Origin: an uncultured Armatimonadota bacterium
Lineage (GTDB): Bacteria; Armatimonadota; Armatimonadia; Armatimonadales; Armatimonadaceae
NCBI GenBank assembly: GCA_903910385.1
Contig: CAIVZM010000018.1
Location: 124,001-188,000, forward strand
Length of the DNA stretch: 64,000 nucleotides
Direction of reading: 5' to 3'
Part shown: positions 1 to 64,000 of the stretch, in pieces
Layout: every line of letters begins with the position of its first letter
Numbering within the stretch: position 1 is the stretch's first letter
Position numbers and translations under genes: made by a program
Notes under the pieces: model-generated
Databases searched by the model: none
Told to the model about the DNA's origin: nothing
What the model saw: only the letters and a program-made list of their open reading frames with translations

Positions 1-2
1 AA

Positions 3-95
3 TCGGTAACAGGTAAAAGCGTGTTTGGATGGAATCCATTTAAACACATCCGAAAATTTACTCTCATGTTTTGTTGTAGTGTCAGCCTTTTATGA
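3..95 (+). CDS. C-terminal end of an upstream protein (partial)
   Basis: An open frame runs from the window edge to a TGA at 93-95 and reads through about 30 residues, including GKSVFGWNPFKHIRKF. Its stop overlaps the ATG of the next gene (ATGA), the same coupling seen between the next two genes, which is the main reason to believe it is coding. By position it should belong to the exopolysaccharide operon that follows. Too little is visible to assign a family. Confidence 0.45.
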   Translation, partial: SVTGKSVFGWNPFKHIRKFTLMFCCSVSLL

Positions 96-1273
96 ATACG
101 CTTCTACTCATTCCCAGCATCTTGAAAAAGGATGTGGACTCCCTTGTCGCAGCCGACCGGCATCCGACAATGGACTATTACGCCCTTGCTCAAAGACTCC
201 GACAAGAAACGCAACCTTGTCGAGTCGAGATACTGGATTATGCTGCAGTTGAAGCCAGCAGTGACCCACGAGTTCAACGCATGGCAAAATATGCAGGCAG
301 AGATTTTGCGCTGGCGATGATGGGATTCTTGCGTAGGAATGAATTCGACGCCATTTTCACCAATGGTGAGAATGTCAGCATTCCACTGGCGCTACTTTTG
401 AGAGGAGCGGGCGTTTCAGCGCCGGGTCGTCGTCCCGGCCATGTGACAATCGCGCACAAGCTTTCTACCGGGAAGAAACGACTGTTTTTTAAAGGGCTGG
501 GGTTGCATCGGGAAATAGACACGCTGTTTGTCTATGCCGCATCACAAAAAGCGTTTGGAGTGGAGCGCTTGGGAATCCCGGCGAAAAAATTACGACTGAT
601 TCCTTTTCATGCCGATTCCGACTTTTACCGTCCCCTGCCTGATGTCAAGGTCAATGAGAATCAAATCAGCGCTGCGGGACTGGAATGGCGCGACTACCCT
701 ACCTTGATTGCGGCAGTTAAAGATATGTCTGACCTGTTGACATTACTGGCGGCGGCTTCGCCCTGGTCGAAACATGCCAATGAGACGGCGAAGCGGGAAC
801 TTCCGCCAAATGTCAAAGCGCGTCGCTATGAGTACGGAGAGTTGCGCGATCTGTATGCATCGTCCGCCTTTGTGGTCGTTCCGCTCTATGAAAACGATTT
901 TCAGGCGGGAGTCACCACCCTATTAGAAGCGATGGCTATGGGTAAAGCGGTGATTGTCACCGAAACCACGGGTCAGCGCGATGTCGTCGTTCACGGCGAA
1001 AACGGACTTACCACGCCACCGGGTGATGTCCCTGCCTGGAAGGAAGCGATAGTGCGTCTCCGTAATGACGCCGTTCTACGAGAAAGATTGGGCCGTAACG
1101 CCCGTCGCTGGATCGAAGAAAGTGCGACGTTGACCCTCTGGGTCGACAATATTGTCAATGGCATACGGGATAGCGTTCCCCAAAGACCTGATAAAACACG
1201 TTATCCTGATCCACATATCGCCCTAGAAGCGGCGCAACGTACCGGAAAATCAACCCCGGAGGTTATTAAATGA
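92..1273 (+). CDS. Glycosyltransferase, GT4-like
   Basis: This 393-residue protein probably transfers a sugar from an activated donor to a lipid-linked or growing polysaccharide acceptor in the cytoplasm. The C-terminal half has the GT1/GT4 Rossmann pattern: a stretch YASSAFVVVPLYENDF, then TLLEAMAMGKAVIVTETTG and HGENGLTTPPGD, which correspond to the donor-binding E-x7-E region of the family. The N-terminal half is less conserved. There is no signal peptide. It is translationally coupled on both sides (ATGA overlaps), so it belongs to one transcription unit with the partial upstream gene and the EpsD-like isomerase. Neighbouring exosortase and EpsI genes suggest work in exopolysaccharide assembly; the exact sugar is unknown. 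Confidence 0.85.
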   Translation: MNTLLLIPSILKKDVDSLVAADRHPTMDYYALAQRLRQETQPCRVEILDYAAVEASSDPRVQRMAKYAGRDFALAMMGFLRRNEFDAIFTNGENVSIPLALLLRGAGVSAPGRRPGHVTIAHKLSTGKKRLFFKGLGLHREIDTLFVYAASQKAFGVERLGIPAKKLRLIPFHADSDFYRPLPDVKVNENQISAAGLEWRDYPTLIAAVKDMSDLLTLLAAASPWSKHANETAKRELPPNVKARRYEYGELRDLYASSAFVVVPLYENDFQAGVTTLLEAMAMGKAVIVTETTGQRDVVVHGENGLTTPPGDVPAWKEAIVRLRNDAVLRERLGRNARRWIEESATLTLWVDNIVNGIRDSVPQRPDKTRYPDPHIALEAAQRTGKSTPEVIK

Positions 1274-2256
1274 AACGAATTCTGCCAATATTACTGGCCC
1301 TTATTGCTGTCTCCTCACTCATCGCGAATGTCCTGCTCTACATGCGATACTCCACGACCCGTCCGCTCATGACGATGAACGACACGGTGATTACCAAAAA
1401 AGACTATCAGGACATGATGGACGCTCTCTACGGTCGGCAGACGCTCACAAAAATGGCTTATGCGAAAATTATTCATAACGCCGCTGTGAAAAATAATGTA
1501 ACGGTCAGTGATAGTGATGTCGATGCAAGGATCGCAGAAGTCCATCGTCGCAGTCCTGCCGTCGTTGAGGCGGCGCAACGTGATCCTCTCCGCGCTCAGC
1601 TTCTCAAGGATGAAGTTCGGACGACTCTGGAGTTGGAAAATATCCGGATAAAAGATATCAAGGTGACCGACGACGAGGCGTTAGCGTTCTTCCAGCAAAA
1701 CAAACAGGCATGGGTCTTGCCGTTACAGACGAAAACCACCATGGCTGTTGCAGAAAATGAGACGGATGCAAGCGCCGCGAAAGAAATGATGGCGAATAAA
1801 GTTGATCTGAATGTCATTAGTCAGTCGGCGCGCATACGTGTCGTCGGTATCAATGGATTCGCTCCAAACTGGAATGTCATGCCGCCGGCGGATCGTGGAC
1901 GACTGACTGCAGAAGTCAATCAAACACCAGTAGGGCAATCAAAGATCATTACGGTTCAATTGCCCAAAAAACGGGACGATGGATCGGTCATTATGGCGAA
2001 ATATTTCTTCGTGGTTCGGGTGGACACCCGTAGCGATGCAGGAGTGCCGCCTTATGAGACCATAAAAAATAGTGTCCTCCGTCTGGCGAAACTGGATCGA
2101 GCCAATAAGGAAAACAAGAAGGCGGAAGATATACTCGCGCAACTCTATCGGGAAGCGAATGTCGTCTTCGAAGTTCCCAAGTATGCCGCTTACTTTGAGG
2201 ATGTCAACCAGTACATGAAGAATATTGACGCCACAAAGGGTACGGAAGTAAAATAA
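1270..2256 (+). CDS. EpsD-like peptidyl-prolyl isomerase/chaperone (SurA/PpiC type)
   Basis: The 328-residue protein has an N-terminal membrane anchor or uncleaved signal (residues about 5-25), then a SurA-N-like helical region beginning NDTVITKKDYQDMMDAL, and a parvulin-like region around residues 150-270. This is the layout of PpiC/SurA chaperones and of the EpsD proteins found in exosortase/EPS loci. The parvulin part is poorly conserved, so the protein may be a chaperone rather than an active isomerase. It should act outside the cytoplasmic membrane, helping secreted or sorted proteins fold. Its ATG overlaps the stop of the glycosyltransferase. The exosortase starts 323 bp downstream after a large palindrome. 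Confidence 0.7.
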   Translation: MKRILPILLALIAVSSLIANVLLYMRYSTTRPLMTMNDTVITKKDYQDMMDALYGRQTLTKMAYAKIIHNAAVKNNVTVSDSDVDARIAEVHRRSPAVVEAAQRDPLRAQLLKDEVRTTLELENIRIKDIKVTDDEALAFFQQNKQAWVLPLQTKTTMAVAENETDASAAKEMMANKVDLNVISQSARIRVVGINGFAPNWNVMPPADRGRLTAEVNQTPVGQSKIITVQLPKKRDDGSVIMAKYFFVVRVDTRSDAGVPPYETIKNSVLRLAKLDRANKENKKAEDILAQLYREANVVFEVPKYAAYFEDVNQYMKNIDATKGTEVK

Positions 2257-2287
2257 AAGCGTCGCAAGCTGTATATTAAGCCCTGTA

Positions 2288-2329
2288 GCGCCGGCGATTA
2301 TCCGTAATATTACCGATTATCGCCGGTGC
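2288..2329. repeat. 42-bp near-perfect palindrome in the 323-bp gap before the exosortase
   Basis: Two 21-base arms (2288-2308 and 2309-2329) are reverse complements apart from one G-T wobble and two mismatches, with no loop; the centre is GTAATATTAC. As RNA it could be a factor-independent stop for the glycosyltransferase/EpsD unit, though no T-run follows. As DNA it could be an operator. The rest of the gap (2330-2579) is clearly more A+T-rich than the surroundings and holds no open frame I would call a gene. It must contain the exosortase promoter, but I could not pick a convincing -35/-10 pair. Confidence 0.6.
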
Positions 2330-2579
2330 AAGGAGGCTTTCCATACAGAATAACAAATTAATCGCTTTTACTGGTACAAATAACACAACGGGTTACGGAA
2401 CTTAAAATCATTAATCGTATATAACATTGCGAATAATAAGATTATTGATTGTGCAGATTCATCTTTTGCGTATCCACTATTGTCAATTATTTACGTCCGA
2501 AATCATAAAATCGAATTACCTTAATATCTACCGGAAATGTCTTAACGAAGAAAAATGACCTGACGGAGACCAAACGAAT

Positions 2580-3482
2580 ATGTCCACTCTTACAACCGCT
2601 AATACCGACGCTCAGGGAAATGCCGACGCGAAGCCACTGGTACTAGATATACCTTTAATAGCATTTGCCGTTATCGCTATCGGGTTGTTTATCGCTATCA
2701 GTTTTCGCCTGCTGGAATGGTGGTACTGGGAATGGACGAAGCCAGAATCGTTTTACGGTCATGCCTTTTTCGTCCCGGTTCTGGCAGGGGTTATGTTCTG
2801 GCATTTACGGGACAAGCTCGCCGCCGTGCCCAAAGAGCGTAGCTACAGCGCTTTATTGCTGTTCCTTCCCGCAGTAGCGATGCTGGTCGTGGCGAACCAC
2901 CGCGCATTGCTTTCGCTATCCTCGCCCCTGTTTATTTTCGCCCTGATTACGGGAGTAGCGTTTGTTGTCGGATGGAAATTTGTACGAGTCGCCGCTTTCC
3001 CTTTCCTGTTTCTGACGCTGATGCTTCCGCTACCCGGAACTTTGCTCAATGACCTGACGCTGGGAATCCAGGGAGCTTCCACCGCCGGCGCAACGAAGAT
3101 TCTCAATACGATCGGAATTCATTCCCTGCGTCAGGGCAATATTATCAGCATGGACAACTACGTGATGAACGTAGCGACCGCCTGCTCGGGATTCAACCTT
3201 TTATTGCGTCTGCTTACCTTCTCTGCTGCGTTCGCCTATCTGACGGATGGCCCCGCATTACGCCGCATCGGCCTATTTCTTTTCAGTCTGCCATTATCGG
3301 TGGCTATCAACGCAATCCGTATCGCGATGATTGGCGTTGTTGGTGAGTGCCTGGGTAGCACCGCCGCTTCCACCTTCCATGATTACAGCGGTCTTCTCTC
3401 GCTCGTTTTATGTATGTTTGTCCTGTTCAGCGTTGCGAAGTGGATGGGATGTCGTACTTTTGCAGGGCAGCCGATTTTTTAG
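2580..3482 (+). CDS. Exosortase (EpsH/Xrt family)
   Basis: This 300-residue polytopic membrane protein is a transpeptidase-like enzyme that cuts and re-anchors proteins bearing a PEP-CTERM tail. The three family catalytic positions are visible: Cys202 in VATACSGFN, Arg247 in INAIRIAM and His267 in STFHDYSG, each near a membrane segment. The N-terminal WEWTKPESFYGHAFFVPVL also matches the family's conserved early segment. The start has a GGAG ribosome site in GACGGAGACCAAACGAAT just upstream. EpsI follows after 36 bp, a classic pairing. A candidate substrate with a PEP-CTERM tail is encoded at 57187-58137. I cannot tell the subtype from sequence alone. Confidence 0.92.
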   Translation: MSTLTTANTDAQGNADAKPLVLDIPLIAFAVIAIGLFIAISFRLLEWWYWEWTKPESFYGHAFFVPVLAGVMFWHLRDKLAAVPKERSYSALLLFLPAVAMLVVANHRALLSLSSPLFIFALITGVAFVVGWKFVRVAAFPFLFLTLMLPLPGTLLNDLTLGIQGASTAGATKILNTIGIHSLRQGNIISMDNYVMNVATACSGFNLLLRLLTFSAAFAYLTDGPALRRIGLFLFSLPLSVAINAIRIAMIGVVGECLGSTAASTFHDYSGLLSLVLCMFVLFSVAKWMGCRTFAGQPIF

Positions 3483-3518
3483 CTCCTGAAAGAAATATCG
3501 CTCAGAAAGCATTCGACC

Positions 3519-4217
3519 ATGACTCAAAACATACGTACATCACTGATTGCTGTTAATATTCTGCTACTCGGAGCGCTGGGAGTCGCTCTGACCTGGCCGG
3601 AAGAAAAACGCGTTGAATTTTCCTACCCCGGCGAGCGGGTTCCCCGAAGCGTTGAAAATGCGGGCGTAGCCTACGAAGCGATCAGCGACTTGCCGGTGGA
3701 TAAAGATACCCGAACTCAACTTTCGGCGGCCAGTATTATTTCCCGTACCTACCGGGAAACCGGAAAAATGGTTGCATCTGATCCGATGCTTTTCACGCTC
3801 ATCGGTGGCAAAGATCGGACCGTTATCCATGACCCACGATCGTGCTTCCGCGGGGCGGGATGGCAAATCGATAACGATCGCAATGAAGTTTTGCCGGGAA
3901 CGAGCATCAATGTACATACCTGCGTCATACGCCAGCCACAAGAAAATATCGCCCACGATGTTATCTACCTTTACACTGTCGATGGGGCGATTCTTAACAG
4001 TGTGACGCAGATTCGTGGCGAAATGGTCTGGAACGCCTTTCTGGGTTCTTCCAATCGCCCCACGTTCTTCTTCCGTTGCTCCCGACTTGTCAACCCGGCA
4101 TCCATTAATAAAGACGGCGGCATCAGCGACGAAGAGCATAAAAAGCTTCAGGATTTTGCCGCAACAATGTGGAAAACGGTCGGACCAGATTTACTGAAGA
4201 TGCGTTCTGCGAATTAA
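3519..4217 (+). CDS. EpsI family protein (DUF3485), exosortase partner
   Basis: The 232-residue protein starts with a signal-anchor (LIAVNILLLGALGVALTWP) and has the DUF3485 hallmark HDPRSCFRGAGWQI near the middle, followed by an extracytoplasmic beta-rich domain. EpsI domains occur either fused to exosortases or, as here, encoded directly after them. Their biochemical role is unsettled, but they are needed for EPS production in studied systems. The gene is 36 bp downstream of the exosortase and is very probably cotranscribed with it. Confidence 0.85.
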   Translation: MTQNIRTSLIAVNILLLGALGVALTWPEEKRVEFSYPGERVPRSVENAGVAYEAISDLPVDKDTRTQLSAASIISRTYRETGKMVASDPMLFTLIGGKDRTVIHDPRSCFRGAGWQIDNDRNEVLPGTSINVHTCVIRQPQENIAHDVIYLYTVDGAILNSVTQIRGEMVWNAFLGSSNRPTFFFRCSRLVNPASINKDGGISDEEHKKLQDFAATMWKTVGPDLLKMRSAN

Positions 4218-4322
4218 ATCACTGCCCATTTTAATGGTCATCTACGTTACTGGTAGAAATATTATTGCAAAAAGCGATAAATCTTTCTGTATGATGGAAC
4301 AAAATGCGGAGTTATTTCTTCC

Positions 4323-4796
4323 ATGAAAATTGAAGGTATCATGTCCATACAGAGAACTCCCCTTCGCCTCGCCTCCGCTATTCTTCTTGTCCTTGGATTA
4401 TTTTCAGGACAGGCGATGGCGCAGACGAACGAATGGTCAAAGACAAATACATTTGGGGCGACAACGTCCGGGCGACTCGGCTTCTCTACTCTGGGGAATC
4501 CCTCTTCACGCTCGAAGACTTTTACGCCCCGATTAATACAGCCCCCCGCTACGCTTAAGAGCGCTAACAGAAATTCTTCCCAGCGGAACGCAAATACGTT
4601 CGCGCCGGATCGAGGAATTTTTCTCTCGGGCAACGCAGGGTCTTTGTCTAACAGCGGTAGTGGCAATCTTTTATCGCCTCTTGTAGTGGACAAAAAAATG
4701 GAATTGAGTTGGTCACGCCGCAGTAAGTCTTCGGCGGATGCAGACAAGACCAACAAAAAATCGTCAACCCCGCGTCGCCGTCTGTCCGAACCGTAA
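4323..4796 (+). CDS. Small secreted protein of unknown function in the exosortase locus
   Basis: The product is 157 residues with a clear signal peptide ending in FSGQAMAQ. The mature part is Ser/Asn/Arg-rich, low in complexity and without cysteines; the tail SSTPRRRLSEP is strongly basic. No PEP-CTERM motif is visible. An in-frame ATG at 4341 has a better-placed GAAGG in front and leaves the signal peptide intact, so it may be the true start. A TATGAT box lies at 4290-4295. I do not recognise the family. The position suggests an export- or matrix-related role, but that is only inference. Confidence 0.6.
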   Translation: MKIEGIMSIQRTPLRLASAILLVLGLFSGQAMAQTNEWSKTNTFGATTSGRLGFSTLGNPSSRSKTFTPRLIQPPATLKSANRNSSQRNANTFAPDRGIFLSGNAGSLSNSGSGNLLSPLVVDKKMELSWSRRSKSSADADKTNKKSSTPRRRLSEP

Positions 4797-4858
4797 TTTT
4801 ACGATCTGACAGAAAGCGTTCAGCCTTCCGCGATTGTGACGACAACCTGACCGGGATT

Positions 4859-4891
4859 CTTTAGGAAAGCGATAACGGCGCTTTCCTAAAG
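4859..4891. terminator. Perfect 13-bp hairpin after the secreted-protein gene
   Basis: CTTTAGGAAAGCG at 4859-4871 and its exact complement at 4879-4891 enclose a 7-base loop. It lies 63 bp after the stop of the small secreted protein. There is no T-run behind it, so it may act as an RNA 3' end stabiliser or with a factor. The rest of the gap up to the LacI gene shows no gene. Confidence 0.55.
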
Positions 4892-5074
4892 GACGCTCTC
4901 CTCCGTGACTATAGCAGTCTGTGAGGGAGGGAGATAACTCAACCGTCGGGAAATCAACGCTGCGGAAGGTTCTGTCTTTCCAGTAGTGCGCTTCCGATAC
5001 GGTAACCCAATGCGGGCGAAGCCCAATCGACACGGCATTCGCTAAATTACCCAGGGAAAGACGAGGAACAAGGA

Positions 5075-6328
5075 GTGTCCCATCGCGCAACACTCAAGGA
5101 TGTGGCGGCCCGCGCAGGCGTATCGCCCACCACGGTTTCATTATTTATCAATGGTCATGAGACGGTCTGCTCTCGTGATACCGCAGAGCGGATTCGATCC
5201 GCCGTTTCCGATTTGAATTATCGCAAAGGCCGTAGCGGTCCCCGTCCCGGCGCTATTGTCGGCCTTGGTCTTGCCCACAACGTACACTCTTTTACTACCT
5301 CATACGGTGTTCATCAAGGCGCTCAGGGAGTCGGAACTCTGGGCTATTCGCCGGCGGTCAATCGTGTATCCACCCCATTCACCGTCCGCACTATCGGCGT
5401 CGCCTTCTCGCCCGCCTGTGATATTTATGATCCTAACTCTCCCGAACCTACCAATCTCGCTTCGCAGATATGGCAGGGAGCTTCTCAGGTAACGGATTGG
5501 GACAACTGCCGCCTGCTCACCTATCCTGTAGAAGCTCGACGTTCGACCGATATCGTTCCTTTTCTGGATGGCGCCACGTCAGGCGTTATCCTGATTCCGG
5601 GTAACGATGATCCTCGACCAACCCGCCTCGCTCAGGCTGGTTTGCCGGTGATGCTGGTCGGACGCTCTACGGATATCCCGGACGGGTGCGGAGCAGTCTA
5701 TGCTCTGGAACGCGACACCGTAGACCTTGCTCTGGGGCACCTCTGGGAACTGGGTCATCGCCGTATCGCCCATTACGCGGGACCGACGGCAGGAGTGGGA
5801 TATGCGGACGGGAACGGAACGAACGGAAATTACTATGAAGACGTTTCCTACCAACCCAGCGATATCGCCCAGCAACGCGTATCCCGTTTTCAATCCTGGA
5901 TGAAGCGGCATGCGATCCCAAACGAAACGTCGGAGCAGGAAGCCCTGATATTCACCGATACGAGTTGGCGCGGCGAAAATGTGGAGGAGGCTCTGGATCG
6001 CTGGTTCGATCTACCGGCGGATCGTCGGCCTACCGCCATCTTCTGCGCCAGTGATGTGCTGGCGTTGCGGCTTCTGGAAGCGGCTCAGGCACGTGGAATC
6101 TCGGTTCCGGATGATCTTTCGATTGTCGGGGTCGATGATAGCCCGGAGGCATGTAAAGCGTCCGTTCCGCTGACCAGCGTTATCACGCCCGGTTTACAGA
6201 TCGGTCGAGAGGCGGCGCGTTTGTTGTTACGCTTGATGGAAGGATGGCCTGCATCCTCCTGCCGGTTAGCCGTCCCGGTAGAGCGAATCGCTATCCGCCA
6301 GAGCTCCGCCCCGCCCAAAGGCGTATAG
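5075..6328 (+). CDS. LacI family transcriptional regulator
   Basis: The N-terminal helix-turn-helix is typical (TLKDVAARAGVSPTTVSLFI, residues about 6-25). It is followed by a hinge and a periplasmic-binding-protein-like sensor with the family landmarks HLWELGHRRIAHYAG, AIFCASDVLALRLLEA and LSIVGVDDSPEA. At 417 residues it is some 70 longer than usual; extra sequence lies just after the DNA-binding domain (residues about 50-110) and around residues 245-265. Start is GTG with GAGG eight bases upstream. No metabolic gene follows on the same strand, so its ligand and targets cannot be read from context. Confidence 0.9.
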   Translation: MSHRATLKDVAARAGVSPTTVSLFINGHETVCSRDTAERIRSAVSDLNYRKGRSGPRPGAIVGLGLAHNVHSFTTSYGVHQGAQGVGTLGYSPAVNRVSTPFTVRTIGVAFSPACDIYDPNSPEPTNLASQIWQGASQVTDWDNCRLLTYPVEARRSTDIVPFLDGATSGVILIPGNDDPRPTRLAQAGLPVMLVGRSTDIPDGCGAVYALERDTVDLALGHLWELGHRRIAHYAGPTAGVGYADGNGTNGNYYEDVSYQPSDIAQQRVSRFQSWMKRHAIPNETSEQEALIFTDTSWRGENVEEALDRWFDLPADRRPTAIFCASDVLALRLLEAAQARGISVPDDLSIVGVDDSPEACKASVPLTSVITPGLQIGREAARLLLRLMEGWPASSCRLAVPVERIAIRQSSAPPKGV

Positions 6329-6385
6329 TATGAATCATCGTCTTCCTGCCTCGCAGATCGCTTGAGAGCCTGAAGCGTACAAAGG

Positions 6386-6417
6386 AAAGGGACTGTCTGG
6401 GAGACAGTCCCTTTTTT
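6386..6417. terminator. Intrinsic terminator between convergent genes
   Basis: A perfect 13-bp stem (6386-6398 with 6402-6414, loop GGG) runs into a T-run at 6412-6417. It ends the LacI transcript. The same stem can serve the opposing CRTAC1 gene, although the T-run on that strand is interrupted. Confidence 0.9.
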
Positions 6418-6430
6418 GTCGCTTTACTTT

Positions 6431-8152
6431 TTACTTTGGCGCGCCGTCTTCGCGCACGGTCAATGGCTTGTTCGCCGGGACATTTTTCAGAGCGGAGGAG
6501 ACGCCATTGGGCCAGTGGACAGTCACCGTATCGGCGACAGTGGCGCTACCCAGACCGAAGTGAACGCGGGAGTCAGAGGAGGACATATACGAACCGCACG
6601 GCGAACACTGGCGTAGCATTTTCTGACCGCCCACGGTGACTTCCACTCGCGCCCCGTAACCATTACGGTTCGCCTTGCTTCCCACAAGCCGGATAGCCAG
6701 AGCGTTTCCTGCGTTCACGGTCTCGTTGTGTAACAGGAGAGGCGTCCCTTCGCTATCGACTATCAGAACATCGATCTTGCCATCGTTATCGTAGTCACCC
6801 GTCGCTAAACCACGACCGACAATCGGGCGGCGCGATCCTTCATCCAGCGACGATGCGCTGATATCTTCGAATCGTTCGCCCTTATGATTCTGAAATAGTT
6901 GCACCGATTGTTTGTACGTAGTCGTCTTGTCGATGTCCGATATATTGTCCTGAACATGCCCGTTCGCGAGGATCAGATCCAGGTAGCCATCGTTATTAAA
7001 GTCCAACCATTTGATCCCAAATGTCAGCGAGGGGGTCGCGGGAGCCATTCCCAGCATCGCCGATTTATCGGTAAAGAGATCATCGCCATCGTTATGATAG
7101 ATGTTTTTGGGCTCATTCTGGAATGTGGCTACCACGAGGTCGATTCGCCCATCGTTGTCGTAATCTCCCCAATCGACGCCCATACCGCCATGGACGCCGC
7201 CATTCTCATCGTAGGCGGTGCCGGAGTTTTTCCCGATGTTCTCAAACTTTCCGCCCCGGTTCGCCAGAAGATCACCCGGCATTTCATCGTTCGCCAGCGC
7301 CAGACTGATTTTTCCAGCGCCGTCGTAGTCGGCGGTGGCGACACCCAGCGTTTTGCCTTCGACAAGATGGGCATTCCAGCTCTGGGTGATATCCTTGAAC
7401 TTTCCGTTAGGGCCGCCCAGATAGAGATGGCTGGTTTCCGGTTGATAGAACCGGGGACCGCAGGATGTCTTGTGTCCATTATTGGTACAGAGTTGTGGGT
7501 CTGTATCCGGTCCGAATTTGACATAGCCCCCGATAAACAGATCGAGATAACCGTCGCCATTGATATCGGTAAACGCGGCGGAACACGACCAGGGTTGCGC
7601 CGGAATGCCAGCCGCGACGCTGACATCCTCATACCCTTGCCCTTTACGATTATGGAGCAACGCTCCGCCTCGGTAGGCAGTCAGGTAGATGTCATCGTAC
7701 CCATCGTTATCGTAGTCGCCCACTGTGCATCCCAGAAAATAGCCTTTCAGAGTAGCCAAGTTGGTTTCCGCCGTGACATCTTTGAAATGCCCTGCGCCAT
7801 CTCCCTGGAACAGGGCGACACTGGAACCGACCAGCAAAATGTCAAGCTTACCATCATTATTATAATCCAGAAAAGCGCAGCCGTTCCCAATCGTCCCCAG
7901 GATATTCAGCGGTCGCGTTCCCTTTGGACGCCATTCATAATTCAGACCGGACGCCTTCGCCACCTCTCGGAAAACCGGTCCGGCGGCGTCTCCGTTAGCC
8001 AGGGCGCCGGGGCTGGCGTTTTGCGATTTGGACGACGATCCTACTCCCGGCGAGTCCCCATTCCCACCTGTCGTCCCGCTCTTTGGACTGCATCCTGTCG
8101 CTATAGTGAGCGCAGTAGCACATATAAAAATCAAGATAGTGCGAAAACTCAT
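6431..8152 (-). CDS. CRTAC1-type lipoprotein (FG-GAP repeats plus UnbV/ASPIC domain)
   Basis: The 573-residue protein is exported and probably lipid-anchored: signal MSFRTILIFICATALTIATGC ends in a lipobox Cys. At least seven FG-GAP/VCBS blades follow, each with a calcium-binding loop such as DYNNDGKLDILLVG or DYDNDGYDDIYLTA. The ASPIC/UnbV domain closes the protein (CSPCGSYMSSSDSRVHFGLG and VTVHWPNG). The frame extends 41 codons further upstream, but the ATG at 8152 has a strong GAGGTGA eight bases before it and begins the signal peptide. Such proteins are predicted cell-surface beta-propellers for binding or adhesion; the exact partner is unknown. Two more UnbV proteins are encoded in this window. 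Confidence 0.88.
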   Translation of the reverse strand: MSFRTILIFICATALTIATGCSPKSGTTGGNGDSPGVGSSSKSQNASPGALANGDAAGPVFREVAKASGLNYEWRPKGTRPLNILGTIGNGCAFLDYNNDGKLDILLVGSSVALFQGDGAGHFKDVTAETNLATLKGYFLGCTVGDYDNDGYDDIYLTAYRGGALLHNRKGQGYEDVSVAAGIPAQPWSCSAAFTDINGDGYLDLFIGGYVKFGPDTDPQLCTNNGHKTSCGPRFYQPETSHLYLGGPNGKFKDITQSWNAHLVEGKTLGVATADYDGAGKISLALANDEMPGDLLANRGGKFENIGKNSGTAYDENGGVHGGMGVDWGDYDNDGRIDLVVATFQNEPKNIYHNDGDDLFTDKSAMLGMAPATPSLTFGIKWLDFNNDGYLDLILANGHVQDNISDIDKTTTYKQSVQLFQNHKGERFEDISASSLDEGSRRPIVGRGLATGDYDNDGKIDVLIVDSEGTPLLLHNETVNAGNALAIRLVGSKANRNGYGARVEVTVGGQKMLRQCSPCGSYMSSSDSRVHFGLGSATVADTVTVHWPNGVSSALKNVPANKPLTVREDGAPK

Positions 8153-8498
8153 TCTGTCACCTCGTTGTTTTCCCGTCCTGTCGTCGCGTCGGTTCATTCC
8201 GGCGCTCAGACCCGTGGAATCGCGCTCCCGAGAAGGCGTTCCTGCGCCGACAGATTCTTTTGGCGGTAGCGTCATTGAGGAATCCTGCGTTGAACACTCC
8301 CATTATGATAGCCAAAACTATCAATACGCTTCCTACTATCGCGGAATTTTAGTTCATATCGCTCCTATTTACGCATGTTGAGGGCTAAATAGTTGCGGCT
8401 CACGCCCACTGGCAGGAATCGTCAGCAGGAAACCACCAGGAGACGACTTCGTTTCCTGGCAGGGATTCATCAGGGAGCGTTTCCTGAAGTCTGCTTTC
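8153..8498. other. 346-bp intergenic region between serC and the CRTAC1 gene
   Basis: No gene is seen. It holds the ribosome site of the CRTAC1 gene (GAGGTGA), an inverted repeat TGATAG-N6-CTATCA at 8306-8323 that could be an operator, and a CCAGGA-N12-TCCTGG hairpin at 8436-8459 that sits 40-60 bp after the serC stop and may mark its 3' end. I could not identify a convincing promoter. Confidence 0.4.
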
Positions 8499-9590
8499 CT
8501 AACCCTTTCGGCGGGCGAAGTCCGTCAGTAGTTGCGCCAGCGCCGCACAACCTTCTCCGGGGAAAGCGTTATAGACCGAGGCGCGGAATCCCCCGACATT
8601 ACGGTGTCCTTTCAGACCATCCATCTGATTCACCTTCGCTTCCGAGAGGAATGCGTCGGTCAGTGACTCGTCCCTCAGACGGAACGTAATATTCATCAGG
8701 GAGCGGTTCGCTTTCACCGCGACGGCGGGTGACCAGAATTCCGGCGCGGCATCCAGCGCATCGTAAATCAGCGCCGCCTTTTCCCGGTTCCGGGCTTCCA
8801 TCGCCGCAACTCCGCCCTGCGCCTGAATCCACTGCATTACCAGATTAAAAACATAGACGGAAAATACCGGAGGGGTATTGTAGAGCGACTCTTTATCCGC
8901 CTGCAATGCATAGGAGAACATCGGGGGCAGGTCCTTTTTTGCGGTTGCCAGAAAATCGCGACGGACGACAATTAGTGTCACCCCCGCTGCTCCGGCATTC
9001 TTTTGCGCTCCTGCATATAGCAGGGCGAACCGGGAAAAATCATGGTTGACCGCAAAAATATCGGAGGACATATCCGAAGTCAACGGAGCGCCATTGGCGT
9101 CCGGCAACTCCAAATATTGCGTACCCTCTATCGTGTTATTGGTCGTAATATGAGCGTAGCGGGCGGCCCCACGAGGGGAAAAGTTCAGGGGAGTCGGGAG
9201 ACGGTCATACTTTGTACCGGACGATGATCCGGCGACATTCACCGTTCCGTACGCTTTCGCTTCCTTGAGAGCTTTGGCGCCCCACTCACCGGCATCCACA
9301 TAATCTGCGGTCTCGCCGGCGGCGAGAAAGTTCATCGGCAGTAGCGTGAATTGGGTAGATGCCCCCCCGCCCAGAAGGATGACGGCGTACTCTTCCGGCG
9401 ACAGATTCAGGACTTTCAGCGCATTTTCCATCGCCGCTGCGTGAATCGGGTCGTACTGCTTACCCCGGTGGCTGACCTCCAGAATGGACATGCCCGACCC
9501 GCCGATTTCCAGAATCGCCTGGCTCGCTTCCTCCAGAACGGGAACCGGCAAGACGGCAGGACCAGCGGAAAAATTATAAATGCGATGCAA
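8499..9590 (-). CDS. serC: Phosphoserine aminotransferase
   Basis: A PLP enzyme that makes 3-phosphoserine from 3-phosphohydroxypyruvate and glutamate in serine synthesis; it can also act on the vitamin B6 precursor. The 363-residue length is standard. Family landmarks are present from the first residues: YNFSAGPAVLPVPVLEEA, SHRGKQYDPIH, LLGGGASTQF, and the PLP-lysine region YAGAQKNAGAAGVTL (Lys within AQKN). The C-terminus has GHRNVGGFRASVYNAFP. Translation appears to start at TTG, with GAGG eight bases upstream; the next Met is too far inside. It stands alone, with no serA or pdx gene nearby. Confidence 0.95.
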   Translation of the reverse strand: MHRIYNFSAGPAVLPVPVLEEASQAILEIGGSGMSILEVSHRGKQYDPIHAAAMENALKVLNLSPEEYAVILLGGGASTQFTLLPMNFLAAGETADYVDAGEWGAKALKEAKAYGTVNVAGSSSGTKYDRLPTPLNFSPRGAARYAHITTNNTIEGTQYLELPDANGAPLTSDMSSDIFAVNHDFSRFALLYAGAQKNAGAAGVTLIVVRRDFLATAKKDLPPMFSYALQADKESLYNTPPVFSVYVFNLVMQWIQAQGGVAAMEARNREKAALIYDALDAAPEFWSPAVAVKANRSLMNITFRLRDESLTDAFLSEAKVNQMDGLKGHRNVGGFRASVYNAFPGEGCAALAQLLTDFARRKG

Positions 9591-9783
9591 CAGAAAATCC
9601 TCGTCAATCGTAAACGTTTCGCGTCAATTCTACCGACCCCGGGAGATAGGCGCAAACATCGATTATCCCGAAGGCGTTCAAGCCTCAAGTTCGCTGTAGA
9701 AAACGGACATACCTACTTCGTTGGCGGGGCCAACGGCGGAGCCTGGTCCCATAGAGGACAGTATGCATTCCTTGGGTTGGGCG

Positions 9784-10110
9784 TCAGGGGAGCATTTTCT
9801 GTAACTCGCGCTTTAGCGGCGGCAAATCACGGACGACCGCCTCCCAGACGACGTCACGGTCGATGCCGAAATAATGATGAACAAGAATGTTTCTCATTCC
9901 AATAATCTGAGCCCAGGGAATTCCGGGCGACATTTTCTGCGTCTCTGGAGTCACTGCGCGGGCCGCCTCGCCGATTATCTGCAGGTGATGCAAAATCCAA
10001 GTCTGAATCAATTCATCGTCATCGAAGGCGGCGCGTCCTCGTAGCGCGTACCGTTCAATCCGTTCTATCGCTTCCTGAATATCCGCGATACGTTCAGGGT
10101 CGCTCCTCAC
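9784..10110 (-). CDS. hepT: HepT-like toxin (DUF86), HEPN ribonuclease family
   Basis: The 108-residue helical protein has the HEPN/HepT catalytic signature RX4HXY as RNILVHHY, about residue 73. HepT proteins are RNases or RNA-binding toxins held in check by the adjacent MNT-type nucleotidyltransferase. The gene starts four bases before the end of the upstream mntA (overlapping stop and start), the standard arrangement of the MntA-HepT pair. Size and motif are complete, so the system looks intact. Confidence 0.9.
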   Translation of the reverse strand: MRSDPERIADIQEAIERIERYALRGRAAFDDDELIQTWILHHLQIIGEAARAVTPETQKMSPGIPWAQIIGMRNILVHHYFGIDRDVVWEAVVRDLPPLKRELQKMLP

Positions 10111-10397
10111 AGGGGAATCGCCTCGCGTAGTACACGTTCCCGGATTCGCTCACGGAGGCCAGGACCGCTCACCACGTCTACCGGAGTTCCCAGTAACGCT
10201 TCCCACTCCGCGAGCGCCCCGCCCATATCCAGCAGGCTGCTTCCGGGTTCCATATCGACCAGAAAGTCAATATCGCTATCCGAGCCGTCGTCGCCCCGTG
10301 CGACAGAACCAAAAACACGCACATTCCGTACGCCATAGCGTTGCGCGATAGCCAGGATTTCGGAGCGATTTTCCTGTAGTAAATCTCTGCGTGTCAT
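10107..10397 (-). CDS. mntA: MntA-type antitoxin, minimal nucleotidyltransferase
   Basis: The 96-residue protein has the minimal nucleotidyltransferase signature GSX10DXD (GSVARGDDGSDSDID), with a further acidic residue in FLVDMEP. In characterised pairs, MntA inactivates HepT by transferring AMP groups to its active-site tyrosine. The frame is open for 35 more codons upstream, but ATG 10397 (MTRRDLLQENR) lies exactly six bases after a TATAAT box, which would make the message leaderless. The upstream extension also runs into the end of the neighbouring TPR/UnbV gene, another reason to reject it. Confidence 0.88.
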   Translation of the reverse strand: MTRRDLLQENRSEILAIAQRYGVRNVRVFGSVARGDDGSDSDIDFLVDMEPGSSLLDMGGALAEWEALLGTPVDVVSGPGLRERIRERVLREAIPL

Positions 10398-10403
10398 AGC
10401 GAC

Positions 10404-10409
10404 ATTATA
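10404..10409 (-). promoter_or_regulatory. -10 box for leaderless mntA-hepT
   Basis: A perfect TATAAT ends six bases before the mntA ATG, so transcription should begin at or next to the A of the start codon. No ribosome-binding site can fit. No good -35 is visible. Confidence 0.65.
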
Positions 10410-10429
10410 CAGTCCTGTTCTTGAGACAT

Positions 10430-13400
10430 TCACCTGAGCGGCGGGAGCAGTCGGGCGGCGAAAGCTTCCGGGGAGACATAGCGCGTATGGTAGTTGAGCC
10501 AATCGTCAGGGTGGCGGCGATAGACTGCGTCATCCTCCAGACGACCCGGCGGCGTCTTGTATTCTTTCAGATCATGCGCCGGATACGGCATGACTGTTTT
10601 GCCCCATTCCGTGTTAACATTACCGTCCTTCACCCAACCGTCGCCGATGAGGACGTAATCGCGTTTCCACCCGGACGGCGGCGCCGGAATCTCGGTGAAT
10701 TTGAACTGCATTTCATCCCCGGCGTTCATGATGACATAATGATCGTCTACTGTGGTCAACAGCGGCTTGATATCGCCGTAACGCGTGTAGAATCCCGCCA
10801 GATCACGCCATTGCGGACCGGTTCCCGCCAGTTTATCATAAGACTCCGGCAGTTCCGGGGACGATTTATCCGCCGATTTCACATCGGAAAAGCCCCTGTA
10901 CCGCAGGTTCGCATCGGCGAGAGTAAGCGTTTGTTTCTTGATTTGGGCATTCGGTTTCGCTTCCGCCCAGGCAAGCGAATCCCAGAAGACTTCGAGATTC
11001 GTGCGCAGTCGTAGGCGGCGCGGGGCGTTCAGTCTGAAGGTATCGTCCACCCGGAGAACGACCGTCTTTACCTTGCCCTCCGGGAAGCCCAGAGCGTCCC
11101 GGGAGGTCGTCCATTTGCCGGAAGCGTCCGGGGTCTCGATACGCAACCCGGACGGCGGCGCGGCAGACGGGTTCTGTCCTAACGCGACATTGATAGAAGT
11201 ATCTGTCGGATGCACCCAGCCATGCGCCAGCAGATAGAGCGGTTTCCCTTTCGGCGCATCGGACAGATCTATTTCCACCCAGTGATCGCGGGTGACTCCC
11301 TGATACTGCCCGCGTCCGAAGTCATCCAGATACTTTGCATCACGGGCGCGAATAATCTCGGTCACATCTTGCCCGTTGGTTCCCCATGCCTGCTTGACCG
11401 GATGGACAGCGCCGGTAGGAATGACAGCGAGTAGCGGCGGGGCTGTTGGCGAAAAGCGTTCGTCAACAAAGATTTCCGTATCGGCGGGATGATCCACCGC
11501 CATCAGACCGACTTTATCGAAGAAATGCGTCTCCCGCAGTTCCGCCGTAATAGACAGTTTGTAGATTCCATCCTGTGCGACCAGTTGATCGCCGCGAATC
11601 TTTACCCAATCTTCGGTCTGCGTCACTCCCGCCGTCACCTGTGCGTTGATTTTCAGACCGAGCGGCGAACGCCAGATGCAGTCCGTTACAAACACCATCT
11701 TCTGACCGTCCCAGGTGTAGAGAAACGGGCAGGAGCCACCCAGACGTTGCTGAGCGACAACATTACCAATCTTGAGATCGAACTCGCCTTGCGGGTTGCC
11801 ATTGGGCCAGATAATTCGCGCCGCATCGACATGATCGTAAGTCCCAAGCCCGAAGTGCAATTGCGGCGTGGTGATCGGTTGCTTCTGGTAAAGCAACCCC
11901 GACCGGATTTCCACTTCGCCGCCGATACTGAACGGGTTGATGCGGGAATCTTCTCTGGGGTGATCCGCCGCCTGTAGCGTCACCGTCTGCCATTTGTAGT
12001 TTTGCGATGCGGACGCCAGCGCACGTACCGGTTTTCCGCCCGCAATTCCCGCCAGATCCAGTAATCCGTCCGCGTTCAGGTCGGCGATGGATTGGGCGCT
12101 GATCGGCGCAGTGACCGGCTTTTCGGCGAATTTCCCCGGGCCATCCGACAGGAGAATATCGGTCGTATCCGCTCCGGCGACAATCAGATCGACCGCTCCG
12201 TTATTGTCCATATCCGCCAGGAAAAGGCGAGCGGGTTTCGCGATGCCGGATTTCCCCAGCGGTTTCGGGCCATCCCATTCCGTCCCGTTGTTTTTATCGG
12301 TCAGAGCGACAATCGAACCATCTTCCAGCAGGATCAGCAGGCTAAATTGCGAGCTGTTGTCTATGACGCCCGCGACCAGAGCGACCGCCTTTCCGGGCAA
12401 AACGGGCGTCTGCCGCCGCTCGAAGCGCCCGGAGCGTTCGTTGGTGAAGTACATCAGGTTTCCCGATGCATCGACAAAGGCGGCATCCGGGTCGCCATCG
12501 CTATCGAAGTCCGCCCAGGCAAAAGCGCGGAGGGGTGAAGCCACTCCGACGAACGGCGTCTTGAGCGGCGTGAAGGTTCCATTGGCGTTGTTCTGCAACA
12601 CGGAAACGCAGCCAGCGGTGGCGGAAGACAGGACGATATCCAGATCGCCGTCCGCTTCGATATCCGCCGCCCAGACCCCGGAATACGGCGCGTTTACGAT
12701 AGCGGGAGGCAATTTTGCGGCGGCGGTAGCATCCTCAAAAGAGCCGTCCGGCTTCTGCGGAAAAAGGCGCAGACCGTTCCCACCTGCCATCGCCAGACCG
12801 CCACGGAAATCGCCGATGTAATCCAGAGCGCACAGAGGAATGGTAGGAGCCAGAAAGGTTTTCGCCGCCGTCTGCACCGGGAAAGGGAGAGTAGCGGGCT
12901 TGTCCGTACGCTTTACCGTTCCCCCTTCGAGCGAAAAGACGGCAGGAGGATCGGTAGCATTGAGCGGGGCCGCCAGCGCGAAGGAAGCGGTAGCGCCCGC
13001 GCCGGGCAACGGCGTGACATCGTATTTAAGCGAAGCGTCCACCGGAGCAGGTTGCGAAGGGGGGTTCGGAGTTTTGATCATCGCGGGAATCGGGTCACCA
13101 GTCGCCAGCGAGGAGACTTCCGCCAGATTCGCCTTGTAATTGGGATCGGTGGCGAGGAGATTTTTGATCTGCACCAGTCCGAGCGCCACTGGTCGCAGAT
13201 TTGCTCCCTGCGCTTTTTGCGCCAGAGATGCCGCTATTGGGCGAGCCGCTTCCGGGAAAGTCGCCGCTCGCGCCGCGATTTTCCCGATCAGGGTAGCCAG
13301 CGCCGCTTTATCGCCGGAAGTCGCCAGCGTACGCCCCAGTTCGATTTGCGCCGCCAGATTATCCGGTCTGATTTCCAGAATCTTGCCGTACATTTCCGCC

Positions 13401-13888
13401 TTGACTTTGTCGGCGTCCGGCCCGCGTTGCTGATCGGCGATATCGGCGAGAAGCCAGTACGCCTTCAAATTCTTCGGGTCGGCTTTGATCGCATCCTGCA
13501 GGGCTTTCTGCGCCTCGTCGAACTTTGCCGTCGTCCGGTATAGCGAACCCTCCAGAATTGCGACTTCCGCATTGTCCGGCGCAAGTTCACGCGCTTTTTT
13601 GAGAGCGGCGGCGGCTTCATCCGGTTTGTTGGTTCGCATCAGATGAACAGCCAGATTCGCCCAGGCCGCCGGTTCGCCGGGCATCAACTCCACCGCTTTT
13701 CGCAGGAACGCTTCGGGGCGGTTCTGGTCGCTGACCTGTAATGCCAGCGTGCCTCCGTAAAACGCAGTCATCGCCTCCTTATACGTAGGCGCAGTCGGTT
13801 CGAGGACGGCGTTCTGACGGAAGCATCCGACCAGCAGGGTGGCGGCAGAACAGAAAACGATGGCGATCAGAGATTTTTGGAGATTCAT
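10430..13888 (-). CDS. Large lipoprotein: TPR, FG-GAP propeller and UnbV/ASPIC domain
   Basis: A 1152-residue exported protein. It begins with a lipoprotein signal (MNLQKSLIAIVFCSAATLLV then GC). Residues about 35-270 are TPR repeats (AFLRKAVELMPGEPAAWANL, KKARELAPDNAEVAILEG). Residues about 350-620 are FG-GAP blades (DIEADGDLDIVLSS, DFDSDGDPDAAFVD, DMDNNGAVDLIVAG). An UnbV/ASPIC segment follows (HFGLGTYDHVDAARIIWPNG). The last 450 residues form a further beta-rich domain found in this family (GGSCPFLYTWDGQ onward). Start is the ATG at the signal peptide, six bases after a GATAAT box. The role is unknown; layout suggests a surface scaffold with a protein-binding TPR part. Confidence 0.82.
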   Translation of the reverse strand: MNLQKSLIAIVFCSAATLLVGCFRQNAVLEPTAPTYKEAMTAFYGGTLALQVSDQNRPEAFLRKAVELMPGEPAAWANLAVHLMRTNKPDEAAAALKKARELAPDNAEVAILEGSLYRTTAKFDEAQKALQDAIKADPKNLKAYWLLADIADQQRGPDADKVKAEMYGKILEIRPDNLAAQIELGRTLATSGDKAALATLIGKIAARAATFPEAARPIAASLAQKAQGANLRPVALGLVQIKNLLATDPNYKANLAEVSSLATGDPIPAMIKTPNPPSQPAPVDASLKYDVTPLPGAGATASFALAAPLNATDPPAVFSLEGGTVKRTDKPATLPFPVQTAAKTFLAPTIPLCALDYIGDFRGGLAMAGGNGLRLFPQKPDGSFEDATAAAKLPPAIVNAPYSGVWAADIEADGDLDIVLSSATAGCVSVLQNNANGTFTPLKTPFVGVASPLRAFAWADFDSDGDPDAAFVDASGNLMYFTNERSGRFERRQTPVLPGKAVALVAGVIDNSSQFSLLILLEDGSIVALTDKNNGTEWDGPKPLGKSGIAKPARLFLADMDNNGAVDLIVAGADTTDILLSDGPGKFAEKPVTAPISAQSIADLNADGLLDLAGIAGGKPVRALASASQNYKWQTVTLQAADHPREDSRINPFSIGGEVEIRSGLLYQKQPITTPQLHFGLGTYDHVDAARIIWPNGNPQGEFDLKIGNVVAQQRLGGSCPFLYTWDGQKMVFVTDCIWRSPLGLKINAQVTAGVTQTEDWVKIRGDQLVAQDGIYKLSITAELRETHFFDKVGLMAVDHPADTEIFVDERFSPTAPPLLAVIPTGAVHPVKQAWGTNGQDVTEIIRARDAKYLDDFGRGQYQGVTRDHWVEIDLSDAPKGKPLYLLAHGWVHPTDTSINVALGQNPSAAPPSGLRIETPDASGKWTTSRDALGFPEGKVKTVVLRVDDTFRLNAPRRLRLRTNLEVFWDSLAWAEAKPNAQIKKQTLTLADANLRYRGFSDVKSADKSSPELPESYDKLAGTGPQWRDLAGFYTRYGDIKPLLTTVDDHYVIMNAGDEMQFKFTEIPAPPSGWKRDYVLIGDGWVKDGNVNTEWGKTVMPYPAHDLKEYKTPPGRLEDDAVYRRHPDDWLNYHTRYVSPEAFAARLLPPLR

Positions 13889-13894
13889 GGCGCG

Positions 13895-13900
13895 ATTATC
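13895..13900 (-). promoter_or_regulatory. -10-like box for the TPR/UnbV gene
   Basis: GATAAT ends six bases before the ATG at 13888, with no ribosome site between. This matches the spacing seen at nine other genes in the window and suggests a leaderless transcript. The -35 is weak. Confidence 0.45.
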
Positions 13901-14018
13901 AGTCAGTGCGTCGACGCTCATTCAGAACGGTAGAGATGATGGATACAGCGCTTTACATACGCCTGTCAGACGTCCGAGGGCAGGGTACTCCATCAACGGC
14001 GACGCAAATCTTTCTGGA

Positions 14019-14070
14019 CGGGCGGAACGCCGCCCGATATACTTGACTCATTCAGAGTACTCTTCTCTGA
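14019..14070. promoter_or_regulatory. Structured intergenic region before the TauC-type ABC genes
   Basis: The 284-bp gap 13889-14172 holds a strong hairpin CGGGCGG-AACG-CCGCCCG (14019-14036), then a perfect palindrome AGAGTACTCT (14054-14063) inside a larger TCAGAG-N7-CTCTGA repeat (14052-14070). A TAGAAT box lies at 14155-14160, 12 bases before the permease ATG. No known riboswitch consensus fits. It could be an operator plus leader hairpin for the transporter. Confidence 0.4.
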
Positions 14071-14172
14071 GAAAATACGCCACCCCGGAAACGAACTCCT
14101 TTTTCTTTCCGGTTTTAAACAGTCCGTCGCAGGGCTGAATCGATAGATTCCACATAGAATGTACGCCGCGCT

Positions 14173-14955
14173 ATGCGCCTTAAAAACGAAAATGCTCCTC
14201 TTATCGCCCGAATAGGTCTGCCGCTCGTCGTTCTGATTCTGGTCATTGCCCTCTGGACGATAACGGCGGCGATGCGGTTTTATCCGGAATCGGCATTCCC
14301 TGATCCTCTGTCGGTCTTAAAGGCTTTTCCGGAAGAAATCCGTAGCGGGTCGCTCTCCCGGGATATCATCGCTTCCTTATTTCGGGTATTTGCCGGATTT
14401 CTGCTTGCCTGCCTCCTCGGCATTCCGCTGGGTCTATGGATCGGACTGAACCTTCGCGCCCGGCTGGCGCTTTTACCGCTGGTCAACTTCTTCCGTAATA
14501 TTTCGCCGATTGTGTGGATTCCGTTCGCGGTGCTCTGGTTCGGAGTCGGCGATAACTCGGCGATCTTTCTGATTTTCAACTCCACCATTTTCCCGCTGAC
14601 TCTGGCGACCGCCGCCGCAGTGGCGAATATTCCAGAAATTTATTTTCGTGTCGCCCGCGATTATGGCTTGAAAGGGACGGAGTTACTGACTCAGGTAACG
14701 ATTCCCGCTATCATGCCGCAGATAATTACCGCTCTGCGTGTCGGTATGGGTTTGTCATGGCTGGTAGCGGTGGCGGCGGAGATGATTGCCGGGCAGGACG
14801 GCCTGGGCTACATGGTATGGGACGCCCGTAATGGCTTACGCACAGACAGAATGCTGGTTGCGGCAATTGTCATCGGGATTATCGGCGTCCTTCTGGATCG
14901 ACTTCTTATTCAATTGACGCAACTGCGTAGCGTCCGCTGGGGGTACGGGCAATGA
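14173..14955 (+). CDS. ABC transporter permease, nitrate/sulfonate/taurine (TauC/SsuC) type
   Basis: The 260-residue protein has six predicted membrane segments and the BPD_transp_1 fold. The cytoplasmic EAA-like loop that contacts the ATPase reads ARDYGLKGTELLTQVTIPAI. The early segment RFYPESAFPDPLSVLKAF and the WLVAVAAEMIAGQDGLGYMV stretch are typical of the TauC/SsuC/ThiX-like importers. It overlaps the ATPase gene by ATGA. No periplasmic binding protein or sulfonatase gene is nearby, so the substrate (sulfonate, nitrate, pyrimidine or other) cannot be decided. No ribosome site is obvious before the ATG. Confidence 0.88.
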   Translation: MRLKNENAPLIARIGLPLVVLILVIALWTITAAMRFYPESAFPDPLSVLKAFPEEIRSGSLSRDIIASLFRVFAGFLLACLLGIPLGLWIGLNLRARLALLPLVNFFRNISPIVWIPFAVLWFGVGDNSAIFLIFNSTIFPLTLATAAAVANIPEIYFRVARDYGLKGTELLTQVTIPAIMPQIITALRVGMGLSWLVAVAAEMIAGQDGLGYMVWDARNGLRTDRMLVAAIVIGIIGVLLDRLLIQLTQLRSVRWGYGQ

Positions 14956-15713
14956 GCATGATAGCCGAAAATCGGATGCAGACCGCTCCGTCTTCTTCTC
15001 CACCGGATGTAGTCATTTCTCTGAACGATGTCAGTTGCACTCTGGGTGACACCAATGTGGTGGACGGCATCACCTTGAGCGTTCGTCGCGGCGAATTCGT
15101 TGGAATTGTCGGGCCTTCCGGTTCGGGTAAAACCACCATTCTGGGATTATTGACGGGTTATCGGCAAGCGACTTCCGGAACCGTCCGGGTGGAAGGCGTC
15201 ACGCGAACCGTCTATCAGCAGGACGGGCTTTTCCCCTGGCGCACCGTTCGGGAAAACATCCTGCTCGGGTTACGCCATCTGCCGGAAGGGGAGCGCGAAG
15301 CGGCGGCGGCGCGTGCGCTTTCTCTGATTGGAATGGAAGGCTTCGCCGGTCATTATCCGCGTGAACTGTCCGGCGGAATGCGTCAACGGACAGAACTGGT
15401 GCGAGCCCTCATCAGCGAATCGGATATCTTGCTGATGGATGAGCCGTTTTCGTCGCTGGATTATCTTACCCGTCTTCGTTTACGACGAGAACTGTCACGG
15501 ATGCTGGAGGAGCGTCCCCGCACGGTCGTCCTCGTGACACATGATATCGAGGAGGCCGCGCAACTGGCAGATCGCGTCATCGTGCTTACGGAACGTCCCG
15601 CACGCCTGCGCCGCGAACTGATCCTTAATGCCCCGCGACCACGTAACCCTACTTCGCCGGAAGTAGTGGCGGCAGTGCATGGCATCCTCACCGAGATGGG
15701 CGTCGAACGATAG
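14952..15713 (+). CDS. ABC transporter ATP-binding protein, TauB/SsuB type
   Basis: The 253-residue ATPase powers the permease encoded just upstream. Walker A is GPSGSGKTT (about residue 57), the Q-loop is VYQQDGLFPWRT, the signature is LSGGMRQRTELVRAL, Walker B is ILLMDEPFSSLD and the switch His is in VTHDIEEA. Start ATG overlaps the permease stop; an alternative Met two codons in (MIAENRMQ) is possible. The missing substrate-binding protein must be encoded elsewhere, or this is an incomplete system. Confidence 0.9.
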   Translation: MSMIAENRMQTAPSSSPPDVVISLNDVSCTLGDTNVVDGITLSVRRGEFVGIVGPSGSGKTTILGLLTGYRQATSGTVRVEGVTRTVYQQDGLFPWRTVRENILLGLRHLPEGEREAAAARALSLIGMEGFAGHYPRELSGGMRQRTELVRALISESDILLMDEPFSSLDYLTRLRLRRELSRMLEERPRTVVLVTHDIEEAAQLADRVIVLTERPARLRRELILNAPRPRNPTSPEVVAAVHGILTEMGVER

Positions 15714-15738
15714 TTCCGCGTGATGCGGAGAAAAACAG

Positions 15739-15780
15739 GAGAGTGATCGGAACAGCGAATGGGCTGTTCCGATCACTCTC
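15739..15780. terminator. 18-bp perfect hairpin between convergent genes
   Basis: Arms 15739-15756 and 15763-15780 pair perfectly around a 6-base loop. On the minus strand a TTTTT follows four bases after the stem, so it should terminate the DUF1269 gene. For the ABC operon on the plus strand there is no T-run. Confidence 0.8.
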
Positions 15781-15792
15781 GCCGCCTGAAGC

Positions 15793-16356
15793 TTAAATTT
15801 GCGATGCCGGGTCGGTTACGGACTCGCCGGTAGAGGCAGCAGCGGACGTTTCCGGAACGATGGGCGCGCTATCGCCACGGGTAAGGGCGGTGCGAAGTTT
15901 GGCTTCCTGCTCATCCGAGAAACTGGTCTTCAGCACCGTTCCACCGAAATGGGCGAGACGCGGCACCACTTTATCAGCCGTCACCTTGCGGAACAGGACT
16001 AGAAGCGCGGAGCCATTGATGGACAGATTACCGCCCACCTGTTTGGCAAACGCATCATCCACGCCGATATCCGTAAAATACCCGCCGAGCGCCCCAGAAC
16101 CTGCCCCTACAGCGGCGCCCAGCAGAGGATTCAGGAACAACATTCCTACCAGGCTACCCCACAGAGCGCCGCTTGCCGCACCCGCCGTCGTCAGATTGAC
16201 GGCCTGATGCAACTGCACCTTACCTTCCGCATCTTTGACAACGACGACCGCATCTTCGAGTTCTACCAGATGCTCTTTGGACATTTCATAGAGCGCATTT
16301 CGCGCTTCGCCCGCCGTATTCACGCCGGGATAGGAAATTACTACCAGATCACTCAT
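15793..16356 (-). CDS. DUF1269 family membrane-associated protein
   Basis: The 187-residue protein has the DUF1269 pattern: an N-terminal alpha/beta part (VISYPGVNTAGEARNALYEM, DAVVVVKDAEGKVQLHQ), then a Gly/Ala-rich hydrophobic hairpin (ALWGSLVGMLFLNPLLGAAV, GAGSGALGGYF), then a second alpha/beta half with ALLVLFRKVTADKV and GTVLKTSFSDEQEAKL. A disordered Ser/Thr/Ala tail of about 30 residues is extra. The AAGGAGA ribosome site stands before the ATG. The function of the family is unknown; it is often stress-associated. Confidence 0.85.
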   Translation of the reverse strand: MSDLVVISYPGVNTAGEARNALYEMSKEHLVELEDAVVVVKDAEGKVQLHQAVNLTTAGAASGALWGSLVGMLFLNPLLGAAVGAGSGALGGYFTDIGVDDAFAKQVGGNLSINGSALLVLFRKVTADKVVPRLAHFGGTVLKTSFSDEQEAKLRTALTRGDSAPIVPETSAAASTGESVTDPASQI

Positions 16357-16486
16357 TAAAGGTCTCCTTCAGAGGTCAAGAGAAGAAAAGCTACTTTCCT
16401 CTCTTTTCAGGATACCTTCTATAGCGAAAAAAAGAGGCTTTCTGTCCGCTTTCGATGAAATAGAAGTAAAATTCGGGGTAGAGCTT

Positions 16487-19400
16487 ATGAGAATCGGAAT
16501 ACGTCCCTTTTATCTTGCCCTGGCGGCGATCATCTGCCTTGTTGCGGTGAGCGCCGCCGCGCCACCTGCATCAGAAAAAAAGCTAGCCGTCGCGCCGGAC
16601 TTCAATCGTGATGTCCGCCCGATTCTTTCCAATCACTGCTTCAAGTGTCACGGACCGGATGATAAACAGCGTGCGGCGGGACTGCGCCTCGATATCGCGT
16701 CCGTCGCGTATGCAAAACTCTCCAGCGGACGACGCGCCATCGACGTAGCACATCCCAGCCAGAGCGAAATTCTGAATCGCATCGCCCCCCATGCCGGGGC
16801 GCTACAGATGCCCCCTGCCAGCGCAAACAAACCGCTTACGGATGCGGAGAAACTTATCCTGAGCGATTGGGTGAAGGCGGGAGGTAAGTATGAGCCACAC
16901 TGGGCGTTCGTTGCGCCGAAGCGTAGCGTAGTCCCGAAAGTGCGAAACACGAAATGGGTACGGAACCCAATTGACGCCTTCATCCTCTCGCGCCTGGAAA
17001 AAGCGAATCTGACGCCGGAACCGGAAGCGGATCGCTACACTCTGATTCGTCGCGTTTCGTTAGATTTGACGGGCATTCCGCCAACGCCAGAGGAAGCGGA
17101 CGCCTTTGTTCGCGATACGCACACAGATGCTTACGAGCGGTTGGTAGACCGCCTTCTGGCGTCTCCGCACTACGGGGAGCGGTGGGCACGTCTCTGGTTA
17201 GACCTCGCCCGCTATGCCGATACGAACGGGTATGAAAAAGATCGTCCCCGCTCTATCTGGCCGTATCGGGACTGGGTGATCCGCTCCCTGAACGCCGATA
17301 TGCCGTTCGATCAGTTCACTATCGCGCAAATCGCCGGGGATATGCTCCCTGGCGCCACTCAGGACAACCTGATTGCAACCGGATTTCACCGGAATACGAT
17401 GCTCAATGAAGAAGGCGGCGCGGACCCCCTCGAATACCGTTTCCATGCGATGACAGATCGCATCGCGACAACCGGCGGAACATGGCTGGGGCTGACGGTG
17501 GGATGCGCCCAGTGTCATACGCACAAATATGACCCGATTCCGCATCAGGATTACTACCGCCTGATGGCATTTCTGGACAACGCCGACGAAATTCCCTTAC
17601 CGGTCAAAAAGCCCGATATCGCACAAAAACGCGCTTCGACTCTCCGTGAAGCCGACCGGCGCGAGGAGGAACTGGCATTACGCTATCCCCTGCCCGGCGT
17701 CCTGACCTGGGCTAGCCCGACGATTCCCGCCCGCCCGATGCAGATCACGACCTCTAACGGAGGAATAATCGAAACGTTGCCGGACGGGTCGGCGCGTCTC
17801 AGCGGAGCCAACCCGGAATCTAATGTCTATACCGTTACGCTGGAAGCCGAACCCGGCGAAGTGACAGCCATCCGTCTGGAAGCGTTGACTGACCCGACGC
17901 TGGGTCATAACGGCCCGGGTCGTACCGAGCACGGCAACTTCGTCCTGACCGAAGTCTCAGCGACCATCGCTTCTGTAGATGCTCCCGCGAAGCCGCAAAG
18001 CGTTCGCTTCCGACGTGCGGAAGCCGACGCGCAACAGAACGGCTTTCCCGCTTCCGCTGTACTCGACGGGAAGGATAATACCGGATGGGCGATTTCAGGC
18101 GACGGAAACTGGAACGTCAATCACACGCTGATTTTAACTCTCGATAAACCCCTTTCCCTGCCGAAGGGCGGAAAATTCAGCGTCCGTCTTGCACAAAACT
18201 ATGGCAGTCAACATACGATAGGCCGATTCCGAATGAGCGTGGGGCGCTCCATTACAGAGAATAATCCTCGCCCTGAGGCGGAACGACGGCGCGAACGTTT
18301 CGATGCCGCCTTCGCCGCCTGGAAACGAGAAAACGAGGCGAAGGCGGTTCGCTGGACGGCCCTCAAGCCCCTCCGCGCACATGCGGATGTTCCGGTTCTG
18401 CGTATCCTGCCTGACTTTTCCGTTCTCTCGACCAGCGATATCACCAAGAGAGATGTCTATGAGGTCGCCTACGAATCCGTTCCCGCCGGGGCGACTGCTC
18501 TGCGTCTGGAAGCGATTCCGGATGAGCGACTGCCGGGCGGCGGGCCGGGACGCGTTTACTACGAAGGCGAAGCGGGCGATTTCTTCCTGAACGAGCTGTC
18601 CGCCAGCATCGGCGGGCAAGCGATAAAACTCACGGGAGCAATCGCCAGCATCGGGAATCCGAAGGCGGCTGTCGATGGCGATGCGCTGTCCGGTTGGTCG
18701 ATCAGTGGTGGTCAGGGAAAAACACAAACGGCGATCTTTTCGCTACCGAAACCACTGTCCGTCGCGGGCGCTCTTTCCATCAAGATGGTCTTTGAGCGGT
18801 ATTACGCCTCATCTCTGGGGCGGTTCCGTATCGCGTACAGCCTTGATCCGAAGGCGGGACAGGCGGCGCTGCACCCCGAAACCGAGGCGATTCTAACAAC
18901 TCCGGAAGCGACGCGCACCCTCACTCAGAATGACCGTCTCCGCAAAGCGTTCCTTGCCGCCGCGCCCGAACTTGCGGGAGAACGCGCCGAAATCGATGCG
19001 CTACGCCGTTCCGCTCCCGCGTTCCCCACCACATTGATCTTTCAGGAACGCCCGGCGGACAATCCCCGCACGACCTATATCCGACATCGTGGAGAGTTCT
19101 TACAGCCGGAGAAAAAGGTAACACCGGGAGTCCTCTCCATATTGAACCCGTTACCGAAAAACGTCCCGGCGAACCGACTGACCTTCGCTCGCTGGCTGGT
19201 TTCTCCGGAAAATCCCCTTACCGCGCGCGTCACCGTGAACCGGCAGTGGGCGGCGCTGTTCGGTAAAGGTATCGTTCGCACGGTCTCCGACTTCGGCTAT
19301 CAGGGAGAATCGCCGTCCCATCCGGAACTTCTGGATTATCTGGCGGTCGATTTTATGCAACAGGGCTGGTCGCTGAAGAAACTGCACCGCCTTATCGTCA

Positions 19401-20092
19401 CCAGCGCCACGTATCGACAATCAAGCCGCGTCACACCCGGAAAACTGACCCGAGACCCGGAAAACCGGCTGCTGGCGCGTGCGCCTCGTATCCGGTTGGA
19501 CGCCGAACTGATCCGGGATGCGGCGCTTTCGGAGAGCGGATTGCTCAGCCGCAAAATGTATGGTCCCGGAGTCTTCCCGCCGCAACAACCGGGCGTCACT
19601 ACCGAGGGAACCTACGGCCCGTTGAATTGGGAAGTCAGTCCCGGCGAAGACCGCTACCGGCGCGGTCTGTATACCTTCGCCAAGCGCACCGCACCGTATG
19701 CCACCTTTACGACCTTTGATGCGCCCAGCGGCGAAGCGACCTGCCCACGCCGCGAGATGTCCAATACGCCGCTACAGGCGCTGACCCTGCTCAATAACGC
19801 TGTTTTCGTGGAAGCGGCGCAATCCCTCGGTGGAAAGATCGCCCAACGACCGGGTTCCACCGACGAAAAGGCAGCCGCGCTTTTCCGTAGCATCGTCACG
19901 CGCCCGCCGGACAGGGCGGAACTCGCCGCGCTCACCCAATTCTATACGATGCAAAGAACGCGCCTGACACAAAAGGAATTAGACGCAAAATCGCTCGCCG
20001 CTCCCGGCGACGGCGACCCGACCGACCGCGCCGCCTGGACTCTCCTTTCCCGCGCCGTTCTGAACCTGGACGAAGCGTTCGTCAAACGCTGA
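16487..20092 (+). CDS. PSD1/DUF1549/DUF1553 cytochrome-type secreted protein
   Basis: This 1201-residue protein starts with a signal peptide and a planctomycete-type cytochrome c domain with haem motif CFKCH (Cys51, Cys54, His55). The DUF1549 part follows (NPIDAFILSRLEKANLTPEP, LWLDLARYADTNGYEKDRPR) with a second CXXCH in GCAQCHTHKYDPIPHQDYY. Two concanavalin-like beta domains occupy the middle (about residues 420-800). The DUF1553 part closes it (NPLTARVTVNRQWAALFGKG, PHPELLDYLAVDF-like SHPELLDYL, RREMSNTPLQALTLLNNAVF). These proteins are abundant in Planctomycetes and related groups, almost always next to a DUF1501 gene as here. The biochemical role is unproved; polysaccharide metabolism or surface electron transfer is suspected. 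Confidence 0.9.
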   Translation: MRIGIRPFYLALAAIICLVAVSAAAPPASEKKLAVAPDFNRDVRPILSNHCFKCHGPDDKQRAAGLRLDIASVAYAKLSSGRRAIDVAHPSQSEILNRIAPHAGALQMPPASANKPLTDAEKLILSDWVKAGGKYEPHWAFVAPKRSVVPKVRNTKWVRNPIDAFILSRLEKANLTPEPEADRYTLIRRVSLDLTGIPPTPEEADAFVRDTHTDAYERLVDRLLASPHYGERWARLWLDLARYADTNGYEKDRPRSIWPYRDWVIRSLNADMPFDQFTIAQIAGDMLPGATQDNLIATGFHRNTMLNEEGGADPLEYRFHAMTDRIATTGGTWLGLTVGCAQCHTHKYDPIPHQDYYRLMAFLDNADEIPLPVKKPDIAQKRASTLREADRREEELALRYPLPGVLTWASPTIPARPMQITTSNGGIIETLPDGSARLSGANPESNVYTVTLEAEPGEVTAIRLEALTDPTLGHNGPGRTEHGNFVLTEVSATIASVDAPAKPQSVRFRRAEADAQQNGFPASAVLDGKDNTGWAISGDGNWNVNHTLILTLDKPLSLPKGGKFSVRLAQNYGSQHTIGRFRMSVGRSITENNPRPEAERRRERFDAAFAAWKRENEAKAVRWTALKPLRAHADVPVLRILPDFSVLSTSDITKRDVYEVAYESVPAGATALRLEAIPDERLPGGGPGRVYYEGEAGDFFLNELSASIGGQAIKLTGAIASIGNPKAAVDGDALSGWSISGGQGKTQTAIFSLPKPLSVAGALSIKMVFERYYASSLGRFRIAYSLDPKAGQAALHPETEAILTTPEATRTLTQNDRLRKAFLAAAPELAGERAEIDALRRSAPAFPTTLIFQERPADNPRTTYIRHRGEFLQPEKKVTPGVLSILNPLPKNVPANRLTFARWLVSPENPLTARVTVNRQWAALFGKGIVRTVSDFGYQGESPSHPELLDYLAVDFMQQGWSLKKLHRLIVTSATYRQSSRVTPGKLTRDPENRLLARAPRIRLDAELIRDAALSESGLLSRKMYGPGVFPPQQPGVTTEGTYGPLNWEVSPGEDRYRRGLYTFAKRTAPYATFTTFDAPSGEATCPRREMSNTPLQALTLLNNAVFVEAAQSLGGKIAQRPGSTDEKAAALFRSIVTRPPDRAELAALTQFYTMQRTRLTQKELDAKSLAAPGDGDPTDRAAWTLLSRAVLNLDEAFVKR

Positions 20093-20167
20093 GCCGTGCG
20101 CCCGAATAGAGAAAATTTCTCGATATCCGACAACCCGATACAGGTACATAGACAGAGGTGATTCAGT

Positions 20168-21640
20168 ATGTCCCATGAATGTGAAAAGAATAAAAAGCGA
20201 TCCGGCGAGCATCCGATCAAGGTGACGCGGCGGCACTTTTTTCAGGAGTGCGGGGTCGGAGTCGGCAAGATCGCTCTGGCATCCCTGCTGACCGACGCTT
20301 TTGCGGCGCCTTCGTTCTCCGCTCCTCCGGGAGCGATGCCAAATCCCATGGCGGCGCGAAAACCGCATTTTGCGCCAAAGGCGAAGCGTATTATCTATCT
20401 CTTTATGTCGGGAGCGCCGAGCCAGTTAGACCTTTTTGACTACAAACCGGACTTGCTGAAATATGAGGGCAAGCCCCTGCCACCCTCGTTCACCAAAGGG
20501 CAACGATATGCCTTTATCCGTGCGGACGCCGCCGTGATGGGACCGCGTTACAAATTTGCGAAGCACGGACAATCCGGCGCGGAAATCTCAGAGATTCTGC
20601 CCCATCTGGCGAAGGTTGTCGATGATATCTGCCTCATCAAATCCGTCAAGACCGATCAGTTCAACCATGCCCCCGCGCAGATCTATATGAATACCGGTTT
20701 CGGGCAACCGGGACGCCCCAGTATGGGTTCCTGGGTGACGTACGGATTGGGCGCGGAGAAAAACGATCTTCCCGCCTTCGTTGTCCTGTCCACCGGGGCG
20801 GGCATCAGCGGCGGCGCGGCGAACTGGTCGAGCGGGTTCCTTCCCAGCATGTATTCCGGCGTCCGCCTCCGAAATCAGGGCGATGCTATCCTCGATGTAA
20901 GCAGTCCCGCAGGGATCGATGACCGCCTGCAACGCGATTCGCTCAATTTGATATCCGAACTCAACCAGCGAACGCTGACACGGGATGGTGACCCGGAAAT
21001 CGCCGCCCGCATCGCCGCGTATGAGATGGCGCACCGTCTGCAAACATCCGCGCCGGAATTGATGGATCTACGCTCGGAGTCTAAGGAGACGCTGGAATTG
21101 TACGGAGCCGATCCCGACAAACCATCCTTCGCACGGGCATGCCTGCTGGCGCGGCGCATGATCGAACGCGGCGTTCGTTTCGTCAACATCTACCATGAAG
21201 GCTGGGATGCGCATTCCGATGTCGCCGGAAACCTGAAAGGCAACTGCCAGGCGACCGATCAGGCATCGGCGGCGCTGATTATGGATTTGAAACGGCGCGG
21301 TCTGCTCGAAGATACGCTCGTTATCTGGGGCGGCGAATTCGGGCGGACGCCGATGGTGGAAAGCAATGCGGCGCTCGGACGCAGTCAGGGGCGCGACCAC
21401 CACCCGACCGCCTTCACGATGTGGATGGCGGGCGGCGGTATCAAGCCCGGTCTGACCTATGGCAAGACGGACGATCTGGGTTTCAATGTCGTCGAGAACC
21501 CGGTCCATGTCCACGATCTTCAGGCGACCATCCTGCACCTGCTGGGAATGGATCACGAGCGACTGACCTACCGCTATCAAGGACGCGACTTCCGCCTGAC
21601 GGATGTTGAAGGAATCGTCCTTCGCGACTTGCTGGCATAG
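20168..21640 (+). CDS. DUF1501 family secreted protein (alkaline-phosphatase-like fold)
   Basis: The 490-residue protein has a twin-arginine-like leader ([18 protein letters not shown]) and the family landmarks [20 protein letters not shown] near residue 75, [30 protein letters not shown] and [22 protein letters not shown]1501 proteins belong to the sulfatase/alkaline-phosphatase superfamily by fold, but lack a proven activity. An AGAGGTGA ribosome site precedes the ATG. The gene lies 75 bp after the PSD1 gene on the same strand; this pair recurs in many genomes and is probably one functional unit. Confidence 0.9.
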
Positions 21641-21659
21641 ACTCAGGCATGAGTCTTTT
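21639..21659 (+). terminator. Intrinsic terminator overlapping the DUF1501 stop
   Basis: A 7-bp stem AGACTCA/TGAGTCT with loop GGCA is followed by TTT and begins inside the TAG stop codon. It should end the PSD1-DUF1501 transcript. Confidence 0.7.
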
Positions 21660-21754
21660 GTATCAAAGGGTCATCCATGGCTCACCGACGAGAAATCGAA
21701 TAAAAGAGAACCCGATAGGAGAGGAACGGTATAATTGAGAGAGAAAGAATTTTA

Positions 21755-22783
21755 ATGAAGGCGATTGTCAAAACTGAGCGGGGATTGGGAGCCGAACTGC
21801 ACGATGTCCCAATCCCGGAAACCCCGCGCGATGGCGCATTGATCCGTATCCGAAATGTCTCCATATGCGGGACGGACTACCATGTATACTCCTGGGACAA
21901 GTGGGCGGAAGGCAGGGTCAAGCCGCCGGTCATTATGGGCCATGAGTGGGCGGGCGAAGTGGTGGCGGTCGGTTCCGAGTGCGAGAGCTTATCGGTGGGG
22001 GATTACGTCTCCGGAGAGTCCCATAAGATTTGTGGTCACTGTCTGCAATGCCGCACCGGACAAGGCCATGTCTGCCAGAACACCAAAATCTTCGGCGTGG
22101 ATATCAATGGCGCGTTTGCCGAGTATTTCGCCGTTCCAGAGTCGTCCGTCCTTAAGAATGATCTTCGTATCCCCCCGGAAATTGCCTGTATGCAAGACCC
22201 CCTCGGAAACGCTGTCCATGCCGCTCTCGCCGGGGATATCATCGGTAAGTCCGTCGCGGTTCTGGGTTGCGGCCCCATCGGTCTTTTCGCGATTGCCGTT
22301 TGCAAAGCCGTAGGCGCGGGTCCGGTTTTCGCCTCCGATACGACCGAATACCGCTTGAACCTCGCTCGTAAACTCGGCGCCGATACCACTGTCAATGTCC
22401 GCGAAAACGATATCGAAATTATTGTCGCAGAGGCGACGCAGGGTATGGGAGTGGATGTAGTTCTGGAGATGTCCGGCGCTCCCATCGCGATTCAGCAGGC
22501 GATGCGTCTGACGCGCCCCGGCGGGCGCGTTTCCCTGATGGGCATTCCATCCCGCCCGGTCGAACTTGCCGTCGCCGAGGACATCATTTTCAAGGGTTTG
22601 ACCGTACAGGGCGTCGTCGGGCGTCGTCTTTACGAGACGTGGTACACCATGAAAGCCCTTCTCGCCTCCGGCAAGCTGGACGTAACCCCGATTCTGACCC
22701 ACCGCCTCCCCTTCGCCGACTTCGCCGCCGGAATGGACTTAATGCGCTCCGGTCAGTGCGGGAAAGTGGTATTGGAGCTATGA
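21755..22783 (+). CDS. tdh: L-threonine 3-dehydrogenase
   Basis: A zinc-dependent medium-chain dehydrogenase that oxidises L-threonine to 2-amino-3-ketobutyrate with NAD. The 342-residue length is exact for the family. Visible landmarks: catalytic zinc ligand in SICGTDYHVYSWDKWA and GHEWAGEVV, structural zinc cysteines in CGHCLQCRTGQGHVC, Rossmann GCGPIG, and the Tdh-specific IFGVDINGAFAEYF and LQGVVGRR-like VQGVVGRRLYETWY. A TATAAT box at 21730-21735 leaves a leader of only about 13 bases with a purine-rich stretch. The partner kbl (2-amino-3-ketobutyrate CoA ligase) is not in the window. Confidence 0.95.
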   Translation: MKAIVKTERGLGAELHDVPIPETPRDGALIRIRNVSICGTDYHVYSWDKWAEGRVKPPVIMGHEWAGEVVAVGSECESLSVGDYVSGESHKICGHCLQCRTGQGHVCQNTKIFGVDINGAFAEYFAVPESSVLKNDLRIPPEIACMQDPLGNAVHAALAGDIIGKSVAVLGCGPIGLFAIAVCKAVGAGPVFASDTTEYRLNLARKLGADTTVNVRENDIEIIVAEATQGMGVDVVLEMSGAPIAIQQAMRLTRPGGRVSLMGIPSRPVELAVAEDIIFKGLTVQGVVGRRLYETWYTMKALLASGKLDVTPILTHRLPFADFAAGMDLMRSGQCGKVVLEL

Positions 22784-22861
22784 CGCTTCGGCGAGGCGCA
22801 ACCACGAATTTTCGGACGTGTCCGAGTGTGAAGTAGCCTGTTGGTGGATGCAGGAGACGAC

Positions 22862-23221
22862 ATGGAAGACGGTGGGGACGATATACCGGCAGTCTGGGGT
22901 ATGGATGAACCGATTACCTGGCGACGCGCTCTGTCAGCGGCGTCTTTCATCGTATGGCTCATTCTTTGCATGATGCCCGGTATCCTGTTTTTGCCGCCGG
23001 GAAAACATGCCGTCAGCATCTATGACGTGACGTCATGGCTGTATTTGTCTCTCTGGAGCGTCAGTGCCGTACTGGGCGGTTTAATTGCAAAATATGGATG
23101 GCTTTATCTGATGTCGTTTATCGTGGGGAAGGCCGAGGTCGGGCCAATGGTCGCCTATGGCATCCCGCGCCGCATCAGCCGATTCGACCACCGATTCATC
23201 CATAAACACTTCCGGCGGTAA
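22862..23221 (+). CDS. Small membrane protein, unknown function
   Basis: The product is 119 residues with two or three membrane segments (ALSAASFIVWLILCMMPGIL; WLYLSLWSVSAVLGGLIA) and a basic C-terminal tail RRISRFDHRFIHKHFRR. The frame could start at a TTG at 22841, but ATG 22862 has AGGAG six bases upstream. It follows tdh by 78 bp on the same strand and ends 23 bp before the convergent mazF. I do not recognise the family. Confidence 0.6.
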   Translation: MEDGGDDIPAVWGMDEPITWRRALSAASFIVWLILCMMPGILFLPPGKHAVSIYDVTSWLYLSLWSVSAVLGGLIAKYGWLYLMSFIVGKAEVGPMVAYGIPRRISRFDHRFIHKHFRR

Positions 23222-23244
23222 GAGACCCTATGTGTTAACTCGTT

Positions 23245-23574
23245 CTATTCCGCGAACAGTTCCGCCAATCCGTCTAAAACGGCGGTCTGTTCGTCATGGC
23301 TCAGGCTGCCCCATTTTTGCACAAGGCGGGTTTTGTCCACCGTCCGCAGTTGGTCAAGGACGACATGGCCTGCCTTGCCCTGAAAGATGCACGGGATCCG
23401 GGTCGGATATACCTTGCCCTGCGTCGTCATGGGGGCGATAATGACGGTGGCGATTTTGCCGTTCATTTCATCCGGGCTAATGATGACACAGGGACGCGTT
23501 TTCTGTATCTCGCTGCCAACGGTCGGGTCAAGGTTGACGAGAAAAACGTCGAACCGCCGGATTACCACTGCCAT
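23245..23574 (-). CDS. mazF: MazF/PemK family toxin (mRNA interferase)
   Basis: The 109-residue protein has the PemK fold signature: RRFDVFLVNLDPTVGSEIQK, then TRPCVIISPDEMNG, IIAPMTTQ and GHVVLDQLRTVDKTRL. MazF toxins cleave mRNA at short sequences when not bound by MazE. ATG 23574 is preferred over the ATG at 23589 because it has GGGAGAG at good distance. It overlaps the mazE coding end by 13 bp, as expected for a coupled pair. Key Arg and Thr positions of the family are kept, so the toxin looks active. Confidence 0.92.
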   Translation of the reverse strand: MAVVIRRFDVFLVNLDPTVGSEIQKTRPCVIISPDEMNGKIATVIIAPMTTQGKVYPTRIPCIFQGKAGHVVLDQLRTVDKTRLVQKWGSLSHDEQTAVLDGLAELFAE

Positions 23575-23816
23575 TCCTGGCTCTCCCATTCGGTCGGCAT
23601 CAGTTCATCGCCCTCTAATAACGCGTCATCGCCCGCCGATGCCATCGCCGCGAATTGTTCTTCCCATCCCTGTCGGGGTCGCTTCGCCGAACGAATCACC
23701 AATTGCCCCGGCGACGCCTCAATCTCCACCTCGCCCGTCAGTCCCGCTTTGTCCAGCAGTAATTTAGGCAGTCGGACGCCCCGCGAATTGCCGATTCGGA
23801 TAATTTCCGTTTTCAT
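23562..23816 (-). CDS. mazE: MazE family antitoxin (AbrB/SpoVT fold)
   Basis: The 84-residue antitoxin has the swapped-hairpin DNA-binding domain at its N-terminus: IIRIGNSRGVRLPKLLLDKA, then GEVEIEASPGQLVIRSAKRP. The acidic and Trp-rich tail (DELMPTEWESQEWQW) is the part that should occupy the MazF active site. GGGAGG stands close before the ATG. It is transcribed from a good promoter with a palindrome over the transcription start (23852-23888). Confidence 0.92.
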   Translation of the reverse strand: MKTEIIRIGNSRGVRLPKLLLDKAGLTGEVEIEASPGQLVIRSAKRPRQGWEEQFAAMASAGDDALLEGDELMPTEWESQEWQW

Positions 23817-23851
23817 AGGCCTCCCTGGGCGCGGTGTTTCAGGCGCCCGTT

Positions 23852-23888
23852 TGTAATTACATTGTAGTCACCATTTTTCGTTTGTCAA
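23852..23888 (-). promoter_or_regulatory. mazEF promoter with palindromic operator
   Basis: On the minus strand TTGACA (23883-23888) and TACAAT (23861-23866) are spaced 16 bases apart. The perfect palindrome TGTAATTACA at 23852-23861 lies over the predicted start site. MazE-type antitoxins repress their own promoter, so this is the natural candidate operator. Confidence 0.75.
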
Positions 23889-23915
23889 TCTCTTTTCCCG
23901 ACTCCGCTAAACTGG

Positions 23916-23921
23916 TAAAAT
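23916..23921 (+). promoter_or_regulatory. Extended -10 box for leaderless clpS
   Basis: TGG-TAAAAT ends six bases before the clpS ATG. The TG two bases upstream makes an extended -10. There is no room for a ribosome-binding site, so a leaderless message is predicted. Confidence 0.6.
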
Positions 23922-23927
23922 AGCCGT

Positions 23928-24311
23928 ATGCCGACTATCACGATTGATCGACCGACGGAGACGGAGATTCCGCCGCTCGGAATTCCGCTGGGGGATCCGG
24001 CTGATTCGACGTGGGGCGAGGATCAGGGATTTCGCGAATACGAACCGGAATGGGTCATCCTCCTGCATAATGACGACATCAACACGATGGAGTGGGTGAT
24101 TGTAGTCCTACAAAAAGTCTTCGGCTACAGCATCGAAAAATCGATCCTTCTGATGATGGAAGCCCATTTTGATGAACGATCCCTTGTCTGGACCGGTTCG
24201 CTGGAAATCGCCGAACTTCATGCCGAACGCATCGTCGCCTGCGGTCCTGATCCGTCTCGTCTCGATGCGGGAGCCGGGCCGTTGCGCGTCAGTGTCGAAC
24301 GAGTTTCCTGA
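23928..24311 (+). CDS. clpS: ATP-dependent Clp protease adaptor ClpS
   Basis: A 127-residue adaptor that delivers N-degron proteins to ClpAP/ClpCP. The ClpS core is clear: EWVILLHNDDINTMEWVIVV (the HNDD substrate pocket), then LQKVFGYSIEKSILLMMEAH, and GSLEIAELHAERI in place of the usual AEVKVxQ segment. It has a longer N-terminal tail (about 40 residues) than most ClpS proteins; the tail's length matters for ClpA regulation in E. coli. No Clp ATPase gene is nearby. Its start follows a -10 box directly. Confidence 0.88.
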   Translation: MPTITIDRPTETEIPPLGIPLGDPADSTWGEDQGFREYEPEWVILLHNDDINTMEWVIVVLQKVFGYSIEKSILLMMEAHFDERSLVWTGSLEIAELHAERIVACGPDPSRLDAGAGPLRVSVERVS

Positions 24312-24382
24312 AGGTCGCCCCGCCGTTATTGCCGCTATTTACGATACAGCCTCGCTTCGTCGGGTGAGAGATGAGAGCGCTC

Positions 24383-24559
24383 TCACTGCGCTTCCAGTTT
24401 CGCTTCCGCCCGGTGGAGAAAATTGAGGACGACGGGGACAAGTAGTTCTGGGGCGGAATACTCGATCGCATGCGCCGTTTTAGAGACGCAAATCTCCGCC
24501 GTGCGAAGCGTCGAATCAGAGGCTAATCGACCAGCGGGCGAGAGTAGTGACAGAGCCAT
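24383..24559 (-). CDS. Possible 58-residue ORF after the 2H phosphoesterase
   Basis: A short minus-strand frame begins at an ATG inside the end of the 2H phosphoesterase gene (37-bp overlap) and reads a plausible peptide with EYSAPELLVPVVLNFLHRAE near its end. It fills most of the 211-bp gap after clpS. Amino-acid composition looks protein-like, but there is no clear ribosome site and I do not recognise it. It may be a real small gene, a remnant, or chance. Confidence 0.25.
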   Translation of the reverse strand: MALSLLSPAGRLASDSTLRTAEICVSKTAHAIEYSAPELLVPVVLNFLHRAEAKLEAQ

Positions 24560-25062
24560 TCGTTCGCGTGATTACGCTCGTAGAAGCGCACATCCCAGGC
24601 GACGGGCGCGGACGCATCTATCATTTGCGCGGCGAGTCGGGCGAGCGTTTCTTGTGAATCGGGCGGGAAGCCATAGGCGAAACTGACGTGCAGATTATCC
24701 TTGAGGCGAATCGCTTCCGGGCGGGCGGGCGAGGTGGCGTGGGTCGCAAAGGCGGCGACGCGTCGCCGCAACTCCTCCGCCTCGATTGTCAACCCGAGCC
24801 AATCGGGCAGGAGCGGCATCCCGGTGATACGAACGGCGGCGGGTTCCGGTTCGGCGAAGACTGTTTCCTCCAGAGTCGCCGCGTAATGCGGCGCGGCGGA
24901 GACATCATCGCGGAAGAATCCGGTCAGCGAGATATGTGGCATATAGTCGTGCGCGAGATTGCGCCCGACTTCGTTCAGAGTGCGCTCGTAATACGCCTCT
25001 ATCTGATCATGGAGCGGCCCTCGCGGGCAGGCATAAACAATAAAGCGGGTCGTTTCGGGCAT
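24523..25062 (-). CDS. 2H phosphoesterase / 2'-5' RNA ligase-like protein
   Basis: The 179-residue protein has the two His-x-Ser/Thr motifs that define the 2H superfamily: PHISLTGFF (about residue 43) and LHVSFAYG (about residue 124), about 80 residues apart as expected. Such enzymes act on 2',3'-cyclic or 2'-5' phosphodiester bonds in RNA or nucleotides. A good AAGGTGG ribosome site precedes the ATG. Substrate unknown; the gene stands alone. Confidence 0.75.
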   Translation of the reverse strand: MPETTRFIVYACPRGPLHDQIEAYYERTLNEVGRNLAHDYMPHISLTGFFRDDVSAAPHYAATLEETVFAEPEPAAVRITGMPLLPDWLGLTIEAEELRRRVAAFATHATSPARPEAIRLKDNLHVSFAYGFPPDSQETLARLAAQMIDASAPVAWDVRFYERNHANEWLCHYSRPLVD

Positions 25063-25110
25063 AAATCCACCTTACCCTAACCCGGCGCGTTTTCGCTGTC
25101 GCGGCGCGAA

Positions 25111-25410
25111 TCAAAGCGTTTTCAACCGAGCGAAAAAAACGACACCATCTCTTGCGCCTTCATCGCCGCTGATCTGTACGCGTTGACCGGTGGAGTCCCC
25201 GCCCTCGAATCCCGCCGCCATAGGAGGCGTTCCGTTGACAGGGATTTTCTGGACAATGTCACCGGTCCTCATATCCAGCGTCCAGAAATGAAAAAGCGAG
25301 GGGCGGCTTCGGAGCGGCAAATCGGCATCGTTTCGGACATAAAGACCGCTGTTGCGGGCGAGAATATACAGAAATGGCGAGGCGGCGAGTATATCCAGTG
25401 AGGTTCGGTT
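25111..25410 (-). pseudogene. C-terminal remnant of a larger protein
   Basis: The minus-strand frame is open for 99 codons back to an in-frame TGA at 25411-25413 and encodes convincing protein: ASPFLYILARNSGLYVRND, LFHFWTLDMRTGDIVQKIPV, then FEGGDSTGQRVQISGDEGAR to the stop. There is no ATG or GTG at the front, only an internal TTG at 25320 and a Met mid-domain. The repeated beta-strand pattern with FWTLDMRTGDIV looks like a propeller or PQQ/WD40-type repeat protein. Most likely the 5' part was lost by deletion. Confidence 0.45.
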
Positions 25411-25552
25411 TCAAGCATGTTTACAGACGATAGTTCCCCCTATAAAGATATTTATTCATAGCGAAAGTTATGCCTGTACTCCACTTCACCATGCGGCTTC
25501 AGGCGCAGGATTTCGCGGTGGGAGTGCGGTATCATTAGCGCGAGACTTTAAA

Positions 25553-25783
25553 ATGAGTGAGATAAACGGGGAAAATCAAATCGCGCCTAAATTCGCTGAT
25601 AAGGACGACCTGTTGCGTCTTCTCAAGTCCCAATACGTCCGCCTCGGCGTGACGTTCGACCCGGCGGCGACCGCACAACAGGCCCGCGCTCTGGCGTTAC
25701 AGGACGGGGTGAAGCCCGAAGAGAACGCCTTTTCTTGCGCCCTCATCAAAGCCCGCGTGCCTGCGTTTTTAGCAATTCACTGA
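25553..25783 (+). CDS. Small soluble protein, unknown function
   Basis: The 76-residue protein starts at ATG 25553 (MSEINGENQIAPKFADKDDL) and is predicted mostly helical (LLRLLKSQYVRLGVTFDP, AATAQQARALALQDGV). The open frame extends 67 codons further upstream, but that part reads like noncoding sequence. A TATCAT box lies about 18 bases before the ATG. No family recognised. Confidence 0.5.
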   Translation: MSEINGENQIAPKFADKDDLLRLLKSQYVRLGVTFDPAATAQQARALALQDGVKPEENAFSCALIKARVPAFLAIH

Positions 25784-25933
25784 CTTTGTTGCGAACAGGC
25801 TACAAGGTTTGACGCTTACTTCCAGGTTCCCTCCGGGCGTGGCGGATTGGCTATGTCTTGCTCAATCAGAAACCTATTCTGAATCTCCGTCATTGCGTGG
25901 TAAAGCAGGTAGCGATACGCCCGCTTACGTTTT

Positions 25934-27304
25934 TCATCCACGAGGTCTTACCGTCAGCGTTTGGTCAATTTCCGGGTTTTCAATCATTACTGTTGCGCCT
26001 CCCGGCCAGATGATCTCCGCACGTTCGACTTGCGTCGTTTGCCCCAGGCCAAAGTGCGCGACTGGTTCCATCTGGCAGAGGTAGCCGCTTCCGGCGTCAA
26101 TGGCGCGGATTTGCGTCCGTCCTCCGGCAGTCAGTCGAACCAGAGCGCCACGGGCGGGAGCCCCTTTCAGGGTAAGCGGAAGGATACGCAGGAAGTGATT
26201 GTCATTGGGCGGGGTGTGGTAGAGGCAAAGCGGTTGCGAACTCTGCTCGCCATGTGAAGTCAGCAGTTCCAGACGCCCGTCACCGTCTAGATCCGCCACC
26301 GCCGCGCCGGTGCCCAGTAAATCTTCTTCCTCCGCCTCACCAATGTTGATGCGTCGGTACATCCCATCACGGAGGGCGAACAGACGGTTCGGTTCACCCA
26401 GATTGTTGAAGAAAATCTCTTCGTAGCCATCATTATCGAAATCGGCAGCGATGACGGTGCGGGCAGCGGACGGACGGCGCATCTCCGGCGGAGCGACATC
26501 ATCGAAAAAGCCGGGGACGACCTGCGAGAATAACCGATGCTCATCCTGCCAGTTGCCAATCGCCAGATCGAAACGACCATCGCCATCAGCATCCAACGGA
26601 GCCACTCCCCGCCCATGACTGCCGATATCGGCGATACCACGCTCCTCGGCTTCTTCGCGGAATGTGCCATCCATCTGGTTGATTAGGAGAAGGTTAGGCC
26701 CGTTTTCGGTAGCCGCGAAAACATCCATATAGCCGGGAAGCGACAGCAACGGCAGAGCGACCAGCGATCTCCCTCCGGTCACATGGGCGAGATTGGCGCG
26801 AAAAGCGTTGTCCTCAAAGATATCGCCCGCCTTGCGCTCGTACAGGCGCATGGGGCCGCCGTAGTTAGCCACCAGAAAGCCGTAGACGCCTTTTCCTTCA
26901 CGATCCAGCGCACAAACAGACCTGCCCGCCACACGGTTGATGATCCGTGCGTTCTGCGGCAGTTCGAACAGATCCATCCACACGCCTTCGCGCCGGGCGA
27001 AACAATGGTCGCCGAAGCGTTTGGCTCCAGCGAAGGTATCCGTATTCAGAACATAGATTTCTTCGCGCCCGTCACCGTCCATATCCGCCGCCGCGACCCC
27101 GATTGCCTGACGCTCATACGCGGAAAGCGTCTTATCGAAGCGGTCGACAAAATGTTTCCCGTCCCAGGCAAGCGTCCGATTGGGAAAGCCGAATCCGGCG
27201 ACAAAGAACTCGAAACGCCCATCGCCGTCCACATCCGTCACGCAGACGCCGTAACCAAGCATGGGCGGGTTGTGCAAAATTAAATCACTGCGGTCAACAA
27301 ACAT
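25934..27304 (-). CDS. CRTAC1-type FG-GAP/UnbV protein without a signal peptide
   Basis: The 456-residue protein carries at least six FG-GAP loops (DVDGDGRFEFFVAG, DMDGDGREEIYVLN, DADGDGRFDLAIGN, DFDNDGYEEIFFNN, DLDGDGRLELLTSH) and a C-terminal UnbV/ASPIC domain (AIDAGSGYLCQMEPVAHFGL, EIIWPGG). Unlike the other two UnbV proteins here, it begins directly with the repeat region (MFVDRSDLILHNPP) and no signal or lipobox can be found upstream in frame. The homologous repeats are normally extracellular, calcium-binding. Either export is by another route or this copy is cytoplasmic. Confidence 0.82.
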   Translation of the reverse strand: MFVDRSDLILHNPPMLGYGVCVTDVDGDGRFEFFVAGFGFPNRTLAWDGKHFVDRFDKTLSAYERQAIGVAAADMDGDGREEIYVLNTDTFAGAKRFGDHCFARREGVWMDLFELPQNARIINRVAGRSVCALDREGKGVYGFLVANYGGPMRLYERKAGDIFEDNAFRANLAHVTGGRSLVALPLLSLPGYMDVFAATENGPNLLLINQMDGTFREEAEERGIADIGSHGRGVAPLDADGDGRFDLAIGNWQDEHRLFSQVVPGFFDDVAPPEMRRPSAARTVIAADFDNDGYEEIFFNNLGEPNRLFALRDGMYRRINIGEAEEEDLLGTGAAVADLDGDGRLELLTSHGEQSSQPLCLYHTPPNDNHFLRILPLTLKGAPARGALVRLTAGGRTQIRAIDAGSGYLCQMEPVAHFGLGQTTQVERAEIIWPGGATVMIENPEIDQTLTVRPRG

Positions 27305-27357
27305 CGTTTTCTCGCTTTAGCAGTATTCTACTCCATACGCCCGGGGAAAACGTCTGA

Positions 27358-27363
27358 TACCAT
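27358..27363 (+). promoter_or_regulatory. Extended -10 box for the gene at 27370
   Basis: TGA-TACCAT ends six bases before the ATG. Same geometry as the other leaderless candidates; the hexamer itself matches the consensus only in part. Confidence 0.4.
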
Positions 27364-27369
27364 TATTTT

Positions 27370-27876
27370 ATGACGGAAACGCCCGAAATCGACGCCCGTG
27401 ACACCGTTATTTCTTCTATCGTCGCTGCCTTTGACGGGGTTGGGCGCGGGAACGGCATTACGATCCATGAAGCGGAAGCCATTGACTATTACCCCGGCAG
27501 TCAGAAGGAAGCGCGACTTCTGGACACAGAGATGCGCTGGCAGGACATTCCCGACCATGTCATTGAGACTACTCCAAGTCTGGCGTTTCTGGACGCCGAA
27601 GGGTTCCGCTACTATATCCCCGCCTACATGATATGGACATTACGGAACGCCCCCTCCAGTGACTCTATTAGCGTGGATTATACGATCTACGCCTTTACGC
27701 ACGACCCCCCAGAGGTTGGGCATCAGATCGCCTTGCTCAACCAGGAGCAACGTTGCGCGATCTGTCGTTTCCTGCGTTTTGTTGCGGAAAGCGATCCAAA
27801 CCATTGGGGATGGGATGTAAAGGCGGCGCAGACTTCCCTCGCTCTGGGTTGGGAACGCTATTGCAAGGCGGAATGA
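27370..27876 (+). CDS. DUF6714-like protein, unknown function
   Basis: The 168-residue soluble protein has the pattern I associate with DUF6714: an early helix VISSIVAAFDGVGRG, a middle region with WQDIPDHVIETTPSLAFLDA and GFRYYIPAYMIWTLRNA, and a C-terminal helix around CRFLRFVAESDPNHWGWD. These proteins occur widely in bacteria, often near toxin or polymorphic loci, but no activity is known. The gene ends 19 bp inside the convergent SelA-like gene. Family assignment is from memory and moderate. Confidence 0.6.
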   Translation: MTETPEIDARDTVISSIVAAFDGVGRGNGITIHEAEAIDYYPGSQKEARLLDTEMRWQDIPDHVIETTPSLAFLDAEGFRYYIPAYMIWTLRNAPSSDSISVDYTIYAFTHDPPEVGHQIALLNQEQRCAICRFLRFVAESDPNHWGWDVKAAQTSLALGWERYCKAE

Positions 27877-28988
27877 GAGAGCGGGTTCAGGATGCGGGCA
27901 AGGCGTTGGGTGACGATGATCGCTTCCTGATCCGTGACGGTCATGGGGTTGAGGAAAAGAGAATCATCCGCGACGGCGACAGCGATGCGCGGGTCGCCGT
28001 CCCAGAGACGTCGCGCCACTTCACTGGCATCGAAGCCAAAGATGGTAGCATTGATCCGTACCTGAGCGCGAGGCATAGGTTGTCCAGCTTCACTGGGCCA
28101 CGAGCGAGTTACCGTGACGCCCGGAATCGCCGCTAATGCAGTGCGCCAGTCCTCCACGACACGCTCATCACGAGCGACGCGCTCCTCATAAGGTATCCTC
28201 AGGTAGCGACGGACGGCGGCGAGTAATCCTGCCATTTCCTCCTTACCAACCTTCATCGGACGCGCCAGACCGGCGTTCGGACTCCCCAGAGGGGGTATCA
28301 TCTCTATCAACCATTTCCGCCCGACGATAAGACCGGTGGTCTGCGGGCCGCATAAATCTTTACCGCCGGAGAAGATCGCCGCCGTCGCGCCCATCTGTGT
28401 GAAGCGCCACAGGTTTTCGGCGGGCGGAAGTTGTGCGGCGGCGTCAACCAGTACGGGTATTCCATGCGCATCTGCGATAGCGATAGTTTCCGCCAGCGAT
28501 GGTTCTCCCTGTCCTGTCATCACTCCCTGAAACCAGAGAATACAGGCGGTTTTATCTGACAACGCCGCTTCCAGTTCCGATGCGGTCGCTCCGGCGGATG
28601 TCCCGACATCGACCATGCGCACGCCGACCATCCGCGCCGCGAAATCGTAACCGTTGCGATGCGTTTTATAAACGATGACCTCGTTTTTCATGCCTGTGGT
28701 GTCGGGCAATTGTTCACGCCATTTCGGATCGTCGCGGGTGACACAGGCGGAGACGGCGAGCGCAATTCCCGCCGCCGCGCCCGTGGCGACATATGCCGCT
28801 TCGTTGTGCGTCAATCGCGCCAGTTCCTCGCCGATGCGATACTGTAAATCTTCCAGATCGACCCAGTGGCGGGATGCTTCCTCCATCGCCGCCATCACTT
28901 CGGGGGGCATAAGGGAACCGCCTAGCCGGGTCAGTGTGGCGTTCGCATTGATCAGGGGACGGACGCCCAGTTCTTCATAAATGCTCAT
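27858..28988 (-). CDS. SelA/DgaE-like PLP-dependent enzyme
   Basis: A 376-residue fold-type I PLP enzyme. Its start YEELGVRPLINANATLTRLG and the stretch EAAYVATGAAAGIALAVSAC are typical of the SelA-like branch that includes D-glucosaminate-6-phosphate ammonia-lyase (DgaE) and related lyases. The cofactor Lys is probably K210 in IFSGGKDLCGPQTTGL; Asp of VDAAAQLPP contacts the pyridine ring. No selenocysteine machinery is present, so a sugar-amine or amino-acid lyase is more likely than SelA itself. Its ATG overlaps the stop of the 172-aa gene upstream (ATGA), so the two are coupled. Confidence 0.8.
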   Translation of the reverse strand: MSIYEELGVRPLINANATLTRLGGSLMPPEVMAAMEEASRHWVDLEDLQYRIGEELARLTHNEAAYVATGAAAGIALAVSACVTRDDPKWREQLPDTTGMKNEVIVYKTHRNGYDFAARMVGVRMVDVGTSAGATASELEAALSDKTACILWFQGVMTGQGEPSLAETIAIADAHGIPVLVDAAAQLPPAENLWRFTQMGATAAIFSGGKDLCGPQTTGLIVGRKWLIEMIPPLGSPNAGLARPMKVGKEEMAGLLAAVRRYLRIPYEERVARDERVVEDWRTALAAIPGVTVTRSWPSEAGQPMPRAQVRINATIFGFDASEVARRLWDGDPRIAVAVADDSLFLNPMTVTDQEAIIVTQRLARILNPLSHSALQ

Positions 28989-29503
28989 GGTTTCGCCCGT
29001 TGCAGTAGCCCGACACTGTAAAATTCATAGGATGCCGCCTTGTCCGGCACATCTACCACATGGACAGTAAAGCGGCAGGGCAGACCGTTATCAGGACAGT
29101 GCATCGTCCACCAATTGCGATACGCTTTGTAGTATTCGGCGCGTAAACGTTCGCATTCCCGGGCGAAACCTTCCGGGTCTACCATCGGGTTCGGGCTTTT
29201 GGGCTGGCAACCGAAGACATGCATCTCGATAAAGTCGATTTCGCTGAGTTTTTGACAGATACCCGCCATCTGCACCCATTTCTCCCAGCAAGCGAAGACC
29301 AGAGGAATTTCTTTCTCCGGTTCCATGACGACCAGTTCCTCAAGATTCAGAACGTTTTTTGCCGAGTATCCGCCGGTCAGTCCGGCGAAATGGATCCGCA
29401 GATCGCCGTCCGCCTGCTCCTCTGTGACCAGCAACGAAAATACCGGAGCGTCGCCTTCGGAATAGTAGGTGATTTTCCCACGCTTTTTGACTGTAAATGC
29501 CAT
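28985..29503 (-). CDS. Unknown soluble protein coupled to the PLP enzyme
   Basis: The product is 172 residues with no signal peptide. Notable features are KRGKITYYSEGDAPVFSLLV at the start, an acidic LNLEELVVMEPEKEIPLVF region and a C-terminal part with CPDNGLPCRFTVHVVDVPDK, where two Cys could form a metal site or disulfide. AAGGAAAAG precedes the ATG. It is the first gene of a two-gene unit with the SelA-like enzyme. I do not recognise the family. Confidence 0.6.
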   Translation of the reverse strand: MAFTVKKRGKITYYSEGDAPVFSLLVTEEQADGDLRIHFAGLTGGYSAKNVLNLEELVVMEPEKEIPLVFACWEKWVQMAGICQKLSEIDFIEMHVFGCQPKSPNPMVDPEGFARECERLRAEYYKAYRNWWTMHCPDNGLPCRFTVHVVDVPDKAASYEFYSVGLLQRAKP

Positions 29504-29568
29504 CGCTTTTCCTTACACTCCCTGCATTCGCCTTATGAGATTTCGATTTCCTGCAACTGTGTGATCCG

Positions 29569-30282
29569 CTATGATTCCGCCGCTTTTGTCGCTCTACGAC
29601 GCATGGGAAGCCAGTAGCGGAAGGAGACCCAGAGTATTATTGGTACTCCGACTATCGCTGGCCAGGTCTGCGCGAATGTGATCGGCAAAAATTGCTGTAG
29701 AACCGTGCCGGAGAACGCGGACGCGACGGCGATATACGAGCCGCCCATCTTCGCCAGATGCTCGATCAGCCATGCGGCAGGGTAACGCGACAAAGCGGCA
29801 GGATACAGAAACCGCCAGAGATCAAATGCGGCAATAATTACCGCAAAAGCCAGTGTCCCAAGCACAATCGCTGCCTGATCAGCCTGGTCGCCGAAGTATC
29901 CCCCGCGCCAGAGAAAGACAGACGCTATTCCCACCGCAATCGTCGCCAGCGCCGCCGCCCAATCGATTCCTTGCGCCCGCTGAAGTGGTTCCGGCGGAAG
30001 AATGTGCGCCCGCTTTCGCAATAATACCCGCCAGGCGGAAAAGCATAGATAAAACGACAGCGCCGAAAGTGAGAAAAAAAAGGGATTCCAGCGAAAAACC
30101 AGCAATACGGCGGCAGTGGATGCCAGCAGAGCCATCAGCCGCACATACCATAATCCATAACGACGATGCAGGACGCCTCCCTTGGGCCGTATCAGCATCG
30201 CCGCCGGGCCAGCAGCGATACAACCCAATCCGGCACAGATATGAATAAACATCAATGATTCGATAAATGTCTGCCGCATCAC
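29569..30282 (-). CDS. Polytopic membrane protein, DUF2306-like
   Basis: The 237-residue protein has about seven membrane segments. The first part (FIHICAGLGCIAAGPAAMLI, then a GG..HRRYGLWYVRLMALLAS segment) resembles DUF2306-type proteins, where a His and the HRR..G motif lie at the membrane edge. Start is GTG followed by ATG; either could be used, and a TATAGT box lies five bases before the GTG. Function unknown. Confidence 0.6.
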   Translation of the reverse strand: MMRQTFIESLMFIHICAGLGCIAAGPAAMLIRPKGGVLHRRYGLWYVRLMALLASTAAVLLVFRWNPFFFSLSALSFYLCFSAWRVLLRKRAHILPPEPLQRAQGIDWAAALATIAVGIASVFLWRGGYFGDQADQAAIVLGTLAFAVIIAAFDLWRFLYPAALSRYPAAWLIEHLAKMGGSYIAVASAFSGTVLQQFLPITFAQTWPAIVGVPIILWVSFRYWLPMRRRATKAAES

Positions 30283-30287
30283 TATTC

Positions 30288-30350
30288 ACTATAACGGATT
30301 CGCCACGCTTTTGAGTCCGTATTTCTCTGGCCGGACGTTTCTGCTATAAT
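30288..30350. promoter_or_regulatory. Divergent promoters of the membrane protein gene and glpK
   Basis: The 75-bp intergenic region has a TATAGT on the minus strand (30288-30293, five bases before the GTG start) and an extended -10 TGC-TATAAT on the plus strand (30345-30350, seven bases before the glpK ATG). Both genes would produce leaderless mRNAs. Confidence 0.6.
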
Positions 30351-30357
30351 TCGTCAC

Positions 30358-31869
30358 ATGGAACAAGGACGCTTCATTCTTTCGCTTGATTCAGGGACGA
30401 CATCGTGTCGCGCCTTGCTTTTTGACCACAAAGGAGAGATTTTCGCCTCCGCACAGCAGGAGATCACACTCTCCTATCCTCACCCGGGGTGGGTGGAGCA
30501 GGATGCCACAGAACTGTGGCGCCTTCAACGGGATGTGATGCATCAGGCGGCGCGAGCGGCGGAAAAGGGCGAAATAGTCGCTATCGGTATCGCGAACCAG
30601 CGGGAAACGACCATTCTCTGGGATCGTGTGTCCGGAGAACCGCTCGCTCCAGCGATTGTCTGGCAATGTCGCCGCTCTCAGGCTCTCTGCGAACGTCTCA
30701 AGTCCGAAGGCAAGGAACCTTTTGTCAGATCAAAGACAGGGCTGGTTCTCGACCCCTATTTTTCGGCGACGAAGATCGCCTGGCTTCTGGAAAATATACC
30801 CAATTTGCGCGAAAAGGCGGAACGGGGGGATGCGCTTTTTGGCACGGTGGATTCCTGGCTACTGTGGAATCTCTCTCGTGAAGCCGGACAAAATCCGGTT
30901 CATGTCACCGACCAGACAAACGCTTCACGAACCCTGCTTTACAACCTTGCAACCGGCGACTGGGACGACGAATTGCTCGCCCTGTTTGGAATTCCACGCG
31001 CCATCCTGCCGGAAATAAGACCCTCTACCGGATTTTTCTGCGAGGCGATGCCATATGGCGAAGGAAGGTTGGTTCCCGTCTATGGCGTCGCCGGCGATCA
31101 ACAGGCGGCGCTTTTCGGACAGGCGTGCTTCACATCCGGCATGGCGAAAAATACCTATGGGACAGGTTGCTTCCTGTTGATGAACGTTGGCGGCGAAGCG
31201 CCAGACCCGATTCGCATCGGTCATGGTCTGCTGGTGACAGCAGCTTGCGGCATCGACGGCGCACGGGCATATGCACTGGAAGGAAGCGTCTTTGTTGCGG
31301 GGGCAGCAGTACAGTGGTTGCGGGATGGACTGGGCATTATCGCCCATGCCGCCGAGACGGAAGCGCTGGCGCGGAGCCTGACTGACAATGGCGGCGTCTA
31401 TTTCGTGCCCTCCTTCACCGGGTTGGGAACGCCGTATTGGGAGCCTTCGGCGCGGGGCACGATTACCGGGCTCACTCGTGGCGCCACTCGCAGTCATATC
31501 GCCCGTGCGGCGCTCGAATCCATTGCCTTCCAGTCAAAAGCGGTCTGTCAAGCGATGTCGGACTCAGGAGGCGTTCCTTTGACGATGTTGAGGGTAGACG
31601 GCGGCGCCACCGAGAACGGTTTCCTGATGCAATTTCAGTCCGATATTCTGGGCGCGTCCGTCGCCCGCGCTACCGTTCGCGAAACGACGGCGCGTGGCGC
31701 GGCGTTTCTTGCAGGGCTTGCCTCCGGATTCTGGCGCGATACTGAAGCGCTTTCCCATTTATGGACAGCCGATCAAATTTTCCACCCGTCGCTGGATGAG
31801 GACACCCGTCAAGCGCTTCTACACGGTTGGGAAAAGGCGGTGCAGGGGACCTGCATCGTTGGTTCCTGA
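30358..31869 (+). CDS. glpK: Glycerol kinase
   Basis: The 503-residue FGGY-family kinase phosphorylates glycerol to sn-glycerol 3-phosphate. Landmarks: phosphate-binding SLDSGTTSCRALLF, substrate region PGWVEQDATELW, NQRETTILWD, LWNL and TNASRTLLYN, the FGGY signature zone MAKNTYGTGCFLLMN, and the C-terminal MLRVDGGATENGFLMQFQSD. Length is standard. No glycerol facilitator or glycerol-3-phosphate dehydrogenase is adjacent. The start follows a -10 box with no ribosome site. A LacI regulator is convergent downstream. Confidence 0.96.
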   Translation: MEQGRFILSLDSGTTSCRALLFDHKGEIFASAQQEITLSYPHPGWVEQDATELWRLQRDVMHQAARAAEKGEIVAIGIANQRETTILWDRVSGEPLAPAIVWQCRRSQALCERLKSEGKEPFVRSKTGLVLDPYFSATKIAWLLENIPNLREKAERGDALFGTVDSWLLWNLSREAGQNPVHVTDQTNASRTLLYNLATGDWDDELLALFGIPRAILPEIRPSTGFFCEAMPYGEGRLVPVYGVAGDQQAALFGQACFTSGMAKNTYGTGCFLLMNVGGEAPDPIRIGHGLLVTAACGIDGARAYALEGSVFVAGAAVQWLRDGLGIIAHAAETEALARSLTDNGGVYFVPSFTGLGTPYWEPSARGTITGLTRGATRSHIARAALESIAFQSKAVCQAMSDSGGVPLTMLRVDGGATENGFLMQFQSDILGASVARATVRETTARGAAFLAGLASGFWRDTEALSHLWTADQIFHPSLDEDTRQALLHGWEKAVQGTCIVGS

Positions 31870-31916
31870 TGCCCTTGAGAGTAACGTGAACCGGGATGGT
31901 TCTCATTTCGCCGGGT

Positions 31917-32954
31917 TTAGAGGGCGCGACAGCTTTCACGAATCTGGAGTGTCACCGGGACGATATGTTGCACCAGGGGATCGGGATCTTCCGTTTCCCC
32001 GGAGGTCAGGCGGGCATGCAGTCGCTGTACCGCCAATCGTCCCATAAACTCCTTATTGACCAAAAGAGTCGTTAACGCCGGATTCAAGTGGATGCTGATC
32101 GGGATATCGTCGAAACCGATGACGCTCAAATCTTCCGGGATAGAGATTTTTGCCTGACGGCAGACCCGTAACGTCCACATCGCCGTTTCATCATTTGCGG
32201 CGATAATAGCGGAGGGGCGTTCCGGGAAGCTCAGCCAATCGCTGATACGATTTGAGTTTTCTTCCTCGCTCATCTCAGATGACAGAGAAAGAATTAATTC
32301 TGGTTCCACCGTTATCCCCGCCGTCCGCATTCCCCACTGATAGCCGCGCAGGCGCTCATCAAACGATACAATGTCCGTTTCGCGAAGCAGGAACCCGATA
32401 CGACGGTGACCTAATTTCAGCAGGTAACGGGTCGCCTGCAACGCACCGCTGAACCCGTCCGAGGATACACTCTCAAATTGTCCGGTCAAATCGCGGTTGT
32501 CGAGCAAAATGAGATGGCGGGCGTGCGAGGCATATAATTCCGCCAGATGCGCTCCGGGGAATCCCCCGACCAGTAAAAGCCCTTCCAGACCCCACTCTTC
32601 GACAAGACGGGGCAAATCCTGCTCCATCAGATGCCGCGAGGACGTGTGCACCATGATGTTGAGCCCCAGTCGCGCCGCTTCCATTTGCGCCCCGTACAGC
32701 ATCGGCGCATAAAACAGATTTCCCTGCAACGTATCGGCGGGCTTATCCGCAAAGAACTCGAAGGCGATGGTGTGACGATGCGATTTCCTTGAAATAGAAG
32801 GCTTTCGGACACGGGGCGCATAATCCATCTGGCGCGCCGTCTCAAAGATACGCCGTTGCGTTTCCGCATTGATGACGCCCGACTCCCGAAACGCACGCGA
32901 AACCGTTGTCGCAGAAACTCCCGCCTTTCGGGCAATATCATGGATTGTCGGCAT
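31917..32954 (-). CDS. LacI family transcriptional regulator
   Basis: Standard 345-residue LacI protein: helix-turn-helix TIHDIARKAGVSATTVSRAF at residues 3-22, hinge, then sensor domain with LLKLGHRRIGFLLRETDIVS, AIIAANDETAMWTLRV and LSVIGFDDIPISIHLNPALT. The ATG at 32954 is five bases after the -10 box, so the message should be leaderless. It is convergent with glpK and divergent from the prepilin gene; two matching palindromes in the divergent region (33027-33040 and 33166-33175) and a repeat over its own -35 are candidate operators. Confidence 0.92.
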   Translation of the reverse strand: MPTIHDIARKAGVSATTVSRAFRESGVINAETQRRIFETARQMDYAPRVRKPSISRKSHRHTIAFEFFADKPADTLQGNLFYAPMLYGAQMEAARLGLNIMVHTSSRHLMEQDLPRLVEEWGLEGLLLVGGFPGAHLAELYASHARHLILLDNRDLTGQFESVSSDGFSGALQATRYLLKLGHRRIGFLLRETDIVSFDERLRGYQWGMRTAGITVEPELILSLSSEMSEEENSNRISDWLSFPERPSAIIAANDETAMWTLRVCRQAKISIPEDLSVIGFDDIPISIHLNPALTTLLVNKEFMGRLAVQRLHARLTSGETEDPDPLVQHIVPVTLQIRESCRAL

Positions 32955-32959
32955 GCCAT

Positions 32960-32989
32960 AGTTTAACCCGTAGCCTTGATAACGTCAAG
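32960..32989 (-). promoter_or_regulatory. lacI promoter with overlapping inverted repeat
   Basis: On the minus strand TTGACG (32983-32988), a 17-base spacer and TAAACT (32960-32965), then five bases to ATG. The inverted repeat CTTGATAACGTCAAG (32975-32989) covers the -35 and could be an autoregulatory site. Confidence 0.65.
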
Positions 32990-33026
32990 ACATTAATGGT
33001 TGCAAAATCACTGACGCGTCATAGCC

Positions 33027-33175
33027 ATTTTCATGAAAATATGAAGTAGCAAATACTATTTCTGATAAAATCTGCCAGTGGTTCGGCAGATGGTCATGCG
33101 TTTTTTGTGACTTCAACCACAGTTGTTCTTGACAAACGGGGAAATGTGCCGTATGAGTAATGTACTTTCATGAAA
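33027..33175. repeat. Two matching TTTCATGAAA palindromes upstream of the prepilin gene
   Basis: ATTTTCATGAAAAT (33027-33040, perfect) and TTTCATGAAA (33166-33175) share their core and the ATGAAG that follows shortly after. Their centres are 137 bp apart. The second lies at the predicted transcription start of the prepilin gene. They are placed as operators for looping or cooperative binding. The remainder of the 384-bp gap 32955-33338 shows no gene; it includes a small GAGCGA-N3-TCGCTC hairpin in the leader. Confidence 0.5.
33129..33157 (+). promoter_or_regulatory. Promoter of the prepilin gene
   Basis: TTGACA (33129-33134), 17 bases, then TATGAG (33152-33157). The predicted leader is about 170 nt long, in contrast to the leaderless genes around it. 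Confidence 0.55.
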
Positions 33176-33338
33176 ATGATATGAAGGTTTGGGACGCCAG
33201 CGTTGTTGCGTTCGCGCCTTGCTACAAAGTGGTCATAGCGCCGGAATATAACATTTTGAGCGAGGATCGCTCCGGGCAAGATGCGAACATACACGCTTCC
33301 CACGGTTTTACCGTCTTCTATGACGAAAGGTGGTTCCT

Positions 33339-34187
33339 ATGAATCTACGAAAGGCGAATGCCTTAACGTTGCGTAATCGTTCCGCGTTTACGCTTATCGA
33401 GTTGCTTGTCGTTATCGCCATTATTGCAATTCTCGCAGCTATCCTTTTCCCTGTCTTCGCACAAGCGCGTGAAAAGGCGCGACAGGCTTCGTGCTTGTCC
33501 AACATCAAGCAGCTGACCCTCGGCTGGATCATGTACGCACAAGACTATGACGAACAGTTCCCATCTTGGGGCTGGGCGGATAACTGGAGTGGTGGCAACA
33601 TCAAGCCGGGCAACAATGCCACCACCCTGTGGTGCAATGCCATTTATCCCTACGTCAAGAACTCCAAGGTGTATAACTGCCCCTCCGATGCTCGTGGCGT
33701 CACGGCGAAGGATGCCTTCGGCGGATGGTTCAAGTTTGATGATACTCTGATCGGCTTTCAGCCGGCGTTGCTCGATGCTGTCATGAGCTACGGAGCCAGC
33801 GAACCGATCACTGCTAATCAGGGATCGAACGCTCTTGCTGCTATGGACAAGCCGGCGGAAACGTTCCTGATTGGTGACATGATCACGCCGCTTTCCGGTT
33901 GGAGCGGATTCGACGAATGGAAGGCCGCCGAAGCGGAAAATGCGCCTGCGAACGATGTACGACGCACCGCTATCATTCAGCGCATGGCTTTCCCGAAGGG
34001 ACCAAACTGCCTGTCGAATATTACGGCCGACCAGTACTGGAACTCAACCGTCCATGTAAGCGATCTGACTGGCGCGAACGATTCCTGCGCTCGCCACTCC
34101 AATGGTAACAACATCGGTTTTGCTGATGGTCATGCCAAATTTACTCAGGCGAAAAACACGAAGAACAGCCTCTACGGCGTGAAATAG
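33339..34187 (+). CDS. DUF1559 prepilin-like protein (H-X9-DG family)
   Basis: A 282-residue secreted pseudopilin. The type IV prepilin leader is plain: [19 protein letters not shown] at residues about 17-35, processed after the residue before FTLIE, then [19 protein letters not shown]. The C-terminus has the H-X9-DG motif of the family ([13 protein letters not shown]). Start ATG 33339 has AAGGTGG five bases upstream; the frame has a GTG three codons earlier. DUF1559 proteins are highly expanded in Planctomycetes and Armatimonadota; the role is unproved but export by a type II/IV system is expected. A small lipoprotein follows. Confidence 0.9.
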
Positions 34188-34281
34188 TTCGACATATCCG
34201 ATAGAATCGTATCTGCAACGTTTTTCTCGAAGGGATTTCCTTTCCAGAGAACGCAGGGCGGTTTTTAACAGGAATAGTAAT

Positions 34282-34318
34282 GACGCCCGTTTCCCGGTAC
34301 GCCGTAGAGACGGGCGTC
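34282..34318 (+). terminator. 9-bp hairpin after the prepilin gene
   Basis: GACGCCCGT (34282-34290) and ACGGGCGTC (34310-34318) form a stem with a 19-base loop, followed by CTTTC. A weak terminator for the prepilin transcript. Confidence 0.5.
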
Positions 34319-34387
34319 CTTTCATCAGAATCAGGGTGAATTTTGGATTTCAAGCAGGTAATCACCCCTGAAAGTGAGGATACAATA

Positions 34388-34618
34388 GTGGCAAAGTATA
34401 GACGAAATTTCGCAATGGCATTGTTATTCACAGGAGTCCTGAGCCTGATGAGCGGATGCGGTCAGGATAAGGGAAACGAGCCCGTCGCGGACAAGAGCCA
34501 GTATCAGGCACCAGTTGATTCCATGAAACAAAGATATGGCGGCGGAGGCGGTGCGGCCGCTCCTGCGCCCGGCGCTCCTCCGCCCGGTCCCGCAGGCGTA
34601 GCGCCCAAAGCGCCCTAA
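34388..34618 (+). CDS. Small lipoprotein next to a prepilin gene
   Basis: The 76-residue product starts at GTG 34388 with GAGGA eight bases upstream. It has a lipoprotein signal ending LSLMSGC and a mature part of about 50 residues: SQYQAPVDSMKQRYGGGGG, then a Pro/Ala tail. A TTG-started frame 15 codons longer exists but lacks a ribosome site. It closely mirrors the 74-residue lipoprotein beside the second prepilin (45637-45861): same length, lipobox, C-G start and Pro-rich end. Probably a conserved partner of DUF1559 prepilins. Confidence 0.6.
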   Translation: MAKYRRNFAMALLFTGVLSLMSGCGQDKGNEPVADKSQYQAPVDSMKQRYGGGGGAAAPAPGAPPPGPAGVAPKAP

Positions 34619-34664
34619 ACCGAGGTTATCAGAACCTTCTGGAAAGATAACGCCCTGAAAGTTT

Positions 34665-36002
34665 ATGCTTGATTTTATGACGATGCCAGCGGAAAATAAG
34701 AAACCGCCTCGTCTTGGTCTACTTATCGGGGCGCTACTGGTTGCTGGGGCTCTGTATTTTGTTTCCCTTCCCTGGCAACGAAGCCAGTGGGAGCGGACAC
34801 AGCGTTTACGCGAAGAAACCGCAGTTCAGGAGCGAAGGCTCAAGGAACTCTCCACACAAAAAAAGCAGGGAGTCGCTCCACCGCTACCGCAAGGCGCAAC
34901 AGGCGATATTCCCACTCAGTTGGATGCCGCCCGTGCGCTTCTGGCGCGTGGCGACCGTAACGGGGCGGGAGTCCTCCTCAAAGGCATCGAAGACGCCCCC
35001 TCTATCAAGAACGATTCGGAACAGTCAGTAACTCTTTCCCAGTTATTCCAGCAAGCGGGATGGATGGACAGAGCGCTCACCCATGCGCAACGGGCTGTCT
35101 CACTTACCCCAGATAATGTTCCCGTGTTGTTACAACTGGCGATTGTCGAAGCGCTCATCGGTTGGTCGGACGAATGCCGTCAGCATATCGCCCGCGCCAT
35201 GAAGTTAGCCCCCGAATCTGCGGAACCGCATATCGCGCTTGCGCTTACCCATGATCAAGTGGGCGCATTGAAAGAAGCGGAAGCGGAACTGCTTATCGCC
35301 GACCGTATGCGTCCCAACGATCTATCCATCACCCTCCTGCTGTTTCGGAACCAGATGCGCCAGAGAGCCTATGACAGGGCGCTCGCAACCGCCGAGAACG
35401 GGCTTCGGACATATCCAACGGAATCGTCCCTGATAGGAGCGCAGGCGCAAGCCACCATTGAACGAGCGCTGAGTCAGGCGGGGGGAAAATCAGAAAATCA
35501 TTCTCCTGATTTGCAGGCGGCGCTTGATATGGCGCGGCGATATCAGCAAGTTACGCCGGATGATCTCGATATCCGTTTTTTGATTGGTAAGGTCTTACGC
35601 GCCACAGGGGATGAGGCGGGGGCTATACGCGAATGGGAAGCCTGTTACGCCGCAAATCCACGTCAGGCGCAACTGGCGCGCACTCTGGGACAGGCGCTTA
35701 TCCGACAGGGAGAAAAAGATAGGGGTCGGAAACTGATGCAGGCGGGCGAGGCGACCCGCGCTGAGGCATCGGATTTTAACAGTTTGCTACTGGGGGCAGG
35801 AATGGGGCGACGTAATCCGGAGAAAAACCGCGAACTTGCCCGCTGGTGTCAGACCCGGGGACGCTGGTCAAACGCCATTCTCGCCTGGGAGCAGGTTCTT
35901 TCCGTCACGCCTACCGATCCCGAAGCCCTTCGCGAACGCGAGAAATGTCTTACCGCACGGGCATCGAACGCTACCGTCTCCTCCCGTCCTCCCGCGCCTT
36001 GA
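34665..36002 (+). CDS. Membrane-anchored TPR protein
   Basis: The 445-residue protein has one N-terminal membrane segment (LGLLIGALLVAGALYFVSL), a charged coiled coil (residues about 42-65, RLREETAVQERRLKEL) and at least seven TPR-like helical pairs, e.g. ALTHAQRAVSLTPDNVPVLL, AMKLAPESAEPHIALALTHD and ACYAANPRQAQLARTLGQAL. Several ATGs within seven codons (34665, 34677, 34683) could start it; none has a strong ribosome site. It lies 46 bp after the small lipoprotein and may share its transcript. A scaffold role is likely; partner unknown. Confidence 0.75.
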   Translation: MLDFMTMPAENKKPPRLGLLIGALLVAGALYFVSLPWQRSQWERTQRLREETAVQERRLKELSTQKKQGVAPPLPQGATGDIPTQLDAARALLARGDRNGAGVLLKGIEDAPSIKNDSEQSVTLSQLFQQAGWMDRALTHAQRAVSLTPDNVPVLLQLAIVEALIGWSDECRQHIARAMKLAPESAEPHIALALTHDQVGALKEAEAELLIADRMRPNDLSITLLLFRNQMRQRAYDRALATAENGLRTYPTESSLIGAQAQATIERALSQAGGKSENHSPDLQAALDMARRYQQVTPDDLDIRFLIGKVLRATGDEAGAIREWEACYAANPRQAQLARTLGQALIRQGEKDRGRKLMQAGEATRAEASDFNSLLLGAGMGRRNPEKNRELARWCQTRGRWSNAILAWEQVLSVTPTDPEALREREKCLTARASNATVSSRPPAP

Positions 36003-36091
36003 ACCGGATTCATGACAGAGAGTAAGGCGAGCGTTCGCATTTAACTTTCCGCCATTTCTCACTGCGCCTACTCCGTTGCGCTTTTCGCCTC

Positions 36092-38611
36092 TCACATCGC
36101 GAAGCGAGATAATAATCGACGCTTGATGAGTTCCACCACTGCCAGATATGTCACGGTTATAGCCAGTACGAACCCCAGAAACGAGAGCGGTAAAGGAACG
36201 AACCCCAGAGGGCGGGCAAGCGGCGAATAAGGCAGGATCACGGCGACACAGACCGTGACGAACATCGTGATGAGTAACGGAGCGCTGGGGCGACCTTCCC
36301 AGAAACGGCTCGACGTCCGAATGACAAAGATAACCAGCGTTTGGGTCGCCAGCGATTCTACGAACCATCCGGTATGAAATTCCTTCTCACTGGCATGAAA
36401 CACAACTCGTAACGCCCAGAAAGTTAGAAAATCGTACAGTGAACTGATAGGACCGATATAAAGCATGAAATCGCGGATCAAACGCATATCCCAGCGACGG
36501 GGACGGCGTAAGATCGCATCGTCCACATTATCGGTCGGGATGGTGACCTGCGATAGATCATAGAGCAGATTATTCAGCAGGATTTGCGTGGGCAACATTG
36601 GCAAGAAGGGCAGAAAAGCGGCGGCTCCCGCCATACTCACCATGTTTCCGAAATTGCTACTCAAATTCATGAGCAGATATTTCAGGACATTGCCGTAAGC
36701 GCGGCGTCCCTCGGTAATGCCATCGTGCAAGACCGCCAGGCTTCGCTCCAGCAGAATAATCTCCGCCGCATCGCGTGCCACATCCGCCCCGTTCGCAACC
36801 GAAATCCCGACATCCGCAGAATGAAGCGACGGAGCGTCATTGATGCCGTCCCCGATATAACCGACGACATGCCCGCGTCGTTTCAGGGCGAGTATAATCC
36901 GGTTCTTTTGCACCGGGGAGACACGGGCGAAGATATTGGCTTCCTCTGCCACCTGCCCCAGAGCGCTATCACTCATATGAGCTATTTGATCGCCCATAAT
37001 GATTTCGCTCCCCTTCAGCCCCGCCAACCCGATAGCATTACAGAGATGCGCTGTAACCAGTTCATTATCGCCCGTCAGAATTTTGATTTGAACGCCGTCC
37101 TCCTGTAATTTTTGAATCATCCGGGCGGCATCGGGCAGAGGCGGATTTGCCAGCGTCAGGAAGCCTGCCAGAACCATCTGCGTTTCCTGTCCGGCGTCCG
37201 GATTCGCTTCTGCTGTAAGCTCTCGGTACGCTACCGCCAGGACCCGGTAGCCCTGTTCATTACTCTTCTGGTAAGCCTGATTGCAAATTTCACGTGTGGT
37301 ATCGTCGAGGGGCGTAACGCTTCCCTGCGCATCCCGTATATACGCGCAAATCGCCAGAACGCTCTCCGGCGCGCCCTTGGTAATCAACAGGAAGCGCTCG
37401 GCCCCTTCCTTCTGGTCAGGCAATCCGGGCGTTGCGGCGAATACGGACAGACGGCGACGTTCGAAGTCAAAAGGGATCTCGCCCAGTCGGCGCGCTTTTG
37501 TATAGTCAGGCTCTCCGTCGGCGAGGGGAGCCGCCAGAATAGCATCGTCCAGCGTGTTGCGAATACCATTTTCGAAGCGGCTGTTTAGACGCGCCAGAGC
37601 CATCGTATAGGGGGATGGATTTTCCCCGTGACTGTCCAGCGCCGCTTCCAGTTTCATCTCTTCGCGAGTGAGCGTCCCGGTTTTATCGCTACAGAGGATA
37701 TCCATACCACCCAGATTCTCAATCGCCTGTAAACGCTTCACGATGACCTTCTTACGGGACATGCGCACCGCTCCCGCTCCCAGAGTTATGGTATTAATCA
37801 TGGGAAGAAATTCGGGGGTCAATCCGACTGCCAGAGCGACCGCGAATAAGAGCGACTGAAAGGGATCACGATGCATCACGATGCTGACAAGCAGAACGAA
37901 AAATGCCAGAAAAACCACCGCACGCGTGACCAACAGGCTGAGTTCACGCATTCCACGTTCAAACTCGGTTTCCGGTCGGCGAACGCGCAGAGAAGTCCCT
38001 ATTTGCCCAAAAGCCGTCTTCGCGCCGATGGTCTCAATAATCGCCAGTGCGCTCCCACTGGTGACGGAGGTTCCCAGAAACACACGGCAGGAGTCATCCG
38101 GGTCCGGTGGCGTCGCTGGCGGCGCTTCCACAGACTTCTTCTCAACCGCGACCGATTCCCCTGTCAGGGCAGACTGCTGCACAAATAACGATTCCGAAGA
38201 AATAACGTAGGCGTCTGCAGGAACAAGGTCTCCGGCTTGCAACCGTATCAGGTCGCCGGGCGCAAGTTCCTCCGGGGCGATATCACGCCATACGCCCGAA
38301 CGTTTGACCCGCGCCGTAGGGGCGACCTGCCTGCGTAATCGGTCCGCCGCCTGCTGGGAGTGATATGTCTGTGCAAAGTCCAGCGCCGCGCTGATGAAAA
38401 CGATGCAGAGAATCAGGATTCCACTGGTCCAGTCCCCCAGAGCGCCCGATACCAGAGCGGCAATAATCAGAATGATAACAAGGGGACTGTTGAATTGATG
38501 CAGTAACTGCAGGATCAGTGTCGGTCGGTCGGCGAGCGCGGCGACATTGGCGCCGACTTTCGAGCGAGCGTTTGCCGCATCGATGTCGTTCAAGCCAGAG
38601 GGTTCTTGCAT
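36092..38611 (-). CDS. mgtA: Magnesium-transporting P-type ATPase (MgtA/MgtB family)
   Basis: The 839-residue P-type ATPase of class IIIB probably imports Mg2+ at the cytoplasmic membrane. Landmarks: actuator QSALTGESVAVEKK, phosphorylation site ILCSDKTGTLTREEM, ATP-binding KGAPESVLAIC, hinge TGDNELVTAHLC and GYIGDGINDAPSLHSADVGI. The class-specific late segment MNLSSNFGNMVSMAGAAAFL and LNNLLYDLSQ is present. AGGAG stands before the ATG. The N-terminal cytoplasmic tail is shorter than in enteric MgtA. No M-box or other magnesium sensor is evident in its short leader. Confidence 0.92.
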   Translation of the reverse strand: MQEPSGLNDIDAANARSKVGANVAALADRPTLILQLLHQFNSPLVIILIIAALVSGALGDWTSGILILCIVFISAALDFAQTYHSQQAADRLRRQVAPTARVKRSGVWRDIAPEELAPGDLIRLQAGDLVPADAYVISSESLFVQQSALTGESVAVEKKSVEAPPATPPDPDDSCRVFLGTSVTSGSALAIIETIGAKTAFGQIGTSLRVRRPETEFERGMRELSLLVTRAVVFLAFFVLLVSIVMHRDPFQSLLFAVALAVGLTPEFLPMINTITLGAGAVRMSRKKVIVKRLQAIENLGGMDILCSDKTGTLTREEMKLEAALDSHGENPSPYTMALARLNSRFENGIRNTLDDAILAAPLADGEPDYTKARRLGEIPFDFERRRLSVFAATPGLPDQKEGAERFLLITKGAPESVLAICAYIRDAQGSVTPLDDTTREICNQAYQKSNEQGYRVLAVAYRELTAEANPDAGQETQMVLAGFLTLANPPLPDAARMIQKLQEDGVQIKILTGDNELVTAHLCNAIGLAGLKGSEIIMGDQIAHMSDSALGQVAEEANIFARVSPVQKNRIILALKRRGHVVGYIGDGINDAPSLHSADVGISVANGADVARDAAEIILLERSLAVLHDGITEGRRAYGNVLKYLLMNLSSNFGNMVSMAGAAAFLPFLPMLPTQILLNNLLYDLSQVTIPTDNVDDAILRRPRRWDMRLIRDFMLYIGPISSLYDFLTFWALRVVFHASEKEFHTGWFVESLATQTLVIFVIRTSSRFWEGRPSAPLLITMFVTVCVAVILPYSPLARPLGFVPLPLSFLGFVLAITVTYLAVVELIKRRLLSRFAM

Positions 38612-38708
38612 TTTTCTCCTTTAACCAAGGAGTGCGCTTCAGGCAAAATGAAAGTTCCCCGAAATCGATTATGCTTTCATCCAGAGCGACCGGATCATCA
38701 GGAGAATA

Positions 38709-39878
38709 CTAGGAATCCTCGGTTTCCTCTTCGTCAGGGACTTCATCCTGAAGAAACGGATTGAGAGCGTTTTCCAGAGGAGGAAAATAGCGATCCCACA
38801 GGCGGACCATTCCACGCCCCTGCACGAAATCGTTATCGTACTGATACACATCTTCGAAGGATTCCTCGAAAATGCCTCGCGCTTGCATCCGTGCTATTCG
38901 TCCGCGTTCCCGCCAGGAAAGTGCGCCATCCAGTACGAAGCCCAGATGGATGATGACGACGCAGAGACGCCGGATATATTCGGGCGAGGAGTTCAGACGC
39001 ATTTCATAATCGTCGGGTAACGGGTGCTTCTCTTCTGGCGGCACTTGATAGAAATTAAATAGCACACGAGTAAGCGTGTAGTGATTGCGATGGTAATCGC
39101 GCTTGTTGACCGCAATGAATTGCAGGGTATCGTAAAGCAGGGCGGATTCTTCCGCCGTCAACGCCCGGGGCAACAGTCGCCGCCGAAAATTCAGAATGAC
39201 CGCCTCACCCATAATGATGAGCAGGGATTGATGAACCACTTTACGGGCGCCGAGGGCGTTCAGGGTCATATAGATAGGAACCCCGCTCCAATCCAGCACT
39301 TCCAGAACGGTATAGCCACCCAGCAGACGAATCAGAATTTGTCGTAGTAACTGCGCCATAATCGCCCCCTTAAATAACAGGAGAGCGTTATAAAACAGCA
39401 AGGCGAACCGATTGACCCCCTGAAATGGGTCTATGCCGAATCCCTGTAGTTCCTGACTGGGGGTAGCCAGTGCGATACGCAGAACATCATTGGTTCGCGC
39501 TACTTCCGTCTTTTCGTTAATGTACCCGGTAGCGACGGCGACCTCGTGCACAGCGGCGATGTTCAGCAGTGTCAGTAATACGATTTCCAGAAAAATCAGG
39601 AAACCCATCCAGGCCGTCTTTATTATCGGGAGCGGAACCGGTTCCGCGAAAAAAGGGAGTTTAAGGACAGTCAGCGGGAAGAGATGCGGCGCTAATTGTA
39701 ATGGCGCAAACAGTAAGACATTGCAAATGAGAGCCGACAGTGCGCCCAACCACATGGCGCGCCGTCGGATCCAGTGCAAATAGGCGGCTTCCTGCTCATT
39801 GAGGATCTGCAAAAAAGCATCATGCTCTATATGCCTGACAGGAAGCGCGATAAAGAACCATCGGTAAAAAGCCCACAT
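38709..39878 (-). CDS. Unknown multi-spanning membrane protein
   Basis: A 389-residue protein with about four membrane segments in the first 230 residues (MWLGALSALICNVLLFAPLQ; AWMGFLIFLEIVLLTLLNIA; FALLFYNALLLFKGAIMAQL) and a long soluble C-terminal part (LYDTLQFIAVNKRDYHRNHY, RLWDRYFPPLENALNPFL, acidic end). It lies 97 bp upstream of mgtA on the same strand, so cotranscription is possible. No family recognised with confidence. Confidence 0.6.
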   Translation of the reverse strand: MWAFYRWFFIALPVRHIEHDAFLQILNEQEAAYLHWIRRRAMWLGALSALICNVLLFAPLQLAPHLFPLTVLKLPFFAEPVPLPIIKTAWMGFLIFLEIVLLTLLNIAAVHEVAVATGYINEKTEVARTNDVLRIALATPSQELQGFGIDPFQGVNRFALLFYNALLLFKGAIMAQLLRQILIRLLGGYTVLEVLDWSGVPIYMTLNALGARKVVHQSLLIIMGEAVILNFRRRLLPRALTAEESALLYDTLQFIAVNKRDYHRNHYTLTRVLFNFYQVPPEEKHPLPDDYEMRLNSSPEYIRRLCVVIIHLGFVLDGALSWRERGRIARMQARGIFEESFEDVYQYDNDFVQGRGMVRLWDRYFPPLENALNPFLQDEVPDEEETEDS

Positions 39879-40006
39879 AGCATCTCAGAAAAAATACGTA
39901 TTTTGCCAGAAGCGACCACACAGGCGATTCAAAAGTTCCCAAATAGGAACTGTCGCCCCTCAGTGTTACAGTGGGGCGACAGATAGCGCGTCTAAACAGG
40001 AAATCG

Positions 40007-41530
40007 TCAAACGGAACGGTTTGCGAAGCGATTGGAGCCATCGCGCCGTACATTTCCGCCACCGTTTCCACCTCCGTTACCGGGACGTTGCGGGCGGCGG
40101 GAATTTCCTCCGGCAAAAGAGTAGTTGTTCCGATGCTCAAAGGATCCACCAGAGCGGGGACGGCGTCCCGTTCGATCATCCCCGTAAGAGGGACGTAGCA
40201 TTTCAGGACGTCGTGCAGAATCGTTTCCTTCGCCGTTATTTCCTTCTGCGCCATTGGTCGTTCCCTCCATCGAGGCGGGATTCGCCGCACGGAAAGCGGT
40301 GACACTGAAGCCATGCGCTTCCCGTCGCTCGACGGGCTTCCCAATCATTCGTTCGATAGCGTTCAGGAATTTTCTCTCGTCCGGGCTAACCAGCGAAATC
40401 GCTTCGCCTTCGCTGCCCGCCCGACCGGTACGTCCGATACGATGGACGTAATCCTCCGGGGCGTTCGGCAATTCGTAGTTATAGACATAGGGAAGTTGTG
40501 GGATATCGAGACCACGCGCCGCGATATCGGTCGCTACCAGAATCCGTGTCGCTCCCGCCTTGAAATCGGCAAGAGCCTTGATCCTCTGACCCTGTGTCCG
40601 GTTGCCATGAATCGGGGCGGCGGAAATGCCGTCCTGAATCAGTTGCTTCGCCAGACGATCCGCGCCATGTTTTGTCCGTGTAAAGACCAGCGCCTGTCCG
40701 CTCGCCCGCTTTTCCGTTAGCAGGTACGTCAGCAAATCGCGTTTGTTTTCACGCGAGATGCCGTACATCGACTGTGTCACCAGTGGCGACTCCTGATTCG
40801 GACGCGCGATCTGCACTTCGACAGGATCATTGAGGAAATCATTCGCCAGAGCTTTGATCTCATTGGAAAAGGTCGCGGAGAAGAGCAGATGCTGACATCG
40901 CGGCGGCAGGAGCGGCAGTATACGACGAATATCGCGGATAAAACCCATATCGAGCATTCGGTCGGCTTCATCCAGAACCAGAATCTCCACCTGACTCAAA
41001 TCGGCGGTTCCCTGATTGAGGTGATCCAGCAATCGCCCCGGCGTCGCCACCAGAATATCGACACCCTGTCGTAACGCCCGGAACTGCGGTCCCATGCTGA
41101 CGCCGCCGAAGATGGCATGCGATGTCAGCGGCAGGAACCGTCCATACGTCTTGACGCTTTCCTCTACCTGTGCGCACAATTCGCGGGTAGGGGTCAGGAT
41201 CAGTGAACGGACCGGACGTCCGGAGCGGGAACGTCCGGGCTTGGTCGGTTTGGCGTTCCCATTGGCGGAATAGCCGCTTTCCATCAGCAGTTGCAAAATA
41301 GGGAGGGTAAAGCCAGCGGTCTTACCAGTTCCTGTCTGCGCTCCTGCAAGCGCATCTCTGCCCGATAAAATCAGGGGAATCGCTTCCGCCTGTACCGGGG
41401 TCGGAATCGTGTACCCGGACATTTCGATAGCGCGTAAAATCTCAGGCCGCAACTTAAGGGCGGCAAACGACGAAGCGGCGTTCACAGTTCCCTCTTCGGG
41501 GAGCGTGACGCCGTTTTGCAAAACGGACAT
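40007..41530 (-). CDS. DEAD-box RNA helicase, RhlE-like
   Basis: The 507-residue ATP-dependent RNA helicase has every core motif: Q motif (SGYTIPTPVQAEAIPLIL), AGAQTGTGKT, PTRELCAQ, VLDEADRMLDMGF, SATF, ATDIAARGLDIPQ and HRIGRTGRAG. The C-terminal 100 residues are a disordered RG/GN-rich tail (RRPRSGGSFEHRNN, then GGNGGGN), typical for RNA binding in cold-shock-type helicases. ATG 41530 (MSVLQNGVTLPEE) is preferred to a start 11 codons earlier. Likely roles are mRNA decay or ribosome assembly at low temperature. Confidence 0.93.
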   Translation of the reverse strand: MSVLQNGVTLPEEGTVNAASSFAALKLRPEILRAIEMSGYTIPTPVQAEAIPLILSGRDALAGAQTGTGKTAGFTLPILQLLMESGYSANGNAKPTKPGRSRSGRPVRSLILTPTRELCAQVEESVKTYGRFLPLTSHAIFGGVSMGPQFRALRQGVDILVATPGRLLDHLNQGTADLSQVEILVLDEADRMLDMGFIRDIRRILPLLPPRCQHLLFSATFSNEIKALANDFLNDPVEVQIARPNQESPLVTQSMYGISRENKRDLLTYLLTEKRASGQALVFTRTKHGADRLAKQLIQDGISAAPIHGNRTQGQRIKALADFKAGATRILVATDIAARGLDIPQLPYVYNYELPNAPEDYVHRIGRTGRAGSEGEAISLVSPDERKFLNAIERMIGKPVERREAHGFSVTAFRAANPASMEGTTNGAEGNNGEGNDSARRPEMLRPSYGDDRTGRRPRSGGSFEHRNNYSFAGGNSRRPQRPGNGGGNGGGNVRRDGSNRFANRSV

Positions 41531-41697
41531 AAAATATTCTTTCCTGAAACGGCCTGCAATCACTCAACATCTCTTCGAGGGAGACATCAGGAGTCCGGTT
41601 CAGGCGAAGTTTAAGTCAGCGCATGTACGAGGTAAATCGGGAGAAGAACCGCGAACGGGGCAGTAACGCAACCGGAGGGCGAAACGACTAAAGCGCA

Positions 41698-42747
41698 ATG
41701 AGCGACGATATGCTCCATTATATCACAGGAAAAGACGCCTATAGACACGAACTTACTGATATGGAACAACCCCGCTTGAAAATCGGCATTCTGGGCGCAG
41801 GGCATATTGCGGGAGTACATGCGCGTCACGCTGCGCGAGTCCCCGGCGTCGTCCTTTCCGGTGTGACGGATTTACAAACAGAAAAGGCGGAAGCGCTGGC
41901 GCAACAGTACGGCGCGACCGTTTACCCGGATGTCAATTCCTTGCTGGCATCGGACATAGATGCGGTGGTAGTGGCAGTTCCCACCAATGCACACATTGAA
42001 ATGACGGAATCCGTTCTTTGCGCCGGAAAATCCGCATTTTGTGAGAAACCACTCGCTCTTTCCGTCGCCGATTGTGAAGCGCTGATGAAGACGTTGCAAT
42101 TGTCATCAGAATCCTCACAACGACCCCTCATTCTGGCGGTAGGGCACGTTATCCGTTTTTTCCCGGAGTATGCCCAGGCGCGACAACAGGTGCAAAGCGG
42201 CGCTATCGGCAAAGTGGCGGTGGCGAGGACGCGCCGGGCGGGAGCCTATCCGAAAGCGCCCTGGTTCGCGGATGAATCCAAAAGCGGCGGTGTCCTGTTC
42301 GACTTACTGATTCATGACCTTGACTTTCTGCTCTGGACTCTGGGACCGGTGGAAAGAGTGTATGCGAAAATCGGGCGTTCGGAAGGGGTTGAGTATGCCA
42401 GCGTCGTCTTGCGCCATCGTAGCGGCACGATCAGTCAATCCGATGGCCTCTGGGGCGATCCTGCAGGCTTCTCCACTTCGTTCGAGTTCGCCGGCGATGC
42501 AGGGTTGATTACGTTCGATTCGCGCACCGCCTCCACCGTGACCATTGCGACGCAAAGCAAGGCGTCCCTCGCCCTCGCCCCCCGCGAACCGGACAGCGAT
42601 CCCTATTACCACCAGTTCGCCTCCTTCGCCGACGCCGTTCATGGGTTACCCTCGCAAAGCGTGACCGTTACCGAAGCCCGCGACGTTGTCGCCATCGCCG
42701 AAGCGGCGCGTCAATCAGCGCTTACCGGAAAACCGATGCTGATGTGA
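41698..42747 (+). CDS. Gfo/Idh/MocA family NAD(P)-dependent oxidoreductase
   Basis: The protein has the N-terminal Rossmann fold (KIGILGAGHIAGVHARHAAR) with the GxGxxx motif, the family EKP motif in SAFCEKPLALSVADC, and the C-terminal beta-sheet domain with GGVLFDLLIHDLDFLLWTLG, where the His-Asp pair is the usual catalytic place. These enzymes oxidise or reduce cyclic polyols and sugars. The true start is uncertain: ATG 41698 gives 349 residues, while ATG 41761 (MEQPRLKIGILG) gives the normal compact N-terminus; neither has a ribosome site. It ends 29 bp before the convergent sugar permease gene, which hints at a sugar substrate. Confidence 0.88.
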   Translation: MSDDMLHYITGKDAYRHELTDMEQPRLKIGILGAGHIAGVHARHAARVPGVVLSGVTDLQTEKAEALAQQYGATVYPDVNSLLASDIDAVVVAVPTNAHIEMTESVLCAGKSAFCEKPLALSVADCEALMKTLQLSSESSQRPLILAVGHVIRFFPEYAQARQQVQSGAIGKVAVARTRRAGAYPKAPWFADESKSGGVLFDLLIHDLDFLLWTLGPVERVYAKIGRSEGVEYASVVLRHRSGTISQSDGLWGDPAGFSTSFEFAGDAGLITFDSRTASTVTIATQSKASLALAPREPDSDPYYHQFASFADAVHGLPSQSVTVTEARDVVAIAEAARQSALTGKPMLM

Positions 42748-42776
42748 ATTTCGTACGGACTCTACAGGAACGGAAC

Positions 42777-44591
42777 TCACTTGAACGAGGGCAGGATGAT
42801 TCCGCGCAGGATGACTTTCTGCGCTACGAGGAAAACCAGCAGGGTGGGAAGCGCGGCGAGGGTCAGCGCCGCCATAATGACATACTGCGGCGCCTTGTCC
42901 TGCAAATCATAGAGCCATACCATCAGAGTCCACATGTTCGGATTCTGGCAGACGACCATCGCGAAAAGGAACGCGCCATACGCGGCAGTAAAAGCGTTCA
43001 GGGCGATCACAGAAAAGATCGGAAGCGAAAGCGGGACGGTTATCCGCCCGAACATCATCAGTTCGCTGGCTCCGTCCATAGTCGCCGCCTCATACAGTTC
43101 GCGGGGCAGGCTGTCAAAGAAGCCCTTCAGCAGAAAGATCGAAAATCCGCTGGCAAGCGACGGAAGAATCAGCGCCGCGAACGTATTGAGCAGGTTCAAT
43201 TCCTTCAGGAGCAGGAAGTTGGGGATCAGGACGACTTCCGCCGGGAATGCCATCGTCGCCAGAATAAAGACCAGCGCATGGTATCCGTAGGGCAGGTTAT
43301 AGCGCGATAAAGCGTAGGCGCACATCGGATTGACGATCAACGCCCCCAAAATGGCGAGCAGACAGAATAACAAAGTATTCCAAACCGCTTTGCCATGTAA
43401 CAGAATGAACCCCGTCACCGATTTGAAGTTTCGGGTTGCGAACTCCATCCGCAGATTTCCCGCATGCTCCTTCACATAAGCATGGTCATCAAAGGCGATG
43501 GGCGGGACAGAGCGGAAGGACTGCGGTTGGGATTTGCCTGTGTTCGCATCCCGCCAAAGGTTTTCGGTAGAGTTCGCCCGAAGCGCAGTAAGCGGCGCAG
43601 CGGAAGCGATAAATTCCATCCAATCGGTACGGGGTTGCCCGGAAAGAGGTATCTCCGTTGGTAACTGAGCTTCGGTAGCGTTCGCGCGGTTTCGTGCAGT
43701 CAGAAATTGACGCCATGAGGGAAGCGCGGCGGCATCCACCTGAAGCATTCGCAGGGGGAATTTGGTTCGTATAAACTTTTCCCAGTCGGCGCGTCGGGCG
43801 ATTCCGCCTTTTTCGGCAGCATCCGGCGCGGTCGGGGGCAACAGAATTTCCTGCCAGGTTTTATAACTCGTCCCCCAGGCGACATTGAGATTCTCGATTT
43901 TGTCTTCGTACCGATCCTGTCGCAGAAAGGTCTGATATACCGGGTCCAAACGGACGGGAATCAGATAGTTTTCCGGCAGGGACTGGCGAAATTTATACCA
44001 GTACTGGATTTTGGGATTGGTCAAATCGGGCGCCCATTCGCGCAGGGCGGTACGCTCGAACGGCGGAGTAACGCCATCAAAAGACCCATTTTCTTCCGTC
44101 CATGCGACGTTCAGGCGCCCGATATCATCGCCGAAATCCTGACGTAACCGGTCACGAAAGCGCAGCAGCAACAGGGAGGGCGCGTTGTCATGTTCGCCGA
44201 ACCCGACTTTGAAATAGGAATCCGGGAGCGTCTTTTTAAAGCTCCGCCATGCCGCAATCGCTTCCGGCGATTCTGATATCGCTGTCGGCGGAAGGACATC
44301 GATGGGTTTCGCAAAGTCGGTATTGTAAGCGGCGTTGATTTCGTCCAGATTATTGGCGTACTTGTCCTCCGCGTACTTGGCGAAAAGCAGGTTCTCGTCG
44401 TACCAGTAACGCGGAATCAGCGCCTTCGGAGTGAAATCATTGAAGTCTGTCTGACTTTTGGTGGCGACCGATATCATCAACAGGAACGGATAAAGCGTGG
44501 TAATCGCCCCGAGTATCAGAATCACATAAAGGGCTGCGATTCCGAGACGAACCCGGGGCGATTTCCGCCCGACCTGTGCGATATGGGCCAC
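42777..44591 (-). CDS. Sugar ABC permease (MalG type) with a ~340-residue repetitive insertion
   Basis: At 604 residues this is about twice the normal length for a MalG-like permease. The ends are normal: first membrane segment (LYVILILGAITTLYPFLLMI), then from residue 400 the usual five further segments with the EAA motif ELYEAATMDGASELMMFGRI and PLSLP. Between them, residues about 55-395 form an extracytoplasmic insertion of four or five diverged modules. Module cores are YANNLDEINAAYNTDF, FGDDIGRLNVAWTEENGSF and YEDKIENLNVAWGTSYKTW, each followed by a W..F....LP segment (WRSFKKTLP, WYKFRQSLP, WEKFIRTKFP, WMEFIASAAP). The LNxAWGTxYxxW pattern recalls a segment of GH42-type beta-galactosidases. 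Start is GTG directly after the upstream stop (TAA GTG). No MalF, ATPase or binding protein is nearby. Confidence 0.85.
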   Translation of the reverse strand: MAHIAQVGRKSPRVRLGIAALYVILILGAITTLYPFLLMISVATKSQTDFNDFTPKALIPRYWYDENLLFAKYAEDKYANNLDEINAAYNTDFAKPIDVLPPTAISESPEAIAAWRSFKKTLPDSYFKVGFGEHDNAPSLLLLRFRDRLRQDFGDDIGRLNVAWTEENGSFDGVTPPFERTALREWAPDLTNPKIQYWYKFRQSLPENYLIPVRLDPVYQTFLRQDRYEDKIENLNVAWGTSYKTWQEILLPPTAPDAAEKGGIARRADWEKFIRTKFPLRMLQVDAAALPSWRQFLTARNRANATEAQLPTEIPLSGQPRTDWMEFIASAAPLTALRANSTENLWRDANTGKSQPQSFRSVPPIAFDDHAYVKEHAGNLRMEFATRNFKSVTGFILLHGKAVWNTLLFCLLAILGALIVNPMCAYALSRYNLPYGYHALVFILATMAFPAEVVLIPNFLLLKELNLLNTFAALILPSLASGFSIFLLKGFFDSLPRELYEAATMDGASELMMFGRITVPLSLPIFSVIALNAFTAAYGAFLFAMVVCQNPNMWTLMVWLYDLQDKAPQYVIMAALTLAALPTLLVFLVAQKVILRGIILPSFK

Positions 44592-45032
44592 TTACGCCCC
44601 GTTCTTCTTGGAGTTGAGATACGCTTCCTCGGCGGCATCCAGATCGCGAGCGGTGGCGCGACGCGCTTCGTCCGCTGCGGATTTATCCGCTGGCGTTGTG
44701 GCAGCCGCTTTCAAATCGTTGATAGAGGTCAATATAGCGTAGTTCAAGGCGAAGTTCTTCTCACGTTCCGCCGCGCCGCGCCGCGCCTCTTCGGAAAGCC
44801 GGTCCAGATACTTCTTACGCTCGGACGATTCCGATTCTTCATGGCGCTTGAGAATATCGCGGGGCAATGTTTCCCTATCGACCAGCACGGAAGCTTCTTC
44901 CCCGTATACCTTCAGAACCGTTCCCGTCAGATGGGCGTAATGGGGGTAGTACATACCGCTTTTGATATCCGCTGCTGTCTGATCACGGGCGATCACAGTG
45001 ACTCGGTCACCTTGCTTATATTTTACAGGCAT
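44592..45032 (-). CDS. SH3-like/KOW-like protein with helical tail
   Basis: The 146-residue protein starts at ATG 45032 (MPVKYKQGDRVTVIARDQTA). Residues 1-60 look like a small SH3/KOW barrel (GDRVTVI, HLTGTVLKVYGEEASVLVDR); residues 65-146 are a charged helical region (KKYLDRLSEEARRGAAEREK). A GTG-started frame ten codons longer is less likely. Its TAA is immediately followed by the GTG of the permease gene, so the two are translated in tandem. Family not recognised; a possible accessory protein of the transporter. Confidence 0.6.
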   Translation of the reverse strand: MPVKYKQGDRVTVIARDQTAADIKSGMYYPHYAHLTGTVLKVYGEEASVLVDRETLPRDILKRHEESESSERKKYLDRLSEEARRGAAEREKNFALNYAILTSINDLKAAATTPADKSAADEARRATARDLDAAEEAYLNSKKNGA

Positions 45033-45099
45033 TTTTGTCGTTCCAATTTCGTCTGCGCTCACGCAGATTTTTTCGTTCCGGGGAAGTATTACGATAGTG

Positions 45100-45105
45100 T
45101 ATAGT
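45100..45105 (+). promoter_or_regulatory. -10 box for the acetyltransferase gene
   Basis: TATAGT ends exactly six bases before ATG 45112. The geometry equals that of the other leaderless candidates and supports ATG 45112 as the original start of the frameshifted gene. Confidence 0.5.
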
Positions 45106-45111
45106 CGCTTG

Positions 45112-45577
45112 ATGAAGGTGTCAAACCATCCGCCTTTTCTCTCTCATTATTCGGTATGTTACCGTTTGCCAAATTACTCAACCGAGCGATATACACAGGA
45201 AATTCAGTTTCCCGACGCAACGCTCAGCGCCGAAGTTTATTGCCCATATCCGGGACTGTGATACCGAACTCAGCGTTGTCGCCTGGGATAGAGGTGAAGT
45301 CGCCGGAGTCTACCTGTGCGGGCGTCGGGATGAGGTTGGCGAAATCTCGCAGGTAGCTGTAGGTACAAAATGGCGCAAACAGGGAATCGCTCGTTCGCTG
45401 GCGATACGTAGCCTTCAGCAGCTGAACGCCGCCGATTACAAGACGGTTCGCCTTTTTACGTCCATCGGCGCTGATGATATCGAACCGGAACTGGGACCTT
45501 ACACAATGTACCGCAAGTTCGGCTTCTACCCCATCGCCCGACATCTACGCTTCCGAAAGCCGATGCTTCCCCCTTAA
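45112..45577 (+). pseudogene. GNAT-family acetyltransferase with a frameshift
   Basis: The first frame, from ATG 45112, reads MKVSNHPPFLSHYSVCYRLP to about residue 42 (DATLSAE) and then meets a stop. The next frame, from about 45236 to the TAA at 45575-45577, reads FIAHIRDCDTELSVVAWDRG, then EISQVAVGTKWRKQGIARSL (the acetyl-CoA loop) and YRKFGFYPIARHLRF (the C-terminal GNAT strand). The second frame has no start codon of its own. Skipping one base in CGCCGAAGTTTATTG joins both parts into a normal 154-residue GNAT protein. Either a one-base insertion has broken the gene or the base is a sequencing error. Confidence 0.65.
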
Positions 45578-45636
45578 ATTTAACTTTTTCTTAATTTCAT
45601 TTACCTACCATTTATGATACACTCGCGCCGGAATTA

Positions 45637-45861
45637 ATGAATAAACGCCTTTCATTTCGCGTCGTTTTTGCGGAAATAGTCCTGCTTGGCGCCTGCGCTA
45701 CGCTTGTTGGATGCGGACCTCAGCCGGGTCCCGCCCCTACTGCCGCCCCGGTTACGCAGCAGGATCAGACGGTACTGGATAAAATACGCGACCGTCGTAG
45801 CGGCAAAGCGCGTCGCGGGAACAATCCGCCTGCGGCGACCGTCTCCCCAACCGCGCCATAA
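45637..45861 (+). CDS. Small lipoprotein next to a prepilin gene
   Basis: The 74-residue product has a lipoprotein signal with lipobox LVGC and a short mature part of about 48 residues ([20 protein letters not shown], Pro/Ala-rich end). Its length, lipobox position and Pro-rich tail match the 76-residue lipoprotein at 34388-34618, which also adjoins a DUF1559 prepilin. A TATGAT box lies about 23 bases before the ATG. Confidence 0.65.
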
Positions 45862-45970
45862 TATTTTCACTTCGTCTTTTGCGCCTTTTCAGGAACGATT
45901 CCGTCATGTCACGGATGAACTTCCGAGACGGGCGCCTGTCATCACATCCCAGGAAAGGGTTGTAACCTGC

Positions 45971-46990
45971 ATGAGCGCTAATCGCCCCGACGTCCGAATA
46001 AGCCGGACGCGGGCTTCAAAACCCCATCTCTTCGCTTTTACATCACGAAAATCCTCCGGATTTACGTTAATTGAGCTGCTCGTCGTCATCGCGATAATAG
46101 CGATACTGGCGGCTATACTCTTCCCGGTATTCGCTCAAGCCCGCGACAAAGCGCGGCAAGCGTCTTGCCTTTCCAACGTGAAGCAGATTTCTCTCGGAAT
46201 CCTGATGTATACGCAGGACTACGATGAGACTCTTCCGCTGGAAGCCAATGAATCGGCGTCCGACGCCTACATTTACGATTACACCTGGGTACGCTATACG
46301 CAACCGTACATCAAAAACCTTCAGGTGTTCGTCTGCCCCAGCGGTAAGATGTCTCCTCCGCTTACCGGTACGGGCGACGAATCTTATTCCGGGCAATCTT
46401 ACAGTGGCGTCGATTACGCCCCTTCCGTGAATATTCAGGATGGCGGAACTGTCGGCGCGTTATCTTCCCCCAAAGGAGGACCGTTGGTCAGTTACGGGAT
46501 GCCGTCGCGCACCCTGTACTGGCTTGGGACGCCGTTCATGAGCTCTATTGCCGTTGGTGATGCGGACTACTATCAGAACGAGTACAACGGACGCGCCGCG
46601 CTTTATGATGGCGTCGGCGGATATGGTTCGTCTCTGGATGCAGCGCAGGACTGCGGCGGCCCAACTTACGCCGTTCCCAGCCTGACGCTCGCCGCCATCT
46701 CACGCCCTGCCGACCAGATACTGGTTCAGGAAAGCGCTTCCTACGATAACGGCGGTTGTACAGGAATCGTGAATTTCCCGCGCACCCGGCATGGCAACCA
46801 GACGGTGAAAAGTCCGATCAATGAAGCGGGAGGCGTTCAAATCGGTTCGATCGGATTGGGCTTCGCTACCTGCGCCTTTGTCGATGGTCATGTCAAAGCG
46901 CTACGGGGACAGCAAATCTATGAGATCGTCGATGACGGGGTCACCGGAAGCGAAGGCGATTACTACAAGCACTTCTATCCCGGCAAGTAA
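45971..46990 (+). CDS. DUF1559 prepilin-like protein
   Basis: A 339-residue pseudopilin. The prepilin leader begins unusually far in (about residue 31: [20 protein letters not shown]), followed by [20 protein letters not shown]. The long basic leader ([20 protein letters not shown]) precedes the cleavage site. The C-terminal [11 protein letters not shown] is the end of the H-X9-DG motif, with the His at the usual distance replaced. The open frame runs back to 45686, but that part overlaps the small lipoprotein and reads as noncoding; ATG 45971 has AAAGG eleven bases upstream. Pairs with the preceding lipoprotein. Confidence 0.85.
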
Positions 46991-47008
46991 GCGGGCGTAA
47001 TGGCGACA

Positions 47009-47046
47009 TTCTCTTCTGCTGTTCCTAATAGATCAGCAGAAGGGAA
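47009..47046. terminator. 13-bp hairpin after the second prepilin gene
   Basis: Arms 47009-47021 and 47034-47046 pair with one G-U, around a 12-base loop. There is no T-run. It lies between the convergent prepilin and cdsA genes and is followed at once by the tandem repeat. Confidence 0.55.
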
Positions 47047-47061
47047 TCGAACCTTCGTCAC

Positions 47062-47129
47062 CGTTACCGGGGCAACGCTAAAAACCGTTACCGGGGCAAC
47101 GCTAAAACGTTACCGGGGCAACGCTAAAA
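47062..47129. repeat. Tandem repeat spanning the cdsA stop codon
   Basis: Three copies of CGTTACCGGGGCAACGCTAA plus a few A's begin at 47062, 47086 and 47108 (periods 24 and 22 bp). On the minus strand the innermost copy encodes the last residues of CdsA (VLALPR) and its TAA; the other two copies are downstream of the stop. Confidence 0.9.
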
Positions 47130-48156
47130 CCAGATAGTAATACGCCATCGGAGCGGTAAACAGCAGTGAATCGAAGCGATCCAGAATGCCGCCATGACCC
47201 GGCATTACGGCTCCGAAATCTTTGATGCCTAAATCCCGCTTCATAGCGCTCTCCGCCAGATCGCCCATCTGTCCGAGCGCCCCGATAAGCGCTCCCAGAA
47301 AGATCGTATGAATCAGCGGGATTCCGATCCATGTCCCCCAGAGAATCGACATGGTAGTCGCAGCGATCACTCCCCCGATTGCACCCTCGGTAGTTTTTTT
47401 GGGAGAAATATGGGGGGCCAGCGGCGTTTTCCCCCAGCGTAACCCCACGAAGTAGGCGCCGGAATCGGTGCTCCAGGTCACGGCGCAACAGTAGAGAACA
47501 AGCCATGCTCCCAGCGATGTCATATCGAAATAGGGAATCACAGCATTCTGGAAGGGCCAGACATGCACGGAGCCGGGAATCATCCGCAGGAAAATCAGAT
47601 ACGACATCAACCAACCGACATAAACAACGCCGACGAAGGTAACCCCCAGATTCGCAACCGGTTCCGGATCACGTCGAAAGATCTGATAAATAAGTGTCAG
47701 AATGACAAGCGTGGCGAAAACGGCGGGCAAGACGGACGGGTAAAGATTCACGCTGATCGCCCATGCCGCGACCTGCATCATTCCGATAGCGATAATGCCC
47801 AGAATCCATGTCGGACGAAAACCGCGTAGGCGAACGCCCCGGAAAAATTCCCAGCCTCCCAGAAGAGCGCTCAAAATGATCGCAGAGGCGAAGGGCACTC
47901 CCCTCACCGCCGAACCGATATCCGCGAACGAGACCGCCAGACTGAAAGGAATGCCCACAAAGGAAGAAAGAAGCCGGACTAGCAACCCCGGCGGCATTGT
48001 TTCCGCCGCCAATCGCATCCGCTCCCGCGCTTCATGCGCATGAGCGCGGGCGAGTTCCAACGCCTGCTCCTGCGCCTCGCGGAACAATTCCTGCGTCTCT
48101 TTCGCCCGCTCCTGTGCAATTTCCTGGGCGCGGTGGAATTCGTCAATCAGCGCCAC
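47110..48156 (-). CDS. cdsA: Phosphatidate cytidylyltransferase
   Basis: A 348-residue membrane enzyme that makes CDP-diacylglycerol from phosphatidate and CTP. About eight membrane segments; the family signature KDFGAVMPGHGGILDRFDSL is near the C-terminus, preceded by WSTDSGAYFVGLRWGKTPLA. The first 50 residues are an unusual highly charged coiled coil (AQERAKETQELFREAQEQAL) not seen in ordinary CdsA. Start is GTG, eight bases after the stop of the nucleotidyltransferase gene. Last gene of a three-gene lipid unit; its stop lies in a tandem repeat. Confidence 0.93.
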   Translation of the reverse strand: MALIDEFHRAQEIAQERAKETQELFREAQEQALELARAHAHEARERMRLAAETMPPGLLVRLLSSFVGIPFSLAVSFADIGSAVRGVPFASAIILSALLGGWEFFRGVRLRGFRPTWILGIIAIGMMQVAAWAISVNLYPSVLPAVFATLVILTLIYQIFRRDPEPVANLGVTFVGVVYVGWLMSYLIFLRMIPGSVHVWPFQNAVIPYFDMTSLGAWLVLYCCAVTWSTDSGAYFVGLRWGKTPLAPHISPKKTTEGAIGGVIAATTMSILWGTWIGIPLIHTIFLGALIGALGQMGDLAESAMKRDLGIKDFGAVMPGHGGILDRFDSLLFTAPMAYYYLVLALPR

Positions 48157-48164
48157 AACAACCC

Positions 48165-48965
48165 CTACTCCCGCTTATGATCCCTGCCGCTTTCCCCTGT
48201 TGCGCGGCGTACAGCGTATTCCCAATCTTGAACGGTATCGATATCCGCCGCCAAACGCGCATCGGCGTTCAGCAATGCGCGACACTGGCTTCCTGTAATT
48301 TGCGTCGCTTTGTCTTCCACTTCGGGAATGGTCAATCGTCGAAGAAGAAATTTAAAGAAAAAAGGCATTCCCAGTAGACGAGCCATCGCCCACTGGCTTT
48401 TTCTTGCTTCAAATACCGCTTCAATGATCGCATGGTTCCGTTCGATTGCCACCGGTTTTACGAACGTTAAGCTACTGCCGGTGTACTCTTCGCCATCAAT
48501 AGGCGCCCAGATATTGGGCGAATCGGGAAAGCGAGCCTCGTAGGCGGCTCTCGTCACCACAGGAAATAGTATATCGCCCTCTGCATCGGCGGCTCGTGCG
48601 ATAGCGTCTGCCACTGCTATCGCGGAAAGACCATACATATCCGAGGCGGCGAGGATCGCCCGTCCCTTGCCTGCTTCTCCATGAATCGCTCGCAATCCGG
48701 CGATCATATTGTCCGAACCGCTTGCGCCTTCTGGCAGGAGAAGATTTGCTCCCGCATCCAGAGCGATCTCCCGGACGCTCTCTGGACCGACGACGGCAAT
48801 TGTACTGACGCCGCCAGATTCACGCAAGGCGGAAACGACAATCTCCAGCAGAGGAACGCCCCTGATCTTCAACAGCGCCTTGATATCGGTTCCCACTCGC
48901 GCCGCCAACGCTTCCGGCAAACGTCCACCCGCCGTCACGACCGCCGGAATCAGGCTTCCTTTCAT
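48165..48965 (-). CDS. MobA-like nucleotidyltransferase
   Basis: The 266-residue protein has the NTP_transf_3 pattern: AVVTAGGRLPEALAARVGTD with the nucleotide-binding loop and KALLKIRGVPLLEIVVSAL, then ILAASDMYGLSA (the metal-binding Asp). The usual GGxxxRxG loop is altered. Being between a lipid kinase and cdsA suggests transfer of a nucleotide to a lipid or sugar head group rather than molybdopterin. Gap to the upstream kinase gene is three bases. Confidence 0.78.
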   Translation of the reverse strand: MKGSLIPAVVTAGGRLPEALAARVGTDIKALLKIRGVPLLEIVVSALRESGGVSTIAVVGPESVREIALDAGANLLLPEGASGSDNMIAGLRAIHGEAGKGRAILAASDMYGLSAIAVADAIARAADAEGDILFPVVTRAAYEARFPDSPNIWAPIDGEEYTGSSLTFVKPVAIERNHAIIEAVFEARKSQWAMARLLGMPFFFKFLLRRLTIPEVEDKATQITGSQCRALLNADARLAADIDTVQDWEYAVRRATGESGRDHKRE

Positions 48966-48968
48966 CCG

Positions 48969-49850
48969 TTACCGTACCAGAACTTTCAGTCCGCGCGGAA
49001 CCATCGTCACATCCATCGGCGTTAGTCCGTTGATTTCACCGTCGATATTCAGGGGAAGGGACGGAATAGTCTTCAGCGAAAATTTCCGCGCTTTCATCAT
49101 CACCACGCCCGAATGATTCAAGTGCTTACCCTGAGCGACCAGAGAAATAAGCGGCAACAGTTTCGCCTTGGGTAACGCCTTGATGATGAGAATATCGATC
49201 AGACCATCATCCATCTCGGCGTAGGGAGCCGCCATCATGCCTGCGGCGTACACCTTACCATTCAGGGCTGACACCATCATAGCTTTGTCGGTGTACTTCT
49301 CGCCATCGGAGGTTTCCAGTTCCAGACGGAAAGGCTTGAAGCTGGGGAATGTTTTGGCGATAGCCAGATAAAACGCCAGGCGTCCTTTCGTGAAGCGAAT
49401 GGACTGATTCATCGTTCGCATCACCTGCGCATCGAAGCCGGTGCCGCAGTTGTTAATGAAGGGCGTGCCGTTGATTAGTCCGATATCGATACGTCGCAGG
49501 TTCCCCCCCAGAACGGTGGCGGTAGCTTCCGGCAGATCGAGACGCAGATTCAGATTCCGCGCAAAATCGTTCCCGGTTCCGACAGGCAGAACGCCCAGCG
49601 TCGCTTCCGTACCGTAGATTCCCCTTGCGACATCTCCGACCGTACCATCACCGCCGTAGCCGACGACAATATGATTGCGTTGCGCCGCCTGCCGCGCGAG
49701 TTCCACGGCATGCCCCGGTCGTTGCGTCGGTATCCATTCCCAGCCCGGCCCCATCAGTTCCCGAGCTTGCGCCAGCATTGCCGCTCCTGTCTTACGACCC
49801 GCGACAGGATTGTAAATGACCGCTCCACCCTCTGTGACCAGTTGCTCCAT
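48969..49850 (-). CDS. Diacylglycerol/lipid kinase (YegS/BmrU/DagK family)
   Basis: The 293-residue soluble kinase phosphorylates diacylglycerol or a similar lipid. Landmarks: AVIYNPVAGRK at the start, the GGDGT motif (VGYGGDGTVGDVARGI) about residue 65, GVLPVGTGNDFARNL, and the C-terminal lipid-binding lobe with NNCGTGFDAQVMR and DDGLIDILIIKAL. First gene of the unit with the nucleotidyltransferase and cdsA; product phosphatidate would be the CdsA substrate. Confidence 0.9.
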   Translation of the reverse strand: MEQLVTEGGAVIYNPVAGRKTGAAMLAQARELMGPGWEWIPTQRPGHAVELARQAAQRNHIVVGYGGDGTVGDVARGIYGTEATLGVLPVGTGNDFARNLNLRLDLPEATATVLGGNLRRIDIGLINGTPFINNCGTGFDAQVMRTMNQSIRFTKGRLAFYLAIAKTFPSFKPFRLELETSDGEKYTDKAMMVSALNGKVYAAGMMAAPYAEMDDGLIDILIIKALPKAKLLPLISLVAQGKHLNHSGVVMMKARKFSLKTIPSLPLNIDGEINGLTPMDVTMVPRGLKVLVR

Positions 49851-50112
49851 GTTGCCTGAGGCTACTTTCCGCCGGACGCTTCTTTACTGCCGGACGCTTT
49901 TACCAAAAGTATACCGATGCAACGAAGAATGCGTCAATGGGAATAATGTTCTGATCATGTAATCTCCTTAACAACAACTGACAAGCATCTTTAGTTTCCA
50001 GAATAAAAGCGGGCACATTCTTCATTTATTCCTCGTTTATAGCAATGACAAACAAGAAGCGAAGCGCAATAAATAAACTCTTACATAGCGCCTCGCGGAG
50101 AAAGAAAGACAG

Positions 50113-50619
50113 ATGCTTAAAAAATTCATGACGGTCTGCGCCGTCGCCGTAATCGCGCTTAGCGCCAATATCGCCCGCGCTCAGGACAAGACTATTGTTG
50201 AAATCGCGGCGAGTGATCCGCAGTTCTCGACGCTGGTCACGGCGGTCAAGGCAGCCGGGTTGGTAGATACCCTCAATAGCGCCGGACCTTTCACCGTGTT
50301 CGCCCCGACCAACGATGCTTTTGCAAAAGTTCCCAAGGACGCTCTTACGAAACTGCTCGCGAACAAGGAAGCCCTGAAGAAGGTTTTGCTGTACCACGTC
50401 GTTTCCGGCAAAGTTTTGTCCACCGACCTGAAGGATGGCATGAAGGCGAAGACCGCCGCCGGTCCGGAAGTGACGATCAAGACCAAACCGGCGCCGATGG
50501 TCAATAACGCGAAGATCATCAAAGCGGACATCGCGGCAAGCAATGGCGTCATTCATGTAATCGACACCGTCATTATGCCGAAGGCGCCTAAGTCAGGCAA
50601 GATGACCCCCAAGATGTAA
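50113..50619 (+). CDS. Secreted fasciclin (FAS1) domain protein
   Basis: The 168-residue protein has a signal peptide (to ANIARAQDK) and one FAS1 domain: FSTLVTAVKAAGLVDTLNSA, then GPFTVFAPTNDAFAKVPKDA, LLYHVVSGKVLSTDL and the closing ASNGVIHVIDTVIMP. FAS1 domains mediate adhesion and ligand binding. GGAGAAAG is the ribosome site. The preceding 262-bp gap to the lipid kinase gene is A+T-rich, with no gene. A strong terminator follows. Confidence 0.93.
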   Translation: MLKKFMTVCAVAVIALSANIARAQDKTIVEIAASDPQFSTLVTAVKAAGLVDTLNSAGPFTVFAPTNDAFAKVPKDALTKLLANKEALKKVLLYHVVSGKVLSTDLKDGMKAKTAAGPEVTIKTKPAPMVNNAKIIKADIAASNGVIHVIDTVIMPKAPKSGKMTPKM

Positions 50620-50653
50620 TCGGCATATTTTCGCTCAAAAGCGAATTTGCAAT

Positions 50654-50694
50654 AAAAAAAGTCCTCCTAATAATCATATAGGAGGACTTTTTTT
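50654..50694 (+). terminator. Strong intrinsic terminator after the fasciclin gene
   Basis: A perfect 16-bp stem (50654-50669 with 50679-50694) that ends in seven T's, with a 9-base loop. The A-run on the other side makes it symmetrical. Confidence 0.95.
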
Positions 50695-50734
50695 ATTTAA
50701 ATTGCGTGAAATTAATCTATAATGGGTAAAATAG

Positions 50735-50740
50735 TATTAT
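50735..50740 (+). promoter_or_regulatory. -10 box for the S9 peptidase gene
   Basis: TATTAT ends six bases before the ATG at 50747, with no ribosome site between. TATAAT and TAAAAT also occur 8-20 bases upstream, but those would give a leader without a ribosome site either. Confidence 0.5.
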
Positions 50741-50746
50741 CACGCC

Positions 50747-53104
50747 ATGAAAAAATCCGTTTACCGCATTCCTTCCGAGGAAATTGTCGCTATTCTCGAT
50801 CAAAAGCAGACGCCAGCAGCAAGCCTGTCGCCTGATCGCAGCGCTTTATTACTCGCGGATTACGAACTATACCCCTCCATAGAACTACTAGCGCGCCCCT
50901 TTTTACGACTGGCGGGTATCCGTGTCGATCCTGCTCTCTCGGCGACGCAACGAACCATCCGATATACCGGGCTGTCGATTATGGAAATCGATACCGGGGC
51001 GTCGCAAACAGTTACCGGGTTGCCGGAAAATGTCAGCATCAGTTTTCCCTCCTGGTCGCCGGACGGACGCCGCTTCGCCTTTACCTGTGATACGGATCAG
51101 GGCGTCACCCTGTGGATCGGCGAACGTGATACCGCCACCTGTCGCCGTATTCCCGATGTCTATGTCACCGATATCCTTGCCGGTCCGCTTCTGTGGCGCG
51201 ACGATAATCGATCCTTATGGATTATGCAGATTCCCACGCAACGGGGACGGGCGCCGCAAGCGGAACGTATTCCCGCCGGCCCGGTGATTCAGGAAACGGA
51301 AGGGAAATCCACCCGGGACGCCACTTATCAAGACCTTCTCCAGAACGCCCATGATGAGGCGTTGTTCGTTTACTATGCCTCATCACAACTGTCAGTCGTC
51401 GACCTTGATACGGATGTCGTCTCACCGATTGGGGAACCCGGTCTGTTTCTCGCGATTCGCCCTTCACCGAACGAAAAACATCTCCTTGTCATCCGTCTGC
51501 ACCCTCCCTTTTCCTACCGGGTCCAGTACAGTGATTTTGCGCGAACGCAGGAAATCTGGGACGCTGAAACCGGCGCGACCGTCCACCTGATCGCCGATTT
51601 ACCCGTTGCCGACGAGGTTCCTCCGCAAGGCGTTCCTACTGGTCCCCGCAATATCCAGTGGCAACAGAAAAAAGACGCGACGCTGTTCTGGGCGGAAGCG
51701 CTGGATGGCGGTGACCCTCTTGCCAAAGTCTCGCATCGTGACAAACTTTTGCGTCTTTCCGCTCCCTTCGATAGTCCTCCACAGGAAGTGACACGGGTGA
51801 CACACCGCTTCTCCGGCTGGGACTGGTGTGACCGTGAAGACGAAGTCCTACTGACGGAATATGACCGTGACCGCCGATGGCGCACAACCTATCACCTTAA
51901 TTTGACAGACCCAGAGGGGACACGTAAAGTCCTGTTCGATCTGTCGATCAATGATGCCTACAATGCTCCGGGCAGTCCTGTTTACCAGATGCAACCAGAC
52001 GGGCATCGGACGATGATTCAGGACGGTGACAGCATTTATCTTGCAGGGCGGGGCGCGACGCCGCAGGGAGACCGCCCCTTTCTCGATACGCTCAATCTGC
52101 TAACCGGGACTAAAGAACGTCTATTCGTTTGTGCGGAGGACTGTTACGAGTCTTTTATCGCCTTTGTTGGCAATGACCGAAGCCGCTTGCTGACCAGTTA
52201 CCAGACCCGAACGCAACCGGCGAACTATTTTATCCGCGACCTTACCTCCGGGGATAGAAAAGCGTTGACCCATTTCCCCGACCCGCACCCGCAAATCACG
52301 GGGTTGAAAAAGGAAATTGTGCGCTACGCCCGCTCAGGAGACGGCGTCCCGCTTTCCGGCGCTCTTTATCTCCCCCCGGGCTATCAGCCGGAGTCCGATG
52401 GCCCTTTGCCACTGATAATGTGGTCTTATCCGCTGGAGTACAGCGACGCCGCCACGGCAGGGCAGATCCGTGGAAGCGAAAACACCTTTACCCGTCTCGC
52501 CGGAACATCGCCACTCTGGTTTGTGACACAGGGATACGCCGTCCTCGACGATGCGACCATGCCGGTCGTCGGTGACCCGGAAACCATGAACGACACTTTT
52601 GTGGAGCAGATTGTCGGCGCTGCGAAAGCGGCGATCGATGAATTAGCGCAACGGGGTGTCATTGACCCTAATCGCGTTCTTGTTGGGGGACATAGTTACG
52701 GTGCGTTCATGACCGCGAACCTTCTTGCGCATGCGCCCGGTATGTTCGCCGCAGGCATCGCTCGCTCAGGCGCGTACAACCGAACACTGACTCCCTTCGG
52801 CTTTCAAAGCGAACGTCGTTCTTTCTGGGAGGCGACGGACATCTATATCAAGCTGTCTCCGTTTACCTATACCAACCAGATCAAAGAGCCGATATTACTG
52901 ATTCATGGTCAGGAAGATAATAATCCCGGCACTTTTACCATGCAGAGCGAGCGCTTCTTTCAGGCGTTACAGGCAAACGGCGCCACGGCGCGTCTGGTTC
53001 TTCTTCCGCACGAATCGCATGGCTATCGCTCCCGCCAGTCCGTTCTGCATACGCTCGCAGAAATGATCGACTGGGCGAATAAGTACGTGAAAAACAAAAG
53101 TTAG
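50747..53104 (+). CDS. S9-family peptidase (prolyl oligopeptidase fold, glutamyl-endopeptidase-like)
   Basis: The 785-residue enzyme has an N-terminal beta-propeller and a C-terminal alpha/beta hydrolase. The opening YRIPSEEIVAILDQKQTPAA and the following LLLADYELYPSIELLARPFL are characteristic of the branch that includes chloroplast glutamyl endopeptidase. Catalytic triad: Ser650 in GGHSYGAFM, Asp724 in IHGQEDNN, His758 in PHESHGYR. No signal peptide is visible, so it is probably cytoplasmic. The gene stands alone between two terminated units. Confidence 0.9.
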   Translation: MKKSVYRIPSEEIVAILDQKQTPAASLSPDRSALLLADYELYPSIELLARPFLRLAGIRVDPALSATQRTIRYTGLSIMEIDTGASQTVTGLPENVSISFPSWSPDGRRFAFTCDTDQGVTLWIGERDTATCRRIPDVYVTDILAGPLLWRDDNRSLWIMQIPTQRGRAPQAERIPAGPVIQETEGKSTRDATYQDLLQNAHDEALFVYYASSQLSVVDLDTDVVSPIGEPGLFLAIRPSPNEKHLLVIRLHPPFSYRVQYSDFARTQEIWDAETGATVHLIADLPVADEVPPQGVPTGPRNIQWQQKKDATLFWAEALDGGDPLAKVSHRDKLLRLSAPFDSPPQEVTRVTHRFSGWDWCDREDEVLLTEYDRDRRWRTTYHLNLTDPEGTRKVLFDLSINDAYNAPGSPVYQMQPDGHRTMIQDGDSIYLAGRGATPQGDRPFLDTLNLLTGTKERLFVCAEDCYESFIAFVGNDRSRLLTSYQTRTQPANYFIRDLTSGDRKALTHFPDPHPQITGLKKEIVRYARSGDGVPLSGALYLPPGYQPESDGPLPLIMWSYPLEYSDAATAGQIRGSENTFTRLAGTSPLWFVTQGYAVLDDATMPVVGDPETMNDTFVEQIVGAAKAAIDELAQRGVIDPNRVLVGGHSYGAFMTANLLAHAPGMFAAGIARSGAYNRTLTPFGFQSERRSFWEATDIYIKLSPFTYTNQIKEPILLIHGQEDNNPGTFTMQSERFFQALQANGATARLVLLPHESHGYRSRQSVLHTLAEMIDWANKYVKNKS

Positions 53105-53248
53105 CTCTATATTCCCCCTGCGTCCCCAGAACTAGCGCTGCCCTCTTTCTATCCTTTTGGATCGTTGGCGGATTCCACATCAGGATATACGCCCGATGAA
53201 TGAGCTATCCCACTCTCACCTCTTTCGCTTTTTTGTTCGCGTTAGTCG

Positions 53249-53277
53249 TTGACGGTAGTACGAGACGAGCGTACAAT
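53249..53277 (+). promoter_or_regulatory. Promoter of the PhyH gene pair
   Basis: TTGACG (53249-53254), a 17-base spacer and TACAAT (53272-53277). The start codon at 53309 follows a short leader with GGAAAGGGA as ribosome site. This is a conventional leadered promoter. Confidence 0.75.
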
Positions 53278-53308
53278 CAGAGAAAGCGTTTTACCGGAAA
53301 GGGAAATA

Positions 53309-54172
53309 ATGTCTTCTATTGTTGCAAACAGGTCAGTCACCGAGGCGGAGTTGCCAGAACTGGACAGTGAATATCCGCTGACATCACAACAGATCGCCTC
53401 CTATCAGGAAAAGGGGTATATCCTTCTCCGTGGAGTCGCCTCCCCGGAGGAGACGGAGACGTACCGCGCTATTATCACCGAAATTACCAATGAGTACGCC
53501 AAAACCTACAAGCCCCTTTCGGAGCGAGATACATATGGCAAAGCGTTCATTCAGTTGAGTAATCTCTGGGAAGAACATGAGGCAGTGCAAAAATATGTTT
53601 TTGCTCGACGCTTCGCTCGTATCGCCGCCGAACTGATGGGCGTGGACTCCGTTCGTCTCTATCATGATCAGGCTCTCTACAAAGAACCAGGTGGCGGACA
53701 TACTCCCTGGCATCAGGATCAGCAGTACTGGCCACTGGATGGGGTCAAGTGCGTCACCCTCTGGATGCCGCTGGTGAACGCCTCGGAGGACATGGGAACG
53801 ATGCGCTTCGCGGCAGGCTCGCAACAACTGGGCTATCTGGGACCAATGAACATTTCGGATGATTCCGAGGTTCAACTTTCCAATATGGTAAAAGAACATG
53901 GGTACGAAATCGATTACGCCGGGGCGATGCAGGCGGGCGACGCTACTTTTCACAATGGATGGACGATTCACGGAGCTCCCGGCAACTCTTCCCTGACCCA
54001 GACACGGGAAGTGATGACGATCATCTATTTGGAAGATAACGCCATCATTACCGAACCAGATAGCGGCAGTCGCCAGAACGATCTCAAGCGCTGGTTCCCC
54101 GGATTGGCGCCGGGCGATATCGCCACCAGCAAACTCAACCCCTTGCTCTACCATAAGGAAAAAATGCCGTGA
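53309..54172 (+). CDS. Phytanoyl-CoA dioxygenase (PhyH) family protein
   Basis: A 287-residue Fe(II)/2-oxoglutarate-dependent oxygenase. The metal-binding facial triad is visible: His and Asp in HTPWHQDQQYW, the distal His in HNGWTIHGAPGN; the 2-oxoglutarate Arg lies in the following QTREVMTIIY. The frame is open 20 codons further, but that part covers the promoter. It overlaps the second PhyH gene (TGATG). Substrate unknown; this family hydroxylates many small molecules. Confidence 0.88.
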   Translation: MSSIVANRSVTEAELPELDSEYPLTSQQIASYQEKGYILLRGVASPEETETYRAIITEITNEYAKTYKPLSERDTYGKAFIQLSNLWEEHEAVQKYVFARRFARIAAELMGVDSVRLYHDQALYKEPGGGHTPWHQDQQYWPLDGVKCVTLWMPLVNASEDMGTMRFAAGSQQLGYLGPMNISDDSEVQLSNMVKEHGYEIDYAGAMQAGDATFHNGWTIHGAPGNSSLTQTREVMTIIYLEDNAIITEPDSGSRQNDLKRWFPGLAPGDIATSKLNPLLYHKEKMP

Positions 54173-55149
54173 TGATGTATGTGGGTGCGGAGGGGGACGT
54201 ATTGCAGGGCAAGACACTGAAGGCGCGGGGCGCCGTGATGGATATGTCTCCGGAAGCCTTCGGTTTTTTGCGTTCCTCGATAGATATCGTAGACGATGTC
54301 GAAGCGTTACGCGCACGCATGACCGAGGACGGCTATCTTTTTCTGCCCGGCTTACTGAACCGGGAACAGGTAATCGCAGGACGCAAGACGATACTGGAAC
54401 GCGCCGCCACCGAAGGGATTCTCGACCAAGAATTCCCGGTGGCGGACGGGATTCTCAAAAAAGGCGTCAATCCTTACTTCCGCCCGCAATACACACAGGA
54501 AAACTCCGACCTGTTACGCGTGGTCTACGATGGTTCGATGATCGCATTTTTCGACCGACTTTTCGGCGAACCGACCCGTCACTTCGACTATACCTGGCTT
54601 CGCGCCGTTGGGCCGGGGCCAGGGACATCACCGCATTGCGATATCGTCTATATGGGACGCGGCACTTTCAATCTGGTCACTGCATGGACGCCTTTTGGCG
54701 ATATTCCGCTGACAGTTGGCGGTCTGATGTTGCTGGAAAACTCGCATCGCCGACGCGACCTGACGAGCGATTATCTACAGCAGGATGTGGATAGCTACTG
54801 CCAGAACGGCCCGAACGCCACCCTGATCCGCGAAGGAAAGATGCACTGGGAACACTGGCGTAACTGGCGCACTAAGGGCGCCGATTGGGATGGAGCAATC
54901 TCCAATAACCCTGTCGCGTTACGTCAGGAATTCGGCGGCAGGTGGCTTACCTGTCCTGAGTATCGTATGGGCGATGTCCTTTTGTTCAGTATGGCGACCG
55001 TCCACGGCAGTATCGATAATCAGACACAGGTTCTCCGCCTATCGACCGACACGCGATATCAGCCCGCCAGCGAACCGGTGGATGAACGCTGGATCGGCGA
55101 TAAGCCGATTGCGCACGGGATTACCGCCAAACGCACTAAAATCTGCTGA
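54172..55149 (+). CDS. Second PhyH-family dioxygenase
   Basis: A 325-residue member of the same superfamily, only distantly similar to its neighbour. The HxD pair is in TSPHCDIVYMGRG, the distal His in ATVHGSIDNQ and the 2-oxoglutarate Arg in VLRLSTDTRYQP. It also keeps RMTEDGYLFLPGLL near residue 50, the usual N-terminal strand. ATG 54172 overlaps the previous stop; a GTG one codon earlier is possible. Two different PhyH enzymes in one transcript suggest sequential oxidations of a shared compound. Confidence 0.87.
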   Translation: MMYVGAEGDVLQGKTLKARGAVMDMSPEAFGFLRSSIDIVDDVEALRARMTEDGYLFLPGLLNREQVIAGRKTILERAATEGILDQEFPVADGILKKGVNPYFRPQYTQENSDLLRVVYDGSMIAFFDRLFGEPTRHFDYTWLRAVGPGPGTSPHCDIVYMGRGTFNLVTAWTPFGDIPLTVGGLMLLENSHRRRDLTSDYLQQDVDSYCQNGPNATLIREGKMHWEHWRNWRTKGADWDGAISNNPVALRQEFGGRWLTCPEYRMGDVLLFSMATVHGSIDNQTQVLRLSTDTRYQPASEPVDERWIGDKPIAHGITAKRTKIC

Positions 55150-55173
55150 CTATCAGGTATGCTTAGAAAGGTC

Positions 55174-55236
55174 ACGTCAGGAACGAAAATCCATCCTGAC
55201 GTTGCGTGCGGCGAAAGCTTTTAGGCATTCGCCGCA
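55174..55236. repeat. Two consecutive hairpins before the 162-aa gene
   Basis: ACGTCAGGA/TCCTGACGT (55174-55182 with 55194-55202) and TGCGGCGAA/TTCGCCGCA (55207-55215 with 55228-55236) are both perfect 9-bp stems. They may end the PhyH transcript or form a structured leader for the next gene. Confidence 0.6.
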
Positions 55237-55267
55237 GCGCATGACACTTTTGAGAGGAACCTAAACC

Positions 55268-55756
55268 ATGTCGGATATTACGACGTTAACACCGGAAGAA
55301 TTAACAGAATTGCGCGAAGGACCAGCCCTTGCAGGCGCCATCGTTGCGTCCGCCAGCCCGAACCTGATGGATATGTTCTCGGAGATGGGAGCGGCAGTAC
55401 GAAAAATCGCCGCTGCCAAAAAGGAATTTCCGAATAATGCGCTGATCGGTCGGTTGATCCCGGATGCCGAAGAAGCCAAAACCGCCGAAACTCCGAAGAT
55501 GCCGGAAATCCCTTCCGGAGCGGATGCGGCGGGTCGTCAGGCGGCGCTGGTTGCAGAATTAGCGAAAATTGCCGCCATCGCCGATAAGTACGGCGTCGAA
55601 GGCGCAGAGTACAAAAAATGGGTCTATTCGGTCGCGGTTGCGGTCGCCGAATCTGCTAAAGAAGGTGACTTCCTGGGTTTTGGCGGCGTTCTGGTCAGCG
55701 AGGATGAAAAAACGGCTCTTGCCGCCATCGCTGGCGCACTGAATGTAACGCCATAG
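55268..55756 (+). CDS. Helical protein, unknown function
   Basis: The 162-residue protein is rich in Ala and Glu and predicted helical. It has an N-terminal SPEE-like start (LTPEELTELREGPALAGAIV) and a C-terminal block EYKKWVYSVAVAVAESAKEG followed by DFLGFGGVLVSEDEKTALA. I have the impression of a widespread uncharacterised family that shares the AEAAKEG-x-FLGFGG pattern. GAGAGGAA precedes the start. A strong terminator follows. Confidence 0.65.
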   Translation: MSDITTLTPEELTELREGPALAGAIVASASPNLMDMFSEMGAAVRKIAAAKKEFPNNALIGRLIPDAEEAKTAETPKMPEIPSGADAAGRQAALVAELAKIAAIADKYGVEGAEYKKWVYSVAVAVAESAKEGDFLGFGGVLVSEDEKTALAAIAGALNVTP

Positions 55757-55808
55757 GCGCGTAAAGACACCAGACTCAACGAATCCAACTAAACCACCAA
55801 CGGTTATT

Positions 55809-55886
55809 ATCGCCCCGAGTCTCCTGTTTCCTGATTGTCTTTACCGGCAATCTCTGAGACAGGAGTCTCGGGGCGATCATTGTTTT
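55809..55886 (+). terminator. Long intrinsic terminator
   Basis: Arms 55809-55827 and 55859-55877 pair over 19 bp with one mismatch; an inner GATTG/CAATC stem lies in the loop. TGTTTTT follows from 55881. Confidence 0.85.
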
Positions 55887-55979
55887 TGATGCCGTCAGCA
55901 GGAAAGTCTCGCGCCGGAACGGAAAGCGTTGCCCAAACGGGACTTTAGAGGCAAAATCGCAGGGAGGTAAGAAAAAAAG

Positions 55980-56999
55980 ATGAATGTCTTGATTATCGGC
56001 GGAACCGGACTGATCAGTACAGCGACGACGCGGCGACTTCTGGAAAAAGGCGCTACGGTCACTCACTACAACCGTGGGAAACGTTCTGCGGAGTTCGATG
56101 GGCGCGTTGCCACTATCACCGGCGATCGTTATGACCATGTTTCCTTTGAGGCGCAAATGGCGTCTCTGCCCTACTTCGATGTAGTGATTGACATGATCGG
56201 CTACGCCCCGGAGGATGGACGGAGCCTGATACGCGCTTTCAGCGGCAAAACGAGCCATCTTGTTTTCTGTTCGACAGTGGATGTTTATGATCGCTTCGCC
56301 CTGCAAAAGAATCCCTGCTACCCGATCCCGGAGGGTGTACCGCTGGGCGGGCGTAACGATTATGGACGCAACAAGGTAATCTGTGAAAATATTCTACAGG
56401 AAGCGTCCGCAGGCGGAGCGTTTCCCCTGACCATTCTGCGTCCGGCGCACACCTACAACGATGGCGGGGCGATAATTCACTCCTTCGGATGGGGAACTTT
56501 CTGGATTGACCGCCTGCGCAAAAATCGCCCGATCATCGTCCATGGGGATGGCATGTCGCTCTGGACCGTTTGCCATGCAGATGATGTCGGGCCGGCTTTC
56601 GCAGAGGCTGCCGGAAACCCGGTTGCGATGGGCAAGTCTTATAATGTCGCCGGAGCGGAATGGCTAACATGGGATGAGATGTACCTTCTCGCCGCGCAAA
56701 CTCTGGGAACGTCCACGCCGCGTCTGAAACATATCCCATCAGAAATACTGGTGCGGATCGCTCCTAAAGTCAGTGGTATTTTCCCGGAAAACTTCATGCA
56801 TAACAATATATTTGATAACTCTGCGGCGCAACGCGACTTAAACTTTGGCTATACAGTCCCCTTTACGGAGGGCGTACGCCGTGTTGTTAACAATCTTGAT
56901 AGCCGTAATGCGGTGCAAAATAGTGACGACCAACCATGGTACGATACACTCCTTGCAGATTGGGAACGGATAATTTCCAATATTCCTCCATTAGCATAA
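55980..56999 (+). CDS. NAD-dependent epimerase/dehydratase-like protein
   Basis: The 339-residue extended SDR protein starts with the NAD-binding NVLIIGGTGLISTATTRRLL. It has FDVVIDMIGYAPEDG and CSTVDVYD, where the usual Ser is followed by an altered Tyr region (NDYGRNKVICE supplies YxxxK). It resembles the isoflavone-reductase/CSP41-like branch of NAD-dependent epimerases. GGGAGGTAAG is the ribosome site. Reaction unknown. Confidence 0.82.
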   Translation: MNVLIIGGTGLISTATTRRLLEKGATVTHYNRGKRSAEFDGRVATITGDRYDHVSFEAQMASLPYFDVVIDMIGYAPEDGRSLIRAFSGKTSHLVFCSTVDVYDRFALQKNPCYPIPEGVPLGGRNDYGRNKVICENILQEASAGGAFPLTILRPAHTYNDGGAIIHSFGWGTFWIDRLRKNRPIIVHGDGMSLWTVCHADDVGPAFAEAAGNPVAMGKSYNVAGAEWLTWDEMYLLAAQTLGTSTPRLKHIPSEILVRIAPKVSGIFPENFMHNNIFDNSAAQRDLNFGYTVPFTEGVRRVVNNLDSRNAVQNSDDQPWYDTLLADWERIISNIPPLA

Positions 57000-57186
57000 C
57001 CATAACACTTTTTATTAGGTGTAAAAGAGCATGATATATTCCCCCTGCCGGTCGTTATCATAACGCTTCCGTCTCCTCCCCCGACCTCAGTAAAGAGTAT
57101 TCGTTTTGTAATGTGGTATTCTGGGTAGACTGAAGTAAAAATGATGTAACCAAGCCTCTCCTGTGGAATCAACAGAAAGAGTCAGG

Positions 57187-58137
57187 ATGATGGGGCGTTC
57201 CGGCAACCGCTACAGGGGATTTATCTCTGGTTTGTGGTTAGCGCTATTTTTAACATTGTGGAGCGGCGTTGCCAGAGCGCAATGCTACAGCGCGCTCGAA
57301 ATCGTGTCATCGCCTGAAATGGAGAAACTCACTTCTCCGCTTGCAGAAGCGATGACAGATGATTTCCCTCATCTCCCGAATGGCCCGTCACCATACTCTC
57401 TGACATCACTGGGCGGGTCTCGCACCCTTGTTCTCTATACCGATTCCAATAGACAATCCGTTGGAGCGTCCTATCTTGCTGGCGACAAACAGTTTCATGC
57501 CATCTTTTTGAATACACATGGTTTGTATAATCTGGGGACTCTCGGCGGGGATTACAGTATCGCACGGTTCATCAATTCTTCAGGGACTATCGTCGGCGAA
57601 TCCACTACTTCTGGAAATAAAGAATTACACGCTTTCCTATATCGTAACGGTCAAATGTATGACCTCAATCGTTTTGTCAAAACTCGGGGATGGATCATTG
57701 AGGAAGTCGTTGGGTTGGAGGATGATGAGCGTATCACCGTCTTTGGCAGGTACGGCGGAATCCGCCGCGCCGCCATTTTACAGCCAATAGAACAACCTGT
57801 AACGCATATGTCGCCCCAGGCAGGGATTCTGGGAGCGTTAGCGCTGGGAGCAGGGGCAGCTTTTTTAACCAAGGAAACTTACCTGAATCCGATTGGACTT
57901 TCCTTCAATACGAGGCAAATTCCGTCGATTAACCCCTCGCTGAGTTCCGATGGCGACAGTCTATCGACTACGCTACCGAAACACTTTCCTCCTCTCCTCC
58001 TGCCGGGTGAACGCAATCCGCAACTGGCTACCGTTCCAGAACCGGGAATCCTGGTGTTTACCGGAGTTTTTGTCGGGGCGCTACTCTTACCCGGTATTTA
58101 TCGTCAAGTCTACGGTTTGCGACGCCCGATGGACTGA
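57187..58137 (+). CDS. PEP-CTERM sorted protein with HAF repeats
   Basis: A 316-residue exported protein and the likely exosortase substrate. It has a signal peptide (LWLALFLTLWSGVARAQ), HAF-type extracellular repeats (LGTLGGDYSIARFINSSG; HAFLYRNGQMYDLN) and a full PEP-CTERM tail: VPEPG, about 18 hydrophobic residues, then YRQVYGLRR. A membrane-like Gly/Ala stretch AGILGALALGAGAAFLTK sits at about residue 215. ATG 57187 is preferred to the GTG at 57163. It is 53 kb from the exosortase, as is usual for these scattered substrates. Confidence 0.82.
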   Translation: MMGRSGNRYRGFISGLWLALFLTLWSGVARAQCYSALEIVSSPEMEKLTSPLAEAMTDDFPHLPNGPSPYSLTSLGGSRTLVLYTDSNRQSVGASYLAGDKQFHAIFLNTHGLYNLGTLGGDYSIARFINSSGTIVGESTTSGNKELHAFLYRNGQMYDLNRFVKTRGWIIEEVVGLEDDERITVFGRYGGIRRAAILQPIEQPVTHMSPQAGILGALALGAGAAFLTKETYLNPIGLSFNTRQIPSINPSLSSDGDSLSTTLPKHFPPLLLPGERNPQLATVPEPGILVFTGVFVGALLLPGIYRQVYGLRRPMD

Positions 58138-58173
58138 TCACAAACCACAAACATACTTTCGTATCCAGCAGAG

Positions 58174-59106
58174 TTACTCTTGAGGCATCTTAAGAGGAGG
58201 CAAGTGCGCTTCCAGTTCGCTACGGAACTTTTCATACTGTTCTGGAAGTTTCAAACCTTCACCCAGTTTCTCCGCCGGTTCGTCCGCCGCAAAGCCTGGC
58301 GGGTCTGTGGCAAGTTCGAATAAGATGCCGCCCGGTTCGCGGTAATAGATGGAATGGAAGTAAAAGCGATCCATCACCGGCGAGACATGAAAGCCTTGCG
58401 TCTGCAACTTCGCCAGCCATTCCTCCTGCGCTGCATCATTGGGAACACGAAACGCCACGTGGTGGACAGTCCCGACGCCATTTAACCCTCGCGCCCGCGG
58501 ATTCGCCGCCAATTCTTCCGGTAAATCAATGACCGCCACACGGGCGAAAGACGCTCCCGGCTTCGCTTCAAAGACCTGTCCATTTTCGTTTTGCGGCGTA
58601 AATCCCATTATTTCCGTGAGAAGATGAATTGTCAGCTTGACATCGCGCACCGTCAAAACGACGCCGGTGATACCACGAATAGCGAATTCGGGGGGAACCG
58701 TTCCGCTCCCGGAGCCATCGCCCGGATACTCGCCCTCTTCCAGCGTCAGGCGCAACCCGTCTGGATCCGCCAGTCGCAGGGCATCCGCTCCCGCTTCGGT
58801 GAACTCGATGCCTCGGACAGCGAGTCGCTCTCGCCAGTAGTCAAGAGAACCCTTTGGAACCCCCAATGCCGTTTCCGTCACCTGTCCGATGCCGACGCGC
58901 CCCGGACTGCCCGGCCCATAAGGGAAGAAGGTGAGAATCGTCCCGGGACGCCCCAATCCATCGCCGTAATACAGGTGGTAGGTTCCAGGGTCATCGAAAT
59001 TGACGGTCTTTTTGACCAATCGCAGTCCAAGGACTCCTGCATAGAAATTCAGATTTAACTGTGGATCGCTGGCAATTGCAGTGACATGATGTATTCCGGT
59101 AATCAC
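58174..59106 (-). CDS. Ring-cleaving dioxygenase, VOC family (MhqO/MhqA-like)
   Basis: The 310-residue protein has two glyoxalase/VOC modules: ITGIHHVTAIASDPQLNLNF with LRLVKKTVNFDDPGTYHLYY, and later GITGVVLTVRDVKLTIHLLT with VGTVHHVAFRVPNDAAQEEW. His and Glu metal ligands are visible (HHVT, YHLYYG, VHHVAF, FYFHSIYYREPGGILFELAT). These Fe-dependent enzymes cleave hydroquinones and are induced by quinone stress in Bacillus. Start is GTG with AAGGAA twelve bases upstream. Confidence 0.88.
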   Translation of the reverse strand: MITGIHHVTAIASDPQLNLNFYAGVLGLRLVKKTVNFDDPGTYHLYYGDGLGRPGTILTFFPYGPGSPGRVGIGQVTETALGVPKGSLDYWRERLAVRGIEFTEAGADALRLADPDGLRLTLEEGEYPGDGSGSGTVPPEFAIRGITGVVLTVRDVKLTIHLLTEIMGFTPQNENGQVFEAKPGASFARVAVIDLPEELAANPRARGLNGVGTVHHVAFRVPNDAAQEEWLAKLQTQGFHVSPVMDRFYFHSIYYREPGGILFELATDPPGFAADEPAEKLGEGLKLPEQYEKFRSELEAHLPPLKMPQE

Positions 59107-59174
59107 GGGCGAAATTCCTTCCAGTTGGAAATATCTTCCACAGTCTATATGCCCGGAACCCTGAGGAAGTTCCC

Positions 59175-59264
59175 GTCAGGTTTCGACTGTCAGGTTTCGA
59201 CTGTCAGGTTTCGACTGTCAGGTTTCGACTGTCAGGTTTCGACTGTCAGGTTTCGACTGTCAGG
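59175..59264. repeat. 14-bp tandem repeat spanning the cobA-hemD stop codon
   Basis: Six identical copies of GTCAGGTTTCGACT run from 59175 to 59258, followed by a partial seventh. On the minus strand the seventh/sixth copies encode the last residues of the fusion protein (LTVET) and the TGA; the remaining copies are in the 139-bp gap before the dioxygenase gene. Confidence 0.97.
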
Positions 59265-60823
59265 GTTGCGATCAGTCCTTCGATCGTGTAATCGCTGGCG
59301 ATCCGATCCGGTTCGCGGAGCGACTCCCGGCAGGTCTGAGCCGTGACCGGTCCGATACAGACCAGTAAGACCGATGCAGGAATAGATATGTTACCGCCCA
59401 ATGCCTCCGCAAAATTCTTTACGGTCGATGATGAGGTAAACGTGATCATGTCTATTTCACCTCGTTCCAGACGCTCGCGGATATCGTCCGCACCTTCATC
59501 CGCCCGTTCCGTTTTATAGGCGGCCACTACATCTACCGTCGCGCCCGCCGCCCGCCAGGTTTCCGGCAGAACATCACGCGCCTCCAGCGCTCGTGGAATC
59601 AGAATCGCTTTACCGCTCAGGTTCTTTTCAGGGAATTGTGCGGCTACCGCTTCCGCGACAAATTCCGTCGGAACGAAATCCGCGATAATTCCTCGCTCGC
59701 GTAATGCGGCGGCGGTAGCCGGGCCAATAGCAGCGACCTGAACGCGACCAAACGCGCGTGCGTCCCCTCCTCGTGCCGCCAGTCGGTCGAAGACATATTT
59801 CACGCCGTTAGCGCTGGTAAAGACCACCCAATCGTAATGGGATATACCCCCATCGTTGTTGAAAAGCGCCCTATCCAGCTCTTTATAGTCACCTTCCGAC
59901 ATTGGCATGATGCGAATCGTAGGAAATTCGATTGGTTCAGCGCCGAGTCGCAACAGTTTGTCACTAAGTTCGGACGCCTGCTCTCTCGCCCGAGTTACCA
60001 CAATGCGCTTACCGAACAGCGGCCCAACATCGAACCAGCGTAATGCTTCCCGGTAATTGACCACATCACCAATGACGGTAACGGCGGGGGCGGTAATCCC
60101 TTCTGCTTTCGCCACATCAACAATGGTAGCGAGCGTACCTGTAGCCACTTTCTGACGTGTCCATGTACCCCACTGAACCAGTGCAACAGGCGTATCGGCA
60201 TCGCGTCCGTTCTCGATCAACCGGGCGGAGATTTCCGGCAGGTTTTCCACCCCCATCAGAAAGATCAGGGTATCCGCCGCCCAGGCGATCCTGTCCCAGC
60301 GACGGCGCTGTTCCGCTGCGCCAGCGTCCCTTGTCCCGCTTTCCTTTGCATCATCCCGTTCATGCCCGGTAATAACGGCGAAGCTAGAAGAAGCGTCCCG
60401 ATGGGTCACCGGGATTCCGGCGTAGGCGGGAGCGGCGATAGCGGAAGAAATGCCGGGAATAATAACGAACGGAATGCCGCGTTCCCGCAGGTACTCCGCC
60501 TCCTCGGCGCCGCGCCCGAAGACGAAAGGATCGCCGCCTTTGAGGCGCACCACCTGTTTTCCGGCGAGCGCCGCCTCCGCGATCAGGGAGTTGGTATCTT
60601 CCTGTTTGACATAATGGGTCGCGGACTTCTTACCGACGAAGACCCTCTCTGCACCGAGACGGCAATAGTTCAAAAGTGAGGGATGCGACAGACGGTCGTA
60701 GTACACAACGTCCGCACCAGCCAGCGCATCTCGCGCTGCTATGGTTATCAACCCCGGATCGCCCGGCCCTGCCCCTGCCAGAAAGACGGTTCCGATTTTC
60801 GCCTGATTCTCTGCTCTGTTCAC
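59246..60823 (-). CDS. Fused uroporphyrinogen-III C-methyltransferase / uroporphyrinogen-III synthase
   Basis: The 525-residue bifunctional enzyme makes uroporphyrinogen III and methylates it to precorrin-2. The N-terminal CobA/SUMT part (residues about 8-255) has VFLAGAGPGDPGLITIAA, VVRLKGGDPFVFGRGAEEAE and PAYAGIPVTHRDASSSFAVI. The C-terminal HemD part (about 265-525) has KRIVVTRAREQASELSDKLL, DWVVFTSANGVKYVFDRL and GRVQVAAIGPATAAALRERG. Such fusions are common in Firmicutes and related groups. Translation starts at a GTG six bases after a TACAAT box. The stop lies in the 14-bp tandem repeat. Confidence 0.95.
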   Translation of the reverse strand: MNRAENQAKIGTVFLAGAGPGDPGLITIAARDALAGADVVYYDRLSHPSLLNYCRLGAERVFVGKKSATHYVKQEDTNSLIAEAALAGKQVVRLKGGDPFVFGRGAEEAEYLRERGIPFVIIPGISSAIAAPAYAGIPVTHRDASSSFAVITGHERDDAKESGTRDAGAAEQRRRWDRIAWAADTLIFLMGVENLPEISARLIENGRDADTPVALVQWGTWTRQKVATGTLATIVDVAKAEGITAPAVTVIGDVVNYREALRWFDVGPLFGKRIVVTRAREQASELSDKLLRLGAEPIEFPTIRIMPMSEGDYKELDRALFNNDGGISHYDWVVFTSANGVKYVFDRLAARGGDARAFGRVQVAAIGPATAAALRERGIIADFVPTEFVAEAVAAQFPEKNLSGKAILIPRALEARDVLPETWRAAGATVDVVAAYKTERADEGADDIRERLERGEIDMITFTSSSTVKNFAEALGGNISIPASVLLVCIGPVTAQTCRESLREPDRIASDYTIEGLIATLTVET

Positions 60824-60829
60824 AGCGGA

Positions 60830-60835
60830 ATTGTA
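60830..60835 (-). promoter_or_regulatory. -10 box for leaderless cobA-hemD
   Basis: On the minus strand TACAAT ends six bases before the GTG start codon. It is the second GTG-initiated gene with this geometry (the other is the membrane protein gene at 30282). Confidence 0.55.
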
Positions 60836-60890
60836 TCGTAGAACCCGGATAAAGACCCCGCTTCTCCCACCTTCGCAATTTCAAGGGCGG

Positions 60891-60921
60891 TATAATTGCC
60901 TGTTCATAAAGATAGAACAGG
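60891..60921 (+). promoter_or_regulatory. Promoter and inverted repeat before the aldo/keto reductase
   Basis: TATAAT at 60891-60896 is followed at once by CCTGTTC-N9-GAACAGG (60899-60905 with 60915-60921), covering the predicted start site. It could be a repressor operator or a 5' RNA hairpin. Confidence 0.6.
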
Positions 60922-60953
60922 AAGAAAGCCTTCCGAAAAAGAATTCAAACGAC

Positions 60954-61928
60954 ATGCAATACCGACCACTGGGAAAAACCGGACTTTCGCTCTCCGTCCT
61001 CGGATTCGGAGGGGCGCCGCTGGGCGGCGTTTACGGCGTGGTAGAGGAAACGGAAGCGATTCGGACGGTTCATGCGGCGCTGGATGCCGGAGTGAATTAC
61101 TTCGATGTCGCGCCATTTTATGGAGATACCGCTGCAGAAGCGGCGCTGGGAAAATATCTTCAGGGCATTGCCAGAGAGAAATTCATCGTCTCCACCAAAG
61201 TCGGGCGCTACGGTAACGGTTTCGATTTCTCGGCGAGTCGCATCCGGCGCGGCGTCCATGAGAGCCTGGCCCGCCTTGGTCTGGATTACGCCGACATTCT
61301 CATTATTCACGATATCGAATTCGGTGATATCCAGCAAGTTATTGCGGAAAGCATTCCCACGGTTCGCGATCTCATCAGTGAAGGTAAGGCGCGGTTTATC
61401 GGATTTTCGGGATTGCCGCTCGCCATCTTCCCGCACGTTCTGGATGCCGTTCCCGCAGGAACGATCGACTTGATTCTGTCCTACGCACACTACACCATCG
61501 CGGATACGTCTCTGGACACCCTCCTGCCTTATCTACAGGCGAAGGAAGTGGGCATTATCAACGCCTCGCCTCTGGGAATGGGCTTGCTGACGCCCAATGT
61601 CACTGCGCCGGAATGGCATCCCGCTCCGGATGAATTACGCGATGCCTGCCGGAAGGCGTCGGATTGGTGCGCCAGTGTTGGTGTGGATATCGCCGATCTG
61701 GCGCTGGCGTTCAGCGTTTCCCGTCCGGAGATTACGTCAACGCTGACGGGTATGGCGAAAATGGACGAGTTGTCCCGCAATCTTGCGGCATATGACAGCG
61801 TTCCCGCGCCGCACCTGTTGCAGGGCGTCCGCAAAATTCTTCAGTCTTACCGTGATCTGTCGTGGCCTTCCGGCTTCCCGGTCAATGACCCGGAATATGG
61901 GGGAAGTATCCGAGAGGGATCGCTCTGA
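60954..61928 (+). CDS. Aldo/keto reductase (L-galactose dehydrogenase-like)
   Basis: A 324-residue AKR with RPLGKTGLSLSVLGFGGAPL at the start and the four catalytic residues in place: Asp of NYFDVAP, Tyr of FYGDT, Lys of VSTKVGR and His of LIIHDIEFG. The HDIEFGDIQQ stretch followed by GKARFIGFSGLPL is that of L-galactose/D-threo-aldose 1-dehydrogenases. The frame extends 41 codons further, but ATG 60954 fits the family and the promoter. Next to hexuronate genes it may oxidise or reduce a related sugar. Confidence 0.88.
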   Translation: MQYRPLGKTGLSLSVLGFGGAPLGGVYGVVEETEAIRTVHAALDAGVNYFDVAPFYGDTAAEAALGKYLQGIAREKFIVSTKVGRYGNGFDFSASRIRRGVHESLARLGLDYADILIIHDIEFGDIQQVIAESIPTVRDLISEGKARFIGFSGLPLAIFPHVLDAVPAGTIDLILSYAHYTIADTSLDTLLPYLQAKEVGIINASPLGMGLLTPNVTAPEWHPAPDELRDACRKASDWCASVGVDIADLALAFSVSRPEITSTLTGMAKMDELSRNLAAYDSVPAPHLLQGVRKILQSYRDLSWPSGFPVNDPEYGGSIREGSL

Positions 61929-62022
61929 TCAACCGCTTTGCGCGAGTTCCGCTCCGATACAGAGGCGTCATCACCAACCGGCGCAAACGCAAATCACATC
62001 CATCCGGGTACAACAATACGCT

Positions 62023-63273
62023 ATGTTAACCATCGAGAAATATTCTATCGGCGTCGGCGACCGTTTCGCGCATCAGGCGAAAGCGCAACTTGCCGCCTGT
62101 ATCAAAACCGCCGAAAACGGCGTCGCCGTCGTTCCCGTCTGGAACAAGTCCAACCGAGAACACCTGACCATCGGTTCCGAACCCGAGTCCGTGCGAATCG
62201 CGGCGGATCGTGCGGTAAAAGAACTGGGTTGGACGCAAAATTACTACGTCGATGCCGACCATATCGGTTTACAGACGGTGGATCGCTTTCTGTCTCACGC
62301 GGATTTTTTCACCATCGATGTCGCTCATGCTATCGGGCAACCGGCGGATGTGGACGCCCTCAAAAACTTTACCGATAAGCATTCGGTTCTGGCAAAAACG
62401 CTTTCTATACCGGGAATCTCTGAGCCCTCCGATGTGACGCGGGCGGATATAGAACGAATCGCCGGTAAGTACCTTGCGGCGGTGCAGGAAGCGGGACGCA
62501 TTTATCGTTACATCGCGGAGGCAAAGGGAGTCGGGAATTTCATCACGGAAGTTTCGATGGATGAAACGGACGCCCCGCAGACGCCGCTGGAACTACTGGT
62601 AATCCTTGCCGCAATCGCCGATGAAAAGATCCCGATCCAGACTATCGCTCCCAAATTCACCGGGCGATTCAACAAAGGGGTGGATTATGTCGGCGACCTG
62701 GCGCAGTTCGAGAAAGAATTCAACGACGATGTGGCTGTGTTGAGCTTCGCTATCGCGGAATTCGGGCTTCCGGCAAGTCTCAAATTGAGCGTTCACTCTG
62801 GCAGTGACAAGTTCTCGCTGTACGCGCCGATCCGACGCGCCCTCCAGCGCTTTGATGCCGGCGTCCACCTGAAGACGGCGGGAACGACCTGGCTGGAAGA
62901 AATTATTGGTCTGGCGGAATCCGGCGGCGACGGTCTGGAGATCGCGAAAGAAGTGTACGCACACGCCTTTGAGAAAAGCGAAGCCCTCTGCGCTCCCTAC
63001 GCCGCCGTCATCGATATCGATCTGGTGAAACTCCCCACACCGGAGACGGTAAATTCCTGGGATTCCGCGCAATTCGTCGCCACGTTGCGCCACGATTCAA
63101 AAAATTCGGCTTTCAACCCATCGTTCCGCCAACTGATCCATGTCGGGTACAAAGTCGCCGCTCAAATGGGCGACCGCTACCTGAACGCTCTGGAAGCGAA
63201 CGAAGAAGCGGTGTCCCGCAATGTCACCTTCAATCTTTATGAAAGGCATCTCAGACCGCTTTTCCTCGGCTGA
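62023..63273 (+). CDS. uxaE: Tagaturonate epimerase (UxaE family)
   Basis: The 416-residue enzyme converts D-tagaturonate to D-fructuronate in galacturonate breakdown, first defined in Thermotoga. Family landmarks: EKYSIGVGDRFAHQAKAQ at the start, VWNKSNREHLTIGSEP, YYVDADHIGLQTVDRFL, KLSVHSGSDKFSLYAPIRRA and HLKTAGTTWLEEIIGLA. The frame continues 80 codons upstream inside the previous gene, but that is noncoding. It is 94 bp after the aldo/keto reductase and 26 bp before the mannonate oxidoreductase. Confidence 0.9.
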   Translation: MLTIEKYSIGVGDRFAHQAKAQLAACIKTAENGVAVVPVWNKSNREHLTIGSEPESVRIAADRAVKELGWTQNYYVDADHIGLQTVDRFLSHADFFTIDVAHAIGQPADVDALKNFTDKHSVLAKTLSIPGISEPSDVTRADIERIAGKYLAAVQEAGRIYRYIAEAKGVGNFITEVSMDETDAPQTPLELLVILAAIADEKIPIQTIAPKFTGRFNKGVDYVGDLAQFEKEFNDDVAVLSFAIAEFGLPASLKLSVHSGSDKFSLYAPIRRALQRFDAGVHLKTAGTTWLEEIIGLAESGGDGLEIAKEVYAHAFEKSEALCAPYAAVIDIDLVKLPTPETVNSWDSAQFVATLRHDSKNSAFNPSFRQLIHVGYKVAAQMGDRYLNALEANEEAVSRNVTFNLYERHLRPLFLG

Positions 63274-63299
63274 GCGTTTTTCTCACGACTCTATATCTT

Positions 63300-64000
63300 A
63301 TGACAAATCTTTTTGATCTCTCGGGCGAAGTGGCGGTTGTACTGGGCGGAACCGGCGGGCTGGGCGGAGCGATGGCGGAAGCGCTTGCCTCCGCCGGGGC
63401 GTCCGTAGCCGTACTGGGCCGCAATGCGGAACGAGGCGAGGAACGTGTTCAGGTTATCGAGCAAGCGGGGGGCGTCGGAGCGTTTTTCATGGCGGACGCT
63501 CTGAGTTCCGACTCACTGACAGCGGCGCGAGACGCCATCCTGAATAAATGGGGACGGTTGGATATTCTGGTCAATGCGGCGGGCGGAAATCGCCCGGACG
63601 CTACCCTGCCTCCCGGCGCAGATTTTTGCAAACTGCCGGGGGAAGCATGGAACGAAGTATTCGATCTGAACCTGACCGGCGGCGCTCTGTTACCCTGCCA
63701 GATTTTCGGCGAGACGATGCTGGCAAAGGGCAAAGGTAGCATTATCAATATCGCTTCGCTTTCAGGAATGACTCCGCTTTCGCGTGTAGTAGCATACTCG
63801 GCGGCGAAAGCGGCGGTTCTTAATTTGACGCAGTTTCTGGCGCGAGAATGGGCGACTAAAGGAATCCGCGTCAATGCGATCAGTCCTGGCTTCTTTCCCG
63901 CAGAGCAGAACCGCCGTCTCTTATTCAATGAGGACGGCAGTTACAGCGCACGCGGAGGGCAAATTATCGGGCATACCCCGATGGCGCGGTTCGGCATCCC
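63300..64000 (+). CDS. uxuB: D-mannonate oxidoreductase, SDR family (partial, cut by window end)
   Basis: The first 233 residues of a short-chain dehydrogenase are visible. It has the NAD loop VVLGGTGGLGGAMAEAL, NAAGGN, Ser in INIASLSGM and catalytic YSAAK. The stretch VNAISPGFFPAEQNRRLLFN followed by IIGHTPMARFGI is specific to the Bacillus YjmF/UxuB-type mannonate (fructuronate) oxidoreductases. It follows uxaE by 26 bp, so the two steps tagaturonate to fructuronate to mannonate are encoded together. The 3' end lies outside the window. Confidence 0.85.
   Translation, partial: MTNLFDLSGEVAVVLGGTGGLGGAMAEALASAGASVAVLGRNAERGEERVQVIEQAGGVGAFFMADALSSDSLTAARDAILNKWGRLDILVNAAGGNRPDATLPPGADFCKLPGEAWNEVFDLNLTGGALLPCQIFGETMLAKGKGSIINIASLSGMTPLSRVVAYSAAKAAVLNLTQFLAREWATKGIRVNAISPGFFPAEQNRRLLFNEDGSYSARGGQIIGHTPMARFGI

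Follow-up and report, generated by a model that had tools for sequence, protein, structure and literature searches.

An exosortase and EpsI pair at an EPS locus of an uncultured Armatimonadota bacterium and its probable link to one of two PEP-CTERM tail classes

Genomes with several exosortases (XrtA to XrtD) encode more than one such enzyme, each with its own tail variant, and the choice of enzyme has mostly been inferred from co-occurrence. The genome analyzed here resembles them in holding several enzymes and variant tails, but PEP is retained in both of its tail classes, whose main differences lie in the helix and the basic part. The window, a stretch of 64,000 nucleotides from this genome, carries an exosortase gene at an EPS locus. 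Haft et al. (2006, PMC1569441) reported an EPS-linked EpsH/PEP-CTERM system, and the conserved EpsH motifs given there are CxG, NxxR and HxxxG. The genome agrees with this system in its EPS setting, in an EpsH that matches the three motifs (CSG at residues 202-204, NAIR at 244-247 and HDYSG at 267-271), in the EpsI that adjoins or is fused to it, and in scattered secreted substrates with PEP-helix-basic tails. It departs from the system in that no named Xrt subtype model reached its cut-off, two triad enzymes stand beside two tail spellings, and the 34 tail genes, searched with one narrow pattern, had no RpoN-like site upstream (0/18 for class I and 0/16 for class II).

The sequence-only reading had asked whether the exosortase falls in a subtype known to recognize a different tail. 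Seventeen named exosortase/archaeosortase subtype models of NCBIfam were listed for the enzyme, and none was over its cut-off. The top-scoring subtypes were XrtD/VPLPA-CTERM (TIGR04152; 158.4 bits, cut-off 400), whose model of 486 positions also matches EpsI, and exosortase W (NF038142; 125.1 bits, cut-off 425), while the XrtA model gave 123.8 bits (cut-off 208). The window differs from the first two systems not only in the unreached cut-offs, but also in having PEP instead of VPLPA tails and an exosortase encoded separately from EpsI. In NCBIfam terms, it is a generic exosortase.

Among the papers searched, none joined Armatimonadota with exosortase, and the one that paired Armatimonadetes with PEP-CTERM is on LuxI/LuxR. 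Nothing was found on two exosortases with PEP-CTERM, nor on an exosortase with a pseudoenzyme, although this is no proof of absence elsewhere. Among the 201 genomes sampled from the phylum, EpsH was found at E <= 1e-5 in 161 and a TIGR02595 match over the cut-off in 166. At least three TIGR02595 matches (E <= 0.2) occurred in 136 of the 161 EpsH-positive genomes versus 7 of the 40 without EpsH. This link of EpsH to tails is known biology, and it indicates, together with the EpsH count, that exosortase systems are widespread in the phylum and not rare. The system described below is ordinary in kind, but its pairing of two enzymes with two tails is cleaner than expected, and its third module is odd.

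Table 1. Positions of the features discussed, in the window unless another contig is named.
Feature	Position	Strand	Basis
Family 4-like glycosyltransferase of EPS locus	92-1273	+	PF13692 62.3 bits; homologues at related loci
EpsD-like SurA_N/peptidyl-prolyl isomerase-like secreted protein	1270-2256	+	SurA_N_3 E 2.8e-5, below Pfam cut-off
Gap upstream of exosortase, 323 bp	2257-2579	+	ORF list: no PEP-CTERM gene
Exosortase, type A	2580-3482	+	PF09721, TIGR02602, Cys-Arg-His triad, tree
EpsI (DUF3485) partner	3519-4217	+	PF11984 over, TIGR02914 below cut-off
Secreted HAF-repeat protein	57163-58137	+	TIGR02913 45.6 bits, cut-off 22.65; GTG start
PEP-hydrophobic-basic tail of the HAF protein	58033-58134	+	unlike either class of tail in the genome
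Type C tandem module [exosortase-fold protein, EpsI-like, lipoprotein] x2	G000 contig 23, L043 7504-12568	-	

In the profile search, the exosortase scored 168.5 bits against PF09721 (cut-off 25.7) and 124.4 bits against TIGR02602 (cut-off 105.55), which places it in the exosortase family. The EpsI gene lies directly after it, as the sequence-only reading had stated, with 40.4 bits against PF11984 (cut-off 26.1) and 31.4 bits against TIGR02914 (cut-off 42.8). The same reading had named Cys202, Arg247 and His267 as the triad and an apparent armatimonad as the host. The coordinates were correct, the triad is intact, and these three residues, together with Ser203, Gly204, Asn244 and Gly271, were invariant in 8/8 aligned proteins; all seven named relatives of the exosortase were Armatimonadota or Armatimonadetes MAGs, in agreement with the proposed phylum. 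A contig scan with the exosortase as a single-protein query found no relative. The predicted structure was mostly helical with a mean pLDDT of 75.8; no solved relative was found by sequence, and a fold search with this model gave 0/199 matches at E <= 0.001, so that the prediction lends no structural support to the geometry of the triad and is uninformative on mechanism. The exosortase and EpsI are a real membrane enzyme pair, whose probable role is to trim surface proteins and release them by means of a C-terminal tag.

The 20 kb upstream of the exosortase is a large polysaccharide cluster, in whose ORFs an export protein, a chain-length protein, a kinase, a flippase, a polymerase-like protein and several glycosyltransferases were named by inspection alone. 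The EpsD-like isomerase and the glycosyltransferase previously placed ahead of the exosortase are both there, and several related exosortase loci encode homologues of each: 53-54% identical in L255, L118 and L120 for the glycosyltransferase, and about 29-35% at L109, L118, L120, L230, L234, L235 and L255 for the EpsD-like protein (L234 is the same sequence as L255). A PEP-CTERM gene stands immediately 5' of the type A-like exosortase at 9 of 13 related loci, the window being one of the 13, and is absent in the window. Within the family, the tail gene was directly upstream of type A in five of the six loci where that place is visible (L107, L109, L118, L120 and L089), each time coding for a secreted product whose tail reads (I/V)PEPxEW; the type A locus of G124 starts at a contig end, which leaves its upstream gene out of view. 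In the sister family, a PEP-CTERM gene was at the same place in four of seven loci (L231, L232, L233 and L249) and absent from L230, L234 and L235. The tail gene lies between epsD and the exosortase only in L109, L232 and L233, while epsD is further away in L118 and L120 and was not found in L107. After EpsI there is a 157-aa secreted ORF (4323-4796, + strand) that had no Pfam or NCBIfam match and, among the compared loci of relatives, no tblastn homologue at E <= 1e-3. An FG-GAP/ASPIC-UnbV repeat protein with a lipoprotein-like N-terminus (6431-8275, - strand; PF13517 132.9 and PF07593 76.4 bits) is also encoded near the EPS locus.

The tails of the genome fell into two classes. TIGR02595 gave 17 matches over the cut-off, 13 of which have APEP, and these belong in the main to class I, a set of 18 mostly APEP tails ending in LRRRR or similar. 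Class II consists of 16 tails of the form (V/I)PEPGxxAFGxLAAGSxLGLIARKRK on scattered proteins, including NHL-propeller, PA14 and beta-helix proteins. These have the tripartite PEP, hydrophobic helix and basic end, and 14 of the 16 have an N-terminal hydrophobic segment; the exceptions are a 75-aa ORF near a contig end and one protein with a possibly misplaced start. Used at its cut-off, the standard PEP-CTERM model finds none of the 16 class II tails in this genome: TIGR02595 lists four of them (contigs 82, 27, 16 and 74), all below the cut-off. PF07589 gave 13.3-19.3 bits (cut-off 20.7) for six of eight scanned class II proteins and did not list the other two. The sequence-only reading had proposed a count of PEP-CTERM tails in the full genome, and the result, 17 matches over the cut-off plus 16 class II tails, shows many further ones.

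Class II in the window's genome was revealed by the A1 model, which was built from the tails of five relatives and none from the window's genome; four of the five came from proteins on type A exosortase contigs. The A3 model was trained on 14 tails of the window's genome and 4 of relatives, so that its 16 matches in this genome are partly by construction. For clustering, 30 + 19 matches were reduced by three duplicates and by seven whose final 45 residues held neither PEP nor PES, and the tail of the HAF-repeat protein was added to the remaining 39. The 40 tails separated into 18 and 22, with the silhouette best at k = 2 (k of 2-6 tried) at a value of just 0.31; the cluster of 22 held the 16 class II tails, the HAF tail and five odd tails. 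In the scoring of 18 tails of class I and 16 of class II, class II tails left out one at a time reached 48.7-67.9 bits on the class II model, on which the 18 class I tails reached at most 11.3 bits. The class I model was looser and overlapping, with 13.1-37.6 bits for class I and 1.4-17.6 bits for class II tails.

EpsH and EpsI each gave four matches over the cut-off in the genome, arranged as the window pair (type A), a 630-aa exosortase-EpsI fusion on contig 28 with the sequence ADPCSGLHSL (type B) and two tandem units on contig 23 (type C); types A and B keep the full triad. In a tree of 82 proteins, where Cys-less rows were long-branched, types A, B and C formed separate clades with support of 100/98, 100/100 and 100/100. 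Close type A orthologues were present in 7 and type B in 11 of the 12 genomes of the family, and second, lower-scoring type A-like copies were found in G118, G041 and G129.

Both type C exosortases of the window's genome are without the catalytic Cys and His, and retain the family score, EpsI and lipoprotein. Relatives of the module were found at L102, L105, L106, L110-L113, L117 and L121. In G086, G139 and G144, CSG, NxxR and His are still present in the first copy, which is Cys-less in G013, G071, G062, G100 and G124; 6/6 readable second copies were Cys-less, with an uncertain alignment of the weakest rows. The lipoprotein family occurs in 11 of the 12 family genomes and, at E <= 1e-6, in 63 of the 201, with weaker matches outside the family. 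We tentatively consider that the cell may have three exosortase lines, A with class II, B with class I, and a type C that is Cys/His-less here and in five related genomes. In this rather speculative scheme, the type C proteins could be conserved non-proteolytic exosortases that hold, hand over or gate substrates.

The co-occurrence of enzyme and tail was followed in the 201 genomes with E <= 1e-7 for class II tails and more than 470 bits for a close type A orthologue. Class II tails occurred in nine genomes, comprising all seven with a close type A and 2 of the 194 others (Fisher 1.5e-11). Inside the family, the Fisher value was 0.010 when genomes were counted and 0.029 when genera were, the genus count setting G144 aside, as its genus is counted with G112; the lineages are not independent. 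No class II tail was found in the four members of the family that lack type A (G013, G071, G106 and G139), and matches to the A1 model in the first three of these were weak (best E 0.002). The two others with class II were G144 and G067. In G144, which is 85% complete and shares its genus with a genome that has type A, class II matches occurred without a close type A; neither type A nor type B was found there, yet it had 16 TIGR02595 matches. G067, outside the family, had a single class II-like tail (contig 104, 25617-25697, 3.5e-10), and its exosortase falls in a clade neighbouring type A with support of 80/39. The seven sister-family genomes had type A-like enzymes (best 242-370 bits) and no class II tail at E <= 1e-7. 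Tails next to the sister-family exosortases had a related but different spelling, such as PEP...GGLGLMGLAFRARK; this is consistent with co-change and also weakens a one-to-one rule.

Our preferred reading, to which we give a probability of about 0.65, is that the type A enzyme of the window serves the class II tails and the contig 28 type B fusion serves class I, two lines working in parallel. Proteins would be exported from the cytoplasm through Sec and would be held in the inner membrane by the C-terminal PEP-helix-basic tail. The exosortase would then cut beside PEP with Cys202, assisted by Arg247 and His267, and the cut protein may be freed or transferred to the outer surface or the EPS matrix. 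The type A enzyme in the EPS cluster would read the class II tails of the 16 scattered proteins, and type B the class I tails. The likely substrates of the window enzyme are the class II proteins encoded outside the window. The family match and the triad, the polysaccharide cluster upstream, the two tail classes, the discovery of class II through relatives' tails, the tail gene adjoining type A in relatives, the co-occurrence and the separate clades, all read from sequence, point to this pairing. PEP is common to both tails, which leaves the AFGxLAAGSxLGLI helix and the terminal RKRK as the candidates for specificity. With two triad enzymes, two separable PEP tails and relatives lacking one of each, a direct test of specificity is possible.

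Several observations weigh against the pairing. A single gain or loss could explain the tracking of class II with type A, which is not phylogenetically independent. G144 and G067 carry class II without a close type A, the sister family has the reverse, and 3/7 sister loci lack an adjoining tail gene, as the window does. If the two active exosortases were redundant on one PEP-CTERM pool, the tail spellings would be paralogue families unlinked to enzyme choice. This is compatible with the intact triad of both enzymes, the PEP, helix and basic end common to both classes, and the class I model, which overlaps class II and does not separate the classes cleanly; it is also compatible with the presence of type B in 11/12 family genomes, which is too wide for absence to bear on its link to class I. 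However, the two classes are sharply set apart on the class II model, within the family class II goes with type A, and similar tails adjoin type A, so we regard redundancy as rather unlikely. It is highly improbable that the window enzyme was dedicated to one once-adjoining PEP-CTERM protein and is a leftover in this genome: such a gene is missing here and adjoins at 9/13 loci, but both EpsI and the triad are intact, and the genome carries 16 tails of class II.

The HAF-repeat protein of the window had been proposed as the substrate, and this is doubtful in our view, though it would be compatible with the pairing of type A and class II. The secreted protein and its VPEPG tail proposed by the sequence-only reading are real, but the gene starts at a GTG at 57163, and the previous start at 57187 is an internal ATG. 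Its signal-peptide-like N-terminus, PEP, hydrophobic run of 18 residues and basic end (VPEPG...YRQVYGLRRPMD) would suit a substrate, its tail clusters loosely with the class II half, and when the tail was shuffled 2000 times, no shuffle reached its class II score and 22 reached its class I score. On the other hand, the tail scored 10.7 bits on the class II model, which is inside the class I range and far from the weakest true class II tail, and 4.2 bits on class I (member medians of 57.0 and 26.1 bits, respectively), and its basic end is spread out. It was not listed by TIGR02595 (cut-off 16 bits) in a whole-genome search at E <= 10 and was absent from the genome's 22 A1-model matches (E <= 1) and 16 A3-model matches.

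The HAF proteins of the family were also compared; 30 loci were found, of which 21 were read and the other nine, judged by place, were further repeats of genes already listed. Two reads in a wrong or short frame were removed and L280 and L288 were one protein, leaving 18. PEP tails were seen in two, the window's protein and one of G013 with APEP, which favours the proposal; three had a hydrophobic-basic end without PEP, and 13 had neither, so the HAF repeat was rejected as a sorting marker. Two other HAF places exist in the genome, where the C29 protein was read and had no tail and C57 was seen as a match alone. With its tail an outlier to both classes, we would not name the HAF protein as the substrate, and of the sorting system with a substrate in the window, the exosortase-EpsI unit is the part that stands. 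Near the HAF gene, the ORF at 59086-59346 encodes a tandemly repeated peptide, SGFDCQVSTVRFRL, which indicates a short DNA repeat upstream of the gene at 58174-59106.

Follow-up and report, generated by a model that had tools for sequence, protein, structure and literature searches.

The permease gene and its insert

Within the window, the whole stretch of 64,000 nucleotides analyzed here, one gene encodes a MalG-type ABC permease of 604 residues that begins with GTG and carries a repeat insert (Table 1). The plus-strand frame over the same positions is riddled with stop codons, so malG is read from the minus strand. The core matches PF00528 in Pfam (E 4e-14), and the BPD_transp_1 core and EAA motif mark the protein as a permease of the MalG/CUT1 type. 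Residues 403-599 align with E. coli MalG, the best PDB match by sequence (E 3e-17), and MalG is also the match to the core fold found with Foldseek. Core helices, EAA motif and membrane order are shared with E. coli MalG and UgpE (CUT1), but those permeases have no repeat insert in the loop between helices 1 and 2 and work with a separate soluble binding protein. Membrane helices are placed by hydropathy at residues 11-44 and 400-430, and the insert (residues ~60-380) sits in the loop between them. The N-terminus is basic, with four K/R and no D/E within residues 1-18. Together with the hydropathy profile, this predicts that the ~320 extra residues between the first two membrane helices are periplasmic. 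An assembly or frame artefact was rejected, since more than 30 other genomes carry the same architecture. The small ORF upstream of malG has weak L21e/KOW similarity and also precedes malG in those relatives of the same family for which enough sequence is available; no match to it was found at malG loci of other families.

Table 1. Positions in the window of the permease gene, its parts and the adjoining ORF
Feature	Position	Strand	Evidence
MalG-type permease gene with repeat insert	42777..44591	-	ORF, Pfam, alignment to MalG
First membrane helix, residues 12-43	44463..44558	-	AlphaFold2 helix 12-43; hydropathy 11-44
Module 1, residues 65-123	44223..44399	-	Module HMM 45.1 bits; own-genome search E 2e-11
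Module 2, residues 144-206	43974..44162	-	Module HMM 33.5 bits; own-genome search E 3e-8
Module 3, residues 215-279, copy nearest GH42	43755..43949	-	Module HMM 58.2 bits; Pfam GH42 27.3 bits
Degenerate module 4, residues 287-333, HMM match 301-333 only	43593..43733	-	Module HMM 18.1 bits
Module 5 remnant, residues 342-375	43467..43568	-	Alignment with relatives keeping module 5 intact
Permease core, residues 395-604	42780..43409	-	PF00528 at 437-598; Foldseek to MalG 3rlf_G E 5e-8
EAA motif ELYEAATMDGASELMM, residues 498-513, ATPase contact	43053..43100	-	Sequence; alignment to MalG
Small KOW-like ORF, ends directly at malG start	44592..45062	-	Sequence; kept upstream of malG within same family only

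The insert is a genuine tandem repeat. From 34 near-full-length homologues, with the insert of homologue L002 divided into five modules, one profile was made for each module from its own orthologous columns alone, and all 10 pairs of profiles matched each other (probability 97.6-99.5%, E 3e-12 to 2e-22). Column-shuffled profiles reached a probability of 7.1% at most, and windows of the permease core 1.6% at most. A module HMM was also built from 121 modules, with the window MalG and close relatives left out; against it, the top score among 1000 shuffled inserts was 6.3 bits. A chance or low-complexity repeat was rejected on these profile-profile comparisons and shuffle controls. The module is ~62 residues long, with the consensus xxADALYRKFLEERYGGDIAALNKAYGTDYASFEEVPLPATLPADPRLLADWEEFVRKATLP. 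The ancestral number of modules is five. In the window MalG, modules 1-3 are complete, module 4 is a half module whose first half is lost, and module 5 is a remnant for which the search with the module HMM gave no match. The sequence-only reading had assigned the same coordinates, without a strand, to a full MalG-type permease with an EAA motif and an extracytoplasmic insertion of four or five diverged modules; all of this has held up, on stronger evidence than was first claimed, and the repeat motifs that it picked out are real.

The insert is predicted to be an ordered repeat array. An AlphaFold2 model made with 29 aligned homologues has a mean pLDDT of 83.9 and a pTM of 0.79, with block pLDDT mostly 84-96 across residues 61-350, and a disordered linker was rejected on this confident model. 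In the model, a full module consists of a helix (~12 residues), a short helix, an extended loop with a proline turn, a second long helix (~13) and a three-residue strand. The 50 best matches listed by Foldseek against the PDB were all ABC permease subunits or complexes and do not address the fold of the array, and a search of a viral library gave no match for the insert. Mean identity is 37% for the insert vs 70% for the core, and the insert thus evolves faster than the core.

Relation to GH42 enzymes and distribution

A resemblance to GH42 glycoside hydrolases had been noticed from the sequence alone and is borne out by profile searches. In Pfam, GH42 (PF02449) matches residues 219-275 with 27.3 bits vs a cut-off of 21, and the match lies above the cut-off in the window MalG and in five of the six homologues scanned, always at profile positions ~144-216 of 376. 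A catalytic GH42 domain was rejected, because only this non-catalytic segment of the profile is matched; the window MalG lacks a catalytic TIM barrel with its acid/base Glu and nucleophile Glu. When the module profile was compared with solved structures, GH42 beta-galactosidases came out on top (E 3e-9 to 4e-8, with 1KWG at 3e-9), while beta-amylases, agarases and other glycosidases matched more weakly. By profile comparison, the modules are homologous to the segment that follows the catalytic acid/base in GH42-like beta-galactosidases, as it does in 1KWG, 8IBR and large GH42-like proteins of Armatimonadota. However, GH42 enzymes hold a single copy inside a full catalytic domain, whereas the window MalG family has up to five tandem copies and no catalytic domain. 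The non-permease module matches fetched from the phylum are proteins of 750-1500 residues; each is matched by GH42 in Pfam and contains one clear copy of the module.

In BiBga42A (8IBR), the matched stretch comprises residues 173-236, and since this falls between the acid/base Glu160 and the nucleophile Glu318, it contains no catalytic residue. Trp200 of BiBga42A, which corresponds by alignment to Trp182 in 1KWG, contacts sugar in the neighboring subunit. The permease modules are without the five-residue stretch (AFWSQ in 1KWG) that holds this Trp. The sampled GH42-like proteins of the phylum lack such a stretch too, so its absence is no permease-specific loss. The helical arm of GH42-like enzymes is either the source of the modules or a homologue of them, and the breadth of distribution suggests that the transfer went from enzyme to permease. 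Part of an enzyme fold would then have found a second use away from enzymes, repeated in tandem within a membrane transporter. For annotators, a Pfam GH42 match on these permeases should not be taken to mean beta-galactosidase activity.

The search for other permeases with the same insertion found it in 147 of the 291 Armatimonadota genomes and in Verrucomicrobiota, Phycisphaerae and Omnitrophota MAGs, the spread beyond Armatimonadota being a lower bound. Of 74 modules from a divergent set, 72 have as their best match the module at the corresponding array position in another lineage; the five-module array therefore arose once, before these lineages split. Changes to the array after its origin were mostly losses. 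In the Fimbriimonadaceae-like lineages f14 and f15, a single module is clear and the other matches are weak; every near-full-length member examined keeps one module or more. Three MalG homologues (L005 8001-10007, L006 2878-4872 and L008 4156-6285) have a second insertion of 60-80 residues inside the core, apparently a two-helix membrane hairpin. The L005 record is labeled Actinomycetota; its locus resembles that of L006, from Phycisphaerae, and the contig is possibly mis-binned.

The partner permease with a fused binding protein

In most relatives, the gene next to malG encodes one chain of 820-985 residues. In this chain, a signal peptide is followed by a PF01547 binding-protein domain, then by a membrane helix and finally by a MalF-type permease. 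Pfam finds SBP_bac_1 and BPD_transp_1 in one protein in these malG-adjacent partner orthologues. In the window genome, the partner is unlinked to malG and lies on another contig (G000:C67:98823-101297, 825 residues). It is homologous over nearly its full length to the fusions of relatives, with a signal peptide and a membrane helix at residues 490-519. From this orthology and from co-occurrence, it is probably the cognate MalF and binding protein of the window MalG. Among the 291 genomes of the phylum, 136 have both genes, 11 only malG, 10 only the fusion and 134 neither; these counts are uncorrected for relatedness, and several of the single-gene cases are incomplete genomes or weak matches. 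The two genes are adjacent in 38 genomes and 90-850 kb apart in ten genomes in which one contig carries both. Neither malG with the insert nor the fusion is listed in four sister genomes of genus g4. The MalF part of the partner has a loop of only ~27 residues at the position of MalF-P2, and a single-sequence structure model of the partner was of low confidence (pLDDT 39) and was not used as evidence. Two MalK-type ATPases are encoded elsewhere in the window genome, unlinked. The genes neighboring malG include no consistent neighbor and so give no clue to the substrate.

The same genome encodes two further fusions of a binding protein to MalF, of 847 residues (L020 2167-6112, on C22) and 867 residues (L021 3066-6509, on C25). 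Each adjoins its own MalG: one has 453 residues and, in the loop between helices 1 and 2, a small insert of another kind; the other has 280 residues and no insert.

Possible roles of the array

The best explanation, put forward with about even confidence, is that the window MalG forms a type I sugar importer as its second permease subunit, that the first subunit carries the binding protein on a tether, and that the array docks or steers this tethered protein. The partner chain runs from signal peptide through binding domain and membrane helix to MalF, leaving the binding protein covalently tethered. In MalG, the first periplasmic loop is predicted to bear up to five helix-helix-loop-helix modules in a rigid array. 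Judging from its position and from the partner, the array may project above the periplasmic mouth and dock or steer the binding domain there. In E. coli, such docking falls partly to MalF-P2, which is absent in the partner, and partly to the MalG loop that hosts the array here. ATP would be supplied via a shared MalK-type ATPase encoded elsewhere. Residues 70-72 of E. coli MalG are periplasmic and directly contact MalE, whose N-lobe works mainly with MalG (PMC3150292). Residue 85 of E. coli MalG aligns with residue 403 of the window MalG, so that residues 70-72 fall in the insert-bearing loop. By this analogy, docking is the most likely reading of the insert. Several findings speak against it, however. 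The fusion on C25 pairs with an ordinary MalG without an insert in the same genome, and a tethered binding protein therefore needs no such array; docking cannot require all five modules, since f14 and f15 keep one clear module; and the insert diverges faster than the core.

The sequence-only reading had proposed a possibly sugar-recognizing domain that replaces or docks a binding protein. Docking stands as one option, and replacement was rejected, since the specific partner, with which the permease co-occurs, has a sugar-binding protein fused to MalF. An unlikely use of sugar recognition would be an array that binds cell-surface glycans and either passes substrate on to the tethered binding protein or concentrates it for that protein, as could be suggested by the homology of the modules to a glycoside hydrolase segment, by the residues of the GH42 segment that complete the active site of a neighbor, and by the 11 Trp, 13 Tyr and 22 Phe of the insert. 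However, the homologous GH42 stretch carries no catalytic residue and the modules are without the five residues that hold the sugar-contacting Trp, both of which weaken the case for sugar recognition, and the partner already has a dedicated sugar-binding domain. Sugar binding by the array is possible but less supported than docking.

The array could instead be a structural spacer or brace that, for instance, sets the distance to peptidoglycan or stabilizes the permease pair, with no specific contact to the binding protein. The rigid, regular predicted fold, the variation of module number among lineages and a conservation below that of the core are consistent with this role, but it is considered improbable, because the array occurs with one particular fused partner and sits in the loop whose E. 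coli MalG counterpart contacts MalE. Slow decay of a functionless relic of gene fusion is less probable still: the window copy has degraded modules 4 and 5, and f14 and f15 have a strongly reduced array, but this old array, with its matches by position across lineages, has kept its reading frame and its ability to fold in several phyla, and no near-full-length member examined has lost all of its modules.

Along with docking, it is tentatively proposed, at somewhat less than even confidence, that a sugar-importer permease took up part of a glycoside hydrolase without catalytic function, multiplied it to five copies and turned it into a dedicated periplasmic docking solenoid that acts alongside the fused binding protein. 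The result would be a distinct importer architecture, found across Armatimonadota and in some Verrucomicrobiota, Planctomycetota and Omnitrophota. With its fused binding protein and its GH42-related repeats, this CUT1 sugar importer would be a variant on known importers. Literature searches found no earlier description of such fusions or inserts in the open library, which omits most subscription papers. The architecture, with the binding protein tethered to one subunit and the repeat array on the other, is conserved and widespread. The pair of MalG and fusion offers a testable case for the mechanism by which a tethered binding protein reaches the translocation path.

Among known systems, MalF-P2 of E. 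coli is likewise part of a sugar-importer subunit with a large extracytoplasmic insertion beside the binding protein (PMC3150292), but it belongs to the other subunit and to another loop and has no GH42-like repeats; it comprises residues 91-271, far more than the short loop of the partner. The partner has its binding domain covalently on a permease subunit and is in this sense a substrate-binding-domain fusion importer, as are OpuA and GlnPQ, in which the substrate-binding domain is fused to the transmembrane subunit (PMC11065425, PMC8025302). However, these belong to other transporter families, and the extra domains there are the binding domains themselves. Another one-chain arrangement occurs in the window genome, where an ORF of 671 residues (L019 130-2142, on C5) apparently joins MalF-type and MalG-type permeases.
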